A stretch of 55,389 nucleotides of DNA. Source: a virus. The position numbers and the translations under genes are program-made. Positions 1 to 55,389 of the stretch are shown in pieces. Every line of letters begins with the position of its first letter. The stretch's first letter is position 1. The stretch lies in IMG/VR virus record IMGVR_UViG_3300036826_000033, positions 1 to 55,389 of that record, one strand, 5' to 3'. The notes under the pieces are model-generated. The model saw only the letters and a program-made list of their open reading frames with translations, had not been told where the DNA came from and ran no database searches.

Positions 1-42
1 TGGGACAACACCAGCAGTCGCGGCAGGGCTTGAGGAAAAGCC

Positions 43-570
43 GTGGAGTTTAGAACAGGTCGTGGAAATGACACAGACCTATTGGGAGAAGAAACGATCA
101 CTGGCAATCTGAATCGGAGGCAACACCGCAAACAGACACAACAACTGGAGCTGCTGATTGACGCAGCAATTCAGTCGAAGACACGCACGCCAGAAGAGCT
201 GCTCGCATACGTGATTGACCTCTACGGCAAAGAGTTCATCAAAGCGAACGACGAGATCGCGCGACTGCGCTCAGCGAACGATGAGCTGTTCAAGATCAAG
301 CAGAAAGTCGTGATCGCGAATCGCGAGCTGATCGGCAAGAACAAGACGATGTTCGATCACGTCATCTTGATCGTCAAAGCTGAGATCGACAACTGCGACC
401 ACCCGCAATGCGTCGAGGATCGCGCTAGAACGGGTTTCTCGCAGTGCGCTGGTGGTCACATCGCTCGCAGACTCTGCGCACGCCTTGACGACATACGCAA
501 AGAGATCGAGCAGCTGAGAGCACCGCCCGATGAAAATCTGGGTCGAGACAAGACTCGTCGAACCGCCTGA
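43..570 (+). CDS. Hypothetical coiled-coil protein
   Basis: Not recognised. 175 aa starting at GTG 43; a GAGGAAAA Shine-Dalgarno-like stretch 6-13 nt upstream decides this start. Residues about 60-110 are rich in Glu/Lys/Leu with heptad-like spacing, suggesting a coiled coil, and four Cys lie in the second half (CDHPQC at about 118-123). First complete gene of the plus-strand replication region; overlaps the next gene by 41 bp. Confidence 0.65.
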   Translation: MEFRTGRGNDTDLLGEETITGNLNRRQHRKQTQQLELLIDAAIQSKTRTPEELLAYVIDLYGKEFIKANDEIARLRSANDELFKIKQKVVIANRELIGKNKTMFDHVILIVKAEIDNCDHPQCVEDRARTGFSQCAGGHIARRLCARLDDIRKEIEQLRAPPDENLGRDKTRRTA

Positions 571-808
571 GCACACGATCAGCGGCCGCTTCGGTGGCAG
601 CGTGATGTTCGTCGGTTATTTCAAAGCGCTCAACGAATGGCGCTGGCTGCAGCCCGGCGGGATTGAAGAAAAGATCGCAGAACCCGAAGCGATCTTTCTC
701 GATGAAGACTATGTGAAAAAGCACATGCTGAAGACGCCCAGACCGGCACGCGAAAAACCGCAACACATTCACCGCAAACGATCTTCGCAGCTGCTGCTCG
801 ATGTGTGA
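530..808 (+). CDS. Hypothetical protein, 92 aa
   Basis: Not recognised. The N-terminal half (GRFGGSVMFVGYFKALNEWRW) looks like a small beta-rich fold; the C-terminus is basic. The start lies inside the previous gene, in another frame. Followed by a 206-bp gap before the helicase gene. Confidence 0.6.
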   Translation: MKIWVETRLVEPPEHTISGRFGGSVMFVGYFKALNEWRWLQPGGIEEKIAEPEAIFLDEDYVKKHMLKTPRPAREKPQHIHRKRSSQLLLDV

Positions 809-1014
809 ATAAAATGTGAAAATCTTTTTGTGCGCCAAGAGAAAAATTTTCTTGCTGCCGCGCAGCTGACGTCTCACTTTCAAACGATCACATGTTCAGC
901 ACATCGCAATCTTCCACTCTGCGGTCGAGCGCTGGCGCGATCTCTCTGGTCACGTCAGGGCTGAACCGCTTGGCCGCAGAGTCGAGGGGTGCATCGCACG
1001 CCTGAACTGTCTCT
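809..1014. other. Gene-free leader of the helicase gene
   Basis: 206 bp with no convincing gene. It opens AT-rich (810-860, with runs of A and T and a TTGTGCGCCAAG string similar to the CTTGyGC boxes found elsewhere) and becomes GC-rich. It probably carries the promoter for the replication gene, but I cannot place -35/-10 boxes confidently. Confidence 0.4.
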
Positions 1015-2724
1015 GTGTCGATCAGCGACAATGACTTCAAAGCGCGCTTCGCCGCGTCGAAAAAGCGACTCACAGAACCAAGTCAGAATCACAGCACAGA
1101 AACGTCAGAAGAAATTGGTGACACGGCGGTCCCGTCTAGTCCGCAAATCGTTGAACCTCAGATCACGCCACCCACGAGTTGGAGCGGAGCGAAGCCACGC
1201 AAACGGGGACAAAAACAAGCTGCGGCGCCGGTTGATATTCACAGCACAGCTCCGCACTCAGTTGAAGCAGAGCAGGGTGTCATCAGCTCGATCATGCGCG
1301 ACGGGCAGCGCGGCAAGACTGACGTGCTTGAGCAAGTGCGACAGCGCATCAACGAGAATTTTTTCTACGTCCCAGCGCACAAGACGATCTACGAGATGCT
1401 CGTGTCGCTCGCAGCTGCAAACAAGCCACTCGATCTGATCAGCTTCACTGAATTTCTGCACAAGAAAGACGTGCTCAAAGCCGTCGGTGGCGCCGCTTAT
1501 GTGACTGAGCTGCACAGCTACATTGACAAGCTGACGAATTTCGTGCCAACTGCAGCGAACATCGACTACTACATCGGCATCGTTGTCGAAAAATTTGCGC
1601 GCAGAGAGATCATCGCTGACGCGACTCGACTTGTGCGCGGCGCCTACGGTGACGACGCTGAAGAGTTCGCTGTGCGTGTGCAGCGTCTGACAAATCGCAT
1701 CTCGCACATCGGCGCTGCAGCGAACGGAGCTTTCCCAGCGCTTCGCGACACAGCTGAGTTCTTCTCAACTGACGACCCGCCGATGCCGTCACAAGTGATC
1801 TACAGTGTGCTGCATCGCGGCAGCAAGATGTTGCTCGGCGGCAATTCAAAGGGTCGAAAGACGTGGGCGCTTCTCGATCTCGCGATCTCGGTCGCGTGCG
1901 GCGTTGATTGGTGGGGATTCCACACGCACAAAGGCGCTGTCTGCTATCTCAACTTGGAGCTGCAGGACGCGTTCTTTCGCTGGCGCGCAAAGACTGTCTG
2001 TCAGACGAAGAACGTGCAGCCAGAACCCGGGATGCTGTTCGCTTGGAATCTGCGCGGGCACGCGAAACCGATGCAGCAGCTCGTCAACGAATTGATCGGC
2101 AATTTGAAGCAGCATCACTTCGCGCTGATCATCATCGACCCGATCTACAAGACGCTGCCTGCTTTCAGAGGCAGCGAGAATGACAGCGCGATGATCACTG
2201 CGCTGCTCAACGAGGTCGAATCGATCGCTGTCGAGACGGGTGCGGCTGTGCTGTTCTGCTCGCACTTCAGCAAAGGCGAGCAAGCTGACAAAGAATCGAT
2301 GGACAGAATCAGCGGCAGCGGCGCGTGGGCGCGCGACCCAGACAGCTTGCTGACAATGACGGCGCACGAAGAGAACGAATGCTACACAGTCGAAGGCACG
2401 CTGCGCAACATGTCGCCAATTTTTCCGTTCGTCGTGAAGTGGGACTTTCCGCTCTTTATTCGGCAAGAGGAGTTGTCGCCAGATCGATTGCGGCGACGTG
2501 GCCCCAAAGGCAAGTCGCCTGATCTGTTGTTCGAAGTGCTCAGCGAGTTCAACGGCATGGAGCCAAAAGACGTCGTCAAAGCGATGAAAGATCAGCACGA
2601 CATCACGCGCGCGACCGTCTATCGAATGAAAGATGTGCTCGCTGAGCGTGGTCAATTCAAGATCGAAGAGGGTTTGTGGTTCAAAGTGAAACCTGAGACA
2701 AAACAAGAAACGAGTTCTGAATGA
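1015..2724 (+). CDS. Replicative helicase/initiator: DnaB N-domain plus RepA-like AAA ATPase
   Basis: 569 aa. After a low-complexity lead (1-75), residues about 79-185 match the DnaB N-terminal helical domain (SVEAEQ start, YVPAHKTIYE, GGAAYVTEL). Residues about 270-480 are a RecA-fold ATPase of the RepA/AAA_25 type: Walker A LGGNSKGRKTW (about 273-283, the GxxKxxKT form), Walker B LIIIDPIYK (about 372) and CSHFSKG sensor (about 416). The C-terminus (about 500-560) resembles a winged helix. By family it unwinds DNA and/or initiates phage replication. Start is GTG with no clear Shine-Dalgarno; an in-frame stop at 1003-1005 excludes anything longer. The heptamer cluster begins inside its last codons. 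Confidence 0.88.
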   Translation: MSISDNDFKARFAASKKRLTEPSQNHSTETSEEIGDTAVPSSPQIVEPQITPPTSWSGAKPRKRGQKQAAAPVDIHSTAPHSVEAEQGVISSIMRDGQRGKTDVLEQVRQRINENFFYVPAHKTIYEMLVSLAAANKPLDLISFTEFLHKKDVLKAVGGAAYVTELHSYIDKLTNFVPTAANIDYYIGIVVEKFARREIIADATRLVRGAYGDDAEEFAVRVQRLTNRISHIGAAANGAFPALRDTAEFFSTDDPPMPSQVIYSVLHRGSKMLLGGNSKGRKTWALLDLAISVACGVDWWGFHTHKGAVCYLNLELQDAFFRWRAKTVCQTKNVQPEPGMLFAWNLRGHAKPMQQLVNELIGNLKQHHFALIIIDPIYKTLPAFRGSENDSAMITALLNEVESIAVETGAAVLFCSHFSKGEQADKESMDRISGSGAWARDPDSLLTMTAHEENECYTVEGTLRNMSPIFPFVVKWDFPLFIRQEELSPDRLRRRGPKGKSPDLLFEVLSEFNGMEPKDVVKAMKDQHDITRATVYRMKDVLAERGQFKIEEGLWFKVKPETKQETSSE

Positions 2725-2960
2725 CTTACACGATTCCAGTCGTCACTGTCTCATATTACTGCGACGAACAATGTGAGACAGTGCTGAAAATCGAGCTGTC
2801 TCAATTTGTTTTCGACCGTCTCAGATTCTTTCTTGAGACGCGCTTGAACGCTGTCTCATGTTCACACACGCCTCCGGCGTGTTTGTGTGTGAGGACACAC
2901 CCAGAACATCGAGACAGCACGTCAAAGCGCTCCTCAAAATGAGACAAAGAACTTGAGACA
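2694..2960. repeat. Cluster of ten TGAGACA heptamers in both orientations
   Basis: TGAGACA (or TGTCTCA) occurs at 2694-2700, 2747-2753, 2774-2780, 2797-2803, 2852-2858, 2940-2946 and 2954-2960. One-mismatch copies lie at 2817-2823, 2834-2840 and 2910-2916. Plus-reading copies: 2694, 2774, 2834, 2910, 2940, 2954; the other four read minus. A hairpin (ACACGCC-TCC-GGCGTGT, 2866-2882) sits in the middle. A given heptamer is expected about 0.03 times in 270 bp counting both strands. The position straight after the replicative helicase suggests origin iterons or a repressor operator array. Confidence 0.8.
2721..2942 (+). CDS. Doubtful small ORF inside the heptamer cluster
   Basis: A 73-aa reading frame starts by ATGA overlap with the helicase stop but has no Shine-Dalgarno. 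Its composition (Cys- and Thr-rich, ending CLCVRTHPEH...) is unlike the other proteins here. It lies entirely within the repeat cluster, so it is more likely non-coding DNA that happens to stay open. Confidence 0.25.
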   Translation: MTYTIPVVTVSYYCDEQCETVLKIELSQFVFDRLRFFLETRLNAVSCSHTPPACLCVRTHPEHRDSTSKRSSK

Positions 2961-2961
2961 G

Positions 2962-3915
2962 ATGAACGTGCTGCTCTTTCAGCTCGACGGTAAAATCCCG
3001 AACATTGCGCTGATGCGACTTGCAGCTCATCATCGCGCGCTCGGGCACGAGATCACGTTCAGATGGACGGGTTCACCGCGCCGCGAATTGTGGGACGCGC
3101 CCGATGTTGTCTACGCGAGCGCGATCTTTGAAAAGACGAAAGAGCACACATGGCCGCAGCTGCTCGACGAGTTCCCGGGCGCGATCACTGGCGGCACCGG
3201 TATTGATCTCAAGCTCACGCTCGAAGACATCGGCATCACGACGCTCGCACAGGACTATTCGATCTATCCGAAATGGCGGCAGTCAATCGGCTTCACACAG
3301 CGCGGCTGTCGTCTCAAGTGCCCGTTCTGCGTGGTACCGCGCAAAGAGGGCGCGATTCGCGAAGAGCTGACGATTGCGCAGCTGTGGCGTGGCGACCCGT
3401 GGCCGCGCGAGCTGATCTTGCTCGACAACGATTTCTTTGGGCAACCGCACTGGCGCGAGCGCATCGAAGAGATCAAAGCTGGCAAATTCAAAGTCAGTTT
3501 CAATCAAGGCATCAACGCGCGTTTTCTGACTGACGAAGCAGCTGAAGCAATCGCGAGCGTCGACTACCGCGACGACTCGATGAAAGTGAAGCGCATCTAC
3601 ACGGCATGGGACAATCGTCGTGACGAACAGCGACTCTTTGCCGGGCTGCAGCGTCTTGTGAACTATGGCGTCAATCCCGACGCGATCATGGTCTACATGC
3701 TGATCGGCTACTGGCCAAACGAAACGAGCGAAGACCGGCTCTACCGTCAAGCAAAGCTGCGCGAGTTCGGCTGTCGACCGTATCCGATGCCGTTTGTGCG
3801 CACGAAAGAGCTGGTTGGTTTTCAGCGCTGGGTCATCGGCGCCTACGACAAGCGCGTCAGTTGGTCTGACTTTGTCGCTGCTGACTACGAGCCGCGGCAT
3901 CTCGAACTCGTGTGA
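2962..3915 (+). CDS. Radical SAM domain protein
   Basis: 317 aa from ATG 2962; a TTG three codons upstream (2953) is the alternative. The N-terminal ~100 residues have the alternating pattern of a B12-binding-like Rossmann domain. Cys116, Cys120 and Cys123 (GCRLKCPFC) form the CxxxCxxC motif that binds the 4Fe-4S cluster and S-adenosylmethionine. A TIM-barrel-like region follows (LILLDNDFF, SFNQGINAR, MVYMLIGYW). The reaction cannot be told; phage homologues are usually of unknown role, and base or tRNA modification is one possibility. It overlaps the next gene by GTGA. The last TGAGACA heptamer abuts its start. Confidence 0.85.
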   Translation: MNVLLFQLDGKIPNIALMRLAAHHRALGHEITFRWTGSPRRELWDAPDVVYASAIFEKTKEHTWPQLLDEFPGAITGGTGIDLKLTLEDIGITTLAQDYSIYPKWRQSIGFTQRGCRLKCPFCVVPRKEGAIREELTIAQLWRGDPWPRELILLDNDFFGQPHWRERIEEIKAGKFKVSFNQGINARFLTDEAAEAIASVDYRDDSMKVKRIYTAWDNRRDEQRLFAGLQRLVNYGVNPDAIMVYMLIGYWPNETSEDRLYRQAKLREFGCRPYPMPFVRTKELVGFQRWVIGAYDKRVSWSDFVAADYEPRHLELV

Positions 3916-4166
3916 AACGTCGCTGCACATACTGCGGCGACCCGTTCGAAGCGCGCACTGCTGCGAAGTTCTGCAGTGACGAGTGCAGACTGTGGGCGCG
4001 CGCCGGCGTCAGCTTCGAAGAGTGCGACATCTGTGCGAACTGCGGGCACAAGCGCGGCTCGCACTTCAACGGGCGCGGCAAGTGCTGGCAGTTCATCGAT
4101 GTGACGACAGCGCCGCTTGGCAGGATTTGCGAATGCCCGCGCTTCCGCTACAAAAGGGCAACATGA
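3912..4166 (+). CDS. Small zinc-ribbon protein
   Basis: 84 aa, GTG start overlapping the preceding stop (GTGA). It has a CTYCG...CSDEC pair at the N-terminus and a second set CDICANCGH...C...CEC, so two zinc sites are likely. Function unknown; translationally coupled to the radical SAM gene. Confidence 0.75.
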   Translation: MKRRCTYCGDPFEARTAAKFCSDECRLWARAGVSFEECDICANCGHKRGSHFNGRGKCWQFIDVTTAPLGRICECPRFRYKRAT

Positions 4167-4261
4167 GAAACAGATCGCCAGCATTTCAGGCAGCGGTGAT
4201 GGTCGCGCTCGTTGTCATCGTCGGCTTCATCGTGCTGATTTGGTGGCTGCTCGAACCATGA
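4163..4261 (+). CDS. Single-pass membrane microprotein
   Basis: 32 aa. Residues about 11-29 (AVMVALVVIVGFIVLIWWLL) form one transmembrane helix after a basic N-terminus. ATGA overlaps link it to the genes on both sides, which is the main argument that it is real. Confidence 0.65.
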   Translation: MRNRSPAFQAAVMVALVVIVGFIVLIWWLLEP

Positions 4262-4461
4262 GTGCGAGCGACGGTTTGATTCTGTTCATTTCGTGCGCGC
4301 TGAGTTTCACGCTCGGCTATGTGATCGGCTGCGTGCGCGTGTGCCGCTTCGTCAGCGCGCAGCTCGATCAGGTGAAAGAGCACATGACGAACATCGCAGA
4401 GCACGCGCGCGAGATTCGATTGATCTACTCGAAGCTCGGCGGCGAGAACGATAAAACATGA
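4258..4461 (+). CDS. Small membrane protein with cytoplasmic helix
   Basis: 67 aa: a membrane helix at about 6-26 (LILFISCALSFTLGYVIGCV), then an amphipathic helical tail. The layout resembles an i-spanin or a Rz-like anchor only loosely, and no partner is evident. ATGA overlaps on both sides. Confidence 0.65.
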   Translation: MSASDGLILFISCALSFTLGYVIGCVRVCRFVSAQLDQVKEHMTNIAEHAREIRLIYSKLGGENDKT

Positions 4462-4667
4462 AAGTGCTGCTGCGACAAGATTGCTTTGGTCGTTGGATTG
4501 TCGTTCATGCGATCAATCAAGACATGGCATGGAGTGGGTCGCGCTGGGTCGAGATCGACGAAGCAAACGGCCTGCCAGCTGCTGACGTGCAAGTCTCGAA
4601 CTGTCCGACACGCGACGCTGCTGTGCTTTACTGCGAAGAGTTCGAGTTTGAGGTGATCGTTGAATGA
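4458..4667 (+). CDS. Hypothetical protein, 69 aa
   Basis: Not recognised. A compact, acidic protein with predicted beta strands (RWIVVHAINQ, RWVEIDEANG) and a C-terminal FEFEVIVE strand. ATGA overlaps at both ends place it in the same operon as the membrane microproteins. Confidence 0.65.
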   Translation: MKVLLRQDCFGRWIVVHAINQDMAWSGSRWVEIDEANGLPAADVQVSNCPTRDAAVLYCEEFEFEVIVE

Positions 4668-4744
4668 CTGCCACGACATTGCTCTGCATCATCGCGCTGA
4701 TCGCGGTCGCGGTTTTTGAGATTGCAAAGCGACGTCGAAAATGA
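4664..4744 (+). CDS. Membrane microprotein, 26 aa
   Basis: MTATTLLCIIALIAVAVFEI followed by a basic AKRRRK end: one membrane helix with a positive C-terminal anchor. Overlaps the previous stop by ATGA. Function unknown. Confidence 0.55.
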   Translation: MTATTLLCIIALIAVAVFEIAKRRRK

Positions 4745-4803
4745 TATTCGCTGCGCACGATGCGCGGTCGCGTCGCTCGAAAAGCGCTGAGTTAAGGCAG
4801 TGA
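4741..4803 (+). CDS. Possible 20-aa microORF
   Basis: Supported only by the ATGA overlap with the preceding microprotein; 20 aa, Arg/Ser/Ala-rich, no recognisable feature. It may be chance. Confidence 0.2.
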   Translation: MIFAAHDARSRRSKSAELRQ

Positions 4804-4860
4804 ACTTCCCGCACGGAATAGAGCGGCGCGACTATTTTTTCACTTGTAGAAAAATTCTCG

Positions 4861-4889
4861 CTTGACGATTGTGCGCTGTGTCGTTAAGC
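4861..4889 (+). promoter_or_regulatory. Putative promoter (CTTGAC-N17-TTAAGC)
   Basis: CTTGAC at 4861-4866, 17 bp, TTAAGC at 4884-4889, in an AT-rich gap upstream of the proline-rich protein gene. The -35 fits the alphaproteobacterial type. The leader to ATG 4952 is about 55 nt. Confidence 0.45.
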
Positions 4890-4951
4890 GTTCGAGAGAA
4901 AAAAGTTCAGCAATCAGTTCAACAACCAAACTCAACAGAAAGGCACACACT

Positions 4952-5272
4952 ATGGCAGCGATACCAGTCACAATCAGAGGCGTGATTCTCACGAAGTCAC
5001 CAAAAGGTGGCGAAGTTAGCGGCAGCGGTCAGCAAGAGTGCATCATCAACGGTCTGCTCAACATTGCAGGACTCGTCGTCGGCGGCGGCCCCATCATCAA
5101 TCCCGAACCGCCGGGACCAGACCCGGGACCAATCGAGCCGCCAGAAACAACTCCGCCCGTCGATTGGATTAAGCCACCGCCAAGTTCAGGCAGTGGCTGG
5201 GGATACAGCGAAGACACGGGCTGGGTCTTTGTCTACAATCCCGGCTCAACAAGTCCGGGGCCGAAAAGATAA
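4952..5272 (+). CDS. Proline/glycine-rich hypothetical protein
   Basis: 106 aa from ATG 4952 with AGAAAGG upstream. The N-terminus (AIPVTIRGVILTKSP) looks like a short beta domain. Then comes a Pro/Gly-rich stretch (about 48-88: PEPPGPDPGPIEPPETTPP) and a terminal aromatic motif (GWGYSEDTGWVFVYNPG). Phage proteins with a short IRG-type head, a Pro-rich linker and a W/Y-rich end are common but uncharacterised. It has its own promoter. Confidence 0.65.
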   Translation: MAAIPVTIRGVILTKSPKGGEVSGSGQQECIINGLLNIAGLVVGGGPIINPEPPGPDPGPIEPPETTPPVDWIKPPPSSGSGWGYSEDTGWVFVYNPGSTSPGPKR

Positions 5273-5336
5273 ACCCTTCAACGACGCGCGCGCCGTGTTC
5301 GCTTGGAGCTTGCGCGGCGCGCGTCTCTTCACATAC

Positions 5337-5486
5337 ATGAACGATCTCGTGCAACAGCACAGACAGCTGCAGCGGCAGCACGCGCGCGATCTCGCGTTCG
5401 CGTTCAGTCTCGTGATCATTGCGCTGGCTTGCTTCGGCAGCGGTATCGGCTGGGTCATCTGGCACGCGCTTTTTCACGCGCACTGA
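5337..5486 (+). CDS. Small membrane protein
   Basis: 49 aa: a polar Gln/His/Arg-rich N-terminus (1-18) and a membrane helix at about 20-43 (AFAFSLVIIALACFGSGIGW). A GTG 14 codons upstream (5295) is an alternative start. Function unknown. Confidence 0.5.
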   Translation: MNDLVQQHRQLQRQHARDLAFAFSLVIIALACFGSGIGWVIWHALFHAH

Positions 5487-5489
5487 TCG

Positions 5490-5678
5490 ATGCCAATCTT
5501 CGAGCTGTTCGACAACTACAAAGCGCGACGTGATCGACGTCGAGAGATCGAGCGTCAGCTCATCGCAAAAGGGCTGAACCCACGCAGTCTGAAGTTCTCA
5601 GAAGTGCTCTACCGCAAGCTCAGAGCGCGCAGACGTCGTCGCTCGTGTTCCGGGTGGGTCAAGACAGCGCTCGCTTGA
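5490..5678 (+). CDS. Basic hypothetical protein, 62 aa
   Basis: Rich in Arg (RRDRRREIERQ, KLRARRRRRS), so nucleic-acid binding is possible. Last plus-strand gene of the left block. It ends 12 bp from the convergent minus-strand gene, and no terminator hairpin is visible between them. Confidence 0.5.
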   Translation: MPIFELFDNYKARRDRRREIERQLIAKGLNPRSLKFSEVLYRKLRARRRRRSCSGWVKTALA

Positions 5679-5690
5679 TTCCGAGCATTC

Positions 5691-5930
5691 CTACGGGCTC
5701 CTAGAGCGTCGAATTGCAGCGAATTTGATGATTCCAGCTCGAATCAGCTGATCTGCGCAGCTCCAGTGGAATCTCGCGACGTCGACAGAACCGCGTCCTG
5801 AGCGTTCTGGGTGCTCACGAAAGAGCATCAGCGGCACTTCATCTTCGTCGATCGTCTTCAGGCACTTCGAGCAGATGTCGTCGCCGACGATCTCGTTGTC
5901 GTCGTCGGTGAACCAAGTGAACGCGCTCAC
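5691..5930 (-). CDS. Hypothetical protein with Cys/His pairs
   Basis: 79 aa from GTG 5930, overlapping the upstream stop as GTGA. CSKC (about 22-25) and a later HWSC (about 56-59) could bind one zinc. Last gene of the unit that starts at the GHKL-zincin gene. Confidence 0.6.
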   Translation of the reverse strand: MSAFTWFTDDDNEIVGDDICSKCLKTIDEDEVPLMLFREHPERSGRGSVDVARFHWSCADQLIRAGIIKFAAIRRSRSP

Positions 5931-6139
5931 AGCTTTCGGTAGTGAACAGCGCGCGATTCGTCGACGATCAGCTTCAACGTGTCCCACGCTTTATCGCTCA
6001 GCGTGATCATCAGACTGAGATTGCGGCACATGATGCTGCCGATGATGTCATGATCTTGTTCGCTGATCTCGCGCTTGCTCGCAAGTTCGCGCAGCAGCGT
6101 GATGTGTTTGTTTGTTGTCAGCTCGACGTCGCGATTCAT
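5927..6139 (-). CDS. Hypothetical helical protein, 70 aa
   Basis: Not recognised; largely helical, with no motif. Joined to its neighbours by ATGA upstream and GTGA downstream. Confidence 0.6.
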   Translation of the reverse strand: MNRDVELTTNKHITLLRELASKREISEQDHDIIGSIMCRNLSLMITLSDKAWDTLKLIVDESRAVHYRKL

Positions 6140-6390
6140 TGTGTCTCGTGATGGTTCTCGCGCCCGTAGTGATCATCAGAGCACTGCTCGCAGAACCAAA
6201 GCCCGCAGTGCCAGCAGCGAAACATCAGTTCGATTGCGCGGGCGCGACCGCACACGCACTCGATGACTGCTGCGTGCGGATGCTGCGCTTGCTCCCACTG
6301 CTTTTTCAGCAGCGACGATTCGTGACGATAGGCGGCTTCCCTGCCGGTTGCGCGCCCGATGTAGTGTTCAATCTTTCCACTGTTTGCCAT
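6136..6390 (-). CDS. Small zinc-finger protein
   Basis: 84 aa from ATG 6390 with AAAGAGAAAC upstream. Cys pairs CVCG and CWHCGLWFCEQC in the second half suggest one or two zinc sites. It follows the 133-bp structured gap and so begins its own coupled group. Confidence 0.65.
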   Translation of the reverse strand: MANSGKIEHYIGRATGREAAYRHESSLLKKQWEQAQHPHAAVIECVCGRARAIELMFRCWHCGLWFCEQCSDDHYGRENHHETQ

Positions 6391-6437
6391 GTTGTTTCTC
6401 TTTCAGCTGCGAGAGTGTGCTGGCGGCCGGAGATCGT

Positions 6438-6526
6438 TGAAAACGAGATCGAGTGTTCAATGAAGCGTGAATCGACAGCGCTCGTCCGTGGCTCTCCCAC
6501 GACTCTATTTCTCGGTCTCGTTTTCA
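6438..6526. repeat. Long inverted repeat in a gene-free gap
   Basis: The 16-bp arms TGAAAACGAGATCGAG (6438-6453) and CTCGGTCTCGTTTTCA (6511-6526) pair at 15 of 16 positions. The 57-nt loop holds a second hairpin (GTGG/CCAC near 6487-6500). The gap 6391-6523 has no convincing gene. It may be a structured leader, processing site or attenuator in the minus-strand operon, or a cruciform. Confidence 0.6.
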
Positions 6527-6739
6527 AAGATCATCGTCAGCAAAGATCACTCCCTTGATGCGCAGCTCAGCCTGCAGCTTCGTTCTGCGCGCTCGCAATT
6601 TCTTCACGTAGCGCGGGTCTGTGCCCTTTTGCTCCCATGCTTTCAATAGCCCGCTCGTCATCTCGAACTTGTCGAGTGTGCGCTCGACGCTCGTGCGCGA
6701 GCGTTTTCGTTCACTATTGGAATCTCGTGTCGCATTCAT
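6524..6739 (-). CDS. Basic hypothetical protein, 71 aa
   Basis: Not recognised. The basic N-terminus (RDSNSERKRSRTS) and helical middle would suit a nucleic-acid binder. The start lies 26 bp inside the previous gene; the stop lies in one arm of the inverted repeat. Confidence 0.5.
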   Translation of the reverse strand: MNATRDSNSERKRSRTSVERTLDKFEMTSGLLKAWEQKGTDPRYVKKLRARRTKLQAELRIKGVIFADDDL

Positions 6740-6863
6740 TGTTCATGTAGACGCGCGGCGCGTTGTAGTGCGCGATGTAGTCAGCGAGCGATTGCATGTG
6801 CATCTGCAGACGCCTGCGGCGTCGTCGCTGAATGAAGCGCATGATGATGTCGAGAAAGTTCAT
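6714..6863 (-). CDS. Hypothetical protein, 49 aa
   Basis: ATG 6863 is chosen because it overlaps the upstream stop (ATGA). An amphipathic or membrane-associated segment (NFLDIIMRFI) precedes a run of Arg. Function unknown. Confidence 0.5.
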   Translation of the reverse strand: MNFLDIIMRFIQRRRRRRLQMHMQSLADYIAHYNAPRVYMNNECDTRFQ

Positions 6864-7060
6864 GGCAGCTTCGCGACTGAGATCGCGAACATGACGACGA
6901 ACGCTGCCAGTAATGTCGCGCACAGCAATGCGACCCTGCGCCAGCGCTCGCGCGAGTTCAAGAGCTTTCCGATGCGATCTGCAATCCAGAGCTGCAGCTG
7001 CTCGTCATCAGTCTCCCATGCAATCTCTGCTTCGAGCTGTTCTTTTTGTTTGATGTTCAT
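6860..7060 (-). CDS. C-terminally membrane-anchored small protein
   Basis: 66 aa: acidic helical N-terminal part (EQLEAEIAWETDDEQ), then one membrane helix at about 44-63 (VALLCATLLAAFVVMFAISV). ATGA overlaps on both sides. Confidence 0.6.
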   Translation of the reverse strand: MNIKQKEQLEAEIAWETDDEQLQLWIADRIGKLLNSRERWRRVALLCATLLAAFVVMFAISVAKLP

Positions 7061-7386
7061 GTTTCGTCTTTCTTCAATGCGTCGCGATAAGCGGCGCGAC
7101 GTTCGAGCCAGCGTTCCATCTGCACTTTGCATTCAACACCGCTGCCAAAAAAGTATCGTGGGAAACCGTCAGCTCCGTCGAGATCGCTGTTGTGGCCTTC
7201 GACATGAATCAGCCAGTCGCCGCGGTCGCAGTAAGACGGGCGCGGCGTCAAGTGAATCTCATACTCACCGACGCCGCGCTGCGTCAAAATTTTCACGGTC
7301 AGCTCCCACTCAGCGAACTCGTTGAAGCGCCAATCGAGCTTCGTGTCACGCTTCGCGAGCGGAGCTTTGCCGTGAACGTCAATCAT
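7057..7386 (-). CDS. Hypothetical protein, 109 aa
   Basis: Not recognised. Beta-rich (WELTVKILTQRG, YEIHLTPRPS, GDWLIHVEG) with a charged C-terminal helix. ATGA overlap makes it directly coupled to the GHKL-zincin gene, so the two products may act together. Confidence 0.65.
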   Translation of the reverse strand: MIDVHGKAPLAKRDTKLDWRFNEFAEWELTVKILTQRGVGEYEIHLTPRPSYCDRGDWLIHVEGHNSDLDGADGFPRYFFGSGVECKVQMERWLERRAAYRDALKKDET

Positions 7387-8825
7387 GCTTTCGGCAGCCT
7401 CCCTTCGCGTCCGAGCTGCATCGCTTTCGCTGCGAGTTTCGTGAGCGCTCTGTAGTAGTGCTCATCGAGATGGTTCGACTCGTAGTGATGCCCGAACTCA
7501 TGGATGATCAGATCGTCGATGCGCAGCTGATTCGTGTCGAGATCGAACCACTTGCGACCGAGATTGCGCACGTTGAACGACAGACTGCGTCCGCCCCAGC
7601 TCGCGTTCTCATACGATGCCTGCTTGCAGAAGCGCACAGTGATCGAGCAGCCGAGCAGAAGCTCAGCGAGCTTCAGTGCATACGCTGCGACGCGTTTCAT
7701 GTTCTCATCGGGTTCGACCGGCTCAGTCGCAATCGATTTCTCTGGCTGTGTCGGAAACAGCTGCCCAGCGGGCTGAATTGCTTCGTGCTCTTTGACGTTG
7801 TCCCACGCGGCGCCACTCAGCATCCCGCCAGTCACGACTGTGTAGCCGTGCGCGGTCGCTGTGCGATTCGCCTCTGGGTCGCTCATGTCGAAGCTGACGC
7901 GTTTCTCGCCGAATTTGTTCGTCATGAATGACTGCACTGCTTCAGGCGCGATGTCGTGCTGCTCAATCGCTTTTTGCACCCACGTTTCATTCGTCTGTTC
8001 AACACTCAGCTCAGCGTGCGTGACGTTCATCACTTCGAGCGCGAGACGTTTCTTGAAATAGCCCGACAACGTGTTCTTGCGATCAAGCGTCACTGGCACT
8101 TTCTGCATCACGTCACAGTGAAAAGCGCAGTCGATCTTGCAGATCGGGATTCCCATCTCGTAGAGCGTCGGCATTTCGCCATCGCGCGGTTCGTGCAGAT
8201 GAATCTGCGTCTTGCGACTTGTGCGGCGAAAATGCCGCTCAGAGTCTTCGACGTAGGTTTCCATGACTGCTTCAATCGTGTGCTTTGGTTCGCGTGTCGC
8301 GATGTAGGCGTCGTTGAACACAGTCACGATCTCAGCTGGCGCGAGCAGCGTCGACATCTTGCGCGTGACACGCTCGAAGTCTTTGCTGTTCATCTCGATC
8401 TCAGCTTCGAAGATCGAGCCTGCTTTCGTGCAATCGCTTTCTTGTCTGCGATTGCCGTCACTGTCAAAGAACACACTGCCTTTCGTCGTCTTGATCGACG
8501 CGCGCTTGCAGATCGCGAGCACGAGCTTTTCGCCAAGATTGAAACGACCGCGCTGCCGCGGGTTCGCTTTCTTTGTGCTCTCAGCGAAGAGCGTGTAGGC
8601 GTGATGTAAGTATTTGAATCCTTCCGGCGCGTCATCGATCACAGTCAACTTCGCGTGCCCGTTTGAAGCAGGTTTCAGGGTTATCTCAACGCGAGTGACG
8701 CCTGCTTCGTCCCATGCGTTCTGCACAAGCTCGTAGAGCGCGAACTCTTTGCCGCGATCTTCGAGCAGTTTCTTCAGCCCAGCTCGATCAACGTCGAACC
8801 ATGGCTGCTTCGATTCATTTCTCAT
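7383..8825 (-). CDS. GHKL-type ATPase fused to a zincin-like HEFGH domain
   Basis: 480 aa. The N-terminal ~230 residues carry the Bergerat-fold signatures: N box ELVQN (32-36), ADP-binding DDAPEGF (64-70) and G2-type GRFNLGEKL (93-101), as in Hsp90, MutL, gyrase B and histidine kinases. A middle domain follows. Residues 442-446 (HEFGH) match the HExxH zinc site of metallopeptidases, preceded by LRIDDLII as in a zincin active-site helix. By family the front binds ATP and dimerises; the rear could cut peptide bonds. The fusion is unusual for a phage and its role is unknown. The gene starts 12 nt from a paired-box promoter with no Shine-Dalgarno. Confidence 0.8.
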   Translation of the reverse strand: MRNESKQPWFDVDRAGLKKLLEDRGKEFALYELVQNAWDEAGVTRVEITLKPASNGHAKLTVIDDAPEGFKYLHHAYTLFAESTKKANPRQRGRFNLGEKLVLAICKRASIKTTKGSVFFDSDGNRRQESDCTKAGSIFEAEIEMNSKDFERVTRKMSTLLAPAEIVTVFNDAYIATREPKHTIEAVMETYVEDSERHFRRTSRKTQIHLHEPRDGEMPTLYEMGIPICKIDCAFHCDVMQKVPVTLDRKNTLSGYFKKRLALEVMNVTHAELSVEQTNETWVQKAIEQHDIAPEAVQSFMTNKFGEKRVSFDMSDPEANRTATAHGYTVVTGGMLSGAAWDNVKEHEAIQPAGQLFPTQPEKSIATEPVEPDENMKRVAAYALKLAELLLGCSITVRFCKQASYENASWGGRSLSFNVRNLGRKWFDLDTNQLRIDDLIIHEFGHHYESNHLDEHYYRALTKLAAKAMQLGREGRLPKA

Positions 8826-8837
8826 AGTATATCAATC

Positions 8838-8862
8838 TCGCACAAGTGAAAAAGTTGTCAAA
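8838..8862 (-). promoter_or_regulatory. Paired-box promoter of the GHKL-zincin unit
   Basis: Minus strand: box 1 TTTGACAAC, 7 nt, box 2 CTTGTGCGA, then 12 nt to ATG 8825. Box 1 contains a consensus TTGACA, the best sigma70 -35 of the set. A TATACT lies just before the ATG. Confidence 0.6.
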
Positions 8863-8878
8863 TAGAAAAAAACACGCG

Positions 8879-9127
8879 TCAATCTCGATGCTCTTGCACG
8901 CGCGTCTTGAACTCGTGCAGCTGTTTTTCGAGCTGCATCAGTTCTTTGAGTCCTTCGTCGTCGCTGAGCATCGTCATCGAGAGCAAGTGATAGTGAATGA
9001 TCGCTGCAGCTGCGAACCAGACACGACGACTCTCACGATACTGCGCTGACATCTCGCTGACGCTCGGATTCACTTTGCGCATATACTGCTCGAATGCGTC
9101 GTCGAGATCGAGTGATTGAAAGCTCAT
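8879..9127 (-). CDS. Hypothetical protein, 82 aa
   Basis: Not recognised; helical, with an Ala-rich segment (WFAAAAIIHYHLL) and a charged C-terminal helix. ATG 9127 makes it overlap the previous gene by 95 bp. The downstream ATGs at 9082 and 9052 shorten the overlap and are possible starts. Last gene of its unit. Confidence 0.5.
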   Translation of the reverse strand: MSFQSLDLDDAFEQYMRKVNPSVSEMSAQYRESRRVWFAAAAIIHYHLLSMTMLSDDEGLKELMQLEKQLHEFKTRVQEHRD

Positions 9128-9263
9128 GTGTTGCGTTGTTGTTGTCTGCGCGTTCTCTGCGTTCGCGCATGATTTTTTCGATGTGCACCAAGCAGACGAC
9201 GATCGCAAACAATGCGAAGTCGATTGTGACGATGTCATAGATCAAGTGGAAGATGCTGTTCAT
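9033..9263 (-). CDS. Small membrane protein
   Basis: 76 aa from ATG 9263 (ATGA overlap). One membrane helix at about 4-24 (IFHLIYDIVTIDFALFAIVV), then a basic tail that may be cut short if only the helix matters. Confidence 0.5.
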   Translation of the reverse strand: MNSIFHLIYDIVTIDFALFAIVVCLVHIEKIMRERRERADNNNATHELSITRSRRRIRAVYAQSESERQRDVSAVS

Positions 9264-10219
9264 GGTGATGTTAATACGCAGTCCGGCGCGCCGCCGACTG
9301 GTTCCAAGATGCGATAGATTTGTTTGCCGCCGATATCCATCCATTCTTTCGGCCCCACCCACGTCGCGCGACGTCGACGAGTCTGACCGCGCGCGTATGT
9401 GTAGCGCTGATGCCTGTAGGTCACATCATGCGCGCGTCGATCATGCGCCATGCGCTTGATCTCTTCGTCGCGGTCGACAGTGACGCGTGCGCCCTCAGCG
9501 ATGTCTTTCTTGTTCGCAGGATGCCCGTGGCAGATCAGCGTGTAGTGCGAGCGCGCACGAACCCATTCGACGCTTTTGCCTTGCTTGTTCGGGCGAACTG
9601 TCGCGATGTGAGTTGTCGGCATGTTCGCGTCAAACAAGAACGCAGCGATTGCGCCAATCGCGCCGCTGACGAGCTGCTGAACGCCGGGACTCACACTGTC
9701 ATCGAGTGACACCCACTTGCCGTCGACCCAGAGCGCGCTGTTGTAGAAATAAGCACCGTCTGTTTTTCCATTCGGGTCGTGGCGCAGATTCGCGATGATC
9801 AAATAGAGTGGCATCGGCAAGACCGGATAGCCAGCTCGATGACGTTCTTCTCTGTCCCAGAGTTCTTTGATCTCGACGACGACGAACATCTCAGCGCGTT
9901 CGCGTGCGATGATCATGTTCGTGCGATACGTGCCGTGGCCGAGTTCGTGATTGCCGTCTTTCCACGGCACAGCTGTCTCAGTCACTGCGAGTCGGAATGT
10001 TTCGAATGGCATCTGCATCTCTTCGAGCGCTTCAGCTTGAATGTTCCATGCGTCGAGTCCGCCAAGCTCGCGCTTGATCAGATCGCGCTCGTGCTCGTAG
10101 GTCGTCACGTAGTCGAAGAGCGGAGCTGACTGCCAGTCGCCGAGCACGCGCAAGTGAGCTTGATGCGGAAATGCCGCGAGAGCGCGTGCGAGTCCGTCGT
10201 TGAATGTTGTCGGGTTCAT
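9260..10219 (-). CDS. Conserved-type phage protein with His/Arg-rich C-terminus
   Basis: 319 aa from ATG 10219 (ATGA overlap with the upstream gene). The body is a mixed alpha/beta domain with a conserved-looking core (MFVVVEIKELWD, LPMPLYLIIANLR). The last ~60 residues carry AHDRRAH, RHQRY and WVGPKEW, a His/Arg-rich motif seen at the end of many uncharacterised phage proteins and loosely reminiscent of the AcrVA2 C-terminus. That resemblance is from memory, so I give no function. Largest protein of the unit controlled from 11094-11118. Confidence 0.6.
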   Translation of the reverse strand: MNPTTFNDGLARALAAFPHQAHLRVLGDWQSAPLFDYVTTYEHERDLIKRELGGLDAWNIQAEALEEMQMPFETFRLAVTETAVPWKDGNHELGHGTYRTNMIIARERAEMFVVVEIKELWDREERHRAGYPVLPMPLYLIIANLRHDPNGKTDGAYFYNSALWVDGKWVSLDDSVSPGVQQLVSGAIGAIAAFLFDANMPTTHIATVRPNKQGKSVEWVRARSHYTLICHGHPANKKDIAEGARVTVDRDEEIKRMAHDRRAHDVTYRHQRYTYARGQTRRRRATWVGPKEWMDIGGKQIYRILEPVGGAPDCVLTSP

Positions 10220-10413
10220 TGTTCGAGACCAAGCGCTTTGCGAATGTCGCGTCGCAATTCTTCGCGCACGCGTTCGCAGCTGTTGTTGCAAAACATCGAG
10301 ACAGGCCAGAAGAGCTGATCTTCGAGTTCGACAGTCCACTTGTCGCCAAGCGCGATGCGCAGCGTGTTGCGCAGACTGTGCGGGTCGTAGGTGACTTCGT
10401 TCTTCGCGTTCAT
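10216..10413 (-). CDS. Hypothetical protein, 65 aa
   Basis: Not recognised. Helical, two Cys (FCNNSC), basic C-terminus. ATGA overlaps at both ends. Confidence 0.6.
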   Translation of the reverse strand: MNAKNEVTYDPHSLRNTLRIALGDKWTVELEDQLFWPVSMFCNNSCERVREELRRDIRKALGLEQ

Positions 10414-10685
10414 TGTCGTTTCAAAGGCAAGAACGGTCCCATCGCTTTAATCCAGCGCTGCACTTCGTCGTCACGCAGCAAGTTGAAAAACGTCTCACGG
10501 TCGAGATTGCGTCCATCTGGCGAGAGCGTCTCGTCAGCATGAACGATCAGACTGCCGAGTTTTGTCAGCAGCTGCAGACTCGGTTTGAGTGCGCGCTTGA
10601 ACTCGACCTCGCGTTCGCTCGCATCGCTCTGCGCGTCAGCTTGCGCGACGCCGGGCGTGATGTGTTTCGTTGATCGCTTTTTCAT
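10410..10685 (-). CDS. Hypothetical protein, 91 aa
   Basis: Not recognised. Disordered basic/acidic head (1-28) and a helical body (LKPSLQLLTKLGSLI, DRETFFNLLRDDEV). ATGA overlaps at both ends. Confidence 0.6.
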   Translation of the reverse strand: MKKRSTKHITPGVAQADAQSDASEREVEFKRALKPSLQLLTKLGSLIVHADETLSPDGRNLDRETFFNLLRDDEVQRWIKAMGPFLPLKRQ

Positions 10686-10750
10686 TTCGCGAGCAAGATC
10701 GCCAGCAGCAGTCGCTTGTAGGCGCGATTGATTCGTCGATTCTTTTTCAT
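10682..10750 (-). CDS. Cationic microprotein, 22 aa
   Basis: MKKNRRINRAYKRLLLAILL then AK: a strongly basic head and a short hydrophobic end. ATGA overlaps on both sides are the reason for calling so small a gene. It could be membrane-active or merely a coupling peptide. Confidence 0.45.
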   Translation of the reverse strand: MKKNRRINRAYKRLLLAILLAK

Positions 10751-11010
10751 GTGTTTTTCTCTTTCTGGTTGTCGCGCTCGAAGCGCAGTTTCTTGTCGAG
10801 CAACCCGTGCTCGATTGCGTGATTGATCAGCTTCGACATGCTCATGACGAAGTGACGCCCGTTCGGTGCGCGCAGCAAGATCGCGCCAGTCGGCACAATC
10901 CCGCTGAACTCAATCTTGAACTCTTTGCCGCCGATTTCTGCGATTGCGTGCCCGCCTTGCATTGTCATGTAGAGATGACCGGCATTGATCTTTTCGCCGT
11001 CAGTCGTCAT
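10747..11010 (-). CDS. Hypothetical protein, 87 aa
   Basis: ATG 11010 is chosen because it lies one base after the stop of the upstream micro-ORF; longer forms overlap that ORF. A beta-rich core (AIAEIGGKEFKIEFSGIVP, GAILLRAPNGRHFVMS) suggests a small barrel. Function unknown. Confidence 0.6.
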   Translation of the reverse strand: MTTDGEKINAGHLYMTMQGGHAIAEIGGKEFKIEFSGIVPTGAILLRAPNGRHFVMSMSKLINHAIEHGLLDKKLRFERDNQKEKNT

Positions 11011-11011
11011 G

Positions 11012-11083
11012 TCAGCATCTTTGCCAGTCGACATCGACGGCGCTATATTTCGCAGTGATCTGCTTCGATTCAGTTTCATTCAT
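11012..11083 (-). CDS. 23-aa leader-type ORF with apparent leaderless start
   Basis: MNETESKQITAKYSAVDVDW then QRC. Its ATG is 10 nt from a paired-box promoter, the same distance as the long genes 12441-12800 and 16737-17036, and the next ATG follows its stop by one base. It may be a leader peptide controlling the downstream genes. Confidence 0.45.
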   Translation of the reverse strand: MNETESKQITAKYSAVDVDWQRC

Positions 11084-11093
11084 GACTAGAAAT

Positions 11094-11118
11094 TCGCACA
11101 AGTAGAAAAGAACACAAG
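11094..11118 (-). promoter_or_regulatory. Paired-box promoter
   Basis: Minus strand: CTTGTGTTC, 7 nt, CTTGTGCGA, then 10 nt to ATG 11083. GAATTT occupies -12 to -7 if the A of ATG is +1. No Shine-Dalgarno can fit. Confidence 0.6.
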
Positions 11119-11126
11119 CACTTTCT

Positions 11127-11408
11127 TCAACTATTTTTGGCAACGTTCGAGTGAACATATTTCTCTGGGAGCCAGCACGCGCTGATCGAACCGAGAACGT
11201 GACCGATTGGCCATGGCGTGTTTTCGTCGCGCTCAGTGATGCGCACGTCGACATTCCACTTCATGCGCGACGCGCGAATGCGAGTGACGACGCCGCGCAT
11301 CTTGCAGCTGCCGTAGTCAGCGCCGAGATGAGCGATCGATTTGACGCGATCACCGACTCGGAATGGTTGCAGCTCGCCAGTCAGACGATTGATGCGCAGC
11401 TTTTTCAT
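11127..11408 (-). CDS. Hypothetical protein with SH3/KOW-like stretch
   Basis: 93 aa. FRVGDRVKSIAHLG and CKMRGVVTRI resemble a small SH3-like barrel such as a KOW or translation-factor fold. Function unknown. ATGA overlap with the upstream gene. Confidence 0.55.
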   Translation of the reverse strand: MKKLRINRLTGELQPFRVGDRVKSIAHLGADYGSCKMRGVVTRIRASRMKWNVDVRITERDENTPWPIGHVLGSISACWLPEKYVHSNVAKNS

Positions 11409-11755
11409 CCTGCGAAAAAATCAGTGATTGCGTCGCGCTCTTCGTCGCTCTCAGCTGCGTCGAGCAGCTTGCCGACATACGACATCTCAGCAGCTTCGAA
11501 TTGCGTGTAGCCGTATCTGTCGAAGAACGCGCGACCTTCAGCGTCGAGCGGAGAACCATCTGGGTTCAGCGGATATTCTTTCAGCACCCAGAGCGCTCTG
11601 CACTTGTTCTTGCGCTGCGCATCGCGACAGCTCTTGCAGAGCGTGAGACCGTCTTTCTTGCTGTAGCGCGCGCCGCGATTGCCGCAGACGCGCGCCTCGC
11701 ACCAAGCGATTGGACGCTCAAGCCCTGCCCAGTATGCTGATCTGCCTCTGCTCAT
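11405..11755 (-). CDS. Zinc-binding hypothetical protein
   Basis: 116 aa from ATG 11755 (ATGA overlap). CEARVCGNRG and LCKSC near residues 18-43 make a four-Cys site; the C-terminal half is acidic and helical. Function unknown. Confidence 0.6.
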   Translation of the reverse strand: MSRGRSAYWAGLERPIAWCEARVCGNRGARYSKKDGLTLCKSCRDAQRKNKCRALWVLKEYPLNPDGSPLDAEGRAFFDRYGYTQFEAAEMSYVGKLLDAAESDEERDAITDFFAG

Positions 11756-12444
11756 TGAATTGCGCTCTGTCTGATTGATCGCGCCGGGATTGCCCACAAG
11801 CGACCATCTTCAGCTTTGAAGAAAGCGTGCAGCATCAGTTTGCCGTTCATGTAGGGGCCGCAACCGCTGCAGACTTTGTCTTCGAGTTTCACGACTTCGC
11901 AGATGTCGCCTTTTTTGCCGCCGATCAGAACGCGCGAGCCAACTTTCAGCTGCTTGCGCTCTTCACGAGTGACTGGCGTCAGTTCTTTCCCGTGACGCAT
12001 CTCGATCATCTGCTCAAGCATGTCTGCGTGACTGCGAGCACCACGAGCGTCGCCGAGCGCGCGATAGATCGCAGCTTTGAGCTGCTCAGCTTGCTGCCAT
12101 GATTGCAGCTCAGCACGTTCGCATTCGACTTTTTTCGTGGGGCCGAAGCGACGCTCAGTCAGTTTGACTGTCTTCATCCATTTCGGTTCGACGGCGCCAG
12201 CTTCAAGATCAGCTGCGAGCTTGTCAGCAGCTGGCGCGACTTTCTCGCGCAGATCGACAATGATTGCTTCAGTCAGCGTCTTTTCAAGTTCGAGCGGTTT
12301 GCAGCCCGAACCCATGCAAGTGCCGCTGAAAAAACCCCACTCGACCGTGTAGCCATGCTTCGCGAGATAACCGTCGACCATCACTGCTTGCTGACGACCG
12401 CACGCTTGGCAGCTGCCGCGATGTGTGTGCTGTCGCGATGTCAT
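11752..12444 (-). CDS. Zinc-ribbon protein with SH3-like C-terminal domain
   Basis: 230 aa from ATG 12444. The N-terminus has CQACGRQ and CMGSGC, a likely zinc ribbon. The middle is helical. The last third (KVGSRVLIGGKKGDICEVVKL, then CSGCG) looks like a KOW-type barrel with another Cys pair. It may bind nucleic acid. ATGA overlaps on both sides. Confidence 0.6.
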   Translation of the reverse strand: MTSRQHTHRGSCQACGRQQAVMVDGYLAKHGYTVEWGFFSGTCMGSGCKPLELEKTLTEAIIVDLREKVAPAADKLAADLEAGAVEPKWMKTVKLTERRFGPTKKVECERAELQSWQQAEQLKAAIYRALGDARGARSHADMLEQMIEMRHGKELTPVTREERKQLKVGSRVLIGGKKGDICEVVKLEDKVCSGCGPYMNGKLMLHAFFKAEDGRLWAIPARSIRQSAIQ

Positions 12445-12800
12445 TGAGGCCTCCCTTCGGGATTGAAGCACGCGACTGCATTGCTGAATTTCGCTGCGCG
12501 CTTCATCGCGCGAGCGTCGTCTTTGCGCTGCTTCTCAGCGATCAGTTCAACCAAGCGCACATACTCAGCGCTGCCCTCGAAAAAGCGCACATGATCGTTC
12601 TCGAAGTAGTCAGTCATCATGTCGCTGTTGTTGATTGGTCGCAGCTGCGCTGGCAGCCCGGTCAAGATCGACTTCGCATAAAGCGTGACGCATGTGCGAC
12701 CGTCGATCAGTGTGACGTGCGAATACCAGCAAGGATAGAATTTGCCAGCGGCGCGCACGCCGTTCAGAAGGAATTTCACTGCATTCGATTCATTGTTCAT
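12441..12800 (-). CDS. Hypothetical protein, 119 aa, leaderless start
   Basis: ATG 12800 lies 10 nt from a paired-box promoter and gives MNNESNAVKFLLNGV. The core YSHVTLIDGRTCVTLYAK and DMMTDYFENDHVRF look conserved. Similar small proteins accompany DUF932 genes in phages, to my recollection; function unknown. First gene of its unit. Confidence 0.65.
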   Translation of the reverse strand: MNNESNAVKFLLNGVRAAGKFYPCWYSHVTLIDGRTCVTLYAKSILTGLPAQLRPINNSDMMTDYFENDHVRFFEGSAEYVRLVELIAEKQRKDDARAMKRAAKFSNAVACFNPEGRPQ

Positions 12801-12810
12801 GCAGAGAACA

Positions 12811-12835
12811 TCGCACAAAGACACAAGTGCGCAAG
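12811..12835 (-). promoter_or_regulatory. Paired-box promoter
   Basis: Minus strand: CTTGCGCAC, 7 nt, TTTGTGCGA, then 10 nt to ATG 12800; GATGTT lies at -12 to -7. Box 1 occupies exactly -35 to -27 from the ATG. Confidence 0.65.
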
Positions 12836-12910
12836 TAGAAAATTGGCAAAAACAACGTTTTTTTCGCTCTCAGAGCGTGCTCAATATCAACAACTTACGG
12901 ATGAACGCTC

Positions 12911-13729
12911 TCAGCGACCGAGATTGACGAAGCAAATCGGTTGCCGCAGCGTCAGAATCGTCGACTGCAACCAAGCGTATGCAGTCAGCTCCCAGCTCTT
13001 GCTGATTGGCCACAGAGCATCCTCGTGCGCTGGCGCGTGCTTGTGCTCGATCACTTCAAGACGCACGTCGCGTCCGTTGTTCTCTTCGATTGTTCTTCTC
13101 ACGCTCTCAGCTGGGCGATGCGCGATTGCGTAAATCTTGCAGCGCTCAGACTTCACAGCGCGAGCGATGCACGCGCAAGCGGTACCACTGCCAGCGGGCA
13201 CGACATACGTCGCCGCGTCAGGCAACGGGTTGCGCCTGAAAAGCTCAGTCTGCAGCTCGACGAACGCGGGCACATTGACGCCCATCGGCAACATGAGACC
13301 GCGCTCGCCGTCGCGCTCGTGCAGAATCTTGCGCGTCACAGCGAAGTTGATCGCGTAGTGATTCGGGTTCAAAAAGTAGATGTCGCCGTGCATCTTTTCA
13401 GCCCACGGCAACAACTGTTTGATCTTCGGATGCGTGATCAGCGTGCGCACACCGAACAAGTCGCAGCAGCGCTTCAGATCAGCGACCCAGAAACTTTCTT
13501 TGATCGCGTAGTAGGCGAGCGACTCGAAACCGGAGCTTTTCACCCAGCGGCAGAACGCTGGCATGACTGCGCACTTCACAAACGGCGACAAATCCTCGAG
13601 GACGCAATCGTCAGCGCGATACACGAGCACGGGTTCGCCGCTGACTTCGTGATCTTCAGTTTCGATTGAATGCTTGACTGCAAACGTCGCAGACTTAACG
13701 TCGACCGCCGGATGAAAAAGTGAGTTCAT
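12911..13729 (-). CDS. PLP fold-type-II-like protein (deaminase/desulfhydrase-like)
   Basis: 272 aa. The order of elements follows fold-type-II PLP enzymes: an early Lys-containing helix (YAIKESFWVADLKRCC, about 73-88), a Rossmann strand (GVRTLITHPK), then LPMGVNVPAFVELQ and a glycine-rich phosphate loop VVPAGSGTACACIARAV (about 172-188). Phages do carry ACC-deaminase-like proteins, but whether a catalytic Lys is kept cannot be told. A role in modified-nucleotide or amino-acid chemistry is possible. It lies just downstream of a terminator and no paired box precedes it. Confidence 0.55.
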   Translation of the reverse strand: MNSLFHPAVDVKSATFAVKHSIETEDHEVSGEPVLVYRADDCVLEDLSPFVKCAVMPAFCRWVKSSGFESLAYYAIKESFWVADLKRCCDLFGVRTLITHPKIKQLLPWAEKMHGDIYFLNPNHYAINFAVTRKILHERDGERGLMLPMGVNVPAFVELQTELFRRNPLPDAATYVVPAGSGTACACIARAVKSERCKIYAIAHRPAESVRRTIEENNGRDVRLEVIEHKHAPAHEDALWPISKSWELTAYAWLQSTILTLRQPICFVNLGR

Positions 13730-13749
13730 GTGTTGTTGTCTCTGAGAAG

Positions 13750-13786
13750 AAAAAAGCGCGCCGCCCGATTGCTCGAAGCGGCGCGC
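13750..13786 (-). terminator. Rho-independent terminator of the DUF932 gene
   Basis: Minus strand: GCGCGCCGC (13786-13778), 13-nt loop, GCGGCGCGC (13764-13756), then TTTTTTCTTC. A strong 9-bp GC stem with a U tract, placed between the DUF932 gene and the PLP-like gene. Confidence 0.85.
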
Positions 13787-13828
13787 CCTCAGTCAATGGC
13801 TAGTTTGACTGGTTGTCATCTTTCTCAA

Positions 13829-14635
13829 TTAGTTCAAGCCATGAACGTTCTCAATCATGCCGTCGCCGTCATCGATGACAGTCGCCTGCGCGCTCTTGAG
13901 CACGAGACCGACTTGCGCGTCGAACAAACCGTGCAAACGCTGAGTGCGTCTTGAGAGTTCGTTGAGCTGCAAGCCCTTCATCACGTCGGTGAAGCTGTTG
14001 AACAGCGACCACGCGGTGCGCGGCGCGAACTCGTCATGCTTCGGATGACGCCATTCTTGCAGCAGCGGCGGGACTTGCGTCGATGTCGCAGCGCGCGCGT
14101 CGATCGCGCGAACGATCAGATCGTGCGCTTGCATGTCTGAAAGTTCGAATTGCTTGTAGGCTTCGATGCGTGTGTCTTGATCGTGCCAGCGCGAAACGAG
14201 CTGACCGATTGATGTCTGCACGAGACCCGGCAAATCGCGCATGATGTGAACAGTGTGCTTGCGCGTCATGCGAATCTCGCCACTGAAGCTGAGATTGTCG
14301 CAGACGAACACTGACGCACCAACAACGAGACCAGCAGGGAAGCTCTTGTCGTGCGAATTGCGCAAACCGAGCACCCACGCATAGTCCTCAGAGTTGTGAC
14401 CGTTCGCGATCTGCATCAGCCCGAAGTAGCGATTGCCGCCGCGCGTCAGGCTGTGTGTCTGATTGACGATTGAAAGTCCGTCTGATTTGAGCGTGTCTTC
14501 GACGCGCTCGATCAGTGCGGTGTGAGGGATTGGCGTCCATGTATCTGTCGCGTCTGGCGTCGGGACGATCTCGACGTCAGCTCGTTCGACTTTTGATGCT
14601 CCGCAGTGGAGAATCAGGTCTGTCTGTTTATTCAT
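13829..14635 (-). CDS. DUF932 (phage/plasmid-like) protein
   Basis: 268 aa. Recognised from the order and wording of its core: ALIERVEDTLKSDGL, RYFGLMQIANG, LGLRNSHDKSFPAGLVVGAS then VFVCDNLSFSGE. These match the DUF932 family found in phages and plasmids, often next to recombination or antirestriction genes; molecular function unknown. It is a single-gene unit: paired-box promoter 11 nt before the ATG and a strong terminator after it. Confidence 0.8.
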   Translation of the reverse strand: MNKQTDLILHCGASKVERADVEIVPTPDATDTWTPIPHTALIERVEDTLKSDGLSIVNQTHSLTRGGNRYFGLMQIANGHNSEDYAWVLGLRNSHDKSFPAGLVVGASVFVCDNLSFSGEIRMTRKHTVHIMRDLPGLVQTSIGQLVSRWHDQDTRIEAYKQFELSDMQAHDLIVRAIDARAATSTQVPPLLQEWRHPKHDEFAPRTAWSLFNSFTDVMKGLQLNELSRRTQRLHGLFDAQVGLVLKSAQATVIDDGDGMIENVHGLN

Positions 14636-14646
14636 GACGTTGAATT

Positions 14647-14671
14647 AAGCACAAGCAGAAACGTGTGCAAG
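14647..14671 (-). promoter_or_regulatory. Paired-box promoter of the DUF932 gene
   Basis: Minus strand: CTTGCACAC, 7 nt, CTTGTGCTT, then 11 nt to ATG 14635. TTAATT directly after TGTGC is the most -10-like sequence of the set. Confidence 0.65.
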
Positions 14672-14704
14672 TGTTTTTTTCTACTTTTTTTTGGGCTGCA
14701 AAAA

Positions 14705-14974
14705 TCACGGGTTTTCGAGCGTCAAACTGAGCAGATTTTCAGGCAGCTTGTGATCAGGCACGACTGCGAGATGCGTGTCAGCTTCGACTTCGAGACTGAT
14801 CGCGCTCAGCTGCACATTGACGATGAATCCCTTCGTCGTGCCGACAAATCCCTGCGGCATTTCCATGTAGAGTTTCGCGGGAATGATCTGTCGCATCGTG
14901 ACATTGCCAGTCGGCTTGATCAGCAACCATTTCACGTCGAGCTGCGCTTCACCGAGCAGCAAAAATCGCTTCAC
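14705..14974 (-). CDS. Hypothetical protein, 89 aa
   Basis: Not recognised. GTG start 5 bp after the upstream stop, no strong Shine-Dalgarno. Beta-rich (AQLDVKWLLIKPTGNVTM, KGFIVNVQLSAISLEVEA). Coupled to the exported protein upstream. Confidence 0.55.
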   Translation of the reverse strand: MKRFLLLGEAQLDVKWLLIKPTGNVTMRQIIPAKLYMEMPQGFVGTTKGFIVNVQLSAISLEVEADTHLAVVPDHKLPENLLSLTLENP

Positions 14975-14979
14975 GATTT

Positions 14980-15225
14980 TCAGTGCTTGACGCCGACGAC
15001 GTTGTTCTTTTCAAACATCAATCCGTTCGGATAGATGTCGATCTCGCGCTTGCCATTGATGATGCGCGACGTCGGCACACCCTGCACAGCACCGATCTGT
15101 TGACGTTCGATGATGTAGTTGTGCAGCTCGTGACGTCGTTCGCAGCGCTCGCGACGATGATCGTCAGCTCTACTGAGTGCCGCGGCGCTCAGTAGAATCA
15201 GCAGGATTGCATTCAGTGTTTTCAT
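14980..15225 (-). CDS. Small exported protein with signal peptide
   Basis: 81 aa from ATG 15225 with AAAGAGAACTG upstream. The N-terminus MKTLNAILLILLSAAALSRA is a classical signal peptide, probably cut near SRA-DD. The mature part is basic with two short motifs (ERRHELHNYIIER, RIINGKREIDIYPNG). It would act in the periplasm. A 26-bp palindrome shared with 50826-50859 lies in the codons of the signal peptide. Confidence 0.65.
   Translation of the reverse strand: MKTLNAILLILLSAAALSRADDHRRERCERRHELHNYIIERQQIGAVQGVPTSRIINGKREIDIYPNGLMFEKNNVVGVKH
15170..15195. repeat. 26-bp palindrome, copy 1 (in signal-peptide codons)
   Basis: CTACTGAGTGCCGC then GGCGCTCAGTAG, palindromic apart from one mismatched pair. 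It matches the core of the perfect 34-bp palindrome at 50826-50859 at 25 of 26 bases. The two loci are 35 kb apart, and in this one the palindrome is translated. Confidence 0.75.
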
Positions 15226-15312
15226 GTGTTCAGTTCTCTTTCTTGTTGTTGTTTGAAAAATTGAGCTTCGTCGTCGCCGCTGCTGAGTCTGCGCGACAAA
15301 CACACGTCTCAA

Positions 15313-15464
15313 CAGAGGACGACGACGAAGTTGGAAAGGGTGCCCGCGCCGTGGATTGAACTCGCGCTGCGGGCTTGCGCTTAGGATGCGCGCCGGGGAA
15401 AACGGTTAAAACCCGACGACTTACTGTTCTAGGCTCTACACGGCTCACCAGAGTCATCTGAGAA
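15313..15464. other. Gap with a degenerate tRNA-like sequence
   Basis: No gene. On the minus strand an anticodon-loop-like ATCCTAA between GCGC arms (would read Arg CCU) precedes a T-loop-like GTTCAATCC and an acceptor-like CGCGGGCA (ending about 15341). But the T stem has two mismatches and no matching 5' acceptor or D arm is present. It is best read as a tRNA remnant or chance resemblance, not a working tRNA. Confidence 0.25.
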
Positions 15465-15728
15465 TCAGAGCGACAGCTCAGGCAGACCGAGCAACGCTTT
15501 CAAGCGTCGCACTGCGGTCAAGTTTTTGCCAATCGAAATGCCGAAGCTCGTCGCTCTGATCTTTCTGCCGCTGCGAAATGCCTTGTCAGCTTGTTCGCGC
15601 AGCTGCAGTGATCGTTGCTCAAGCACGTCGAGAGCAGACTTCACAGTCATCCCTCGCGGCATCGGGCGTCGTTTCGACCCAAACTTTGCGCGCTGTTGAG
15701 TCTTCAGCGTTTTTGCCAATTTGTTCAT
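15465..15728 (-). CDS. Basic hypothetical protein, 87 aa
   Basis: ATG 15728 overlaps the upstream stop as TGATG; a GTG one codon earlier is possible. Very basic (KFGSKRRPMPRG, RSGRKIRATSF) with a helical middle. May bind nucleic acid. Confidence 0.55.
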   Translation of the reverse strand: MNKLAKTLKTQQRAKFGSKRRPMPRGMTVKSALDVLEQRSLQLREQADKAFRSGRKIRATSFGISIGKNLTAVRRLKALLGLPELSL

Positions 15729-15982
15729 CACTTAGTTCTCCGACTTTTGCCAACTGAAGTTTCTGTTTTTGCCAACTTTTTTCGCAGCTTCTGTTTTTGC
15801 TCGCGCATGATGATCGCGTCTTGAAAGAGTCGCAGCACAGTCGAATAGCCGAGCGACATCGCAATGCGCAGCGGCGTCACTACCAGATCGTCGCAGCGCT
15901 CGCAGCAATCGCGCTCAGTGACTGGAAACGCGCTGCACGCGTGCGTGCTGTAGTTCTCACGACAAATCGAGCACGTTCTCAT
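15728..15982 (-). CDS. Small zinc-binding protein
   Basis: 84 aa. CSIC and CCERC near the N-terminus form a four-Cys site; a helix and a Lys-rich tail follow. ATGA overlap upstream, TGATG downstream. Confidence 0.6.
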   Translation of the reverse strand: MRTCSICRENYSTHACSAFPVTERDCCERCDDLVVTPLRIAMSLGYSTVLRLFQDAIIMREQKQKLRKKLAKTETSVGKSRRTK

Positions 15983-16311
15983 TTGATGCCACGCTTGCGC
16001 AGCTCGCGCAGAATGATCTGACGAATGCGCGCTTCAGTGCGCTGATCGATGTCGTCTTCGCCGTGCGCGTCGAAATATTCGTTCGCGCGATCGATCAATC
16101 GCACCAGCTCAGGATTGTTGATCTCAAAAAGTGGCTTGTTTTCGCCGTAGACCGTCTTGACGAGAAAACGCGCGGCGTCCCACCATTCAGGCGCCATGAC
16201 TGACACACGCGCAGTCGTGCGATCTTCGATGTCGATGTAGTATTCAAGCTCGCCATCTTCGACAGACCAGCCCTCCCAGTCTTTGCCGCGTGTTGTGTTC
16301 GGGTCTTTCAT
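15979..16311 (-). CDS. Hypothetical protein, 110 aa
   Basis: Not recognised. Acidic beta-type N-terminal half (GELEYYIDIEDRTTARVSVM), helical C-terminal half (EARIRQIILRELRKR). ATGA overlaps at both ends. Confidence 0.6.
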   Translation of the reverse strand: MKDPNTTRGKDWEGWSVEDGELEYYIDIEDRTTARVSVMAPEWWDAARFLVKTVYGENKPLFEINNPELVRLIDRANEYFDAHGEDDIDQRTEARIRQIILRELRKRGIK

Positions 16312-16499
16312 GATGCGCTTGAAATTAAGCAGGCGCGCGTGACGCGATGCTGAGTCATGAGACGATAGACTTCAAGCTCGTCGACGTTCCAAAGCCATGC
16401 GTGCGCGCGCACTTCGTCAAGACCGAAGTCTTCAACGCAGCGCGTGCCAAGATAGCCGCGCCAATTTCCGTAGATGTTTTCTCGAATGCGCTTTTTCAT
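16308..16499 (-). CDS. Hypothetical protein, 63 aa
   Basis: ATG 16499 (MKKRIRENIYGNWRGYLG) sits 4 bp after the upstream stop; ATGs at 16523 and 16532 would overlap the previous gene. No clear Shine-Dalgarno. Function unknown. Confidence 0.5.
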   Translation of the reverse strand: MKKRIRENIYGNWRGYLGTRCVEDFGLDEVRAHAWLWNVDELEVYRLMTQHRVTRACLISSAS

Positions 16500-16503
16500 G
16501 ACG

Positions 16504-16740
16504 TCAATTTTTCGTGCGTTCATCTTTTTCATTGTGATTGATCGATTCAGTCAGCACGAAATAGACCGCTGACGACAAGAGCAAGCGTTCAGCTTCGTCG
16601 TCTGCGACTGCTTCGCCAGCTTTGAGCTTTTCATGCAGCTGAATCAACAGCTGCTGCGTTTCGGGTTTCGAAAATAGTTCGAGCGATTCACGTCGAGCTG
16701 CTTCGACCTCGAAGTCGCTGAGATGTTCGTCTGCGCTCAT
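16504..16740 (-). CDS. Hypothetical helical protein, 78 aa
   Basis: Acidic and helical (FEVEAARRESLELF, TQQLLIQLHEKLKAG). Start by ATGA overlap with the upstream gene. Function unknown. Confidence 0.55.
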   Translation of the reverse strand: MSADEHLSDFEVEAARRESLELFSKPETQQLLIQLHEKLKAGEAVADDEAERLLLSSAVYFVLTESINHNEKDERTKN

Positions 16741-17036
16741 TGCGCACCTCCGCCCTGCAGTCGTTTGATCTTGAGTCGCAGTCCGTGTCTGAACGATCTG
16801 CGTCGACTTTCGCCAGCGCGTGTCTGACGCCAGCGCATGTTGCCAGCTGGATAAGTCTCCCACTTGAAATATGGCGCGACAGGATTCGCACGCGACTCTT
16901 CGAGCGATTGTTTGATCTGCTCTTTCATTGACGCGATCTGCGCGTCGACATCGAGTCCGAGTCGTTTGTTCTCGCTGTGCATCAGTGCAAAAAAGCCCGC
17001 GACTGTTGGTCTGTCGCTCATTGATTCAATTTTCAT
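16737..17036 (-). CDS. Hypothetical protein, 99 aa, leaderless start
   Basis: ATG 17036 lies 10 nt from a paired-box promoter. N-terminal helical part (DAQIASMKEQIKQSLEESRA) and a basic C-terminus (GESRRRSFRHGLRLKIKRL). First gene of the right-most minus-strand unit of this block; function unknown. Confidence 0.6.
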   Translation of the reverse strand: MKIESMSDRPTVAGFFALMHSENKRLGLDVDAQIASMKEQIKQSLEESRANPVAPYFKWETYPAGNMRWRQTRAGESRRRSFRHGLRLKIKRLQGGGAQ

Positions 17037-17046
17037 GACTACACAA

Positions 17047-17071
17047 TCGCACAAGAACACGCGTGTGCAAG
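17047..17071 (-). promoter_or_regulatory. Paired-box promoter
   Basis: Minus strand: CTTGCACAC, 7 nt, CTTGTGCGA, then 10 nt to ATG 17036. Same geometry as the copy at 12811-12835. Confidence 0.65.
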
Positions 17072-17147
17072 CTCTTTTTTCACATTTTTTTCACAGCGCA
17101 GCAAGCTGATTTTGAGCACTTTACGCATGAAGCGCGAAAGTTGTTCT

Positions 17148-17158
17148 CTCGGTGTGCT
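17148..17158 (+). promoter_or_regulatory. Possible extended -10 promoter of the structural block
   Basis: TGTGCTATGTT gives TGC plus TATGTT, an extended -10. No good -35 is visible at the right distance. It lies 38 nt before ATG 17197, in the divergent region with the minus-strand paired boxes. Confidence 0.35.
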
Positions 17159-17196
17159 ATGTTCCGCGACTGAACCAGCAAAGAGAGGAGTTCAGT

Positions 17197-17400
17197 ATGG
17201 GAAAAGTCAGCTCGAAAGTGCGCAAGTTCAGAGCACGCGCAGGTCGAGGCGCGATCATGAAACCGAGCACGTTCGCACGTATTGCTCGCACAAGTAAAGG
17301 CGGCACAAAAGCCGCAGGCGCCGCCTACTGGCGCGCAGCAAAAGCAAAAGCGAAACGCGGCAGCACGCGCGATCTCAAGCGCTCTCGCCGCAGACGATGA
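17197..17400 (+). CDS. Very basic small protein
   Basis: 67 aa with AGAGAGGAG upstream. Nearly one third Lys/Arg (KVSSKVRKFRARAGRG, AKAKAKRGSTRDLKRSRRRR). Binding to DNA or RNA is likely from composition alone. First gene of the structural strand, before TerS; no family recognised. Confidence 0.65.
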   Translation: MGKVSSKVRKFRARAGRGAIMKPSTFARIARTSKGGTKAAGAAYWRAAKAKAKRGSTRDLKRSRRRR

Positions 17401-17498
17401 TCAAAGTCATTGTCGCTTTCGTGCTTGTTTCCCTTCTCTGGATTGCGTATGAGCTTTGGCGCGCACCATTGATCGAGAACTATGACGACGATGACTGA
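17397..17498 (+). CDS. Membrane microprotein, 33 aa
   Basis: MIKVIVAFVLVSLLWIAYEL is a membrane helix; an acidic end follows (ENYDDDD). ATGA overlap with the preceding gene. Confidence 0.5.
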   Translation: MIKVIVAFVLVSLLWIAYELWRAPLIENYDDDD

Positions 17499-17829
17499 AG
17501 AACAAGAGCAGCGCGCGTTCGCTGATCATCTGATCGCACAGATCGACAGCACGTTCCAGCGCGCTTACGTCTCGCGCATCAATGGCATGAGCGAAGATGA
17601 GATGCTGATCTATCATGACATCGAGGCCGCCTACCGTGGCGTCGATAAGCACGTTGTCGAGACATGCCGCAAGACAATCAGATCAGCCGTCAAAGCAGTC
17701 GATTCAAAAGTGCCCTTCGATCAAGCGCACCAATATCTCGTTGATCAACTGCACGAGCACGTCGACAAACTCGTCAAATCAAACAACAGAAAGAACAGAC
17801 GCAAGAGCCATGCCGTGGGTCAAAACTAG
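17482..17829 (+). CDS. Hypothetical protein, 115 aa
   Basis: Not recognised. Helical and acidic, with a basic C-terminus (SNNRKNRRKSHAVG). ATG 17491 is an alternative start that nearly abuts the previous stop. Confidence 0.6.
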   Translation: MTTMTEEQEQRAFADHLIAQIDSTFQRAYVSRINGMSEDEMLIYHDIEAAYRGVDKHVVETCRKTIRSAVKAVDSKVPFDQAHQYLVDQLHEHVDKLVKSNNRKNRRKSHAVGQN

Positions 17830-17965
17830 AAAACGAAATTCGCGCGGACAACGACTTTACCGTTCGCCCTCGGGCAAGCTCTGGACAAAGCGCTCAATCG
17901 CCGCCTACAAAGCCACGAAAGGTTTCAAGCGACCAGTGCGCTCGTCGCGCCGACGCCGAAGATGA
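17810..17965 (+). CDS. Arg/Lys-rich small protein, 51 aa
   Basis: ATG 17810 after GCAAGAG. Basic throughout (VKTRKRNSRGQRLYRSPSGK, RSSRRRRR), probably a nucleic-acid binder. Overlaps the previous gene by 20 bp. A 96-bp gap before TerS follows. Confidence 0.55.
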   Translation: MPWVKTRKRNSRGQRLYRSPSGKLWTKRSIAAYKATKGFKRPVRSSRRRRR

Positions 17966-18061
17966 AAAACTTTTTTCGTGAGCCTTACCAAACTTTGGCC
18001 AGCCGGCGCGTGCAGAGACGCCCAAAATAAAATCAGTTGATGCGTCGAACAACGAGCACCC

Positions 18062-18667
18062 ATGAGCACAAAAAGCTCGCCAGACGCGTTTGTTGATATT
18101 TTTGCAGTCGACGTTTCACCCATCGAAATGGCAAGAATCCTAACGCTTTCAGAGCAGGAATTGGTGGGACTTTCAAAAGATGGCATTCTGCAGCGCAAAA
18201 CAATCCAGCGCGGCGGTCGTCGAGTGATCGTCTACAATGTTGCCGACACAGTTCAGAAATATATTTGGCACCTCGACGAGCCATTTCGCAGAGCGCGCGA
18301 AGAACTGATGATTGAGAAGCGGGACACGGCTCGAATCATTCGCGAACACAAACGGCTCGACCTTGACTTTGCGAGTGGCGACTTGGTGAAACGCAGCCGG
18401 GTCAAATCGAGCGTGAGCAACACGTTGACAATCGTGAAAAATCAGCTGCTCGGGATGCCGACACGCGTCACTCGTCTCGTTGTGGGGCAGCCTTTTGCCA
18501 AGGTGCACGCGATCATCAGTCACGATCTGCGTCTGATCTTGAGAAATTTGACTGATTTCGACTTCAGTTCTTTCGACGAACCACAGCAGAACGGGCAACA
18601 TGCAGACGAAGACGCTTCGACGAGACGACGAAAAAAGCGGATTGCAGATCGCCGCAGAAGACATTGA
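18062..18667 (+). CDS. Terminase small subunit (Nu1-like)
   Basis: 201 aa. An N-terminal helix-turn-helix (about 19-65: IEMARILTLSEQELVGLSKD then GILQRKTIQRGGRRVIVYNV) matches the Nu1-type winged-helix that binds packaging sites. A long charged helix follows, with a basic C-terminus. It overlaps TerL by 68 bp in another frame. The order TerS-TerL-W-portal is as in lambda. It would recognise the phage DNA and hand it to the large subunit. Confidence 0.8.
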   Translation: MSTKSSPDAFVDIFAVDVSPIEMARILTLSEQELVGLSKDGILQRKTIQRGGRRVIVYNVADTVQKYIWHLDEPFRRAREELMIEKRDTARIIREHKRLDLDFASGDLVKRSRVKSSVSNTLTIVKNQLLGMPTRVTRLVVGQPFAKVHAIISHDLRLILRNLTDFDFSSFDEPQQNGQHADEDASTRRRKKRIADRRRRH

Positions 18668-20591
18668 GCTGATTCGCGAGTGCTTGGAGGCGCTGCGCCC
18701 GCCGACCGAGATGACGCTGAGCGAATGGGCTGATCAATATCGCGTGTTGTCGAGCGAATCGAGCGCTGAACATGGCGCGTGGGTGACTGCGCGCGCGCCG
18801 TATGAGAAAGAGATCATGAACGCGATCTCTGACCCATTTGTGCCGCGCGTTGTTGTGCAGAAAGCAGCACAAGTCGGCATCACTGATGCGGCGGTTCTGA
18901 ACCCGATTGGATTTTTCGCGAGCGAAGACCCGTGTCCAATTCTTGTCGTGCAACCAACGATCGAGATGGCTGAAGCGTTCTCGACTGATCGCTTGGCGCC
19001 GATGATTCGTGACAGTCCGCGATTGCGCGACGTATTTGCAGACCCGCGCACGCGCGACAGTCAGAACACGCTGCGCAGAAAAAGTTTCACCGGCGGCTAT
19101 GTCGCCATCGGTGGCGCGAACAGTGCAGCAAGTTTGAGCGGTCGCCCAGTGCGTGTCGTGCTGCTCGACGACGTTGACAGGTATCCGCTGTCGGCAGGCA
19201 CTGAAGGAAACCCCTTGCAGCTTGCGATTGCTCGAACGTCTGCATTTTGGAATCGCAAGATCGTCATCATCTCGTCGCCCGGAATTGCAGGAATTTCTCA
19301 CGTCGAGCGGGAGATGCAGCTGACGACGTGTGAGTTCTGGTATTTGCCCTGCCCAGCGTGCGGCGTGCTGCAGATTCTCGAATGGGACCGCATTCGCTTC
19401 GACGACATGACGCATCGCTGCCTGCAATGTCAGAAGCACAACGAGAAATATCTCTGGCTCGCCGGCGACGGCGAATGGCGCGCGCATCGACCGATTGACG
19501 AGCGCGGGCGCGAAGTGAAAGCGCGCGGTTTTTACATTGGCGGACTTTGCTCGCCGTGGGTCGAGTGGGACATCTTGCGCGACGAGTTTGTGCGCGCAGT
19601 GCGCGCACATGAAGAGGGCGATGTCGAGCTGCTGAAAGCGTTTCGCAACACGCGTCTTGGTCTGCTACATCAAGAGGAGGGTTCACAAGTGAAGATTGAT
19701 CTCTATCAGCGCCGCGAAATTTTCGAAGCAGAAGTGCCGGACGGCGTGCTCGTGATCACAGCTGGCGTTGACGTGCAAGATCAATCGCTCTTCGCTGACA
19801 TTGTCGGCTGGGGCAAAGGTCGCGAGAACTGGCATCTCGACTACATCACAATCCCGGGAGACCCGCGCACGCCAGAACCGTGGGAAGCGCTCGATGAAGC
19901 TGTCTACAATCGAATCTTTCGCACGAAAGACGGCGCAAAAATGCGCGTGCGTCGCATCTGCATCGACTCAAGTTTCATGAGCGATCATGTTTATGCCTAC
20001 ACGAAAGCGCGTCAGCCGCGCTGCATCTCGATCAAAGGCATGGGTGGTCTCGGCAAACCGCCAATCTCAGCGATCACATTCTCGAAGAGCAATCGCTGTC
20101 TGATCGCGTCGCTCGGCGTTGACACGCTGAAAGAGGAGATCATGAATCGTCTCAACGTCACGAAGTTCGGCCCCGGCTACTGTCACTTCCCGCGCACAGA
20201 TCAGTTCGATGTGTCGATGCAGGCGCACGAACCGATCAATGGCTACGACGTGCCCTACTTCGAGGGCTTGCGCGCTGAGCAACGCATCGTGAAGCACAAG
20301 TTCGGCTTCAAAACTTACATCTGGACAAAGCGCGTCAGTCAGCGCAACGAAAGCTGGGATTGTTTCGTCTACGCGCTCGCAGCTCTGCAGCTGCCGCATT
20401 CTGGCATCAAGCTCGAAACGATGAAACGCGACACGACTGTGATCACTGATGACGAGAAGAAAGTGCAGCAGCAACAGCCCGCGAAGTTCGGCGCGCATCA
20501 ACCGTCAATGCTCGAACAGCCAGCGCGCCCGACACAGCGCGAATCAACAGCGCGCCCGAAATTCGGCGCACAGAACAGACCAATCTTCTGA
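18600..20591 (+). CDS. Terminase large subunit (gpA-like)
   Basis: 663 aa, lambda gpA family length. The ATPase part has QKAAQVGITD (87-96), the family's odd Walker A in which the lysine precedes the loop, and LLDDVDRYP (188-196) as Walker B. Two Cys pairs (C251/C254, C274/C277) form a zinc site. TAGVDVQDQ (about 388-396) opens the RNase H-like nuclease. It drives DNA into the prohead and cuts it at the ends. The C-terminal ~60 residues are Gln/Pro-rich and probably flexible. Stop overlaps the next start (TGATG). Confidence 0.95.
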   Translation: MQTKTLRRDDEKSGLQIAAEDIELIRECLEALRPPTEMTLSEWADQYRVLSSESSAEHGAWVTARAPYEKEIMNAISDPFVPRVVVQKAAQVGITDAAVLNPIGFFASEDPCPILVVQPTIEMAEAFSTDRLAPMIRDSPRLRDVFADPRTRDSQNTLRRKSFTGGYVAIGGANSAASLSGRPVRVVLLDDVDRYPLSAGTEGNPLQLAIARTSAFWNRKIVIISSPGIAGISHVEREMQLTTCEFWYLPCPACGVLQILEWDRIRFDDMTHRCLQCQKHNEKYLWLAGDGEWRAHRPIDERGREVKARGFYIGGLCSPWVEWDILRDEFVRAVRAHEEGDVELLKAFRNTRLGLLHQEEGSQVKIDLYQRREIFEAEVPDGVLVITAGVDVQDQSLFADIVGWGKGRENWHLDYITIPGDPRTPEPWEALDEAVYNRIFRTKDGAKMRVRRICIDSSFMSDHVYAYTKARQPRCISIKGMGGLGKPPISAITFSKSNRCLIASLGVDTLKEEIMNRLNVTKFGPGYCHFPRTDQFDVSMQAHEPINGYDVPYFEGLRAEQRIVKHKFGFKTYIWTKRVSQRNESWDCFVYALAALQLPHSGIKLETMKRDTTVITDDEKKVQQQQPAKFGAHQPSMLEQPARPTQRESTARPKFGAQNRPIF

Positions 20592-21124
20592 TGTTCATCG
20601 CGCCGATCACGCTTGAGGAGCTGAAAGAGTTCGAAAAGATCGCGCGCACGTTCAAGTTCAACCGCTCAAAAAACCCGAATCACACGGGCTTTCGCAGCAT
20701 CGTCGTCGGCGTTGCTGGCGAGAAAAAGTTCTTGGAGTTCTTTCCGTCAGCATGGACGACCAACAGCTCGCAGGTCGACTTTGACGTGCAGTCAGTCTGC
20801 TCCGGCAGTGTGTATCAGCTCGGCGCGCGTCTGGTCAATGTGAAGATCAACATCTGGCACAAGACATTCATGCCGCCGAAAAACTGGCGAGTCGGCGTGA
20901 TGGCGTGTGAGCTGTGCTACTTGCAAGACGACATCGATCTTGTTTTCGCGAAAATTTCGCTTGATCGCTTGAGCGCGTATCTCGTCGGCTGGCTTCCAAT
21001 TCGCGAATTTCGCGCGAGCGCAGTCTTCGTCGCTGCAGGTGAAAGAGCGGGTCTCACACAAGACAGCCACGAGCTTGAGATCAGTGCGCTGAATCCAATC
21101 GAGACGCTGCACGCGCCGGGCTAG
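20591..21124 (+). CDS. Hypothetical protein, PD-(D/E)XK-like pattern
   Basis: 177 aa. VVGVAGEKKFLEFF, then QVDFDV, then LVNVKINIWH recall the order of a restriction-endonuclease-like fold (helix Glu, Asp strand, xxK strand), but ExK is replaced by NVK, so activity is doubtful. It sits between TerL and the W-like gene and overlaps a convergent gene by 4 bp. Confidence 0.55.
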   Translation: MFIAPITLEELKEFEKIARTFKFNRSKNPNHTGFRSIVVGVAGEKKFLEFFPSAWTTNSSQVDFDVQSVCSGSVYQLGARLVNVKINIWHKTFMPPKNWRVGVMACELCYLQDDIDLVFAKISLDRLSAYLVGWLPIREFRASAVFVAAGERAGLTQDSHELEISALNPIETLHAPG

Positions 21125-21348
21125 ATCGCGCCGAATTTGCTGCTCATGTCTCTGCCAGTTGACTGCGACGCCCATGTGCAGAGAACGCGAGCTGCGATGC
21201 GCGTGCGGTAGCCGTGCCCTTCGCGCTCGCGCTGAATCAAGAGCTGCATCACGGTGCGCGGCACTGAGCATTCGATTCGACACGTATCGGTTCGCGGACG
21301 CCCTCGACCTCGCTGGATTTGCGTGTCTGTTTTAATCGTGCGCGCCAT
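21121..21348 (-). CDS. Small DNA-binding protein, convergent in the structural block
   Basis: 75 aa. AT-hook-like GRGRPR (about 13-18) followed by CRIECSVPRTVMQLLIQ, which would fit the strand and first helix of a ribbon-helix-helix. The only minus-strand gene inside the late region. Upstream, CTTGCACTC at 21385-21393 is a weak relative of the paired boxes, at a different distance. It may be a regulator or a cargo gene. Confidence 0.6.
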   Translation of the reverse strand: MARTIKTDTQIQRGRGRPRTDTCRIECSVPRTVMQLLIQREREGHGYRTRIAARVLCTWASQSTGRDMSSKFGAI

Positions 21349-21461
21349 GAATCATCGCTGCACACCTAGTTCAAAAGCTCATCGGAGTGCAAGTATTTTT
21401 CTGAGTATTTTATTCCGGCGCGTTGACAGAATCTCACGAGACACACAAAAGAGCGGGCTGA
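21349..21461. other. Divergent intergenic region
   Basis: 113 bp, AT-rich at 21390-21420. It separates the minus-strand DNA-binding gene from the head genes and is a likely place for promoters in both directions. No clear -35/-10 on the plus strand. Confidence 0.35.
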
Positions 21462-21788
21462 ATGAGTGAAGCTGTCGTCGTCGTCGAAGCAAAGCCGCTG
21501 CCGGTGCAGTTTGTGCTAGTAGGCACGCCGCCGGAAGGATTCGCGTCGTGGTGTGACTGGGCGAAAGACGGTCTCATGAATGCGCTGAACGCGATGAAAA
21601 AGTCGGGCGGCGGCGTGACTGAATATCACATCGGCTCGCGCGGACTGCATCGCAGCGGCCCCGCTGATCAGATCAAGAACGTCGACTACTGGAACCAGAT
21701 GTGTCTGCTTTGCTGCGGCGAATCGTTTTTGCCATCGTCGCTCACTGGGCGCGACACCGCTTGCAGATTCATCCCACGAGACGTATGA
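21462..21788 (+). CDS. Head-tail joining protein candidate (lambda W position)
   Basis: 108 aa. Position between TerL and portal is that of lambda W. The motif EYHIGSRGLHRSGPADQIKN then VDYWNQMC resembles the strand-plus-helix of gpW-type proteins (short hairpin, then a helix with Trp). The N-terminal 35 residues are an extra segment. Function by position only. Confidence 0.5.
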   Translation: MSEAVVVVEAKPLPVQFVLVGTPPEGFASWCDWAKDGLMNALNAMKKSGGGVTEYHIGSRGLHRSGPADQIKNVDYWNQMCLLCCGESFLPSSLTGRDTACRFIPRDV

Positions 21789-23575
21789 GCGCGACGACAA
21801 TCAACGGCAATGCGAGACGACTTCCGCGCGGTGCAATTCTCGGCACTGACGGCAAGCTGATGAACGCTCGCTCGCTGCTTGAAGCGCGCGCGCAGCATGT
21901 GCTGAGCATGGGTTCGAGCGGCTATGCCAACTATGGCGCGAATACGACAAAGAACTCGCTGCTCGGCTGGCTGTGGCGCGGCGGTGACGCAGACAAAGAC
22001 ATCGGTCTGAACGTGCAGGTGCTGCGCGAGAGATCGCGTGACGCGTTCATGGGCATCCCGCTTGCCGCTGCGGGTGTCGAAACTTTCGACACGAACGTGA
22101 TCGGTGAGGGACTTTTCCCGGCGCCGAACGTTGACGGTGACGTGCTCGGTCTCGATGAGCAAGAGACAGCTGACTTGAATCGCGAGCTGGCAACAAAATT
22201 TCTCTGGTGGGCACAAGACCCGCGCGAGTGCGACTGGGAAGCGAAGCACAATTTCTTCATGCTGCAGTCAGTCGCGTTCAAATCGATGCTGCTCAGTGGC
22301 GATTGCCCGGTGCTCTTTCCGCTGAAAGCGCGCCCGCTCACATTGTTCGAGCTGAAGCTGCGTGTGCTCGAAGCAGATCGCATCATGAACCCGACGCTGG
22401 CGCCGTTCTATCCAAACGTGAATCTTTTCAATGGTGTCGAGCTGAACAATGACGGCGAGCTGACTGCGTATCACATCAGCGATCGTCATCCGCTTGCAAG
22501 CGCGCGCTCGTCGCTGCCGCTACCGCAGAAAACGTTTCGCATCACGCCGTTCGGGGAAGCCAGCGGACGGCGCAACATGGTGCTGCTGATCAAGCCAGAG
22601 CGGCCAGAGCAGCGCCGTGGCGTGCCGATTTTGTCGGTCTGTCTTGAGCTGCTGAAGCAGCACGGGCGTTTCATCGACTCGACCGTCGTCGCTGCAGTGA
22701 TTCAGAGCTACTTCACAGCGTTCATCACAAGCGAGTTCCCTGATCAGACGATCTTCGACGATCTGCTGACTGAAGAGCAGAAAAACGAGATCACGAATCT
22801 GAATCCATACAACGTGCAGCTCGGCCCCGGCGTTGTGAACTTCATGCGCCCGGGTCATGCAGTGAACTTTGCGCACCCGACACAACCGCTTGCGAACTTT
22901 GGCGAGTTCACAATCAGCGTCGCAAAATTCATCGGCGCCGCGCTCGGGATGCCATACGAAGTTTTGTTGAAGCAATTCAACGCGAGCTACAGCGCGAGCA
23001 GAGCAGCGCTGCTCGATTTCTGGAAGCGCGTGCGCAAATATCGCGCGCAGATGATCGATCAATTCTGCCAGCCCGCCTACGAAGAGTGGCTTGCTGACGC
23101 GATTGGTCTTGGTCGCATCGAGCTGTTCAAGGGCGGCTTTGACGACCCGCTCGTGCGCAAAGCGATGCTGCGCTGCATCTGGACTGGCGCGAGCGCTGGC
23201 AGTCTCGACCCGCAGAAAGAGGTGATTGCAGCTGATCTGAAAGTGAAGTGCGGCTTCTCGACGATTGAACGTGAAAGCGCAGAGCTGAACGGCTCGAACT
23301 ATCGCGACAACATTCGCCAGCAGGCAGTCGAGCACGAAGAGTTCGAAGAGGCTGATCTGCTTTATCCGCCCTACCGGCCGACCATGATTGGCACATCTCC
23401 AACGCTGCTGCCGGGGCAAGAAAAGCCAGCACCGCCGAAACCACCTCCGGCAGCAGCGCCACCAGCACAGCCGCCGCCACCCAAATCTCATGCGCGTGTT
23501 AGCCGTAAAAAGCGCACGCGCGCCAATTCACATGTCGCTCTTGCGAGCGGCACAAGCGGGAGATTCGAACGATGA
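21785..23575 (+). CDS. Portal protein (lambda gpB-like)
   Basis: 596 aa from ATG 21785 (ATGA overlap). Lambda-portal features: an N-terminal segment with YANYGANTTKNS, WGAxxAxDK-like LWRGGDADKDI, WxQDPRECDW, and the C-terminal half with GAALGMPYEVLLKQFNASYS then SASRAALLDFWK. A Pro/Ala-rich tail (about 545-580) ends in basic residues. It forms the twelve-subunit ring through which DNA enters. Confidence 0.92.
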   Translation: MSATTINGNARRLPRGAILGTDGKLMNARSLLEARAQHVLSMGSSGYANYGANTTKNSLLGWLWRGGDADKDIGLNVQVLRERSRDAFMGIPLAAAGVETFDTNVIGEGLFPAPNVDGDVLGLDEQETADLNRELATKFLWWAQDPRECDWEAKHNFFMLQSVAFKSMLLSGDCPVLFPLKARPLTLFELKLRVLEADRIMNPTLAPFYPNVNLFNGVELNNDGELTAYHISDRHPLASARSSLPLPQKTFRITPFGEASGRRNMVLLIKPERPEQRRGVPILSVCLELLKQHGRFIDSTVVAAVIQSYFTAFITSEFPDQTIFDDLLTEEQKNEITNLNPYNVQLGPGVVNFMRPGHAVNFAHPTQPLANFGEFTISVAKFIGAALGMPYEVLLKQFNASYSASRAALLDFWKRVRKYRAQMIDQFCQPAYEEWLADAIGLGRIELFKGGFDDPLVRKAMLRCIWTGASAGSLDPQKEVIAADLKVKCGFSTIERESAELNGSNYRDNIRQQAVEHEEFEEADLLYPPYRPTMIGTSPTLLPGQEKPAPPKPPPAAAPPAQPPPPKSHARVSRKKRTRANSHVALASGTSGRFER

Positions 23576-24735
23576 ACGAACCTTTTTATCGATTCAGAGC
23601 TGAAGCGGTCGACGAGCCGGCAAGCGCAGAGCTGTTGATCTTCGCGCCGATTGGCGACTGGGAGGACATGGGCGAACTCGGCGCGCGCGCGTTCGCAAAA
23701 GATTTGTCGAAGCTGCCGACGAGCGTGAAGCGTCTCGACATTCACATCAATTCGCCCGGCGGCTCAGTGAGCGAAGCACAAGCGATCTACTCGCGGCTCG
23801 CAGATCATCGCAGCGACAAGCACGTCTACATTGACGGGCTGGCAGCGAGCGCAGCGACGATCATCGCGATGGTTGGCCATAAGATTTACATCCGCGCGAA
23901 CGCGAACATGATGATTCATCTGCCGAGCGCGCTCGCTTTTGGAAACGCCGATGACATGCAAAAAGTGATCTCGGCGCTCGATTCGATCACTGAGTCAATG
24001 CTCAACATCTACGCGAAGCGCACAAAGCTCGAACGCGAAGAAATTCGCTCGCTGATGTCAGCTGAGACTTGGTTCTCGCCACAGCAGGCGGTCGAGAAAG
24101 GGTTCGCTGACGAGATGCGCGGCGTCGTCAAAGCTGCAGCGATGATTGACGAAAAGCACGTCATGTTCAACGGCGTGACGTTCGATCTTTCGCAGTTCAA
24201 AAATGTCCCGGCGTTTACCGCCACACAAACACCAACAGAAAGTGAAACAATGAAAGAGAAGAAACCAGCATCAGCGGCGGCGGGAACGCCGACCGAAGAC
24301 CCTGAAAACGGGAACGGCGACGAAGGCAAAGGCAAGGAGACTTCGAAGCCACCCACACCACCCGAACCGCCGACAAAACCTAAGACTGGCGAAGCGACAG
24401 ACGATGCGACGACAGTGCAAGCGACAGCGCACGCTGCAGGCGTGAAAGCTGAGCGTGATCGAGTGACAGCGCTGCAAGCGCTTGATCGCCCGGCGACGCA
24501 CGAGATCATCGTGAAGGCGATCGCTGAAGGGAAGACAGTCAACGACGTCGTCGCCGAGTGCATGAGCGCGATGGACAAAGCTGGCGCGCAGAATGCGCGT
24601 CGAGCTGATGCTCGCGCGCTTGACGGGATTCCCGGCTCGAATGACGACGGCGAGAATCGTTCTGGCTTCGGCGGGCTGATCGCGAAGAAAGTGCAGTCAC
24701 GCCTCAAAGGCAGACGATCATTCAGTCGAAACTAA
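23572..24735 (+). CDS. Head maturation protease (ClpP/S14 type) with scaffold tail
   Basis: 387 aa. Residues 20-190 are a ClpP-like serine protease: INSPGGSVSEA (59-69), nucleophile Ser93 in GLAASAATI and His116 in MMIHLPS. Residues about 225-387 are low-complexity, Glu/Lys/Pro-rich then helical, as in scaffolding proteins. This is the C/Nu3 arrangement of lambda: protease and scaffold in one frame. ATGA overlap with the portal gene. Confidence 0.92.
   Translation: MNEPFYRFRAEAVDEPASAELLIFAPIGDWEDMGELGARAFAKDLSKLPTSVKRLDIHINSPGGSVSEAQAIYSRLADHRSDKHVYIDGLAASAATIIAMVGHKIYIRANANMMIHLPSALAFGNADDMQKVISALDSITESMLNIYAKRTKLEREEIRSLMSAETWFSPQQAVEKGFADEMRGVVKAAAMIDEKHVMFNGVTFDLSQFKNVPAFTATQTPTESETMKEKKPASAAAGTPTEDPENGNGDEGKGKETSKPPTPPEPPTKPKTGEATDDATTVQATAHAAGVKAERDRVTALQALDRPATHEIIVKAIAEGKTVNDVVAECMSAMDKAGAQNARRADARALDGIPGSNDDGENRSGFGGLIAKKVQSRLKGRRSFSRN
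24250..24735 (+). CDS. Nested scaffold protein (internal start, Nu3-like)
   Basis: In-frame ATG 24250 preceded by CAGAAAGTGAAACA gives 161 aa starting MKEKKPASAAAGTP. It falls exactly where the protease domain ends and the scaffold-like part begins. By analogy with lambda Nu3 it would be made in excess as the capsid scaffold. The internal start is an inference. Confidence 0.55.
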   Translation: MKEKKPASAAAGTPTEDPENGNGDEGKGKETSKPPTPPEPPTKPKTGEATDDATTVQATAHAAGVKAERDRVTALQALDRPATHEIIVKAIAEGKTVNDVVAECMSAMDKAGAQNARRADARALDGIPGSNDDGENRSGFGGLIAKKVQSRLKGRRSFSRN

Positions 24736-24771
24736 ACGCTCAACCAATCGAAGAAAGGAACATCAAGCAAT

Positions 24772-25176
24772 ATGGCAATCAAAGATTCAGTGAACTTCTC
24801 AAATCTGCAGTCGTTCGATGACAACGACTGGGTCGTTCGTCGTTATCCGTTCACGGATGCAGGCGCTCTGACAATCGCTGCGGCGAAAGTCGGGCATCTC
24901 ATCAAGTTCAACGCGACGCGCGACGAAGTGCTCGGCGCCGTCGCAGCTGACGACGCTGCTCTCGAAGGCGTGATCGTCGATCTGCCCGACAACACAGACG
25001 TGCCGTCGGGCGCGGCTCACAAGACAGTCGCAGTCGCACTCGCTGGCTCGTTCGACAAAAACACGGTCAAATATGCAGACAACGCGCAGCCGATCAGTGC
25101 GGCTGGTCTTGCAGCGTTGCGTGACAAAGGAATCTTTCTCGACCCAGCTGTGCCAGCTGGTTCGTTCGCACCTTAA
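24772..25176 (+). CDS. Head decoration protein candidate (lambda D position)
   Basis: 134 aa with AAGAAAGGAAC upstream. Small beta-rich protein with repeated Asp/Ala turns (GHLIKFNATRDEVLGAVAAD, AVALAGSFDKNTVKYADNAQ), typical of capsid-stabilising proteins lying between protease and major capsid genes. Call rests on position, size and composition. Confidence 0.65.
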   Translation: MAIKDSVNFSNLQSFDDNDWVVRRYPFTDAGALTIAAAKVGHLIKFNATRDEVLGAVAADDAALEGVIVDLPDNTDVPSGAAHKTVAVALAGSFDKNTVKYADNAQPISAAGLAALRDKGIFLDPAVPAGSFAP

Positions 25177-25212
25177 AACCGCCGTCAACCAACCGAAAGG
25201 AATCAGCACGAT

Positions 25213-26556
25213 ATGAGCAACATGAATCCAAACTACGAACCGCGAACTTTGCTCGAAGCATTCGAGCAGGGGCCGCTCACTGCCACATTTCTGCGCGACA
25301 CTTTTTTCAAGGGTCGCGAGTATCCACCGACGCCGCTTGTCGAGTTCGACTTCAGGCGCGGTCGACGGAAGATGGCGCCATTCGTTGCTCCGCTTGTCGG
25401 CGGCAAAGTGATGGAGCGTCAGGGCTACGAGACGCGATTCTATCGCGCTCCACGCATCGCGCCCGTGCGCGCGCTGCGAACGCCTGATCTTGAAGCACGG
25501 CTTCCCGGCGAGACGATCTACAACGCGGGCACGCCTGCAGATCGCGCAGCTGAGCTGCTCGCCGATGACGCGATCTTTCTCGACAATGCGATCACTCGCA
25601 GAGAAGAGTGGATGTGCCGGTCACTGTTGCTCAATGGCTCGATCACGGTCACTGCAGACAACGGCTACACGAACGTGATCAACTTCATGGAGTCGAGCGC
25701 TGGCGCGCCGAACAACCACTATGTTCCAGCGATCAAGTGGGACCAGACGAACTCTGACCCGCTCGCTGATCTCGAAGCAGCGCGTCTCGCAGTGATTCGC
25801 GACAGTGGCATTTCGCCGAACGTTGCGCTTTTCGGCGCGAATGCGCGCAGCGTGTTTCTGAACAACGCGAACGTGGCGAAGTTTCTTGACTCGATCAGGT
25901 TTCAACTCGCTACGATCAAGCCGATCATCGACAGCGATTCGATTGTCCGCTTTGGCAGTCAGCCGGGGCTTGAGTATTACTCATACGCCGAATACTTCGA
26001 AGACGATGCGGGCACGCTCTACCCGATGCTGCCTGCTGATCTCGTGCTGCTGTTGTCGACGGAAACGCCGAACAAGATCGTGTATGGCGCATACACGCAG
26101 CTCGAAGACGTGAAAGCGAAACGCTTCGTGACTTATCAGACTGATCGAATCCCGTTCATCTACGGCGACGAAGAGGACGGGCAGCTGTTCTATCGTCTGA
26201 CGTCGTGCCCGCTGCCGATGCCGCAAGACGTTCTCGGCTGGAGAATCATCGAAGCGATCACGGGCACATCGTATCCGTTCCCGACTCCGGGTGAAGTCGC
26301 CTACTTCAATCCGAACGCGCCAGAGGAAGGCCCCGAAGAGGCACAGCCGCAAGGCAAAGAGGGCGTCGACTTCTGGAAACCCGCTGCGCCAGCTGATGAG
26401 AATGCCAGCGACGGCAACGGCGGAAATTTGAGCGATCACACAGTCGACGAGCTGCGTGACATCGCAGATCAAGAGGGCGTCGAAGTGCATTCGCACGCGA
26501 CGAAAGCCGAGATCATCAAGGCGATCAAGAAAGAGAGGAAAGCGAAGAAAGAGTAG
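25213..26556 (+). CDS. Major capsid protein (gpE-like) with HeH/SAP-like C-terminal domain
   Basis: 447 aa with GAAAGGAATC upstream. The first ~370 residues follow the lambda gpE type (LTATFLRDTFF, VEFDFRRGRRKMAPFVAP, RREEWMCRSLLLNGSI, GxNAR-type LFGANARSVFL). After a Gly/Asp linker (about 385-400) the last ~45 residues, VDELRDIADQEGVEVHSHAT then KAEIIKAIKKE, match the helix-extended-loop-helix (HeH/LEM, Rho-N or SAP-like) fold. That domain is normally a separate small gene near the capsid; here it hangs from the shell protein. Confidence 0.9.
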   Translation: MSNMNPNYEPRTLLEAFEQGPLTATFLRDTFFKGREYPPTPLVEFDFRRGRRKMAPFVAPLVGGKVMERQGYETRFYRAPRIAPVRALRTPDLEARLPGETIYNAGTPADRAAELLADDAIFLDNAITRREEWMCRSLLLNGSITVTADNGYTNVINFMESSAGAPNNHYVPAIKWDQTNSDPLADLEAARLAVIRDSGISPNVALFGANARSVFLNNANVAKFLDSIRFQLATIKPIIDSDSIVRFGSQPGLEYYSYAEYFEDDAGTLYPMLPADLVLLLSTETPNKIVYGAYTQLEDVKAKRFVTYQTDRIPFIYGDEEDGQLFYRLTSCPLPMPQDVLGWRIIEAITGTSYPFPTPGEVAYFNPNAPEEGPEEAQPQGKEGVDFWKPAAPADENASDGNGGNLSDHTVDELRDIADQEGVEVHSHATKAEIIKAIKKERKAKKE

Positions 26557-26570
26557 AAAGACGCTGAGCC

Positions 26571-26939
26571 ATGAGTTTGCGTGATCAGTTCGTGCCTGAT
26601 CTGGCGAACGTGTTCATCAACACGGACGAGTTCGCCATTGAGCGCGAGTTTCGCATCAGAAACGCTGACGGCAGCTTCAAAGTCTTCAGAGCGCCAGTCG
26701 TCTGGGACAAAGAGGCAGCGAAACGTCACCCGCTCGTCGCAATCCATGGCATGTATCTCGGCGATGTGATCTGCTACATCGAGCACAAATACTTGCCAAG
26801 AGCGCCAATCGCGGGAGAGATCATCTACTCTCCCGCGAATCAGCCATGGGAAGTCATCGATGTGACAGATGAAGAAAGCTGTTACCAGCTCGCGCTCAGT
26901 GCGACGCGATCTCAACCCGCAAAATACGGCAACAACTGA
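26571..26939 (+). CDS. Head completion/neck protein candidate
   Basis: 122 aa. It has FRIRNADGSFKVFRAPVVWD and PIAGEIIYSPANQPWEVIDV, a beta-barrel pattern common to head-tail joining proteins of the FII/stopper group. Position between capsid and tail Z-like gene supports that role. Confidence 0.55.
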   Translation: MSLRDQFVPDLANVFINTDEFAIEREFRIRNADGSFKVFRAPVVWDKEAAKRHPLVAIHGMYLGDVICYIEHKYLPRAPIAGEIIYSPANQPWEVIDVTDEESCYQLALSATRSQPAKYGNN

Positions 26940-26941
26940 AC

Positions 26942-27499
26942 ATGCTGACGATTGACGCATCACAGATGAAGCGGCTCGAAAGAACCGTGAAGAACATCGA
27001 GAAAGGTGTGCCGCGCGTGCTCGCGCCGGCGATCAATCGCGCGCTCGCTTCAGGCAAGACCGAGATCAAGCGCGAGATTCGCAAAGAATATCTGATCGCA
27101 GCGAAGGACATTCCGATGAGCGTGAAGCGCGCGACCTATTCGACGCTCAGCGGTCACATCAACATCAAAGACAAGATGCTCGAACTCGGCAAGTTCAGAG
27201 TCACGCCGAAGGGCGTCGCGAAACGCAAACGCGTCGTGCTCGTGCGCGCGCAAGTGAAGAAAAGCGGCGGCGCGAAGACAATCGCGCGTGCATTCATCGC
27301 GAACGTCGGCGACTACACGGGGCCGTTTGTGCGCAAGGGCGAGTCGCATCTACCAGTCAAGAAACTGCTCGCGATCAGTTCACCGATCATGGCGAGCCAA
27401 CCGAACGTGGGGCCAGCGGCAAACAAACGCATGGGAGACGTGCTGGCAAAGCGCATTGATCACGAGATCATTCGCGTGATGAACTCAGCTGGAGGATAA
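26942..27499 (+). CDS. Minor tail protein Z-like (neck/tail completion)
   Basis: 185 aa. The N-terminus RTVKNIEKGVPRVLAPAINR then ALASGKTEIKREIRKEY is typical of GpZ-family proteins, with a basic beta-rich middle and the FVRKGESHLPVKKLLAISSP segment near the end. It joins tail to head in lambda-like and Mu-like phages. Confidence 0.75.
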   Translation: MLTIDASQMKRLERTVKNIEKGVPRVLAPAINRALASGKTEIKREIRKEYLIAAKDIPMSVKRATYSTLSGHINIKDKMLELGKFRVTPKGVAKRKRVVLVRAQVKKSGGAKTIARAFIANVGDYTGPFVRKGESHLPVKKLLAISSPIMASQPNVGPAANKRMGDVLAKRIDHEIIRVMNSAGG

Positions 27500-27503
27500 A
27501 ATC

Positions 27504-27665
27504 ATGAACAGTCTGCTTGTCGTTTTCTACTGGGTGCTGCTGCTGCTGATTCTTGTCGGCGCATTCGCATCGCCAAATTGGACTTGGTATCCGCGCGCGA
27601 ATGCCATCGTCACTCTGATCTTGTTCATCATCATCGGATTGAAGATACTCAAACCGAACTGGTAA
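27504..27665 (+). CDS. Two-helix small membrane protein
   Basis: 53 aa after GGAGG. Hydrophobic helices at about 3-21 (SLLVVFYWVLLLLILVGAF) and about 33-48 (AIVTLILFIIIGLKIL) with a short Pro/Trp loop. A holin-like or orphan membrane protein in the middle of tail genes; function unknown. Confidence 0.6.
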   Translation: MNSLLVVFYWVLLLLILVGAFASPNWTWYPRANAIVTLILFIIIGLKILKPNW

Positions 27666-27668
27666 AAA

Positions 27669-27851
27669 ATGAACTCTTACACACGCACGCGCACCGACGA
27701 GATCAAGCGTGACATCTTGAATCTGAGCGACGACAAGTTCGAGGGCGATACCGAAAAGGTCGACGCGATGACTGAGATCGAAACGCATCTGCACGACTGC
27801 ATGACTGTGCATGGCTGGACGCCGCCAGCGCCGGGTCGCAGAAAGGAATGA
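27669..27851 (+). CDS. Hypothetical protein, 60 aa
   Basis: Not recognised. Charged, helical (DEIKRDILNLSDDKFE) with a Pro-rich end. Flanked by two membrane microproteins; its stop overlaps the next start (ATGA). Confidence 0.5.
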   Translation: MNSYTRTRTDEIKRDILNLSDDKFEGDTEKVDAMTEIETHLHDCMTVHGWTPPAPGRRKE

Positions 27852-28006
27852 GCATGGGCTTGATTCTTCTCATCATCTTGATCTTGCTGCTCGTCGGCGC
27901 GTTTCCGCGCTGGCCATATTCGGCGGGCTGGGGATATGGCCCCAGCGGCTTGCTCGGCGTGCTGTTGATCGTCGTGATCGTGCTACTTTTGCTTGGACGT
28001 TTGTGA
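27848..28006 (+). CDS. DUF3309 small membrane protein
   Basis: 52 aa. MSMGLILLIILILLLVGAFP, then RWPYSAGWGYGPSGLLGVLL, then a second helix: the order and the W-GYGPSG turn are those of DUF3309, a family of small proteobacterial membrane proteins. The family is normally chromosomal, so this is probably acquired from a host. Role in a phage unknown. Confidence 0.75.
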   Translation: MSMGLILLIILILLLVGAFPRWPYSAGWGYGPSGLLGVLLIVVIVLLLLGRL

Positions 28007-28009
28007 ACT

Positions 28010-28732
28010 ATGAGCGCGCCAGAACCAGTCACACCGCCGCAGCGCGACACGGGACGGCGCGCACAATCAATCTATGACTTGGAAGAGACGCTTGTGGGTT
28101 TTCTGTCACGACTTGTGGATTCTTATCGCTTTGACAATCCGACTCTCAATCTATCGCAGGCGACAGCGCCTGAGCCACTCGAACCGCGGATTGTTCGCGA
28201 CCCAGACGAACCACCAGTCAGCTACGACCCGACAGAAAGAGCGCAGACGCTCGCGCTGAAAGTGCCGCCGCGTGTCGAGCGCGGTCGCATCCCGCGCACT
28301 GTGACGGGCGAGATCGCTGTCGACAAGCTGAGCGATCATCCGTCGATCACAGTGCAGGCAATCGCAGCGCGCGTCGAGCTTGTCGACTCATACAATCGCA
28401 AGATCGTCACGGTGCGCGTCTGTGTGAACATCTACGATGAAAACCCAGACTCGCGCGGCTACGAAGACGTGCAGAATCTGCTTGAAGCAATCGACATCGC
28501 ATTCACGAGCTTTGGACAGAAGGGCATCGACGACGCCTATCCGATTGTGATGCCGATTGATTGGAAGCTGTTCGAAGAGGACACGTTCCCGCATTTCATC
28601 GGTGAGCTGACCGCGCAGTTCATGCTGCCTGCAGCGCGCCCACTGCCCGACATCGACCCGTGGACGTTCGCACCCGGCGAATCGCCAGAGTTCAAAGTTC
28701 ACTACCATCGAGAGCCGGAGCCAACAGAATGA
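28010..28732 (+). CDS. Tail terminator/neck protein candidate
   Basis: 240 aa. Pro-rich N-terminal 100 residues, then a beta/alpha domain (ITVQAIAARVELVDSYNRKI, TVRVCVNIYDENPDSRGYED, VQNLLEAIDIAF) resembling tail-terminator proteins that cap the tube before sheath genes. The call is from position and pattern. Confidence 0.5.
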   Translation: MSAPEPVTPPQRDTGRRAQSIYDLEETLVGFLSRLVDSYRFDNPTLNLSQATAPEPLEPRIVRDPDEPPVSYDPTERAQTLALKVPPRVERGRIPRTVTGEIAVDKLSDHPSITVQAIAARVELVDSYNRKIVTVRVCVNIYDENPDSRGYEDVQNLLEAIDIAFTSFGQKGIDDAYPIVMPIDWKLFEEDTFPHFIGELTAQFMLPAARPLPDIDPWTFAPGESPEFKVHYHREPEPTE

Positions 28733-29049
28733 ACGAGATCACGGGACAAGTCATCTATGCGGGCCCGACAGTGCCGGGCGTGTTCGGTCTCAAATACAAC
28801 ACGCTCTTCAAAAATGGCGTCACGAAGAACGTCTACGAAGAGATCAAGCGATGTCCATCGATTCGTGGGCTGATCGTGCCTGTCGAGCAGTTCGCGCAAG
28901 TGCGCAAGGAGCTGAACTTCGACATCGCGCGCAACATGCGCGGCACGACCGGCAAATTCGTTGAATTTTATCTCGCGATTCAGAAATGGATTGCGACACG
29001 CAAACCACCAACACAAACAACCGGAGTGAAACTACAAACCCATGCCTAA
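28729..29049 (+). CDS. Hypothetical protein, 106 aa, before sheath
   Basis: ATG 28729 by ATGA overlap. Starts with a beta segment (GQVIYAGPTVPGVFGL) and continues helical. Stop lies 8 bp inside the sheath gene. Not recognised; probably a tail or neck component. Confidence 0.6.
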   Translation: MNEITGQVIYAGPTVPGVFGLKYNTLFKNGVTKNVYEEIKRCPSIRGLIVPVEQFAQVRKELNFDIARNMRGTTGKFVEFYLAIQKWIATRKPPTQTTGVKLQTHA

Positions 29050-30670
29050 TCTTGGAGCTTTCAAGCACGGCGTCAGCTGGGCTGACGTTCCCACCTCAAT
29101 CATCGCGCCTGTCATCGCGACAGCAGGCGTCAACGTTGTCTTCGGCGCAGCGCCACTGCATCTCTCGAAGAACGGCAAAGCTGCGATCAACAAGCCGATG
29201 CTGTTCAATCGCTACGAAGACGCAGTCGAAGCGCTCGGCTATTCAACCGACTGGGACACCTATGACATCTGCGAGCACATGGACGCAGTGTTCGTCGAGT
29301 TCGGCGTCTATCCCGTGATCTACATCGCAGTGAACGACCCAGAAGCTGGCGGCGCGCCAGTCGCGCCTGCGCCGTTTGATCTCATCAATGGTCAGATCGA
29401 CACGCAGCTCGAACTGATCGCATGGACTGTCACTGTCGCTCCGGGAACGACACGGTCGGGGCCGAAACCAGTGACGGGTGCTGCATCTGGTTCTGATGTC
29501 GCTGCAGATCAGTCGGGCGGCACGACGCCTCCGGGAAGCACGACACCACCGAAGGGCGGCAAGGGCGGCGAGGGCACGCCGAAGTCGAACTATGTCGAGG
29601 GCACTGACTACTTGCTGAGCTATTCAGCGGCAGGCACTGTCATCATCACGCGCATCGCTGGCGGTGCGATTCCCGCTGATGACTCGAACATCTTGGTCGG
29701 TGGCACAGCTCCGAGCGCGACCCCGATCACTGCAGCTGACATCATCGGCGGCATCGACGGCACAACTGGCGCTCGCTCAGGCCTCGAAGTGATCGAAGAC
29801 GTCTTTCAACAGACGGGCTTCGTGCCGGGCGTGATCATCTGCCCGAAGTTCTCGAAAGACCCAGTCGTCGCAGCTGCGATGGAAGCGAAGTCTGAGAACA
29901 TCAACGGCTGCTTCGCCTGCACTTGCTTGATCGATGTCGACACAGCTGCAGTCACATCAATGCAGGACGTGAAAGCGTGGAAAGAATCGAACAACATCGT
30001 CTTTCCGCGCCAGCAGTGCCTGTTCGGCAAGCCAGCGCTCGTCGGTTCAACGATCAGCAAGGTCTACAACTTCGCGAGTCAACAGGGACCACTCATGCAG
30101 TGGGTCGATGCCTACAAAGGCAATGGCTTCCCGTATCACTCGCCGTCGAACAAAAATCTGCGCATGAACGCGCTGCTGCTCGATGACGGCAGCGAGCTGA
30201 ACATGCACTTGCTCGACGCGAACACTCTGAATGGTCAGGGCGTCGTCACAGCGCTCAACTGGATTGGCGGCTGGCGCTCGTGGGGTAACAGGACTGCTGC
30301 GTATCCAGCGAACACTGACGTGAAAGACATGTTCATCCCGGTGCGTCGCATGTTCGACTTCATCGGCAACTCGATCGTGCTGACGATCTGGCAGAAGGTC
30401 GACGAACCGGGCAATCGACGACTGCTCGATGCGATTGTGAACAGTCTGCAGCTGTGGCTCGATTCGATGAGCAATCAAGAGGCACTGCTCGGCGCGCGTC
30501 TTGAGTTTCGTCATGATGAGAACCCGACGACTGAGATTCTGAACGGTCACTATCTCTTCCACGTCTACATCGCGAGTCCGACGCCAGCAGAGTGGATTGA
30601 TTTCAGAATCGAGTATTGGATTCCCTACATTCAAAACTTGTGGCCAGCAGAAGAGCAGGCAGCAGCGTAA
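29042..30670 (+). CDS. Tail sheath protein
   Basis: 542 aa. The front end (HGVSWADVPTSIIAPVIATA then GVNVVFGAAPLHL) and the C-terminal LEFRHDENPTTEILNGHYLF followed by WIDFRIEYWIPYIQNLW belong to the myovirus sheath family. A Gly/Thr/Pro-rich linker (about 140-185) separates inner domains. It contracts around the tube at infection and defines this phage as a myovirus. Confidence 0.92.
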   Translation: MPNLGAFKHGVSWADVPTSIIAPVIATAGVNVVFGAAPLHLSKNGKAAINKPMLFNRYEDAVEALGYSTDWDTYDICEHMDAVFVEFGVYPVIYIAVNDPEAGGAPVAPAPFDLINGQIDTQLELIAWTVTVAPGTTRSGPKPVTGAASGSDVAADQSGGTTPPGSTTPPKGGKGGEGTPKSNYVEGTDYLLSYSAAGTVIITRIAGGAIPADDSNILVGGTAPSATPITAADIIGGIDGTTGARSGLEVIEDVFQQTGFVPGVIICPKFSKDPVVAAAMEAKSENINGCFACTCLIDVDTAAVTSMQDVKAWKESNNIVFPRQQCLFGKPALVGSTISKVYNFASQQGPLMQWVDAYKGNGFPYHSPSNKNLRMNALLLDDGSELNMHLLDANTLNGQGVVTALNWIGGWRSWGNRTAAYPANTDVKDMFIPVRRMFDFIGNSIVLTIWQKVDEPGNRRLLDAIVNSLQLWLDSMSNQEALLGARLEFRHDENPTTEILNGHYLFHVYIASPTPAEWIDFRIEYWIPYIQNLWPAEEQAAA

Positions 30671-30695
30671 CAACTAAGCAGGAGGCAAAAGAACA

Positions 30696-31223
30696 ATGTT
30701 AATTCCACAACACGTCACAAACTACAGCATCTTCAAAGATGGGCGGCGACTCATTGGCAACTCTGATGTCACGCTGCCGAATCTGCAAAACCTCAACGAC
30801 ACGCTCAAGGGCAGCGGCATTTTCGGTGAGATCGAAGCGCCTGTGCAGTCGCACTTTCAGTCGCTAACTGTCACACTGAACTGGCTGACAATCGTCGACG
30901 ACGCGCTCTTTGCAGCGATTCAGCAGGGTTCGACGCTGCACGCGTGGGCAGCGCATCAGCTGCATGACAGCGCGACGAATCGAATCGTTCACAACGGCTG
31001 GCGCTACGTGATGGGCTGCCTGCCAAAGTCGATCAACTTCGGAAAGCTCGAAGTCGGCACCAAGGGCGAGGGCGTCACCGAGTTTGAACTGGTGAACTTG
31101 CGCGTGTTTCGCAACGATCAAGTCGTTGCTGAGATCGACAAAGAGAACGCGATCTGCCGCTGGTGGGACGGCATTCAGCTCGTCGACAGCGCCGCGCGCA
31201 TCAGACAACTGATCGGCTTGTAG
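30696..31223 (+). CDS. Major tail tube protein (P2 FII-like)
   Basis: 175 aa with a strong AGCAGGAGG site. Pattern of FII tube proteins: FKDGRRLIGNSDVTLPNLQN at the front, a beta-rich body (VQSHFQSLTVTLNWL, SINFGKLEVGTKGEGVTEFE). Polymerises inside the sheath. Confidence 0.9.
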   Translation: MLIPQHVTNYSIFKDGRRLIGNSDVTLPNLQNLNDTLKGSGIFGEIEAPVQSHFQSLTVTLNWLTIVDDALFAAIQQGSTLHAWAAHQLHDSATNRIVHNGWRYVMGCLPKSINFGKLEVGTKGEGVTEFELVNLRVFRNDQVVAEIDKENAICRWWDGIQLVDSAARIRQLIGL

Positions 31224-31255
31224 ACGGGTGAAATTTCAGAGTAAAGTGCGGGTCT

Positions 31256-31702
31256 ATGACACACACAAACGATCACACAGAGACAGACCCGGGCAGCGGT
31301 GTTGTTGAGAACCGTCTGCACGAGGTAGACCCGCACGTCGATGAAACGCCGAAATTCCGCGACATCGCAATCGAGCAACCGAAGGCGCCTTTTCGCCTGA
31401 AGATCGAGCCACCGCTCGACTATGACGGCGAAAAGTTCAGCGAGCTTGTGCTCGACTTCGATGCGTTGATCGCGAAAGACTTCGTGCGCGCAGAGCGAAC
31501 GTTCACACGACTCTACAAACCGGACAAGAACGAGACGGCTGTGCTGCCCGAAATGAAGCACGAGTATCAGTGCATCCTTGCGGCACAGGTTGCCGACGTT
31601 CCAGTCGGCGTGATCTATAAACTGCCGCGCCGATACTACATACCGCTGCGGCTTGAAGTCCTAAAAGCCTGTGGCAGCTCGCCGGAAGAGGAGAAAGCGT
31701 AA
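31256..31702 (+). CDS. Tail assembly chaperone (gpE-like)
   Basis: 148 aa. After an acidic head, PFRLKIEPPLDYDGEKFSEL and VLDFDALIAKDFVRAERTFT are typical of TAC proteins that bind the tape measure during tail assembly. Position between tube and tape measure fits. Its end overlaps a -1 frame that extends downstream. Confidence 0.85.
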   Translation: MTHTNDHTETDPGSGVVENRLHEVDPHVDETPKFRDIAIEQPKAPFRLKIEPPLDYDGEKFSELVLDFDALIAKDFVRAERTFTRLYKPDKNETAVLPEMKHEYQCILAAQVADVPVGVIYKLPRRYYIPLRLEVLKACGSSPEEEKA

Positions 31703-31863
31703 CAGCACTCTTGCGCTCGATCAGTGTGCGCTTGGCGCGCGCTGGCTGTGGCGCAGTCGACTACTGGATGGGGCTGCCGCCCGTAGAGATGATGCAATTT
31801 TTTGTCGAGCTGCTCGATCAGCTCGAACAAGAACACAAGGCGCAAGAGGACGCTTCGCGCTGA
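31657..31863 (+). CDS. Second chaperone frame (gpE'-like), -1 relative to gpE
   Basis: Open in the -1 frame from 31657 to TGA 31861-31863. The downstream part reads ISVRLARAGCGAVDYWMGLP then PVEMMQFFVELLDQLEQEHK, clearly protein-like, and has no Shine-Dalgarno of its own. In P2, lambda and others the chaperone is extended by a programmed -1 shift. The best slip candidate is C CTA AAA (31660-31666), where Lys AAA re-pairs perfectly after the slip. Independent initiation at TTG 31711 or GTG 31723 is possible. Confidence 0.6.
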   Translation, partial: SPKSLWQLAGRGESVTALLRSISVRLARAGCGAVDYWMGLPPVEMMQFFVELLDQLEQEHKAQEDASR

Positions 31864-31878
31864 TTGGAGGTGAGATGA

Positions 31879-33948
31879 TTGGCTGCTGACGCTCGAAAAA
31901 CTTATCAGGCGATCTTCGAGATCGGTGCGAAGCTGCAGGCAAGTTTTCGTGGCGTCATGCAGCAGGCAGCCGCGCGCTTGAAGGGTCTGCAGAAAGTCGC
32001 GCTGGCATTCAGCAAGTCACTGGCTCTCATCGGAGTCGGCACGGGTCTTGGTCTCGTGGCCACAGCTGTCGCTGCAATCTCAAAGCTCTTCGAAGGCGCG
32101 ACTGAGCAAGCGATTGAAGCGAACCATCGTCAGCGCGAGCTGTTCACAGCGCTCATGAAAAACAGAGCAGTGCAGGCGAAGGGCATCGAATACGGGAACT
32201 TGCAGCTGCATCTGATCAACAAGCAGGCGGACGCGCTCGGCAAAGTCGGCGTCGTCAGTCGCGACATGTATGAGGACGCAGCGACGACGCTCGCTGAGAT
32301 TGGCGTGCCGACGGGTCAAATCATCGATGCGCTGGCGCCGATGGGCGATCTGCTCGCTGATCTCAAAGGCGTGAAAGCGACTCAAGAGGACATGGTCGAA
32401 CTCGCCAACGCGATGGGTCGCGCGATCAACACGGGGCAGATGCGTCCGATGCGCAGATTCATCAAAGACTTGACGTCAGCAGATCAGGAGCAGTTCAAGG
32501 CGATGAAGACGCGGCAAGAGCAGTGGGACTTTCTGATTCGACGGATGCAGTTTGCTGCAGGCGCGAACGTTCGCGAGGGCAGAACTGAAGAGGGTCGCAT
32601 TCGCATGATGCAGAATCATCTGCAGGAGGTGCGTGAAGAGATTGGCAACAAGCTGCTGCCGATTCAAGCGAAGCTCGCCGACATGTGGAATGCGATTCTC
32701 ACTCAAGTCGAGCAGTTCATGAATGCTTGGGCTGCCGGCGGTGGCGCGAAAGCGCTGGAAGATTTGTGGCAGGCAGTCAAAGACCTCGGCACAGAACTGG
32801 GCATCACCATGCCGAAGGGCGAGAGTCTCGGAAAGATGTTCGCAGACATGGCCATCAATCAAGTGCGTCTGCTCACGCAAGACATTCGCGATCTGATCAA
32901 GGGCATCGACGACTTCATCGTCGGCATCAAAGTGCTCGCAGTGGCAATCGACACCTATTTCATCGACCCGATCAACAGAGTCAAAGAGGAATACAACAAG
33001 TTCTTCGACACGCTGAAGAAAACTCCGTTCGGCTTCGCGAACCCGATGGTGCGCATGATGCCACGCTTCGCGCCGAGCGCGCACGTCGCGGCGCCCGGGA
33101 CGAAACAATATCTGCAAGCGCGCGCTGGACTTCCCGTCACCGGCGAAGCGCCCGAGCAGGCGCAGCTGACAGCAGCAGCGCGCCAGAAGATCGTCGAAGA
33201 GCGCGCCGACATCGTCAAAGAACTGCAGACGCCAGAGATGCAGAAGCTCGTCGCAGCGACGCTGTCGACTGAAGCGGGCACGGTCGAAGATCAGAAGAAC
33301 GTGCTCGAAGCGTTCGTCAATCGCATGGCAGCGCAGAAAGCTGCTGGCACTTACAAGGGCGCAGCTGCAGGCATCACTGGCGGCTTTTATGGCCCCTATA
33401 ATCGAGGCGAGACGCAGCGCGTCATGGAAGCAGGCATTTCAGCAGCACGATTGCAACAGACGCAAGACATCATCAGCGACATCGCTGCAGGTCGCAGCGC
33501 GCTCGGCGGCAGAACTGATCAAGGGATGATCAATGAGATTCAAGGCGCGAAGAAAAAGATCGGCGAAGACTACTACGGCTTCATGACGCCGAGCGACTAT
33601 CTGACCGAAGCCTACAAACAGACGCACGGAATGCAGGCGGGCGGCATCGTGCGTGGTTTGACGAGCGCTGTCTTGGGCGAGCGCGGTCCCGAAGCTGTCA
33701 TTCCGCTGTCGGGCGGCGGTCGACGAGCTGCGAGTCTGCTCGGCTATGCGAACAGAATGATGGGCTTTGGCGGCGGCGGGCACACGGTGCACTTCGCGCC
33801 GAACATCACGATCAACGGCAACGCAAGCGAAGACGAACAACGCGCCATGGACTCGCGCTTGCGTGATCTCGCGCGCGATTTCATCAATCAATTCTCGCGC
33901 GCGCAACGACATGAGCGCAGACTGAGCTTTGAATCAGGAGCAGCATGA
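31879..33948 (+). CDS. Tape measure protein with embedded hydrolase-like domain
   Basis: 689 aa. Start is TTG 31879, decided by GGAGGTGAG 4-12 nt upstream; the nearby ATG 31875 reads only MIGC. Long helical body with a hydrophobic stretch (about 45-70). Residues about 455-540 (LSTEAGTVEDQKNVLEAFVN, GFYGPYNRGE) resemble a SleB/lytic hydrolase domain, as found in tape measures that open peptidoglycan. The end has LGERGPEAVIPLSGGG, a typical tape-measure motif. It sets tail length and passes through the cell wall on injection. Confidence 0.9.
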   Translation: MAADARKTYQAIFEIGAKLQASFRGVMQQAAARLKGLQKVALAFSKSLALIGVGTGLGLVATAVAAISKLFEGATEQAIEANHRQRELFTALMKNRAVQAKGIEYGNLQLHLINKQADALGKVGVVSRDMYEDAATTLAEIGVPTGQIIDALAPMGDLLADLKGVKATQEDMVELANAMGRAINTGQMRPMRRFIKDLTSADQEQFKAMKTRQEQWDFLIRRMQFAAGANVREGRTEEGRIRMMQNHLQEVREEIGNKLLPIQAKLADMWNAILTQVEQFMNAWAAGGGAKALEDLWQAVKDLGTELGITMPKGESLGKMFADMAINQVRLLTQDIRDLIKGIDDFIVGIKVLAVAIDTYFIDPINRVKEEYNKFFDTLKKTPFGFANPMVRMMPRFAPSAHVAAPGTKQYLQARAGLPVTGEAPEQAQLTAAARQKIVEERADIVKELQTPEMQKLVAATLSTEAGTVEDQKNVLEAFVNRMAAQKAAGTYKGAAAGITGGFYGPYNRGETQRVMEAGISAARLQQTQDIISDIAAGRSALGGRTDQGMINEIQGAKKKIGEDYYGFMTPSDYLTEAYKQTHGMQAGGIVRGLTSAVLGERGPEAVIPLSGGGRRAASLLGYANRMMGFGGGGHTVHFAPNITINGNASEDEQRAMDSRLRDLARDFINQFSRAQRHERRLSFESGAA

Positions 33949-34169
33949 GAACCTACATTTCAACGCAGGGCGATTGGTGGGACTTGATCGCTGAGAAAGT
34001 CTACGGCATGAAGCGCGGTGACGATCATCTCATGCACAAACTGATCGAAGCGAACTATGCGATCAGAGAGATTTGCAATTTTCCAGCTGGAGTCGTCGTG
34101 TTCGTGCCCGAGATCGCAGCGAAAACGTCGATTCCGCTCGTTCCGTGGAAACTGACGACAATCACATGA
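33945..34169 (+). CDS. Tail protein X (LysM-like)
   Basis: 74 aa, ATGA overlap. STQGDWWDLIAEKVYGMKRG then LIEANYAIREICNFPAGVVV is the LysM-like fold of gpX, a tail-end protein needed for joining hub and tube. Confidence 0.88.
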   Translation: MRTYISTQGDWWDLIAEKVYGMKRGDDHLMHKLIEANYAIREICNFPAGVVVFVPEIAAKTSIPLVPWKLTTIT

Positions 34170-34227
34170 GGACGCTCACGAAACGCATTCCTACGCAATC
34201 CTCGCGCGTCCGGGAGGGCTTTACGCG

Positions 34228-35436
34228 ATGATCGTGCAAGTCAGAGCAGCTCGACCGTCGATCTCGATGGGTGGGAAAGACTATTTCAGCGCGCTCGAAC
34301 CCTACTTTTTGACGATGAGCTACACGGACAACTGCGACGGAGCGAAAGCTGACGACTTTCAGCTGCAGCTCGCTGATCGCGATCGCCGTTTCATCAACGA
34401 TTGGCGACCCGATCTCGGTTCCACGCTCGACGTCGCGATCATCGCAGAGCGCTGGTTCGAACCGTTTGCGTCAGCATTGTCGCTCGACTGCGGTCGCTTC
34501 TGGATTGACTCGATGGAGTTCGAGCTGCCGCAGCACACAGTCACGGTTAAAGCGACGAGCATCCCGACTGAAGCGCATCTGAAGGTGAACAACGAAACGC
34601 GCGGCTGGGAAAAGACAACGCTCGAAGAGATCGTCAATCAGATCGCCAAAGAGAACAACATGGAGGTCGACTATCAAGCGGGCACGAACCCGAACTACCG
34701 CCGCGTCGAGCAGAATCAAGAGAGCGCGCTGCAATTTCTGCAGCGGCGAACCGAGGACGCGAAACTCGCGATCAAGATTCATCGCAACAAGATCGTGATT
34801 TTCGATGAAGAAACGATTGAAGCTGCGGCGCCGAAGTTCGCGCTCGTCTATGGCAACGCGCAGGCGAGCGGCGGGCTTGCAGCATATCGGCTCGAAGCTG
34901 CGCACTTCATTTTCACTGTCACTGACACGCAGAAGAAAGCGACCGTGTCGCACTTGAATCCGGACACTGGCAAGAACATGCAGCAGGTGTTCGACTCCGG
35001 CATCACGGCGCCGTCACGCGGCTCGCTGATTCAGGGACAAAATCGACAGTGGGACCAGAAAGTCACGATTCACCCTGAAGAGACTGATGACAACGACAAT
35101 GCCGGCGACGAAGACGGCGCAGATGGCAGCGGCGGTTTTCGCTACATCGCGCCGCGCGCAGAGGGACCGAATCGCGATTGGAACGACCCGAGCGCGGGCG
35201 GCAGCGGCGGTCAGCGACGCGCAAAGTCTGAAGTGCGCAGAGCGAACAAAGAACGCGAGCACGCTCAGATCAAACTCGGTCAGGGCAATCCGCTTGTCGC
35301 AGCCGGTCAGACTTGCACGCTCAGCGGGTTTGGGCAGTTCGATGGAAAATGGTTTGTGCTCAGTGCAGAGCACACGATTGGCGAAGAGGGCTACAACACG
35401 ACGCTGCTGATTCGCCGCTGCTTGGAGGGATATTGA
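34228..35436 (+). CDS. Baseplate hub protein (gpD-like)
   Basis: 402 aa with GGGAGGG upstream. Late-control-D pattern: YTDNCDGAKADDFQLQLADR at the front, ESALQFLQRRTEDAKLAIKI in the middle, and a C-terminal GNPLVAAGQTCTLSGFGQFD. An Asp/Gly-rich linker (about 285-325) is an addition. Forms the hub ring to which the spike attaches. Confidence 0.9.
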   Translation: MIVQVRAARPSISMGGKDYFSALEPYFLTMSYTDNCDGAKADDFQLQLADRDRRFINDWRPDLGSTLDVAIIAERWFEPFASALSLDCGRFWIDSMEFELPQHTVTVKATSIPTEAHLKVNNETRGWEKTTLEEIVNQIAKENNMEVDYQAGTNPNYRRVEQNQESALQFLQRRTEDAKLAIKIHRNKIVIFDEETIEAAAPKFALVYGNAQASGGLAAYRLEAAHFIFTVTDTQKKATVSHLNPDTGKNMQQVFDSGITAPSRGSLIQGQNRQWDQKVTIHPEETDDNDNAGDEDGADGSGGFRYIAPRAEGPNRDWNDPSAGGSGGQRRAKSEVRRANKEREHAQIKLGQGNPLVAAGQTCTLSGFGQFDGKWFVLSAEHTIGEEGYNTTLLIRRCLEGY

Positions 35437-36207
35437 ATGAAAAAGAACATTCTCGCAGATACAGACTTCGCGAGCGGTCATGACAATCGCTTCAAGTCGA
35501 GCGTGGTAGTCGGGTTCGTTTCGAAGATCGAATGCAACAGCAAGCGCAGCGACGTGCGCGTGATCTTTCCAGATCGTGTCGATCACGAGAACACGCCGCT
35601 GATCACGAAGCCGATTCCAGTGCTGCAGACTGCATCGCAATCAAAGCGCAGTTTCGCTGTGCCGCGCATCGGCGACTTCGTCGCAGTGATGAAGATGCCG
35701 AACGCGACAGGCGACTATTTTGTGCTGGGCACTTTCTACAGCCCGGAGAATCCGCCGCCCGTCACAGACCCGAAGCTCGACTACACTGAATGGGAGGGCG
35801 GCCACACGCAGAAGTTCGACGCGAACGATGACGCCGATGTCTTTCTCACGCAGGATTTCAAGGGTGGCATCAATCAGACAGTCAAGAAAGACGTCAACAT
35901 CAAGACGACTGACGGCGCGAAATACAACATCGAAGCCGACGGCGACATGCTGCTGAAGTCAGCGACTGGCAACATCAACGTCGAAAGCCCGAGCGGCATC
36001 GTCACGATCAATCAGCAAGAGATCGATCTCACGGCGACGACGATCAAGCTGAACGGTCATGTGATTGTCACTGGCAACATCGATCAGACTGGCGTGCATC
36101 ACGACAACAACGGCTACCACACGAGCGGCAGAAGCGTCGAAGAGCTTGAGAAACGCGTCGCGCGACTTGAACGCATCGTCGCACAACTGACGGAGGCGCA
36201 AGCATGA
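35437..36207 (+). CDS. Baseplate spike protein (gpV-like)
   Basis: 256 aa, starting directly after the hub stop. OB-fold part (about 20-100: ECNSKRSDVRVIFPDR, SFAVPRIGDFVAVMKMPNAT), then a repeating beta-helix (INQTVKKDVNIKTTDGAKYN, LLKSATGNINVESPSGIVTI), and a C-terminal coiled coil (VEELEKRVARLERIVAQL). Punctures the outer membrane. Confidence 0.9.
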   Translation: MKKNILADTDFASGHDNRFKSSVVVGFVSKIECNSKRSDVRVIFPDRVDHENTPLITKPIPVLQTASQSKRSFAVPRIGDFVAVMKMPNATGDYFVLGTFYSPENPPPVTDPKLDYTEWEGGHTQKFDANDDADVFLTQDFKGGINQTVKKDVNIKTTDGAKYNIEADGDMLLKSATGNINVESPSGIVTINQQEIDLTATTIKLNGHVIVTGNIDQTGVHHDNNGYHTSGRSVEELEKRVARLERIVAQLTEAQA

Positions 36208-36662
36208 CAGTCGGACTTTTTGGCGCGATCATTTACGGACGCAACCGCGGTCGCATCCATACATTCTATTCAATCGAGCGACGCTACACTGGGCGCTTTG
36301 GCACGCACATGGTTCACTTGAAAAAGCCGCTGCTCGAATGGGCTGGCAATGATCTGATCAAAATCGACATGCGTCTCGCGCTGAACTCGACTTGGTGCGG
36401 TGACATCAACGCGATTCTTGCAGAGTGGCATCTCTTTCATGAGAACGCACTGGCAGCTCCACTGATCGTCGGCGGCAAACCCATGGGACCGGGTCTGTCG
36501 ATGTTCGTCATCACTGAACTGAACGAATCGCACAAGCATTGGCTGAACGGCACAGTGATCGCGTGCGAACTTGCTGCATCTTTTCAAGAATACATTCCGT
36601 TCACTGAGGGCTTGCTCTCGCAGTTCGGAGTGCCGGGCTTTATCGGGAGCGGCGCAATATGA
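36204..36662 (+). CDS. Tail protein U (P2 gpU-like)
   Basis: 152 aa, ATGA overlaps on both sides. FYSIERRYTGRFGTHMVHLK then KPLLEWAGNDLIKIDMRLAL and MFVITELNESHKHWLNG match the gpU family. Part of the baseplate/tail assembly. Confidence 0.85.
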   Translation: MTVGLFGAIIYGRNRGRIHTFYSIERRYTGRFGTHMVHLKKPLLEWAGNDLIKIDMRLALNSTWCGDINAILAEWHLFHENALAAPLIVGGKPMGPGLSMFVITELNESHKHWLNGTVIACELAASFQEYIPFTEGLLSQFGVPGFIGSGAI

Positions 36663-37435
36663 CAGCGACACAACCAATCGACGAATCGACGTTGAACGCC
36701 GGTCTCGGCGCGAACTGGCGCATTCAGTTCAGCGATGCTGACGGCATCCCGCTGAACATGCTGTCGTTCGAAGTGATCGACTTCGGCGCGATCTCTTACA
36801 AAGAAATTTTCCAGAACGTGAAAACGATTCTCGCGACGCCGCTTTTCAGCGCTGCGCTTGAGCGTCTGCTTGGTGTCGATCAGACGATTGTCGATCTGCC
36901 AGCTGACAAGAGCGGAGCTGGCGCAGCGACGATTGCGATTCTGACTGCGCTCAATCAGTGGGAGCCACGCTGCGAGATCGTCAACATCGACTTCGACGCT
37001 GACGCGCTGAACGGTCATCTGATCGTCAAGCTGCAGCTCAAGATCAAGAACGTGATCAGTGGCAGTGATACGCCCTACGCAGCGAAAGACATCGGCACGA
37101 CTCCCACGAACATCACGCAGAATCTGCCGCCGATTGAACCGCTACCGGGACCGACGGGGCCGAAAGGCGACACGGGCGCAGAAGGACGTCGCGGCTCGCT
37201 CTGGTTCGTCGGCACGTCAGCACCGCCAGCAGGCGCGCTTGTGCCGATGAAAGTGCCGACGCAAGGCGCGAAGGGCGAGACGGGCGAGCAGGGCAAGCGC
37301 GGCTTTGTCTGGCTCACGGGTGCTGGCGACCCCGTGACGCCCCTTGACCACGACATGTATTTGAACACGACGAACGGTGACGTCTGGCAGTTTGATGCTG
37401 CGACGAACACTTGGAGGCGCACGCGCACGAAATGA
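36659..37435 (+). CDS. Baseplate wedge protein (gp25/gpW-like) fused to collagen-like repeats
   Basis: 258 aa. Residues 1-150 read like a gp25-type wedge protein (ILATPLFSAALERLLGVDQT, then IAILTALNQWEPRCEIVNID). Residues about 162-175 (GPTGPKGDTGAEGRRG) and 203-215 (GAKGETGEQGKRG) are collagen-like Gly-X-Y repeats, each followed by the fibre-type segment WFVGTSAPP or WLTGAGDP. A wedge carrying its own fibre-like extension is unusual. ATGA overlap with U and with the next gene. Confidence 0.8.
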   Translation: MTATQPIDESTLNAGLGANWRIQFSDADGIPLNMLSFEVIDFGAISYKEIFQNVKTILATPLFSAALERLLGVDQTIVDLPADKSGAGAATIAILTALNQWEPRCEIVNIDFDADALNGHLIVKLQLKIKNVISGSDTPYAAKDIGTTPTNITQNLPPIEPLPGPTGPKGDTGAEGRRGSLWFVGTSAPPAGALVPMKVPTQGAKGETGEQGKRGFVWLTGAGDPVTPLDHDMYLNTTNGDVWQFDAATNTWRRTRTK

Positions 37436-37959
37436 GCTGGGAACAAGTCGGCAACATCACGGGGCCACCGGGACCGCCGGGGCCGCCCGGCGGCACGCTC
37501 GTCGAAGGCACAACGTTCGTCATGGGCGAGCTGATCGCGAGTGGAATTGACGGCGTGAATAAAATCTTCAGTGCTGTGAACGCGTTCGCTGCAGATTCGC
37601 TCGAAGTCTATCTGAACGGACTGCGTCAGCGACGCGGCAACGACTACGACGAGATCACTGACACTGACTTCGAGTTCTATGTTGCGCCGAAAGCATCAGA
37701 TTCGATCTCGATTGACTACGTCATCGCGACAGCAGCGGCGATTCCGATCTACGGCGAGACACCGACTGGAGCGATCAACGGCACGAACAAGAACTTCGCG
37801 ACCGCTTACGCTTACAAACCGACGCTGCTCGCAGTGTTCTTGAGCGGTCTGCGACTGCGTCACCCTGACGACTACACGGAAACTGGCTCGACGACTTTTC
37901 AGCTCACACTCGCGCCGCTCACTGGTGACAGCTTGAGCGTCGACTACTTCCAACCCTAA
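37432..37959 (+). CDS. Collagen-like tail fibre subunit
   Basis: 175 aa from ATG 37432. GPPGPPGPPGG (about 9-19) continues the collagen theme; then two copies of a ~45-aa module: EVYLNGLRQRRGNDYDEITD and AVFLSGLRLRHPDDYTETGS, each ending in an IDYV/VDYF strand. Probably a short trimeric fibre attached to the wedge. Confidence 0.75.
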   Translation: MSWEQVGNITGPPGPPGPPGGTLVEGTTFVMGELIASGIDGVNKIFSAVNAFAADSLEVYLNGLRQRRGNDYDEITDTDFEFYVAPKASDSISIDYVIATAAAIPIYGETPTGAINGTNKNFATAYAYKPTLLAVFLSGLRLRHPDDYTETGSTTFQLTLAPLTGDSLSVDYFQP

Positions 37960-37968
37960 GAACACAAC

Positions 37969-39114
37969 ATGGCAACAACACAAATCTGGGGCAACACGCA
38001 GATCAGAGCCTTGTCGATCTTCGACGCGCAGATCGCAGCAGCTGCAGCAATCGCAACGAGCAAGCTCGCTGACGCTGCGAACTTCATTCTGCGGACTGGC
38101 GTCGTACCGTTCAGTGCTGATCAATCGATGGGCAGTCACTATCTGACGAACCTGCTTGACCCTGTAAATCCGCAAGACGCAGCGACACGCGCATGGGTGC
38201 TCGCGCAGATGGCGTCTGTGACGAATAGCTCATTGACGGCGCGTGCTGCGACGACTGCGAACATCACGCTCTCAAACGTGCAGACAGTCGACGGCGTGTC
38301 ACTCGCTGCGAACGATCTCTGCTTGGTGAAAAATCAGACGACAGCGTCACAGAACGGCGTCTACAAAGTCGTGAGCGGCGGCGCGTGGGTGCGCGCAGCG
38401 GGAATGGATACGTGGGGAGAAGTGCCCGGCTCGCTCGTCAGCGTGCAAGAGGGCACAGTCAACGCTGACACGCTCTGGCTGTCGGTCGCTGACGCTGGCG
38501 GCACAATCAACAGCACAAGCATCACGTTCACTCAAGTGCCGGGACCGAGTGACATCGTCGCGGGTGCCGGTCTGACGCGCACAGGGCAGCAGATCGACGT
38601 CGTTGCAGGCGACAATTCGCTGACGGTCAATCCAGACGACATTCGAGTGAAGCTGTCTGCGACAGGCGCGATCATCATCTCAGGCTCGGCAGGTCTCGCA
38701 GTGAACATTCAGGCAACGACGCTGCAGATCAGCGCGAACGTGCTCGGCGTAAAGCTCGACAGCGCAGGCGCGATTCTTGGCGGTTCATCAGGTCTCGCTG
38801 TCAACTATGACGCAAACACGCTCGCGATCGCAGGCAATGTTCTTTCAGTCAAACCGAACTTGTTTCTCGCGTCGAACAACATTCTCTGGCGCTCAGCTGT
38901 CGGTGGCACGATCGACGGTTCGAACACTGTCTTCACGCTGTCGTCGACCCCAAACCCTGCGGGCACAGAAACAGTTTTTCTCAATGGCATCTTGCAAGAA
39001 CCAAACGGCGAAGACTACACAATCAGCGGAGCGACGATCACGTTCGTTGTTGCGCCACCGTCGGGCAGTCGCATCCGTGTGACTTACGTCAACCGCTCAC
39101 TAGCACCAGCATGA
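37969..39114 (+). CDS. Tail fibre protein
   Basis: 381 aa. The N-terminal part has the phage fibre segment YLTNLLDPVNPQDAATRAWV; then repeats of DxxxLxISANVLGVKLDSAG type. The C-terminus carries one more LNG module (TVFLNGILQEPNGEDYTISG) shared with the previous gene. Likely host-range determinant. Confidence 0.8.
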   Translation: MATTQIWGNTQIRALSIFDAQIAAAAAIATSKLADAANFILRTGVVPFSADQSMGSHYLTNLLDPVNPQDAATRAWVLAQMASVTNSSLTARAATTANITLSNVQTVDGVSLAANDLCLVKNQTTASQNGVYKVVSGGAWVRAAGMDTWGEVPGSLVSVQEGTVNADTLWLSVADAGGTINSTSITFTQVPGPSDIVAGAGLTRTGQQIDVVAGDNSLTVNPDDIRVKLSATGAIIISGSAGLAVNIQATTLQISANVLGVKLDSAGAILGGSSGLAVNYDANTLAIAGNVLSVKPNLFLASNNILWRSAVGGTIDGSNTVFTLSSTPNPAGTETVFLNGILQEPNGEDYTISGATITFVVAPPSGSRIRVTYVNRSLAPA

Positions 39115-39115
39115 C

Positions 39116-40645
39116 ATGGCACTGACACAAGTAAGAGGCGGACAAGTTCAAGATGGCTCGATTCAGCGCGTCGATCTCGACGTCAGCACAGTCGGTCAAG
39201 CAGTCATTCGCAAGCTGATCACTGGCACGGGTCTTTCGCAGAGTTACGACGGCGCAGATTCAGGCACAGGCGACGTCACTGTCTCAGCGCCGAACGCGCC
39301 GAACTGGGACGCCGCCTATTCGCAGCGACTGCAGTGGGACGGCGGCGGCACGAACCTAACCGCAGCGACAGGTCGCACGAGCTTGGGTGCGACTGCGCTC
39401 GGTTCGAATCTCTTCACGCTTGGCAACAATGCGCTTGGCGTGAGCGCGTTCTTGACAATCAGCAGTCTCAACGCTGTGACGCTGCGAAGTGCAGCGAATT
39501 TTCGAGCTGACATCGGAGCTGAAGCAGCACTCGGCAATCCGTCTGCTGACGGTTACATTCTTTCATCGACAGCTGCAGGCGTGCGCTCATGGATTGCGCC
39601 GCCGAGCGGCAGCGGCACGATCACGCTGACAGGCGACGTCACAGGCAGCGGCACGACAAGCATCGTGACGAGCATCGCAGCGAACGCAGTCGGCGCATCA
39701 GAGATCGTCGCGAACTCGATTGGTGCGAGCGAGATCAACAACACGCAGGACTTGGGACTTGCTGTCTTGCAGACGATCAAGGTTCCCGTCTCAGCGACTG
39801 CTGACCAGCAGACTGTCTTTGGCGTTTATCGAAACTCCAGTGGCACAGCTGCAGCTGGTTTCGGTTCACGCATCGAACTCGGCGCGAGCAGCGACACAGT
39901 CGCCAACAGAGGGCAGTGCATGGTTGCATCGAAGTGGAGCGTCGCTGCTGACGCGACTCGCGCTGCGACGATGGAACTCTACTGTCAATCAGGCAACGGG
40001 CTGTATGGCACAGCAGTGATGACGTTGTTCTCAAGCAAGGGCGTCTGCATCAATCGAACAACTGACCCGGGTGCTGGCTATCTGGACGTCAGCGCGGGAT
40101 TCAAAATTGGCGGCACGGACATCTTTCCGCTCACGACAGCGCGCGCCGGCGTTCCGAGTGGCGGCACTGCCGGGCAGTATCTCAAAAAGAACAGCTCGAC
40201 GAACTATGACTACAGCTGGGACCAACACGCGACGACGCAAGGCACGATTGTCGCTTCAACAGCAGGGACAACGAGCACGAGCGGCGTCATGGGCGGCATT
40301 CCCGGTTCGATCACGCCTTCGACGACTGGCAGAGTGCTGTTCATCATCAGCGGTTATTTCAGCAGCACTGCATCACTCGCGTTCGCAGCCATCATCAGTA
40401 TGCGCTACGGCACCGGCACAGCTCCATCGCATGGCGCTGCGCCGACGGGGACAGCGATTCCGAACTGTCCGAATGCTTACGCCCACGCTCCAACAGCGAA
40501 TGGATTAACGCCGTTTAGTCTCGCGGTGACGATCACTGGCTTGACAGTCGGCACGACCTACTGGCTCGATGTCGTCTACGGCAGCAGCAGCACCGGCTCG
40601 ACAGCCAAGCTCAACACCGTGTCACTTTGCGCAATCGAGTTTTAG
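39116..40645 (+). CDS. Tail fibre protein, receptor-binding candidate
   Basis: 509 aa. N-terminal VRGGQVQDGSIQRVDLDV is a fibre-joining motif; a Ser/Thr/Gly-rich beta body follows (SGTITLTGDVTGSGTTSIVT). The last ~120 residues (TGRVLFIISGYFSSTASLAF, YWLDVVYGSSSTG) look like a globular C1q/TNF-type or lectin-like head. Confidence 0.75.
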   Translation: MALTQVRGGQVQDGSIQRVDLDVSTVGQAVIRKLITGTGLSQSYDGADSGTGDVTVSAPNAPNWDAAYSQRLQWDGGGTNLTAATGRTSLGATALGSNLFTLGNNALGVSAFLTISSLNAVTLRSAANFRADIGAEAALGNPSADGYILSSTAAGVRSWIAPPSGSGTITLTGDVTGSGTTSIVTSIAANAVGASEIVANSIGASEINNTQDLGLAVLQTIKVPVSATADQQTVFGVYRNSSGTAAAGFGSRIELGASSDTVANRGQCMVASKWSVAADATRAATMELYCQSGNGLYGTAVMTLFSSKGVCINRTTDPGAGYLDVSAGFKIGGTDIFPLTTARAGVPSGGTAGQYLKKNSSTNYDYSWDQHATTQGTIVASTAGTTSTSGVMGGIPGSITPSTTGRVLFIISGYFSSTASLAFAAIISMRYGTGTAPSHGAAPTGTAIPNCPNAYAHAPTANGLTPFSLAVTITGLTVGTTYWLDVVYGSSSTGSTAKLNTVSLCAIEF

Positions 40646-40660
40646 AAAGGCAAAACCAAC

Positions 40661-40915
40661 ATGAACATCGAAGCACGCATCACAAAACTGAAAGCTGAGC
40701 TGCACGATCACACCAATCGTCACGATCAGATGATTGCCGAGCATCAGCGCAGCGAGAACGAGTTCAATCAGCAAGTCATCAGAAGCCAGACGCGCTACCA
40801 GCAGATCGCCGGCGCGATCGCTGAACTCGAACTCATGCTGCAGGAGTCACAAGAGAAAAACGGCGACGAGCCTGCGACAACAACAGCAACAAAGAACAGA
40901 CTGGCGAAAAAATGA
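40661..40915 (+). CDS. Small coiled-coil protein
   Basis: 84 aa after AGAAAGG. Almost wholly heptad-patterned (EARITKLKAELHDHTNRHDQ, QIAGAIAELELMLQESQEKN). It precedes the membrane protein of the probable lysis cassette; role unknown. Confidence 0.65.
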   Translation: MNIEARITKLKAELHDHTNRHDQMIAEHQRSENEFNQQVIRSQTRYQQIAGAIAELELMLQESQEKNGDEPATTTATKNRLAKK

Positions 40916-40918
40916 TCG

Positions 40919-41182
40919 ATGGGCAAGTTCATCAATCTCAGCAATCGATCAACGACCGACGTGGTTGTGATCTTGTTCAGCTGCCTTGTCTGCATCGTGC
41001 TCACGATCATGATCGTTGGTGCGATCACTGCGCGCTTGGTGCATCCCGAGATGGACTTGAGCAAGATTTCAGAGTCAGTCACACAGATCATCAGCACGAT
41101 CGTCGGAGCGCTCGTCGGCTTCATCAGCGGTCGCGCTTATGGCAGAAGGGAGTTAAACGGTGAAAAAGATCGGCACGATTGA
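40919..41182 (+). CDS. Holin candidate, two membrane helices
   Basis: 87 aa. Helices at about 13-39 (TDVVVILFSCLVCIVLTIMI) and about 57-73 (IISTIVGALVGFISGRAY), basic C-terminus. Size, topology and its place directly before a cell-wall-hydrolase-like gene suggest a holin. Overlaps the next gene by 23 bp. Confidence 0.6.
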   Translation: MGKFINLSNRSTTDVVVILFSCLVCIVLTIMIVGAITARLVHPEMDLSKISESVTQIISTIVGALVGFISGRAYGRRELNGEKDRHD

Positions 41183-41639
41183 AGGCTGCGCAATCTATCA
41201 CGGCGAAAAAGATGGGCGCGAGATTGTCACGTTCACTGCGAAGTTCGCGATCTGCACTGATGGAATGCCGAAGAATCTCTACGGCGACAAGCACTGGCAG
41301 CGCGGCACTGCCTACTACAACAATGGAAAGTTTCTGAACGCTGACAAAGTGCCCTACATCGTCGTGCCGCCGTTCATCATCAAAGCTGTCGACGGCTGCA
41401 TCATGGGCACTGAAGCGAGCGCCTACAACACACTGAACGGCAACGAGAGCGATGCGATCACTGGCGAGAAAGGCCCCGAAGACAAACTGGGCGAAGGCTC
41501 CATCGAGCTTGCGCGACGTCTCGCGATCAACCCGCACCCGAATCACGGCGGCACAAAGAACAAAGTCGTCGTCTACACGATCTTCGTTGACGAAGCTGCT
41601 ATCGTCGACGGTATCAAATACAAACTTCAACGGAGCTGA
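41160..41639 (+). CDS. GH75-like hydrolase, endolysin candidate
   Basis: 159 aa from GTG 41160 with AAGGGAG upstream. FAICTDGMPKNLYGDKHW, GTAYYNN, PYIVVPPFI, GPEDKLGEGSIELARRLAIN are the ordered motifs of the GH75 chitosanase-like family common in phages; the acidic residues in KFAICTD and GEKGPEDK would be the active site. With the holin candidate it forms a lysis cassette placed among tail genes. Confidence 0.65.
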   Translation: MKKIGTIEGCAIYHGEKDGREIVTFTAKFAICTDGMPKNLYGDKHWQRGTAYYNNGKFLNADKVPYIVVPPFIIKAVDGCIMGTEASAYNTLNGNESDAITGEKGPEDKLGEGSIELARRLAINPHPNHGGTKNKVVVYTIFVDEAAIVDGIKYKLQRS

Positions 41640-41641
41640 AC

Positions 41642-42916
41642 ATGCCAACACCAAGCACGAGAGTTTCATTCACGCCGCCGCCCGACACGAATGGTTCGAA
41701 CGGCGCGAGCGACAATCTTGCAAGCACTCCCGGCGAACCTGAATATGGGCTGCCGTTCGTGCCCGACATCGACTTCGCAGTCAAAGACCCGACGATCATT
41801 CAGAGCGAAGTGATCGCTGACTACGAAGCAGCATTTCTCACGCTCACGGGCATCGCGAAGACGCTCGCGCCGGGCGACCCCGTGCGCCTGCACTTGCTCG
41901 TTGTGTGCGCATGGCTATCGCAGCAGCGCGTCATCATCGATTTCACCGGCAAAGAGAACCTGCTCAAATACGCCCATGGCGACTATCTCGACAATCTCGC
42001 AGCGCTGCACGGTCAGCGCGCGCTGCGCCTGCAGGCGTCGCCAGCGCTGACGACACTGCGCTTCACGCTTGCAGCTCCGCTCTCGTTCGACGTGACAGTG
42101 CCGCAGGGCACGCTCTGCCAAGCGCCGAACGGTGTCACGTTCGAGACGCTCGCGCCCGGGTTCATTCCAAGCAGCAGTTTGACGCAGTCTGTCGATGTCG
42201 CCGCGCAATGCACGACGCCCGGCGTGATTGGCAACAACTTCGCGCCCGGTCAGATCAACGGTCTCGTCAACTGGAATCAGCCGTTCGCGCTGACAGTGAC
42301 GAATACAACTGTCACAGCTGGCGGCAGCGACAAAGAAACGGATGAGCAGTATCGCTACCGCGTCTGGCTCGCGATTGAATCCTACTCGACATGCGGCCCC
42401 AGAGACGCGTATGAGTTTTGGGCTTTGAGCGCATCGCCCGACATCATTCAAGTTGTCGTTCACAGCGCGCCAGAGATCGCTGGCGAAGTCTGGCTCTATC
42501 CGCTCTTGAGAGATGGGCAGCTGCCGAATCAGGCGATTCTCGACGCTGTCGAAGAGACCTGCAGTGCTGACACGCGACGCCCAGTCACTGACTTTGTCAC
42601 GGCGAAGATGCCAGTCGTTGTCACTTACACGCTCGACATCGACTACTACGTGCTGAAGTCGAATGAAGTGCTGCTCTCGACGATTCAGTCGAACGTGCAG
42701 CAAGCTGTTGCTGACTGGATTCAATGGGAGCGCTCAGCGATCTCGCGCGACATCATCGGCGACGAGCTGCGTCGACGCTGCCTTGAAGCTGGCGCGAAAC
42801 GCATCGTGATCAATTCGCCGTCGCCAGATTTTCAAGTGATGAACTACAACCAGATCGCGTTTCACGACGACACGATTGAACCCGTGATCAACTTCGCGGG
42901 GCTTGAAGACCCATGA
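41642..42916 (+). CDS. Baseplate protein J
   Basis: 424 aa. KENLLKYAHGDYLDNLAALH is the hallmark of the baseplate_J family, followed by VTVPQGTLCQAPNGVTFETL, GGSDKETDEQYRYRVWLAIE and SYSTCGPRDAYEFWALSASP. It links wedges into the ring around the hub. Confidence 0.92.
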   Translation: MPTPSTRVSFTPPPDTNGSNGASDNLASTPGEPEYGLPFVPDIDFAVKDPTIIQSEVIADYEAAFLTLTGIAKTLAPGDPVRLHLLVVCAWLSQQRVIIDFTGKENLLKYAHGDYLDNLAALHGQRALRLQASPALTTLRFTLAAPLSFDVTVPQGTLCQAPNGVTFETLAPGFIPSSSLTQSVDVAAQCTTPGVIGNNFAPGQINGLVNWNQPFALTVTNTTVTAGGSDKETDEQYRYRVWLAIESYSTCGPRDAYEFWALSASPDIIQVVVHSAPEIAGEVWLYPLLRDGQLPNQAILDAVEETCSADTRRPVTDFVTAKMPVVVTYTLDIDYYVLKSNEVLLSTIQSNVQQAVADWIQWERSAISRDIIGDELRRRCLEAGAKRIVINSPSPDFQVMNYNQIAFHDDTIEPVINFAGLEDP

Positions 42917-42917
42917 C

Positions 42918-43802
42918 ATGAGCACGTTTCTGCGCAGCTCACGACTGATTGAGAACTGCACGCCGTCGATCAGCTACGACGCGCAAGTGCAGAGCGCGAG
43001 CGAATCGTTCGATCATCAGATGTGGGAGATCATCGACGACACGGGCGTCGTCATCATGATTCCAAACATCATGGGACTCACAGACGAGAATCTCGTCGAC
43101 ATTCTCGCTTGGCAGTTTCACGTCGATTTCTACGACCCGACGCGCGATCTTGAGTTCAAGAAACAGCTCGTGCAGTTGTCGATCATCTGGCACAAGACGA
43201 AGGGCACAGTGCGTCTCGTCGAAGACGTGATCAACACTTACTTCCCGGGCAGCAACGCGCATCTGCAAGAGTGGTTTCAATACTACAACCCGCTGCCGCC
43301 GAACTACGGCGACCCCGTGCTTGCGGGCACGTTCACCGCTGCGCAGATCAATCCCGGCTCGAACACGTTCACCTATTCGGGCGCAGTCAATGACACTGAA
43401 GTCGCGTTCACAAACGTCGCGGGCACGCTGCCGACACCCATCGAAGCAGGCGTGATCTACTACATCGTCAACGCGACAGCGACGACGTTTCAAATTTCGA
43501 TTGAACCCGGCGGCACACCGCTCGACATCAAGAACCAAGGCAGCGGCACGAACTCGATCTACACGCGCAACAACACTTGGCACAATCGCTACCGCTTCAG
43601 AATCTTGGTGAACGAAGACGTGATTGCGACCCCAGAGCAAGAGGCGCAGATGCTCGAACTGATCGAGCGATTCAAGCCCGTCTCGCGCTGGCTCGAAGCG
43701 ATCGTGCATCCGAAGCACAGCTTCGCGTTCGTCTACGTCACGGGCTTCGCGCAAATTTTCGTCACTCGCAGATCAAATCCAGCAATCATCAGAACACCAT
43801 GA
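42918..43802 (+). CDS. Tail protein I with inserted domain
   Basis: 294 aa from ATG 42918. The front half is gpI-like (LAWQFHVDFYDPTRDLEFKK, WHKTKGTVRLVEDVINTYFP). Residues about 138-212 are an inserted beta module (TFTYSGAVNDTEVAFTNVAG, GVIYYIVNATATTFQISIEP) seen in many phage virion proteins. The gpI ending resumes after it (IERFKPVSRWLEAIVHPKHS). Connects J to the fibres. Confidence 0.85.
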   Translation: MSTFLRSSRLIENCTPSISYDAQVQSASESFDHQMWEIIDDTGVVIMIPNIMGLTDENLVDILAWQFHVDFYDPTRDLEFKKQLVQLSIIWHKTKGTVRLVEDVINTYFPGSNAHLQEWFQYYNPLPPNYGDPVLAGTFTAAQINPGSNTFTYSGAVNDTEVAFTNVAGTLPTPIEAGVIYYIVNATATTFQISIEPGGTPLDIKNQGSGTNSIYTRNNTWHNRYRFRILVNEDVIATPEQEAQMLELIERFKPVSRWLEAIVHPKHSFAFVYVTGFAQIFVTRRSNPAIIRTP

Positions 43803-45877
43803 GTCTTTCCCAACAAGTCTTCACAAACGCCGGCATCGACATGCTCGGTCAAGCGAACGCAGGCGTGCAGCTCACAATCGAAAAGATCGTCGTCGGCAAC
43901 GGCGGCGCAACAGGCGACAGCGACATCTATCCGCTCACGGCGTTGATCGGCTGGAAAGCCGACGTCGCCATCACGCGAAAAATCGATCAGGGAAACGGCA
44001 AGCTGCTCGTCAGCGGTGCACTGAACGAATGGGAGCTGACGGGTGCTCCGTTTCAACTGAAAGAGCTGGGCATCATGGCGCACACGGGCACGCTCGGCGG
44101 CGGCACGACGGGTCCAGCTGAAGCGCCATCACCGCCCGGTGGCGTGCCGGGTCCTGCGCCAGCGCCGACGCCACATGTGTCGGGAGTTTCGCAGCTTTAC
44201 TGCGCGAGCAACGTCTACGCAGACCCAGCTGATACGGTCACTCCGGGCGGAGTAAATCAGCACGCATTCGACATTCTCGTCGAGATTGATCGCGCGAGTG
44301 ACGTCACAGTCATCGTCGGCGACCCGACCACTGTCGACATTCAGAACGAACCGCCTGATGCGTCAGTCGGTCCCGGCTGGTATGACCAGCGCATCGGCAA
44401 CGTTTTCTACATCAAGCGCGCAGTCGCTGGCATCGGCATTGAACTCGATGATCAGACGAACACTGATCGCGTCGTGATCTCAGTCAAGACGCTCATGAAC
44501 GACGTCGACGTCTACGTGCCAGTGAATCATCATTCGAAGCCGCCCGGCGGTCTCGGCTTTGCATCGATTCAAGAGGCGCACGATTACTTGAAGGGCTTTC
44601 GCATTCCGTCTGACAAAATCGCGCGCATTCACGTCGACGCTGGCACTTTTAACAACGCACCACCAGCTCCGGGCGCTTCAGCGATCAACTTTTCGCATCC
44701 CGACTCGATGCAGATTCAGCTGCTCGGCGAGCCGTTCATCGAAAGAAACATCGCAGCAGGCGGCATTCAATCGAGCGTGCCGGGCGTCTCGAAAGACGTC
44801 TATCTTTCGAACACGAGCGGCTTGTCAGTCGGTCAGCGCATCTACATCGCGAGCGCTGGCAGCGGCTGGTGCGGTGGCTGCAAGATCAATTCGATTGTGA
44901 CGAACTCGAAGATCAACGTCTCAATCGAGAAAATGGACACGCGTCCGAACTACACGATCGCGGGCGGTGCAAACGTCGGCAAGATTCGCTGGTATCCGAC
45001 TGTCGTCGTCTGGTCGATCACGCCGAGTCGCGCACCTGCTTCGGGCGAGATGCTGCTGAACATGCCGAACGGTATCGGGCTGATTCAGAACATCTGCTTC
45101 GACGGCGGGTTCTACTGTCTCACACCGCTCGCGGGCGGCATCGTCGACTGCGCGATCATCTGCATCGCGAAACCGGGCGGCTTTCGCACACGTCGCGGCA
45201 TCAGCGGCGGCGCTGGCACTGTCGGTCTCGGCGGCGAGTGCTGCATCACGATGTGCGACTTCGGCATCACTGGCATCGGCACAATGTATGCGTTCGATCA
45301 GACCTACATCACGGGCTGCGGGCAGGCGATCTCTCCGAGCGGAGCTGGGTTCGCGATTGGTTCGATCACGGGCAACATGGACAACACAATCGTCTATCTC
45401 ATCCACAATCAATACGCGATCAACGTCGGGAATGGTGCGAGCTTCGACGGCGGCTCGATCATCTTCGATTCGAACGACTATGCGATCAACTGTCGCGGCG
45501 GCGCGACCGTGCTCATGAACGTCGCCTACACGTCAGTCATTGCGCGCTGTGGCAGCGATCTCGTCGCGCAAGGCATGGGTTACATTCAGTATGACCGCTG
45601 GCAGCAAGGTCTGCCGAACTGCAGCCCGGCTGTCTCGCTCGTGCCGGGGGGCCCGCCTGCGCCAAATCAGCAATACCAAGGCGAAGGCAATCAGAACGCG
45701 TGCATCTTTCTGCTGAACTCGTCGCTGCCGCCGCGTGGAGTCGGTGTTGCTGGCGGCGGTGGGTCAGTGCCAGCTCCGACGCTGAGCAGCTCGCGCTTTG
45801 AGATCACGCCGAGCGTCGGTGATCGCGTGCTCGATGAAGCGATCAAGCAGGTGGGTGCTACGGCTTCAGAAAGATGA
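43799..45877 (+). CDS. Tail fibre/tailspike (gpH-like) with beta-helix
   Basis: 692 aa from ATG 43799 (ATGA with gene I). The first ~200 residues match the fibre N-domain that docks on gpI (FTNAGIDMLGQANAGVQLTI, then LLVSGALNEWELTGAPFQLK). Residues about 240-620 read like a right-handed beta-helix (PPGGLGFASIQEAHDYLKGF, then many Gly/Ile/Asn turns) as in tailspikes. The end (RFEITPSVGDRVLDEAIKQV) is short and helical. Stops 20 bp inside the convergent methyltransferase gene. Confidence 0.85.
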   Translation: MSLSQQVFTNAGIDMLGQANAGVQLTIEKIVVGNGGATGDSDIYPLTALIGWKADVAITRKIDQGNGKLLVSGALNEWELTGAPFQLKELGIMAHTGTLGGGTTGPAEAPSPPGGVPGPAPAPTPHVSGVSQLYCASNVYADPADTVTPGGVNQHAFDILVEIDRASDVTVIVGDPTTVDIQNEPPDASVGPGWYDQRIGNVFYIKRAVAGIGIELDDQTNTDRVVISVKTLMNDVDVYVPVNHHSKPPGGLGFASIQEAHDYLKGFRIPSDKIARIHVDAGTFNNAPPAPGASAINFSHPDSMQIQLLGEPFIERNIAAGGIQSSVPGVSKDVYLSNTSGLSVGQRIYIASAGSGWCGGCKINSIVTNSKINVSIEKMDTRPNYTIAGGANVGKIRWYPTVVVWSITPSRAPASGEMLLNMPNGIGLIQNICFDGGFYCLTPLAGGIVDCAIICIAKPGGFRTRRGISGGAGTVGLGGECCITMCDFGITGIGTMYAFDQTYITGCGQAISPSGAGFAIGSITGNMDNTIVYLIHNQYAINVGNGASFDGGSIIFDSNDYAINCRGGATVLMNVAYTSVIARCGSDLVAQGMGYIQYDRWQQGLPNCSPAVSLVPGGPPAPNQQYQGEGNQNACIFLLNSSLPPRGVGVAGGGGSVPAPTLSSSRFEITPSVGDRVLDEAIKQVGATASER

Positions 45878-46778
45878 GACAGTATTCGTGACGCTTCGGC
45901 AGAATCTTCTGACTGACGATCTGAGACGCGAATGCAGCGCGCATTGACGTGCCGAGATCAGTGATCGCGATGTCGTGCTGTTTGAAGCCAGCGTCGCGCA
46001 GGCAGCGAATCGTGTCGCCGTGGTAGTTGTAGAACTTCCCGTCGTAGCGAAAATCGTTGACGCACCAGACACAGAAACTGCCACTGCGCAGACAGCGAAA
46101 GTTCTCGCGCATGACGTTCGTGAGCTTGTGCAGGAAAGTCGGATAGTCGTTCTTGCCGAGCTGCTGCATCTCGTCGCCGTAGTCTTCGAGGCACCAGTAG
46201 GGCGGCGATGTGATCGTGAAGTCGCCGACGTTGCTCTTCACTGGCATGTGCTGCGAATCGCACTCGTGCAGCTCGATTGTCGCTTTGTTCAGCGTCTGAT
46301 TCTTGAACAGATCGTCGTCACCGCGTGCAAGCAATCGTTTTCTCACTTCGAAATTCGCGAGCATGAATTTGTGTGACAGATCGCAGCCAATGTAGTTTCG
46401 ACGCTCACGATAGCACAGCTCCATGCGCGAATTGTGCCCAGCGAACGGGTCAACAACAGTGTCACCGGGCTTTGTGTAGAGTCGCAGCAAGATGCGCCCG
46501 ACATTCTGCGGAAAGCGCGAGAGTGCTCCCCAGCGCGCACCGGCGCCGCTGAGCATGAAAAGATCATGCTTCGTCGCGTCTTCAGCTGTGACGATCTGCT
46601 TGTCTTTGCCGTAGCCGGTCGATTGATAGTCGCGACCTTGCTCGTCGACGAGCAGATCAATCGCTTTGTCGCTCGTGTTATAGCGCAAGATTGACTCAGG
46701 AATCTCAGCGCCGAACAAGCGACTGATCTTTTCGCGCGTGTCGCGCGATTGTTCGACGTCAGCAAGCGTCTTGCCCAT
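45858..46778 (-). CDS. DNA methyltransferase (TSPPY type)
   Basis: 306 aa. SAM motif VVDPFAGHNSRM (108-119) and catalytic TSPPYW (190-195) follow the order of beta/gamma class enzymes; TSPPY is typical of N4-cytosine or N6-adenine transferases. The N-terminal 75 residues are unusual. No partner endonuclease is in the window, so it is an orphan methyltransferase, probably for defence evasion or regulation. Last gene of the minus-strand recombination unit. Confidence 0.85.
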   Translation of the reverse strand: MGKTLADVEQSRDTREKISRLFGAEIPESILRYNTSDKAIDLLVDEQGRDYQSTGYGKDKQIVTAEDATKHDLFMLSGAGARWGALSRFPQNVGRILLRLYTKPGDTVVDPFAGHNSRMELCYRERRNYIGCDLSHKFMLANFEVRKRLLARGDDDLFKNQTLNKATIELHECDSQHMPVKSNVGDFTITSPPYWCLEDYGDEMQQLGKNDYPTFLHKLTNVMRENFRCLRSGSFCVWCVNDFRYDGKFYNYHGDTIRCLRDAGFKQHDIAITDLGTSMRAAFASQIVSQKILPKRHEYCLIFLKP

Positions 46779-46861
46779 GGTCTGCTGTTATGACTCTACC
46801 ACAGCATCAAAACCGTTTCCAGAGCTATTTTAGAGCGTCCGGGAGTGCGTCCGTGAGCAGC

Positions 46862-47905
46862 TCACAAGAGCTGATCGCTGCGATTCGCAGCTGCAGCTTT
46901 TGACGGTCGTTTCGCAGCGTGCTCGTCGAGCGCTTTCATGACGACGTCCCAGTTCTCTTCGCGCAGCATCTCAGCGATGCGCTCTTCTGGTATCAGCTCG
47001 AACTTGCCTTGCTCAGCATCAATCCAGCCCTCAGTGAGCGCGACATTGACGAAGTCTTGCGGCGTGCAGTTCCCGATTGCGAGCATCTCAGTCATGCGCT
47101 TGTGCGCAGCTGAAAGTGCAGGCTCAGTAGGGGCCGAAGGGCGAGTCTGGCTCTTTCTTTTCAGCGACGGCGCCGGGACGTCTTTTTTTTTCTGTTCAGC
47201 GGGCTGATCTGTTTCTGTCGGTCGCGTCGGTTCAACGACTTCTGCAGTTGAAACAGGCTCGCCGTTGTTCGGCGGTTGAAACGTCGGTCGCGCGATCTCT
47301 TCAGCTTTGACGACTGCAGGCATCTCTTCGCTGATGTAAAGCCCGCCGAGCATCGTCGGAAACGAGCTGCGCAGCGCATCAGCTTCAGCGCATTTCACGA
47401 TCATCCCTGCAGGGTCGTCGCGCCAGATGCCATAGTTCTTGTTGAAGCGCGCGAGTCGCACACGCTTTTTCATCGGGTGCGTTCGATTCTTGAAAAAGAC
47501 TGTTGCCCAGCCGCCGAGAATCTGATCATTCGGCATGTGCCAGTCACCGACAAGCTCGATGACGTCGTCGCCACGCTTGACGATGGTGCCGCTTTCCATG
47601 CCGTCAAATTCAGGGTGCAGCTCAGCGCGTTTCAAGAACGCTTGATGCGCAGTGATCAGCGAGAACGTCGGCCCCGTCTGCGAATCGTAGCCGATCAAGA
47701 ACGCATCGCCCTCGAACGGGTTCAGCTTTCGCGCTTGGCACATCAGCATGAACTTGAACGCATCTTCATCAGTGCAGCTTTTGCCCGTCTTCGTCTTCAC
47801 TGCGACGAGTCGCTTCACGATCTCAATCGACAGCTGAATCTTGTCTTTCGTGCCGAATGGAGTGAACTCAACGATTGATTTCTCTTCAGTCTCAGTCTTC
47901 GCCAT
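46862..47905 (-). CDS. RecT/Bet-family single-strand annealing protein
   Basis: 347 aa. Residues 1-200 carry the family core: CQARKLNPFEGDAFLIGYDS, LITAHQAFLKRAELHPEFDG, KCAEADALRSSFPTMLGGLY. The rest is a Pro/Thr/Lys-rich linker and a C-terminal helical part (about 265-345). GGAGGACAG precedes the ATG. It anneals complementary strands in phage recombination, probably with the nuclease at 52641-53777. Confidence 0.88.
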   Translation of the reverse strand: MAKTETEEKSIVEFTPFGTKDKIQLSIEIVKRLVAVKTKTGKSCTDEDAFKFMLMCQARKLNPFEGDAFLIGYDSQTGPTFSLITAHQAFLKRAELHPEFDGMESGTIVKRGDDVIELVGDWHMPNDQILGGWATVFFKNRTHPMKKRVRLARFNKNYGIWRDDPAGMIVKCAEADALRSSFPTMLGGLYISEEMPAVVKAEEIARPTFQPPNNGEPVSTAEVVEPTRPTETDQPAEQKKKDVPAPSLKRKSQTRPSAPTEPALSAAHKRMTEMLAIGNCTPQDFVNVALTEGWIDAEQGKFELIPEERIAEMLREENWDVVMKALDEHAAKRPSKAAAANRSDQLL

Positions 47906-48194
47906 TTTCGCTGTCCTCCGTTCTGACTTTGAGATCGTCTTTGCCGTGCTTCAGCGTGACGATCAAATCCTCGTGACGATAGATGATCGTGCCATCTTTG
48001 TCAGTGCCGATTTTCTCTGCGTTCGCACGCAGCGCGCCAATCAGTTTGCCCTTTGCTTCGACCTCTTTGCGCGTCATGTCCATGCGCTTGTCGCGCTTGC
48101 CGACATATTCATCGACGCAGTCGTCGACCTCAGGGATTGAGATCGGCGCAACGCCCTTGCCGGTGATGCCCGGCAGATCACTTGCTTTTGCCAT
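47892..48194 (-). CDS. Small acidic/basic protein upstream of RecT
   Basis: 100 aa from ATG 48194 with GGAGAACAAC upstream. VDDCVDEYVGKRDKRMDMTR and a C-terminal beta hairpin (GTIIYRHEDLIVTLKHGKDD). Proteins of this size with a charged helix and a hairpin often precede recT in phages; function unknown. Confidence 0.65.
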   Translation of the reverse strand: MAKASDLPGITGKGVAPISIPEVDDCVDEYVGKRDKRMDMTRKEVEAKGKLIGALRANAEKIGTDKDGTIIYRHEDLIVTLKHGKDDLKVRTEDSENGED

Positions 48195-48222
48195 AGTTGT
48201 TGTTCTCCGTGTTGTTATCATT

Positions 48223-48501
48223 TCACAATCCCGCACTCGGCGGGTCGTAGTCTGCGCTGCCAATCATCCAATAGTGAACGAGCATCAGCGCATTGAAAAG
48301 ATCATTGTCACCCTCAGAATAGTCGACCATCGTCTCGTCGACGTAGTAATTGCGACCGATTAGATCAGCGCTCATGCGCTGCTCAAGCACTGCGATCGAT
48401 TGCTCGATCACTTCACGCGCTTGTGGGTTCCACCGGTTTTTGAGTGTCAGCGCTTTTTTCAGCGCCATGATTTCGCTCTCGATCTCTTTGTCGCTTCTCA
48501 T
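48223..48501 (-). CDS. Hypothetical protein, 92 aa
   Basis: The N-terminal helix pair (DKEIESEIMALKKALTLKNR, EVIEQSIAVLEQRM) is a pattern I have seen in small conserved phage proteins. Start lies 89 bp inside the previous gene, an unusually long overlap; GCTGAAAG before the ATG could serve as the binding site. Confidence 0.55.
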   Translation of the reverse strand: MRSDKEIESEIMALKKALTLKNRWNPQAREVIEQSIAVLEQRMSADLIGRNYYVDETMVDYSEGDNDLFNALMLVHYWMIGSADYDPPSAGL

Positions 48502-48754
48502 CTTTCAGCTTTTTCATTGCCGCCTCGAACTGCTTGTCGTCGATGATGTTCATCTTCGAGACGAAAAATTCTGACTGCGGGTCGTTCATCAAGTCTTCAG
48601 GCTTGAGCATGACACAGTCGCAGATGCCCTTGCACTTGCACGGTTTGTTGACGCTGACGAGCTGCTCGTGCGGCTCTTGTTCTTTGCGTTCGCGCACGAT
48701 CTTGAAGAAAATCGCTTTCTCGTCGGCGCCGACTGCTGTGATTGTTGTTTTCAT
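48413..48754 (-). CDS. Cys-containing hypothetical protein, 113 aa
   Basis: The middle CKCKGICDC is a four-Cys metal site candidate; the C-terminal 35 residues are charged and probably disordered, and are the part that overlaps the next gene. ATGA overlap upstream. Confidence 0.55.
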   Translation of the reverse strand: MKTTITAVGADEKAIFFKIVRERKEQEPHEQLVSVNKPCKCKGICDCVMLKPEDLMNDPQSEFFVSKMNIIDDKQFEAAMKKLKDEKRQRDRERNHGAEKSADTQKPVEPTSA

Positions 48755-48918
48755 TTCTTGATTGGTTCAAACCGCAATTTGTAGATGCTGGGCACTTGAC
48801 GCGCTTCACCATCGCGAACGTGCGCACGCAGATGCGAGACGCGAGCGCGAGCGTTGTTTGTGAGCGGATGCCCACAAATCTCGCATGGTTTCTTGCCGAA
48901 GTATTTTGTCGCGCTCAT
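48751..48918 (-). CDS. Small zinc-finger protein, 55 aa
   Basis: PCEICGHPLTNNARARVSHL then RAHVRDGEAR: a C2H2-like finger (CxxC ... HxxxH). ATGA overlaps at both ends make it secure despite its size. Possibly nucleic-acid binding. Confidence 0.6.
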   Translation of the reverse strand: MSATKYFGKKPCEICGHPLTNNARARVSHLRAHVRDGEARQVPSIYKLRFEPIKK

Positions 48919-49241
48919 CGCGTGATCTTGAGATTCGCTCGACGCAGATCAAAGCAGCAGCCGTTCTCGAAGTCGACACGGACTTTCGGGTCGCTGATGC
49001 CCGCGATCAGTCGATGCAAGAGCGGTCGCTGCACTCCGTTGATGGGGCCATGCGTGCGAAAATAGCACTGCCCGTTCTCTTCATTGCGCTCGCGCCACCA
49101 GTCATGTTGATCGATGAGCGATTCGATGTCTGGATTCACGATCACGGAATGCACCTTGGCGATGCGCTTGAGCACGCCGGGCTTGCCGTTGAAAATGCTT
49201 TCCAGTGCGACTAGATCGCTGTTGAAGAGTTCGAACTTCAC
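48915..49241 (-). CDS. HNH-like protein lacking the second His
   Basis: 108 aa, GTG start (GTGA overlap). PLLHRLIAGISDPKVRVDFE then NGCCFDLRRANLKI follows the order of phage HNH homing-type nucleases (LHRLI, VDHxNGxxxDNRRxNLRI). The catalytic His of VDH is Phe, so it is probably an inactive or repurposed member. Confidence 0.6.
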   Translation of the reverse strand: MKFELFNSDLVALESIFNGKPGVLKRIAKVHSVIVNPDIESLIDQHDWWRERNEENGQCYFRTHGPINGVQRPLLHRLIAGISDPKVRVDFENGCCFDLRRANLKITR

Positions 49242-49468
49242 TCTGCAGCAGAGTCGTTTTTCGTGTTCGCTTTTGCTGTTTTCTTCGCAGCGCGCGCAGC
49301 GGCTTTCTTGCCGTGAATCACTTCGTCGCAGACCTTCTGCAGTCTGCGCAAGTGACTGCGTGCCTGCTTCGCAGCTTTGTCAGCGCGCTCGATCTCTTGC
49401 TTGCGTTGTTCTGGCGACATCTTCTCGATGCGCGCCCTCAATTTTGTTTCTGCTTTTTCTTTTGTCAT
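49238..49468 (-). CDS. Lys/Ala-rich small protein
   Basis: 76 aa, helical, very rich in Lys, Ala and Arg (EQRKQEIERADKAAKQARSH, AAARAAKKTAKANTKN). Resembles histone-tail-like basic proteins only in composition. Function unknown. Confidence 0.5.
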   Translation of the reverse strand: MTKEKAETKLRARIEKMSPEQRKQEIERADKAAKQARSHLRRLQKVCDEVIHGKKAAARAAKKTAKANTKNDSAAE

Positions 49469-49472
49469 AGAG

Positions 49473-50057
49473 TTACTCTCCCATGAGTTCTTTGAACTCT
49501 TTTTGGTGCAATGCCTTCAATGGTTTGCCAAGTCGTTTTATTTCTCGTTGTGCGACGCGCTTCGAAACGTTGCCGCGTCCCCATTCGAGCGTCCAACGAT
49601 CTTCGACTGCAGCGATCTTGCCGAGTGCGCTGCGACGTCCGATTGCTTGATAGGCGATCATCATCGGGTCGTGACGCGCGCCTTTCGCTGTCAGCAGTCT
49701 GACGCCATGCGCTTTGCGTCCCCTGCCGCCACCGGCAATGGACATTGCGATCTTCATCGGCGTGTCCGGTTCTTTGCGTCGAAAGTTGTCGAAGTAGAAC
49801 TCAGTCACGAGCATGACGCAGATTGCATGATGACGACGCAGCTGCTTCTCAGATTGATGCCAGCAGCGCACGATCTCTTCGTGATCGCTGTCAGTCATGC
49901 TGCGCTCGAACAAATCAAACGCGATCTCGGCAAAAGTCAGTTTGAAATGACCGTTGTCGAGTTCGCGCCGCAGGTATTGTGTGAGCGTCCATGGCTTGAG
50001 ATAGTGTTTTGTCTTTGGCGTGCGCCAATCATTCTTGAGTCGTTTTTGTTTTGCCAT
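49473..50057 (-). CDS. Hypothetical basic protein, 194 aa
   Basis: Not recognised. GATGGAGGAC upstream of the ATG. Basic, helical; contains a Gly/Arg turn (SIAGGGRGRKAHG) and several His. It lies in the recombination unit between the J-domain protein and a Lys-rich protein. Confidence 0.65.
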   Translation of the reverse strand: MAKQKRLKNDWRTPKTKHYLKPWTLTQYLRRELDNGHFKLTFAEIAFDLFERSMTDSDHEEIVRCWHQSEKQLRRHHAICVMLVTEFYFDNFRRKEPDTPMKIAMSIAGGGRGRKAHGVRLLTAKGARHDPMMIAYQAIGRRSALGKIAAVEDRWTLEWGRGNVSKRVAQREIKRLGKPLKALHQKEFKELMGE

Positions 50058-50070
50058 AGTCCTCCATCTG

Positions 50071-50703
50071 TTACATCATCAGCTCCGCGCGCTGTAGGGT
50101 GTCGAGCAGAAGTTCTTTCGCAGCGCCGAGTCGACGCATCACATCGTTCGAGCCGCCCTTGTCGGGGTGCAGCTTGACTGAGAGAACGCGAAAGCCCGCG
50201 TTGATGATCTTCTCTGCGAGATCGAGCACCAGCTCATTTTCTTGCTCTTTCTTCGTGCGCGGCACTTCAAAGCGACTTGCTTCATCTTCATCGACTTCCT
50301 CGTCGACGATCTTGCGATATTGGTCGCGCGGACGGTTGAAGTCTTGCGCTTTGCCGTTCGGTCTCGTGACGTGTCGCAACGGTGGCAGATTCTCTTCGAG
50401 CTGAGCAGGTTCAATTTTGCCGAGTTTCTCGCGGTAGTTCATGTATTCAAGACGTGACTCGCGACGCATCTTGCCGGGCAGATTCGCGTTGCAAAATTGC
50501 CCGAACTCTTTGTCGCTCTTGAACGTCATGCGCAGCTGAATCAGTTTTTCGCCGAGTGTGTAGTAGTAGCGACGCCTGATCTGTTCCAAGCTCGATTGAA
50601 GACTGCACCAAGCGTCTCCGATCTCGCCCGCCAATGTTTCGCGCAGTCTCTTCAATGCGCCGACTTCGTCTTTTGACAGTGCTGTAGTGGTATTTTTTTT
50701 CAT
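50071..50703 (-). CDS. Phage J-domain-like protein
   Basis: 210 aa. The C-terminal 45 residues contain FRVLSVKLHPDKGGSNDVMR: the HPD tripeptide at 179-181 and its surroundings match the J-domain loop that activates Hsp70 (DnaK). The N-terminal 140 residues are helical with a Pro/Asn-rich middle. Phages use DnaJ/DnaK in replication and assembly, so it may recruit host DnaK. The paired boxes at 50778-50802 lie 75 nt upstream. Confidence 0.7.
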   Translation of the reverse strand: MKKNTTTALSKDEVGALKRLRETLAGEIGDAWCSLQSSLEQIRRRYYYTLGEKLIQLRMTFKSDKEFGQFCNANLPGKMRRESRLEYMNYREKLGKIEPAQLEENLPPLRHVTRPNGKAQDFNRPRDQYRKIVDEEVDEDEASRFEVPRTKKEQENELVLDLAEKIINAGFRVLSVKLHPDKGGSNDVMRRLGAAKELLLDTLQRAELMM

Positions 50704-50825
50704 GATGATATTTCGCTCAAGCTGTTCTCCGAGTTTGCCGGCGCCAAGTTCTTGAAAAAGTTGCCAAGCGACACAATGACACAGAGCAAAAAAGTGCGCA
50801 AGTAGAAAATCTCAACCGTGTGCTG
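50704..50825. other. Leader of the J-domain unit
   Basis: 122 bp without a gene. It holds the paired boxes, a TTGCCAAG string repeated once in inverted form (around 50745-50768), and AT-rich runs. Unlike the other units the boxes are far from the start codon, so this mRNA would have an untranslated leader. Confidence 0.4.
50778..50802 (-). promoter_or_regulatory. Paired-box promoter, distant copy
   Basis: Minus strand: CTTGCGCAC, 7 nt, TCTGTGTCA. Same 16-bp period as the others but 74 nt before ATG 50703. Preceded by the same TTTTCTA run as the copies at 11094 and 12811. Confidence 0.5.
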
Positions 50826-50859
50826 AATCCTACTGAGTGCCGCGGCACTCAGTAGGATT
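50826..50859. repeat. Perfect 34-bp palindrome, copy 2
   Basis: AATCCTACTGAGTGCCG followed by its exact reverse complement. The last codons and stop of the upstream minus-strand gene lie inside it. It could form a 15-bp hairpin with a CGCG loop as a terminator or mRNA stop, or be a dimeric protein's site. The core recurs at 15170-15195. Confidence 0.8.
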
Positions 50860-51262
50860 TGTCTGGTAAGCGAATCACACGGCGAGTCGTCTGTCGCTTG
50901 ATCGTGTTCGAGCGCTCAGCTTCGTCGTCAGCTGCAAACTGCGTCCCGAAGATCACATAGTCGTAGAATCGCTTGAGCATCTCGTCGCTGATCGAGTCGA
51001 TCTTCGCGCGCGCGACCTTGTTCAGATTTGCGAGCGTGACTGTCCATTTCAGCCCGCAATGACTGCACTTGAACGTGATCGAGTGCTCGCTGCGACGATA
51101 GATCACACCGAGCAGCTCTTTCATCGACATCGATTGTTCGCGACTGAGCGCTGCTTTGACTGCGCTCGTCAGCGCGCATGACGGGCAAACGCCCGCGACT
51201 GAACGAATTGCGAAGCGATGATTGCTTGGAAGTTTGTCATCTTGATTGCGGAGTCTCTTCAT
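50849..51262 (-). CDS. Zinc-ribbon protein
   Basis: 137 aa. CPSC (26-29) and CSHCGLKWTVTLANL (about 66-80) form a treble-clef or zinc ribbon; the rest is helical and basic. No Shine-Dalgarno and no paired box upstream. Its stop is in the 34-bp palindrome. Confidence 0.6.
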   Translation of the reverse strand: MKRLRNQDDKLPSNHRFAIRSVAGVCPSCALTSAVKAALSREQSMSMKELLGVIYRRSEHSITFKCSHCGLKWTVTLANLNKVARAKIDSISDEMLKRFYDYVIFGTQFAADDEAERSNTIKRQTTRRVIRLPDKSY

Positions 51263-51302
51263 GAGCTGTCATGATGTTCTACGTGAAACGTTGAGCGAAG
51301 TT

Positions 51303-51494
51303 TCAATTTCGCAGCGCGACATTTTCGCACTCTTTGATGACGTCTTCGCTGCACACGATTGATCTGATCTCGCCGTTCTTGCGCAGCACGAGCATGTCGC
51401 CGTCGCCGCTGAGCGCGAGCACTTTGACGACCTCAGGCTTTTTCATCTTCAGACGTGCGACGACGCAAGATGGATTGATCGTCTCGCTGAACAT
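51303..51494 (-). CDS. Hypothetical protein, 63 aa
   Basis: ATG 51494 shares its A with the upstream stop (TGATG). Beta-rich (PEVVKVLALSGDGDMLVLRK) small protein, possibly a barrel. Function unknown. Confidence 0.55.
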   Translation of the reverse strand: MFSETINPSCVVARLKMKKPEVVKVLALSGDGDMLVLRKNGEIRSIVCSEDVIKECENVALRN

Positions 51495-51958
51495 CAGAAT
51501 GGGTTCGGCTTGTAGCTTCGGCAATACGGCAGCTTGTTGCGCTGCTCGCGATATTCATCGCTCACTTGATGTCTGATCGCCCAGATCGAGCGCGCATGTG
51601 CTCTTTCTCGACTCATGTGCGTGTCGAAATGCGAGCAGCCGAACGGCGCGACAGCGTGAATCTTGCAGCGATCATTCTCGTCGAGAAAAACGCAGCGACC
51701 CCGCTTCATCTGTGGCACGATCGTGCCGACGCGATGCGTTGAACCGTCACTGATCTTGACGAGCGCGCCCGGCGACGCGCAAAAGAATTTCTGCGCAAGC
51801 TCATCACGCGTGAGCATTTCAATCGGCGGCATCTTGACGATGATGTAGTCAAGAATGCGGTCGAGATCGCCATCGACAAGCGGCCCCGGCTGACGCTTGC
51901 ACAGTTTCGTGCAGTCAGTGCAGGCGCAGCTCGTGCGCGTGAATGGATAGTCGGTCAT
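51494..51958 (-). CDS. YkgJ-family cysteine cluster protein
   Basis: 154 aa. TSCACTDCTKLCK (9-21) and GRCVFLDENDRCKIHAVAPF then GCSHF are the two ordered Cys clusters of the YkgJ zinc- or iron-chelating family. Members are uncharacterised enzymes or metal carriers, and phage copies are not rare. ATGA overlap with the upstream gene. Confidence 0.7.
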   Translation of the reverse strand: MTDYPFTRTSCACTDCTKLCKRQPGPLVDGDLDRILDYIIVKMPPIEMLTRDELAQKFFCASPGALVKISDGSTHRVGTIVPQMKRGRCVFLDENDRCKIHAVAPFGCSHFDTHMSRERAHARSIWAIRHQVSDEYREQRNKLPYCRSYKPNPF

Positions 51959-52167
51959 GCTGCAGCTCTTTCAGCGGCGGAGAAGTGCTTGTTGTAGACT
52001 TCCTTGCGATTCTTCATGCCGAAGGTGAGCAGAGCTTCGACCCAGTCTTGCATCGGCACGCTGTTCGTCACCGAGAAGATTCGAAGCTCTTTGTGCAGCA
52101 CGTCACTGATCTTCACAGTGCGCGTCATGGGCGGCGTCTTGATCTTGTTTGCCGTAGTTGTCTTCAT
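51955..52167 (-). CDS. Ribbon-helix-helix-like regulator
   Basis: 70 aa from ATG 52167. TRTVKISDVLHKELRIFSVT then VPMQDWVEALLTFG has the strand-helix-helix spacing of ribbon-helix-helix proteins. First gene of its unit, directly under a paired-box element, so it may control that motif; this is inference. Confidence 0.55.
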   Translation of the reverse strand: MKTTTANKIKTPPMTRTVKISDVLHKELRIFSVTNSVPMQDWVEALLTFGMKNRKEVYNKHFSAAERAAA

Positions 52168-52180
52168 TGAAAAGCGAGCT

Positions 52181-52205
52181 TGACACAAAAACACAGGTGC
52201 GCAAG
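52181..52205 (-). promoter_or_regulatory. Paired-box promoter in the divergent control region
   Basis: Minus strand: CTTGCGCAC, 7 nt, TTTGTGTCA, then 13 nt to ATG 52167. On the plus strand TTGACA (52180-52185) faces the nuclease operon, so the same DNA may serve both directions. Confidence 0.6.
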
Positions 52206-52236
52206 TCTTTTTTCAGTGAAAAAGAAAGGCTTCGAG

Positions 52237-52659
52237 ATGACGCGCGAGCAGGCTGACGCGCATCAACGCAAGCACGGCTTCCCGCCGCTGATCAAACAAG
52301 AGAAACTGCCAGAGCTGATCGACACAATCAGCAAGGTGAAGCGCAAGCTGCGTGTCGGCACGCGCAAGATGAATCAGACTGAGCGCGAGTTCGAAGTGCT
52401 GCTGAACGTGCAGAAGATGAACAAGCAGATTCTCGATTTTCGTTTCGAGGGCGTCGTGCTGCAGTGGGGTGACGGGATGCGTTTCAAAGCTGACTTCAGT
52501 GTGCTGCAGATCACTGGCAAGACGAAGCTGATCGAGGTCAAGGGAAAGCACATCTGGAAGCACGCCATCGTGCGCTTCAAAGGTTGTCGCGCTGAATGGA
52601 AGCAATGGTTCGACTTCGAATTTTGGCAGAAAGATACAATATGGCAACAACTACTGTGA
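52237..52659 (+). CDS. DUF1064-like PD-(D/E)XK endonuclease
   Basis: 140 aa from ATG 52237 with AAAGG upstream (GTG 52216 is possible). RKMNQTEREFEVLL (Glu50), FKADFSVL (Asp86) and LIEVKG (Glu100, Lys102) are the ordered active-site residues of the DUF1064 family. They are typical of small phage nucleases thought to act on branched DNA. Overlaps the next gene by 19 bp. Confidence 0.78.
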   Translation: MTREQADAHQRKHGFPPLIKQEKLPELIDTISKVKRKLRVGTRKMNQTEREFEVLLNVQKMNKQILDFRFEGVVLQWGDGMRFKADFSVLQITGKTKLIEVKGKHIWKHAIVRFKGCRAEWKQWFDFEFWQKDTIWQQLL

Positions 52660-53777
52660 ACAGAGCGACGACGTCGCCGTCGAACTTGCAGCGACGCTAC
52701 TTGTGCCCGGGCAGCGCGCGCATAGAAGCCGGGCAACACGAAGACGAATCGAAGGACGCGCGTCTCGGCAAGCTGCTGCATCATTTCTGGGCGCGCCCGG
52801 AGATCGACCGCGCATTCTTGACGAACGATCAGCGCGATCTGCTTGAGCTGAGTGATCGACTGATGGATGACGTGCTGAATCGTCTTGCGTTCGAGACCGA
52901 TCACGAGCTGTTCGTCGAGCATCAGATGACGAGCCGCTTTGATCGTTTTCCCGGGAAAGCTGATCGACTCTACATCTGGCCGCGTCGCAAGGCTGCGCTC
53001 ATCGTCGATCTGAAGACCGGGTTCATTATCGTTGAAAGCGCTGATCTCAACTTGCAGCTGCGCGGCTATGCTGTGCTCGTCGGCGACAACTGGCTTGCCA
53101 TCGAGCACGTCTATGTCGCGATCTTGCAGCCGCGCTTGTGGTCGCCGTCTGAACGCATTACTCTCGCGCGATATGAGAGAGAAGACATCGAACGCGCGCG
53201 CAGACAAGTCGACGCGATCATCGACGAAAGCGAAAAAGAAAAGGCGCCACTCAGAGCAGGCGAAGAGCAGTGTCGCTTCTGCAAAGGGCGGCTCATCTGC
53301 CCGGCATTCCGCAAAGCGCTCGCGCTCCCCGTTCAAAGTTTCAAGTCAGAGGCTGATCTGAGCAAAGCAGCGCGTGAAGCATTCATCGAGCAGCGCATCA
53401 AAGGCTGCACTGACGAGCAGCTCGAACAAGTGCTCGAAGCCGTGAAGCTGGCATCGTATGTCGACGAACCGGCACATGACGAAGCGCGTCTGCGCATTCG
53501 CAACGGGCAGATGACGAATCTCGTGCTCGGCAAAGAATACGATCTGCGCAACATCACGAACGTGCGACGCGCGATTGCCATGCTCGCGCTCGCCGGCATT
53601 GCAAAGCGCGAAGACATTCTCGACATCTGCGATTTTTCGCTGAAAGCTGTCGAAGAACGCTACCGCGACGCGCACAAAGGCATGACGTGGCAGCAAGCGA
53701 GAGACAAGATCAACAAAGTCTTGGCGAGCGTGATTGAGCGTTCGCCATGCAAACCGAAAATCATGAAAAGAAAATGA
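52641..53777 (+). CDS. Cas4/RecB-like nuclease with Fe-S type cysteines
   Basis: 378 aa from ATG 52641. PD-(D/E)XK motifs: GKADRL (Asp108), IVDLKTG (Asp123, Lys125), and the QxxxY pair Gln139/Tyr143. Cys22 plus Cys211, Cys214 and Cys220 (CRFCKGRLIC) make the set that ligates a 4Fe-4S cluster in Cas4 and AddB enzymes. A C-terminal domain of ~120 residues follows. With RecT it is the likely exonuclease half of a phage recombination pair (DUF2800-type). Confidence 0.82.
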   Translation: MATTTVNRATTSPSNLQRRYLCPGSARIEAGQHEDESKDARLGKLLHHFWARPEIDRAFLTNDQRDLLELSDRLMDDVLNRLAFETDHELFVEHQMTSRFDRFPGKADRLYIWPRRKAALIVDLKTGFIIVESADLNLQLRGYAVLVGDNWLAIEHVYVAILQPRLWSPSERITLARYEREDIERARRQVDAIIDESEKEKAPLRAGEEQCRFCKGRLICPAFRKALALPVQSFKSEADLSKAAREAFIEQRIKGCTDEQLEQVLEAVKLASYVDEPAHDEARLRIRNGQMTNLVLGKEYDLRNITNVRRAIAMLALAGIAKREDILDICDFSLKAVEERYRDAHKGMTWQQARDKINKVLASVIERSPCKPKIMKRK

Positions 53778-54040
53778 GATCGCCACTGCTGAGCAACCCT
53801 GTCCGAGATCGCTGCAGATCGTGCAAAAAACCAATCATCTGGGCAATCACTGAAAAGAATCGACGCATCCCGCTCGACCCGGAACCGGTCGCTGACGGCA
53901 ACATTCTGCTGACGCCGCGCGGGAACTTTCTGGCGCCGCTCGCAACGGTGCGCTTCGCAGTGCAGCTCGACAATCCGCTGCGCTACAAATCGCACTTCGC
54001 GACGTGCCCGAATGCAGCTCAGCATCGGCGCAAGCGATGA
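53774..54040 (+). CDS. Small zinc-binding protein
   Basis: 88 aa from ATG 53774 (ATGA overlap). DRCRSCKKPIIWAITEKNRR then IPLDPEP, with a final HFATC: a widespread small phage protein type with one Cys/His site. Function unknown. Confidence 0.65.
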   Translation: MRSPLLSNPVRDRCRSCKKPIIWAITEKNRRIPLDPEPVADGNILLTPRGNFLAPLATVRFAVQLDNPLRYKSHFATCPNAAQHRRKR

Positions 54041-54225
54041 AAACAAAAACGCTGCTCGCAGAACTTGAACAGCTCGTCACGGTGACGTGGGATGGCAATC
54101 TTCTCAGCAAAGACGCGCGTGACGAGCTTGTGCATCGCGGTCTTGTGCAGCGTCATCATGGCTGGAACTGGCTCACGCGCGAGGGCGTCGAACTCGCTGA
54201 GCACTACAAGATCATCAAGACATGA
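54037..54225 (+). CDS. Winged-helix-like small protein
   Basis: 62 aa, ATGA overlap. LSKDARDELVHRGLVQRHHG then WNWLTREGVELAEHY reads like the recognition part of a winged helix. No stronger evidence. Confidence 0.5.
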   Translation: MKTKTLLAELEQLVTVTWDGNLLSKDARDELVHRGLVQRHHGWNWLTREGVELAEHYKIIKT

Positions 54226-54431
54226 GCGACGAACAATATCCGCACGGCAAGATCAGTCATGATGACGACGGCTCACTCGACATCGCTGTCGCCGCCGACC
54301 CCGGCTACAATGTTGTGCGCATCGAGTTCGGCAAAGAGGTGAGCTGGCTCGCGCTCGACGTCGAATCAGCTGAGCGCTTCGTCGCGTTGCTCGAACAAAA
54401 GATCGACGACTTGAAGGCAGGTTCAAAATGA
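54222..54431 (+). CDS. Hypothetical acidic protein, 69 aa
   Basis: Not recognised. Two beta strands (SLDIAVAADPG, VVRIEFGKEVSWLALDV) and a C-terminal helix. ATGA overlaps at both ends. Confidence 0.6.
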   Translation: MSDEQYPHGKISHDDDGSLDIAVAADPGYNVVRIEFGKEVSWLALDVESAERFVALLEQKIDDLKAGSK

Positions 54432-54868
54432 CCGCAATCGACAGCGAGATCACCGAGGCGCTTGCAATCGTCGCCGTTGAGACGATGAGCACTCCTGAAT
54501 TGCTCGCCGCGAAAGCCAAAATCGAGGCTGCACAGAACGTTCTCAGTTCAGAGTCAAACAAGATCAACAGCCAGATCGAACAGGCACATGCGAAATTCAG
54601 TGCGCATGGCGAGCCTTCTGAGCCTGACTGGTGGAAACGTGTCAACGCGGCGAAGCGCGCAAAGGCTTGGCAGCGTCAGCGCTTGCAAGAAAAGATCGGC
54701 GCGATCAATCGCGCTTTGCGAGATCGCCATCATGTCGAGACGATGCGCAGTGAAGACGACCGTCGCAAGACACGCGACCGCATCTTCATCCAAATTGCAA
54801 AATTGCATCTGCCTACTGAGACCTATCAGAAGCTGTGGAGATTGGTTGAGGAGACCGAGCAACAATGA
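54428..54868 (+). CDS. Helical coiled-coil protein, 146 aa
   Basis: Not recognised. Long helical pattern (LLAAKAKIEAAQNVLSSESN, KRAKAWQRQRLQEKIGAINR) with a Trp-rich break in the middle. ATGA overlaps at both ends. Confidence 0.6.
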   Translation: MTAIDSEITEALAIVAVETMSTPELLAAKAKIEAAQNVLSSESNKINSQIEQAHAKFSAHGEPSEPDWWKRVNAAKRAKAWQRQRLQEKIGAINRALRDRHHVETMRSEDDRRKTRDRIFIQIAKLHLPTETYQKLWRLVEETEQQ

Positions 54869-55065
54869 CTGAGCCCGAACTTTTCGCGATCGTCAACAGC
54901 TGCCGCGATCAGATCGCGCAAGGCATCGCGAATGAGCTTGGCAAAGATTTCACGATTCACACAACGCGCTGGGATGAGATCATTCGCAACGCGTGCCTTG
55001 AAACCTACAAACTGGGAGTGAGAGATGAGCGAGCAAAAACCGCGCCTCCGAGCGTGGCACTCTGA
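54865..55065 (+). CDS. Hypothetical protein, 66 aa
   Basis: Not recognised; helical, charged (ELFAIVNSCRDQIAQGIANE). ATGA overlap upstream; the next gene starts 41 bp before its stop. Confidence 0.55.
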   Translation: MTEPELFAIVNSCRDQIAQGIANELGKDFTIHTTRWDEIIRNACLETYKLGVRDERAKTAPPSVAL

Positions 55066-55389
55066 CGAGCTGGCGTTCACTGACGCGATGGAGATGATGA
55101 AAGCGTCGAACATCAGCGACGAGCTTGCACTGAAATTTTGGTCTGAACTTTTCGGTCGTCATCCCGGCATTCAACTGCTGACGATTGCCGACATGGGTGC
55201 GCGCTGGATTAACAGCCACCCGAAAGAATATCGTGAGAACGCCATGAACGCGATCATCCAAGCGATGCTTGGACTCGCAACAATAGATCAGAAAAATGAG
55301 CAAACAGGGTGTTGCCTCCGATTGGGGCACCGACAGAAAAGTGGGAGAAAATTGACATCCAGCGGACACGGTGAGAATCGAACTCACAG
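55025..55389 (+). CDS. Hypothetical protein, incomplete at window end
   Basis: ATG 55025 after GGGAGTGAGAG. The first ~85 residues look protein-like (AFTDAMEMMKASNISDELAL, FWSELFGRHPGIQLLTIADM). From about 55290 the composition changes, and the frame then runs across the antisense tRNA. A real stop may have been lost by a frameshift near 55290. Partial. Confidence 0.45.
   Translation, partial: MSEQKPRLRAWHSDELAFTDAMEMMKASNISDELALKFWSELFGRHPGIQLLTIADMGARWINSHPKEYRENAMNAIIQAMLGLATIDQKNEQTGCCLRLGHRQKSGRKLTSSGHGENRTH
55363..55389 (-). tRNA. tRNA 3' part, truncated by window end
   Basis: Minus strand: T stem GTGAG/CTCAC (55371-55375 with 55383-55387) closing a canonical 7-nt loop TTCGATT, then acceptor strand CGTGTCC (55364-55370) and discriminator G (55363). 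No CCA is encoded. Anticodon lies beyond the window; the 5' strand should read GGACACG. Confidence 0.75.

Follow-up and report, generated by a model that had tools for sequence, protein, structure and literature searches.

The window analysed here, the whole 55,389-nucleotide stretch, is the record of a tailed phage. It encodes a contractile-tail set (terminase, portal, protease, capsid, sheath, tape measure and baseplate) and also carries RecT, methyltransferase and exonuclease genes. In this record a replicative helicase gene is followed by an array of short repeats around an imperfect palindrome, and then by a radical SAM-like gene.

The helicase gene (1015-2724, + strand) encodes 569 amino acids. 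The protein has a DnaB N-terminal domain (aa 79-192), an AAA_25/RepA-type ATPase domain (aa 247-422) and a predicted winged helix at about aa 503-557. It matches AAA_25 (E 9e-27) and DnaB (E 3e-22) in Pfam, and DNA primase/DnaB-like helicase in PHROG. The top Foldseek matches of its AlphaFold model are DnaB hexamers, and the family profile matches PDB 1g8y, the RepA protein of RSF1010 (E 2e-10). Pfam, profile and Foldseek together identify a RecA-type ATPase core akin to RepA and DnaB. No relatives of the helicase were found in bacterial and archaeal genomes by the method used, and a search for DNA similarity in phages and plasmids gave no match.

The winged helix is encoded by 2521-2685 (+ strand; aa 503-557) and is supported by the AlphaFold model, a domain-only model and co-variation with the repeat word. 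Its elements run in the order helix-strand-helix-helix-strand-strand, and the pLDDT of the block is mostly 81-89. The best PDB neighbours of the domain, taken as the last 70 residues, are mostly winged-helix proteins, with weak E-values. Like SaPI Rep and Cch2, the protein is predicted to have a C-terminal DNA-binding domain, here a winged helix. The specificity position of this domain, defined below, is Arg537 (codon 2623-2625).

The TGAGACA array and its palindrome

Ten TGAGACA-like sites lie in 2694-2960, in both orientations (+ - + - - + - + + +). Seven are exact, with starts at 2694 (+), 2747 (-), 2774 (+), 2797 (-), 2852 (-), 2940 (+) and 2954 (+); the other three, at 2817 (-), 2834 (+) and 2910 (+), have one mismatch. 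An earlier note on this DNA had listed these ten sites, and every coordinate in it is correct. It had placed them between the helicase and radical SAM genes. This needs a small correction: the first site (2694) is within the 3' end of the helicase coding sequence, the stop codon of which ends at 2724. The last site (2954) ends just short of the likely ATG of the radical SAM-like gene (2962). Several copies of a short word are thus clustered in the replication module, ten sites in 267 bp adjoining the helicase gene.

The window is the complete virus record, so its count of the heptamer is also the genome-wide count, with the proviso that IMG/VR contigs are possibly fragments. Exact TGAGACA occurs 11 times in the record; 11.9 copies are expected from shuffling. 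Seven of the 11 copies fall inside the 267 bp (scan log10 p -10.5, conditional on 11 copies). By this statistic the cluster is the most extreme of any 7-mer in the record; the most extreme cluster in 150 Markov-2 simulations had a log10 p of -4.5. The four exact copies outside it (9974, 39280, 45116 and 45875) are isolated, as the note had observed, and a similar density of the heptamer elsewhere, which it had named as evidence against its reading, is absent.

A 91-nt imperfect palindrome (2840-2930) sits between the inverted sites 2852 and 2910. It has an outer stem (2840-2845/2925-2930), an iteron stem (2850-2863/2904-2918) and two inner hairpins. The first of these (2866-2882; ACACGCC-TCC-GGCGTGT) is the GC hairpin that had been noticed in the middle of the cluster, and it proves to be the tip of this larger conserved structure. 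Its stem varies among four phages, with 5' sides ACACGCC, ACAACCC, ACAACTAC and ACACATC, and its TCC loop is constant. The second (2885-2900; GTGTGT-GAGG-ACACAC) is supported by the DNA fold, by the pairs predicted in the four phages and by a control in which the pairing partner is slid along the alignment. The DNA fold z-score of 2725-2965 is -8.4. In the four phages 33 pairs are predicted for the palindrome; seven are changed on both sides, all of them Watson-Crick with no G-U pair. Sliding the partner by 1-3 columns in three phages lowers the paired cells from 94% to 29-56%.

Association of the array with the helicase gene

Relatives of the locus were found through the helicase sequence (L001, L002 and L003) and through the DNA pattern (L209). 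A further contig, L004, ends within the helicase gene and is uninformative. Helicase identity to the window protein is 72% for L001 (best segment), 66% for L002, about 41-43% for L003 and about 53% for another locus, L040. The ten sites of L001 and L209 have positions and orientations identical to those of the window, and those of L002 are nearly so. L003 has a comparable TGAGACA array 3' of the helicase gene, with a different layout.

The radical SAM-like gene (2962-3915, + strand; PHROG 9298, E 1e-52) flanks the array on the other side. In L001 and L209 the gene after the array is not a radical SAM gene. The protein has at least 26 relatives in viral contigs, and ownership of the array by this gene is rejected, as none of the 26 fetched loci of radical SAM relatives carries it. 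The array therefore goes with the helicase, because the next gene changes in the relatives and the radical SAM loci lack it. On these comparisons the radical SAM-like gene is judged not to be part of the element.

Repeat words and the winged helix in the AAA_25 family

For a wider set, AAA_25 genes encoding helicases or primase-helicases were gathered from other phages. A 7-mer repeated at least five times is found at the gene 3' end in 13 of 30 nonredundant loci; the corresponding figure for control windows is 1 of 360. Perfect hairpins whose stems have at least 9 bp are found at this end in 47 of 98 loci and in only 9 of 588 controls. About 40% of the nonredundant loci in this wider family have no clear array. 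Where arrays are present their words vary (TGTAAAA, ACTAAAC, GGTGAAA, TGTCAAA, GGGACAA, CCGCAAA and others), and several have a hairpin between inverted sites, as in the window. In the window and its relatives the iterons follow the helicase gene directly, and the family statistics agree. No array was found 3' of the helicase in Sf6, a canonical-DnaB control in which the annotated origin is in an upstream gene, or in the Gordonia phage BillDoor (RepA-like) and Escherichia phage BUCT618.

Two further features were seen in this set. A hairpin with the tip TACTACGTA occurs about 105-180 bp past the helicase stop codon in L144, L166, L185, L191, L055 and others; common to many otherwise different arrays, it may be a family-wide priming or loading signal. 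L115 has a second dense repeat from about 8050 (CTACGGC/GCCGTAG, 14 copies), approximately 2.1 kb beyond the helicase gene; it bears no relation to the TGTAAAA array of that locus.

Over 100 nonredundant loci, with the ATPase contribution removed, arrays are more alike where the C-terminal domains are more alike (partial r 0.29, 0 of 2000 permutations). Given the C-terminal domain, there is no independent correlation with the ATPase (0.005). By this comparison the array word is tracking the predicted C-terminal winged helix, not the ATPase. The signal is concentrated in the recognition helix, at the residue three after a conserved Thr (the specificity position). Arg at this position goes with GGACA and Asn with GGAAA in 34 of 34 loci, the set being those in which Lys or Arg precedes the Thr and the specificity residue is Arg or Asn. 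Among 43 loci picked regardless of the specificity residue, 15 of the 16 with Arg have GGACA, and all 27 with another residue have GGAAA. The specificity column accounts for 0.81 of 0.93 bits; the next best of 386 columns has 0.35. In addition, Asp before the Thr goes with CGCAA in six of nine loci, against none of 23 for Lys.

The Arg/Asn pattern was first spotted post hoc in the array list and then fixed as a rule before the held-out test. Held-out loci were less than 85% identical to any earlier locus, and the rule was right in 12 of 12 (2 Arg, 10 Asn; Fisher p 0.015). On the ATPase tree there are eight Arg/Asn changes, and the well-supported independent pairs are concordant in five of five; a tree-based sign test restricted to well-supported branches has these five pairs and a p of 0.06. 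Most of the loci behind the rule are primase-fused relatives, and for the DnaB-N subgroup of the window it rests on five related loci. The window helix is R-A-T-V-Y-R, ending in Arg537, and the window word contains GACA. L003, with the helix R-A-T-F-Y-R, keeps TGAGACA, whereas L040, which is closer overall, differs in its helix and has the word ACTGCC.

Since the array overlaps the 3' end of the helicase gene, domain and sites can be inherited as one block, and their proximity alone could cause co-inheritance. Block linkage as the sole cause of the co-variation is disfavoured, since the signal of a single helix column far exceeds that of any other. The comparison covers well over 100 related viruses. 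It suggests that a single helicase residue dictates one base of the repeat. If the code is true, Arg specifies C, Asn specifies A, and Asp about one helix turn earlier specifies CGC. A limited literature search found no earlier report of a residue-to-base rule across the AAA_25 family; the paper it retrieved for AAA_25 phage origins concerns a phage helicase and not the helicase-plus-3'-array arrangement.

Origin reading, parallels and alternatives

The array and palindrome are quite probably an iteron-plus-hairpin replication origin of a myovirus-like tailed phage, directly 3' of the gene that encodes the phage's initiator helicase; this assessment is based on comparative sequence analysis. 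The earlier note had offered two readings of the site next to the helicase, an iteron origin and a repressor array. The first is supported by the travel of the array with the helicase, by the tracking of the winged helix by the word, and by the equivalent position of sites in Sfi21 and SaPI systems; the second is less likely. The note had also looked to GC skew for a turn near 2.8 kb. There is none: the cumulative minimum is at about 18.15 kb and the maximum at about 37.6 kb. The total range of the cumulative skew is small and it appears to follow gene orientation. GC skew is too weak and too gene-oriented here to place the origin. The array region is 48% GC, against 56% for the genome, and appears to lack a strong AT-rich unwinding element; the lowest nearby 40-mer is 35% GC, which is in the lowest 1% of the record.

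Origins of this general kind are already known. What differs here is the helicase class, the combination of an array with a covarying palindrome, and the residue-to-base rule. SaPI Rep and SCCmec Cch2 use a C-terminal domain to bind iterons that immediately follow their own gene (PMC7581432, citing Ubeda et al. 2007). The window shares with them a helicase with a C-terminal DNA-binding domain, here a predicted one, and short iterons immediately after the helicase gene. It differs in having ten inverted and direct sites with a covarying palindrome, and in a protein of RecA-fold DnaB/RepA type with a DnaB N-terminal domain. The Cch2 helicase has 3'-to-5' polarity and belongs to another class (PMC7581432). 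Membership of the window protein in the SaPI Rep/Cch class is rejected, as its Pfam domains are AAA_25 and DnaB and its structure matches DnaB hexamers. By analogy, the window helicase most likely works like SaPI Rep, without belonging to that class.

The record of Streptococcus phage Sfi21 (NC_000872) annotates an origin directly 3' of a putative primase gene. The origin is a non-coding stretch of 302 bp which gives phage-encoded resistance (PER) (NC_000872, PMC6356513), and it has nine copies of AGTAAC in both orientations, beginning at the stop codon. Phage origins cloned on plasmids act as phage-resistance elements, as with the Sfi21 PER (PMC6356513), which makes sites of this kind useful in practice. 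As in the window, a short word occurs in both orientations directly 3' of a replication gene. The Sfi21 protein, however, is a Pox_D5/SF3-type ATPase and not AAA_25, and its array includes AT-rich DNA.

RSF1010, like the window, has a RepA-type hexameric helicase, and its oriV consists of iterons plus hairpin priming sites. RSF1010 has three separate proteins for the helicase, iteron-binding and primase roles, whereas the helicase and putative iteron binder of the window are one chain; no RSF1010-type RepC or RepB' was recognised among the ORFs covered by a non-exhaustive search. The alpha protein of phage P4 is a helicase that also recognises iterons, as is proposed for the window protein. 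It differs in having a Toprim primase and another helicase class; P4 alpha and its iterons are mentioned in PMC4234260. The origin of plasmid pRN1 is a stem-loop of about 100 nt. It lies downstream of a replication gene whose product has a winged helix at its end, and pRN1-like stem-loops are also found in some phages (PMC4234260). The stem-loop after a winged-helix-ending gene is common to both systems, as is a stem which diverges in sequence and keeps its structure (PMC4234260); pRN1 differs in its prim-pol and SF3 helicase and has no iteron array. Lambdoid O/P and Sf6-type modules also have iterons within the replication module, but these are inside a separate initiator gene upstream of a plain DnaB (Sf6 record), and there is no array 3' of the Sf6 DnaB gene.

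The best of the alternatives is an autoregulatory operator, in which the helicase or another phage regulator represses its own operon or the downstream gene and the array has no origin activity. Initiators commonly autoregulate. In the window the downstream start codon follows almost at once on the last site, and in relatives it is also near; any binding role would be consistent with the co-variation between word and winged helix. An operator is nevertheless unlikely: the array is 3' of the helicase gene, away from its promoter, it stays while the downstream gene changes, and the same location holds the annotated origin in Sfi21 and the origin in SaPI/Cch2 systems.

Still less probable is a structured RNA (3' UTR, terminator or riboregulator) of the helicase transcript, in which the heptamers would be mere stem segments. 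The covarying stems and an RNA fold z-score of -7.2 would suit it, but Rfam gives no family match at the gathering threshold. The conserved core stem can do without sites 2694, 2940 and 2954, the first of which is in coding sequence. The changed core pairs are Watson-Crick only; in this small sample, the lack of G-U pairs hints at a DNA rather than an RNA structure. Moreover, the wider family keeps the heptamers and the hairpin position rather than one RNA fold, and the word follows a helix of DNA-binding type.

Partition, recombination, packaging and transposon-end sites can have inverted and direct repeats around a palindrome, and a centromere-like or other DNA site of this sort was considered. 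It is a very improbable explanation here: the terminase genes are about 15-16 kb distant, a non-exhaustive search of the ORFs recognised no ParA, integrase or transposase, and the array co-varies with the helicase. Chance or a composition artefact, for which only the short word length speaks, is dismissed by the scan statistic and by the conservation of the ten positions in independent contigs.

For the preferred reading, an origin served by its own helicase, a mechanism can be proposed. The C-terminal winged helix would bind the ten TGAGACA sites, a step strongly supported by the co-variation. Sites in both orientations could gather DnaB/RepA-type hexamers around the central palindrome, which may open or extrude as a cruciform and so provide single-stranded DNA for helicase loading and priming. 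The DnaB-type N-terminal domain suggests that a DnaG-type primase is probably recruited through it, and two forks may leave the array. A broader reading, given somewhat better than even credence, is that AAA_25 helicases are self-initiating: the winged helix would read iterons by a residue-base code and assembly would take place at a cruciform, with no separate initiator.

Few metagenomic phages have a known replication origin. Should the rule hold, many AAA_25 phage origins can be located, namely where the helicase or primase-helicase gene has its 3' end, and their word can be predicted in part from the protein alone, from one helix. The family would then also supply natural, swappable winged-helix/DNA pairs on a replicative helicase, and recruitment of a DnaB-type ring to an origin without a separate initiator would become directly testable.

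A few other features of the record were observed. Four TTTTGCCAA-like copies occur in about 250 bp at 15525-15775, three of them within 15712-15775, and the word is otherwise scattered; this cluster is possibly an operator. A 480-aa protein (7383-8825, - strand) has a borderline match to HATPase_c_3/sacsin-type ATPases, and a DUF932 protein is encoded at 13829-14635 (- strand). The major capsid protein (Phage_cap_E; 25213-26556, + strand) has a C-terminal segment at about aa 392-447 which resembles Rho_N and the tails of PHROG 'Arc-like repressor' and 'endonuclease VII' proteins.
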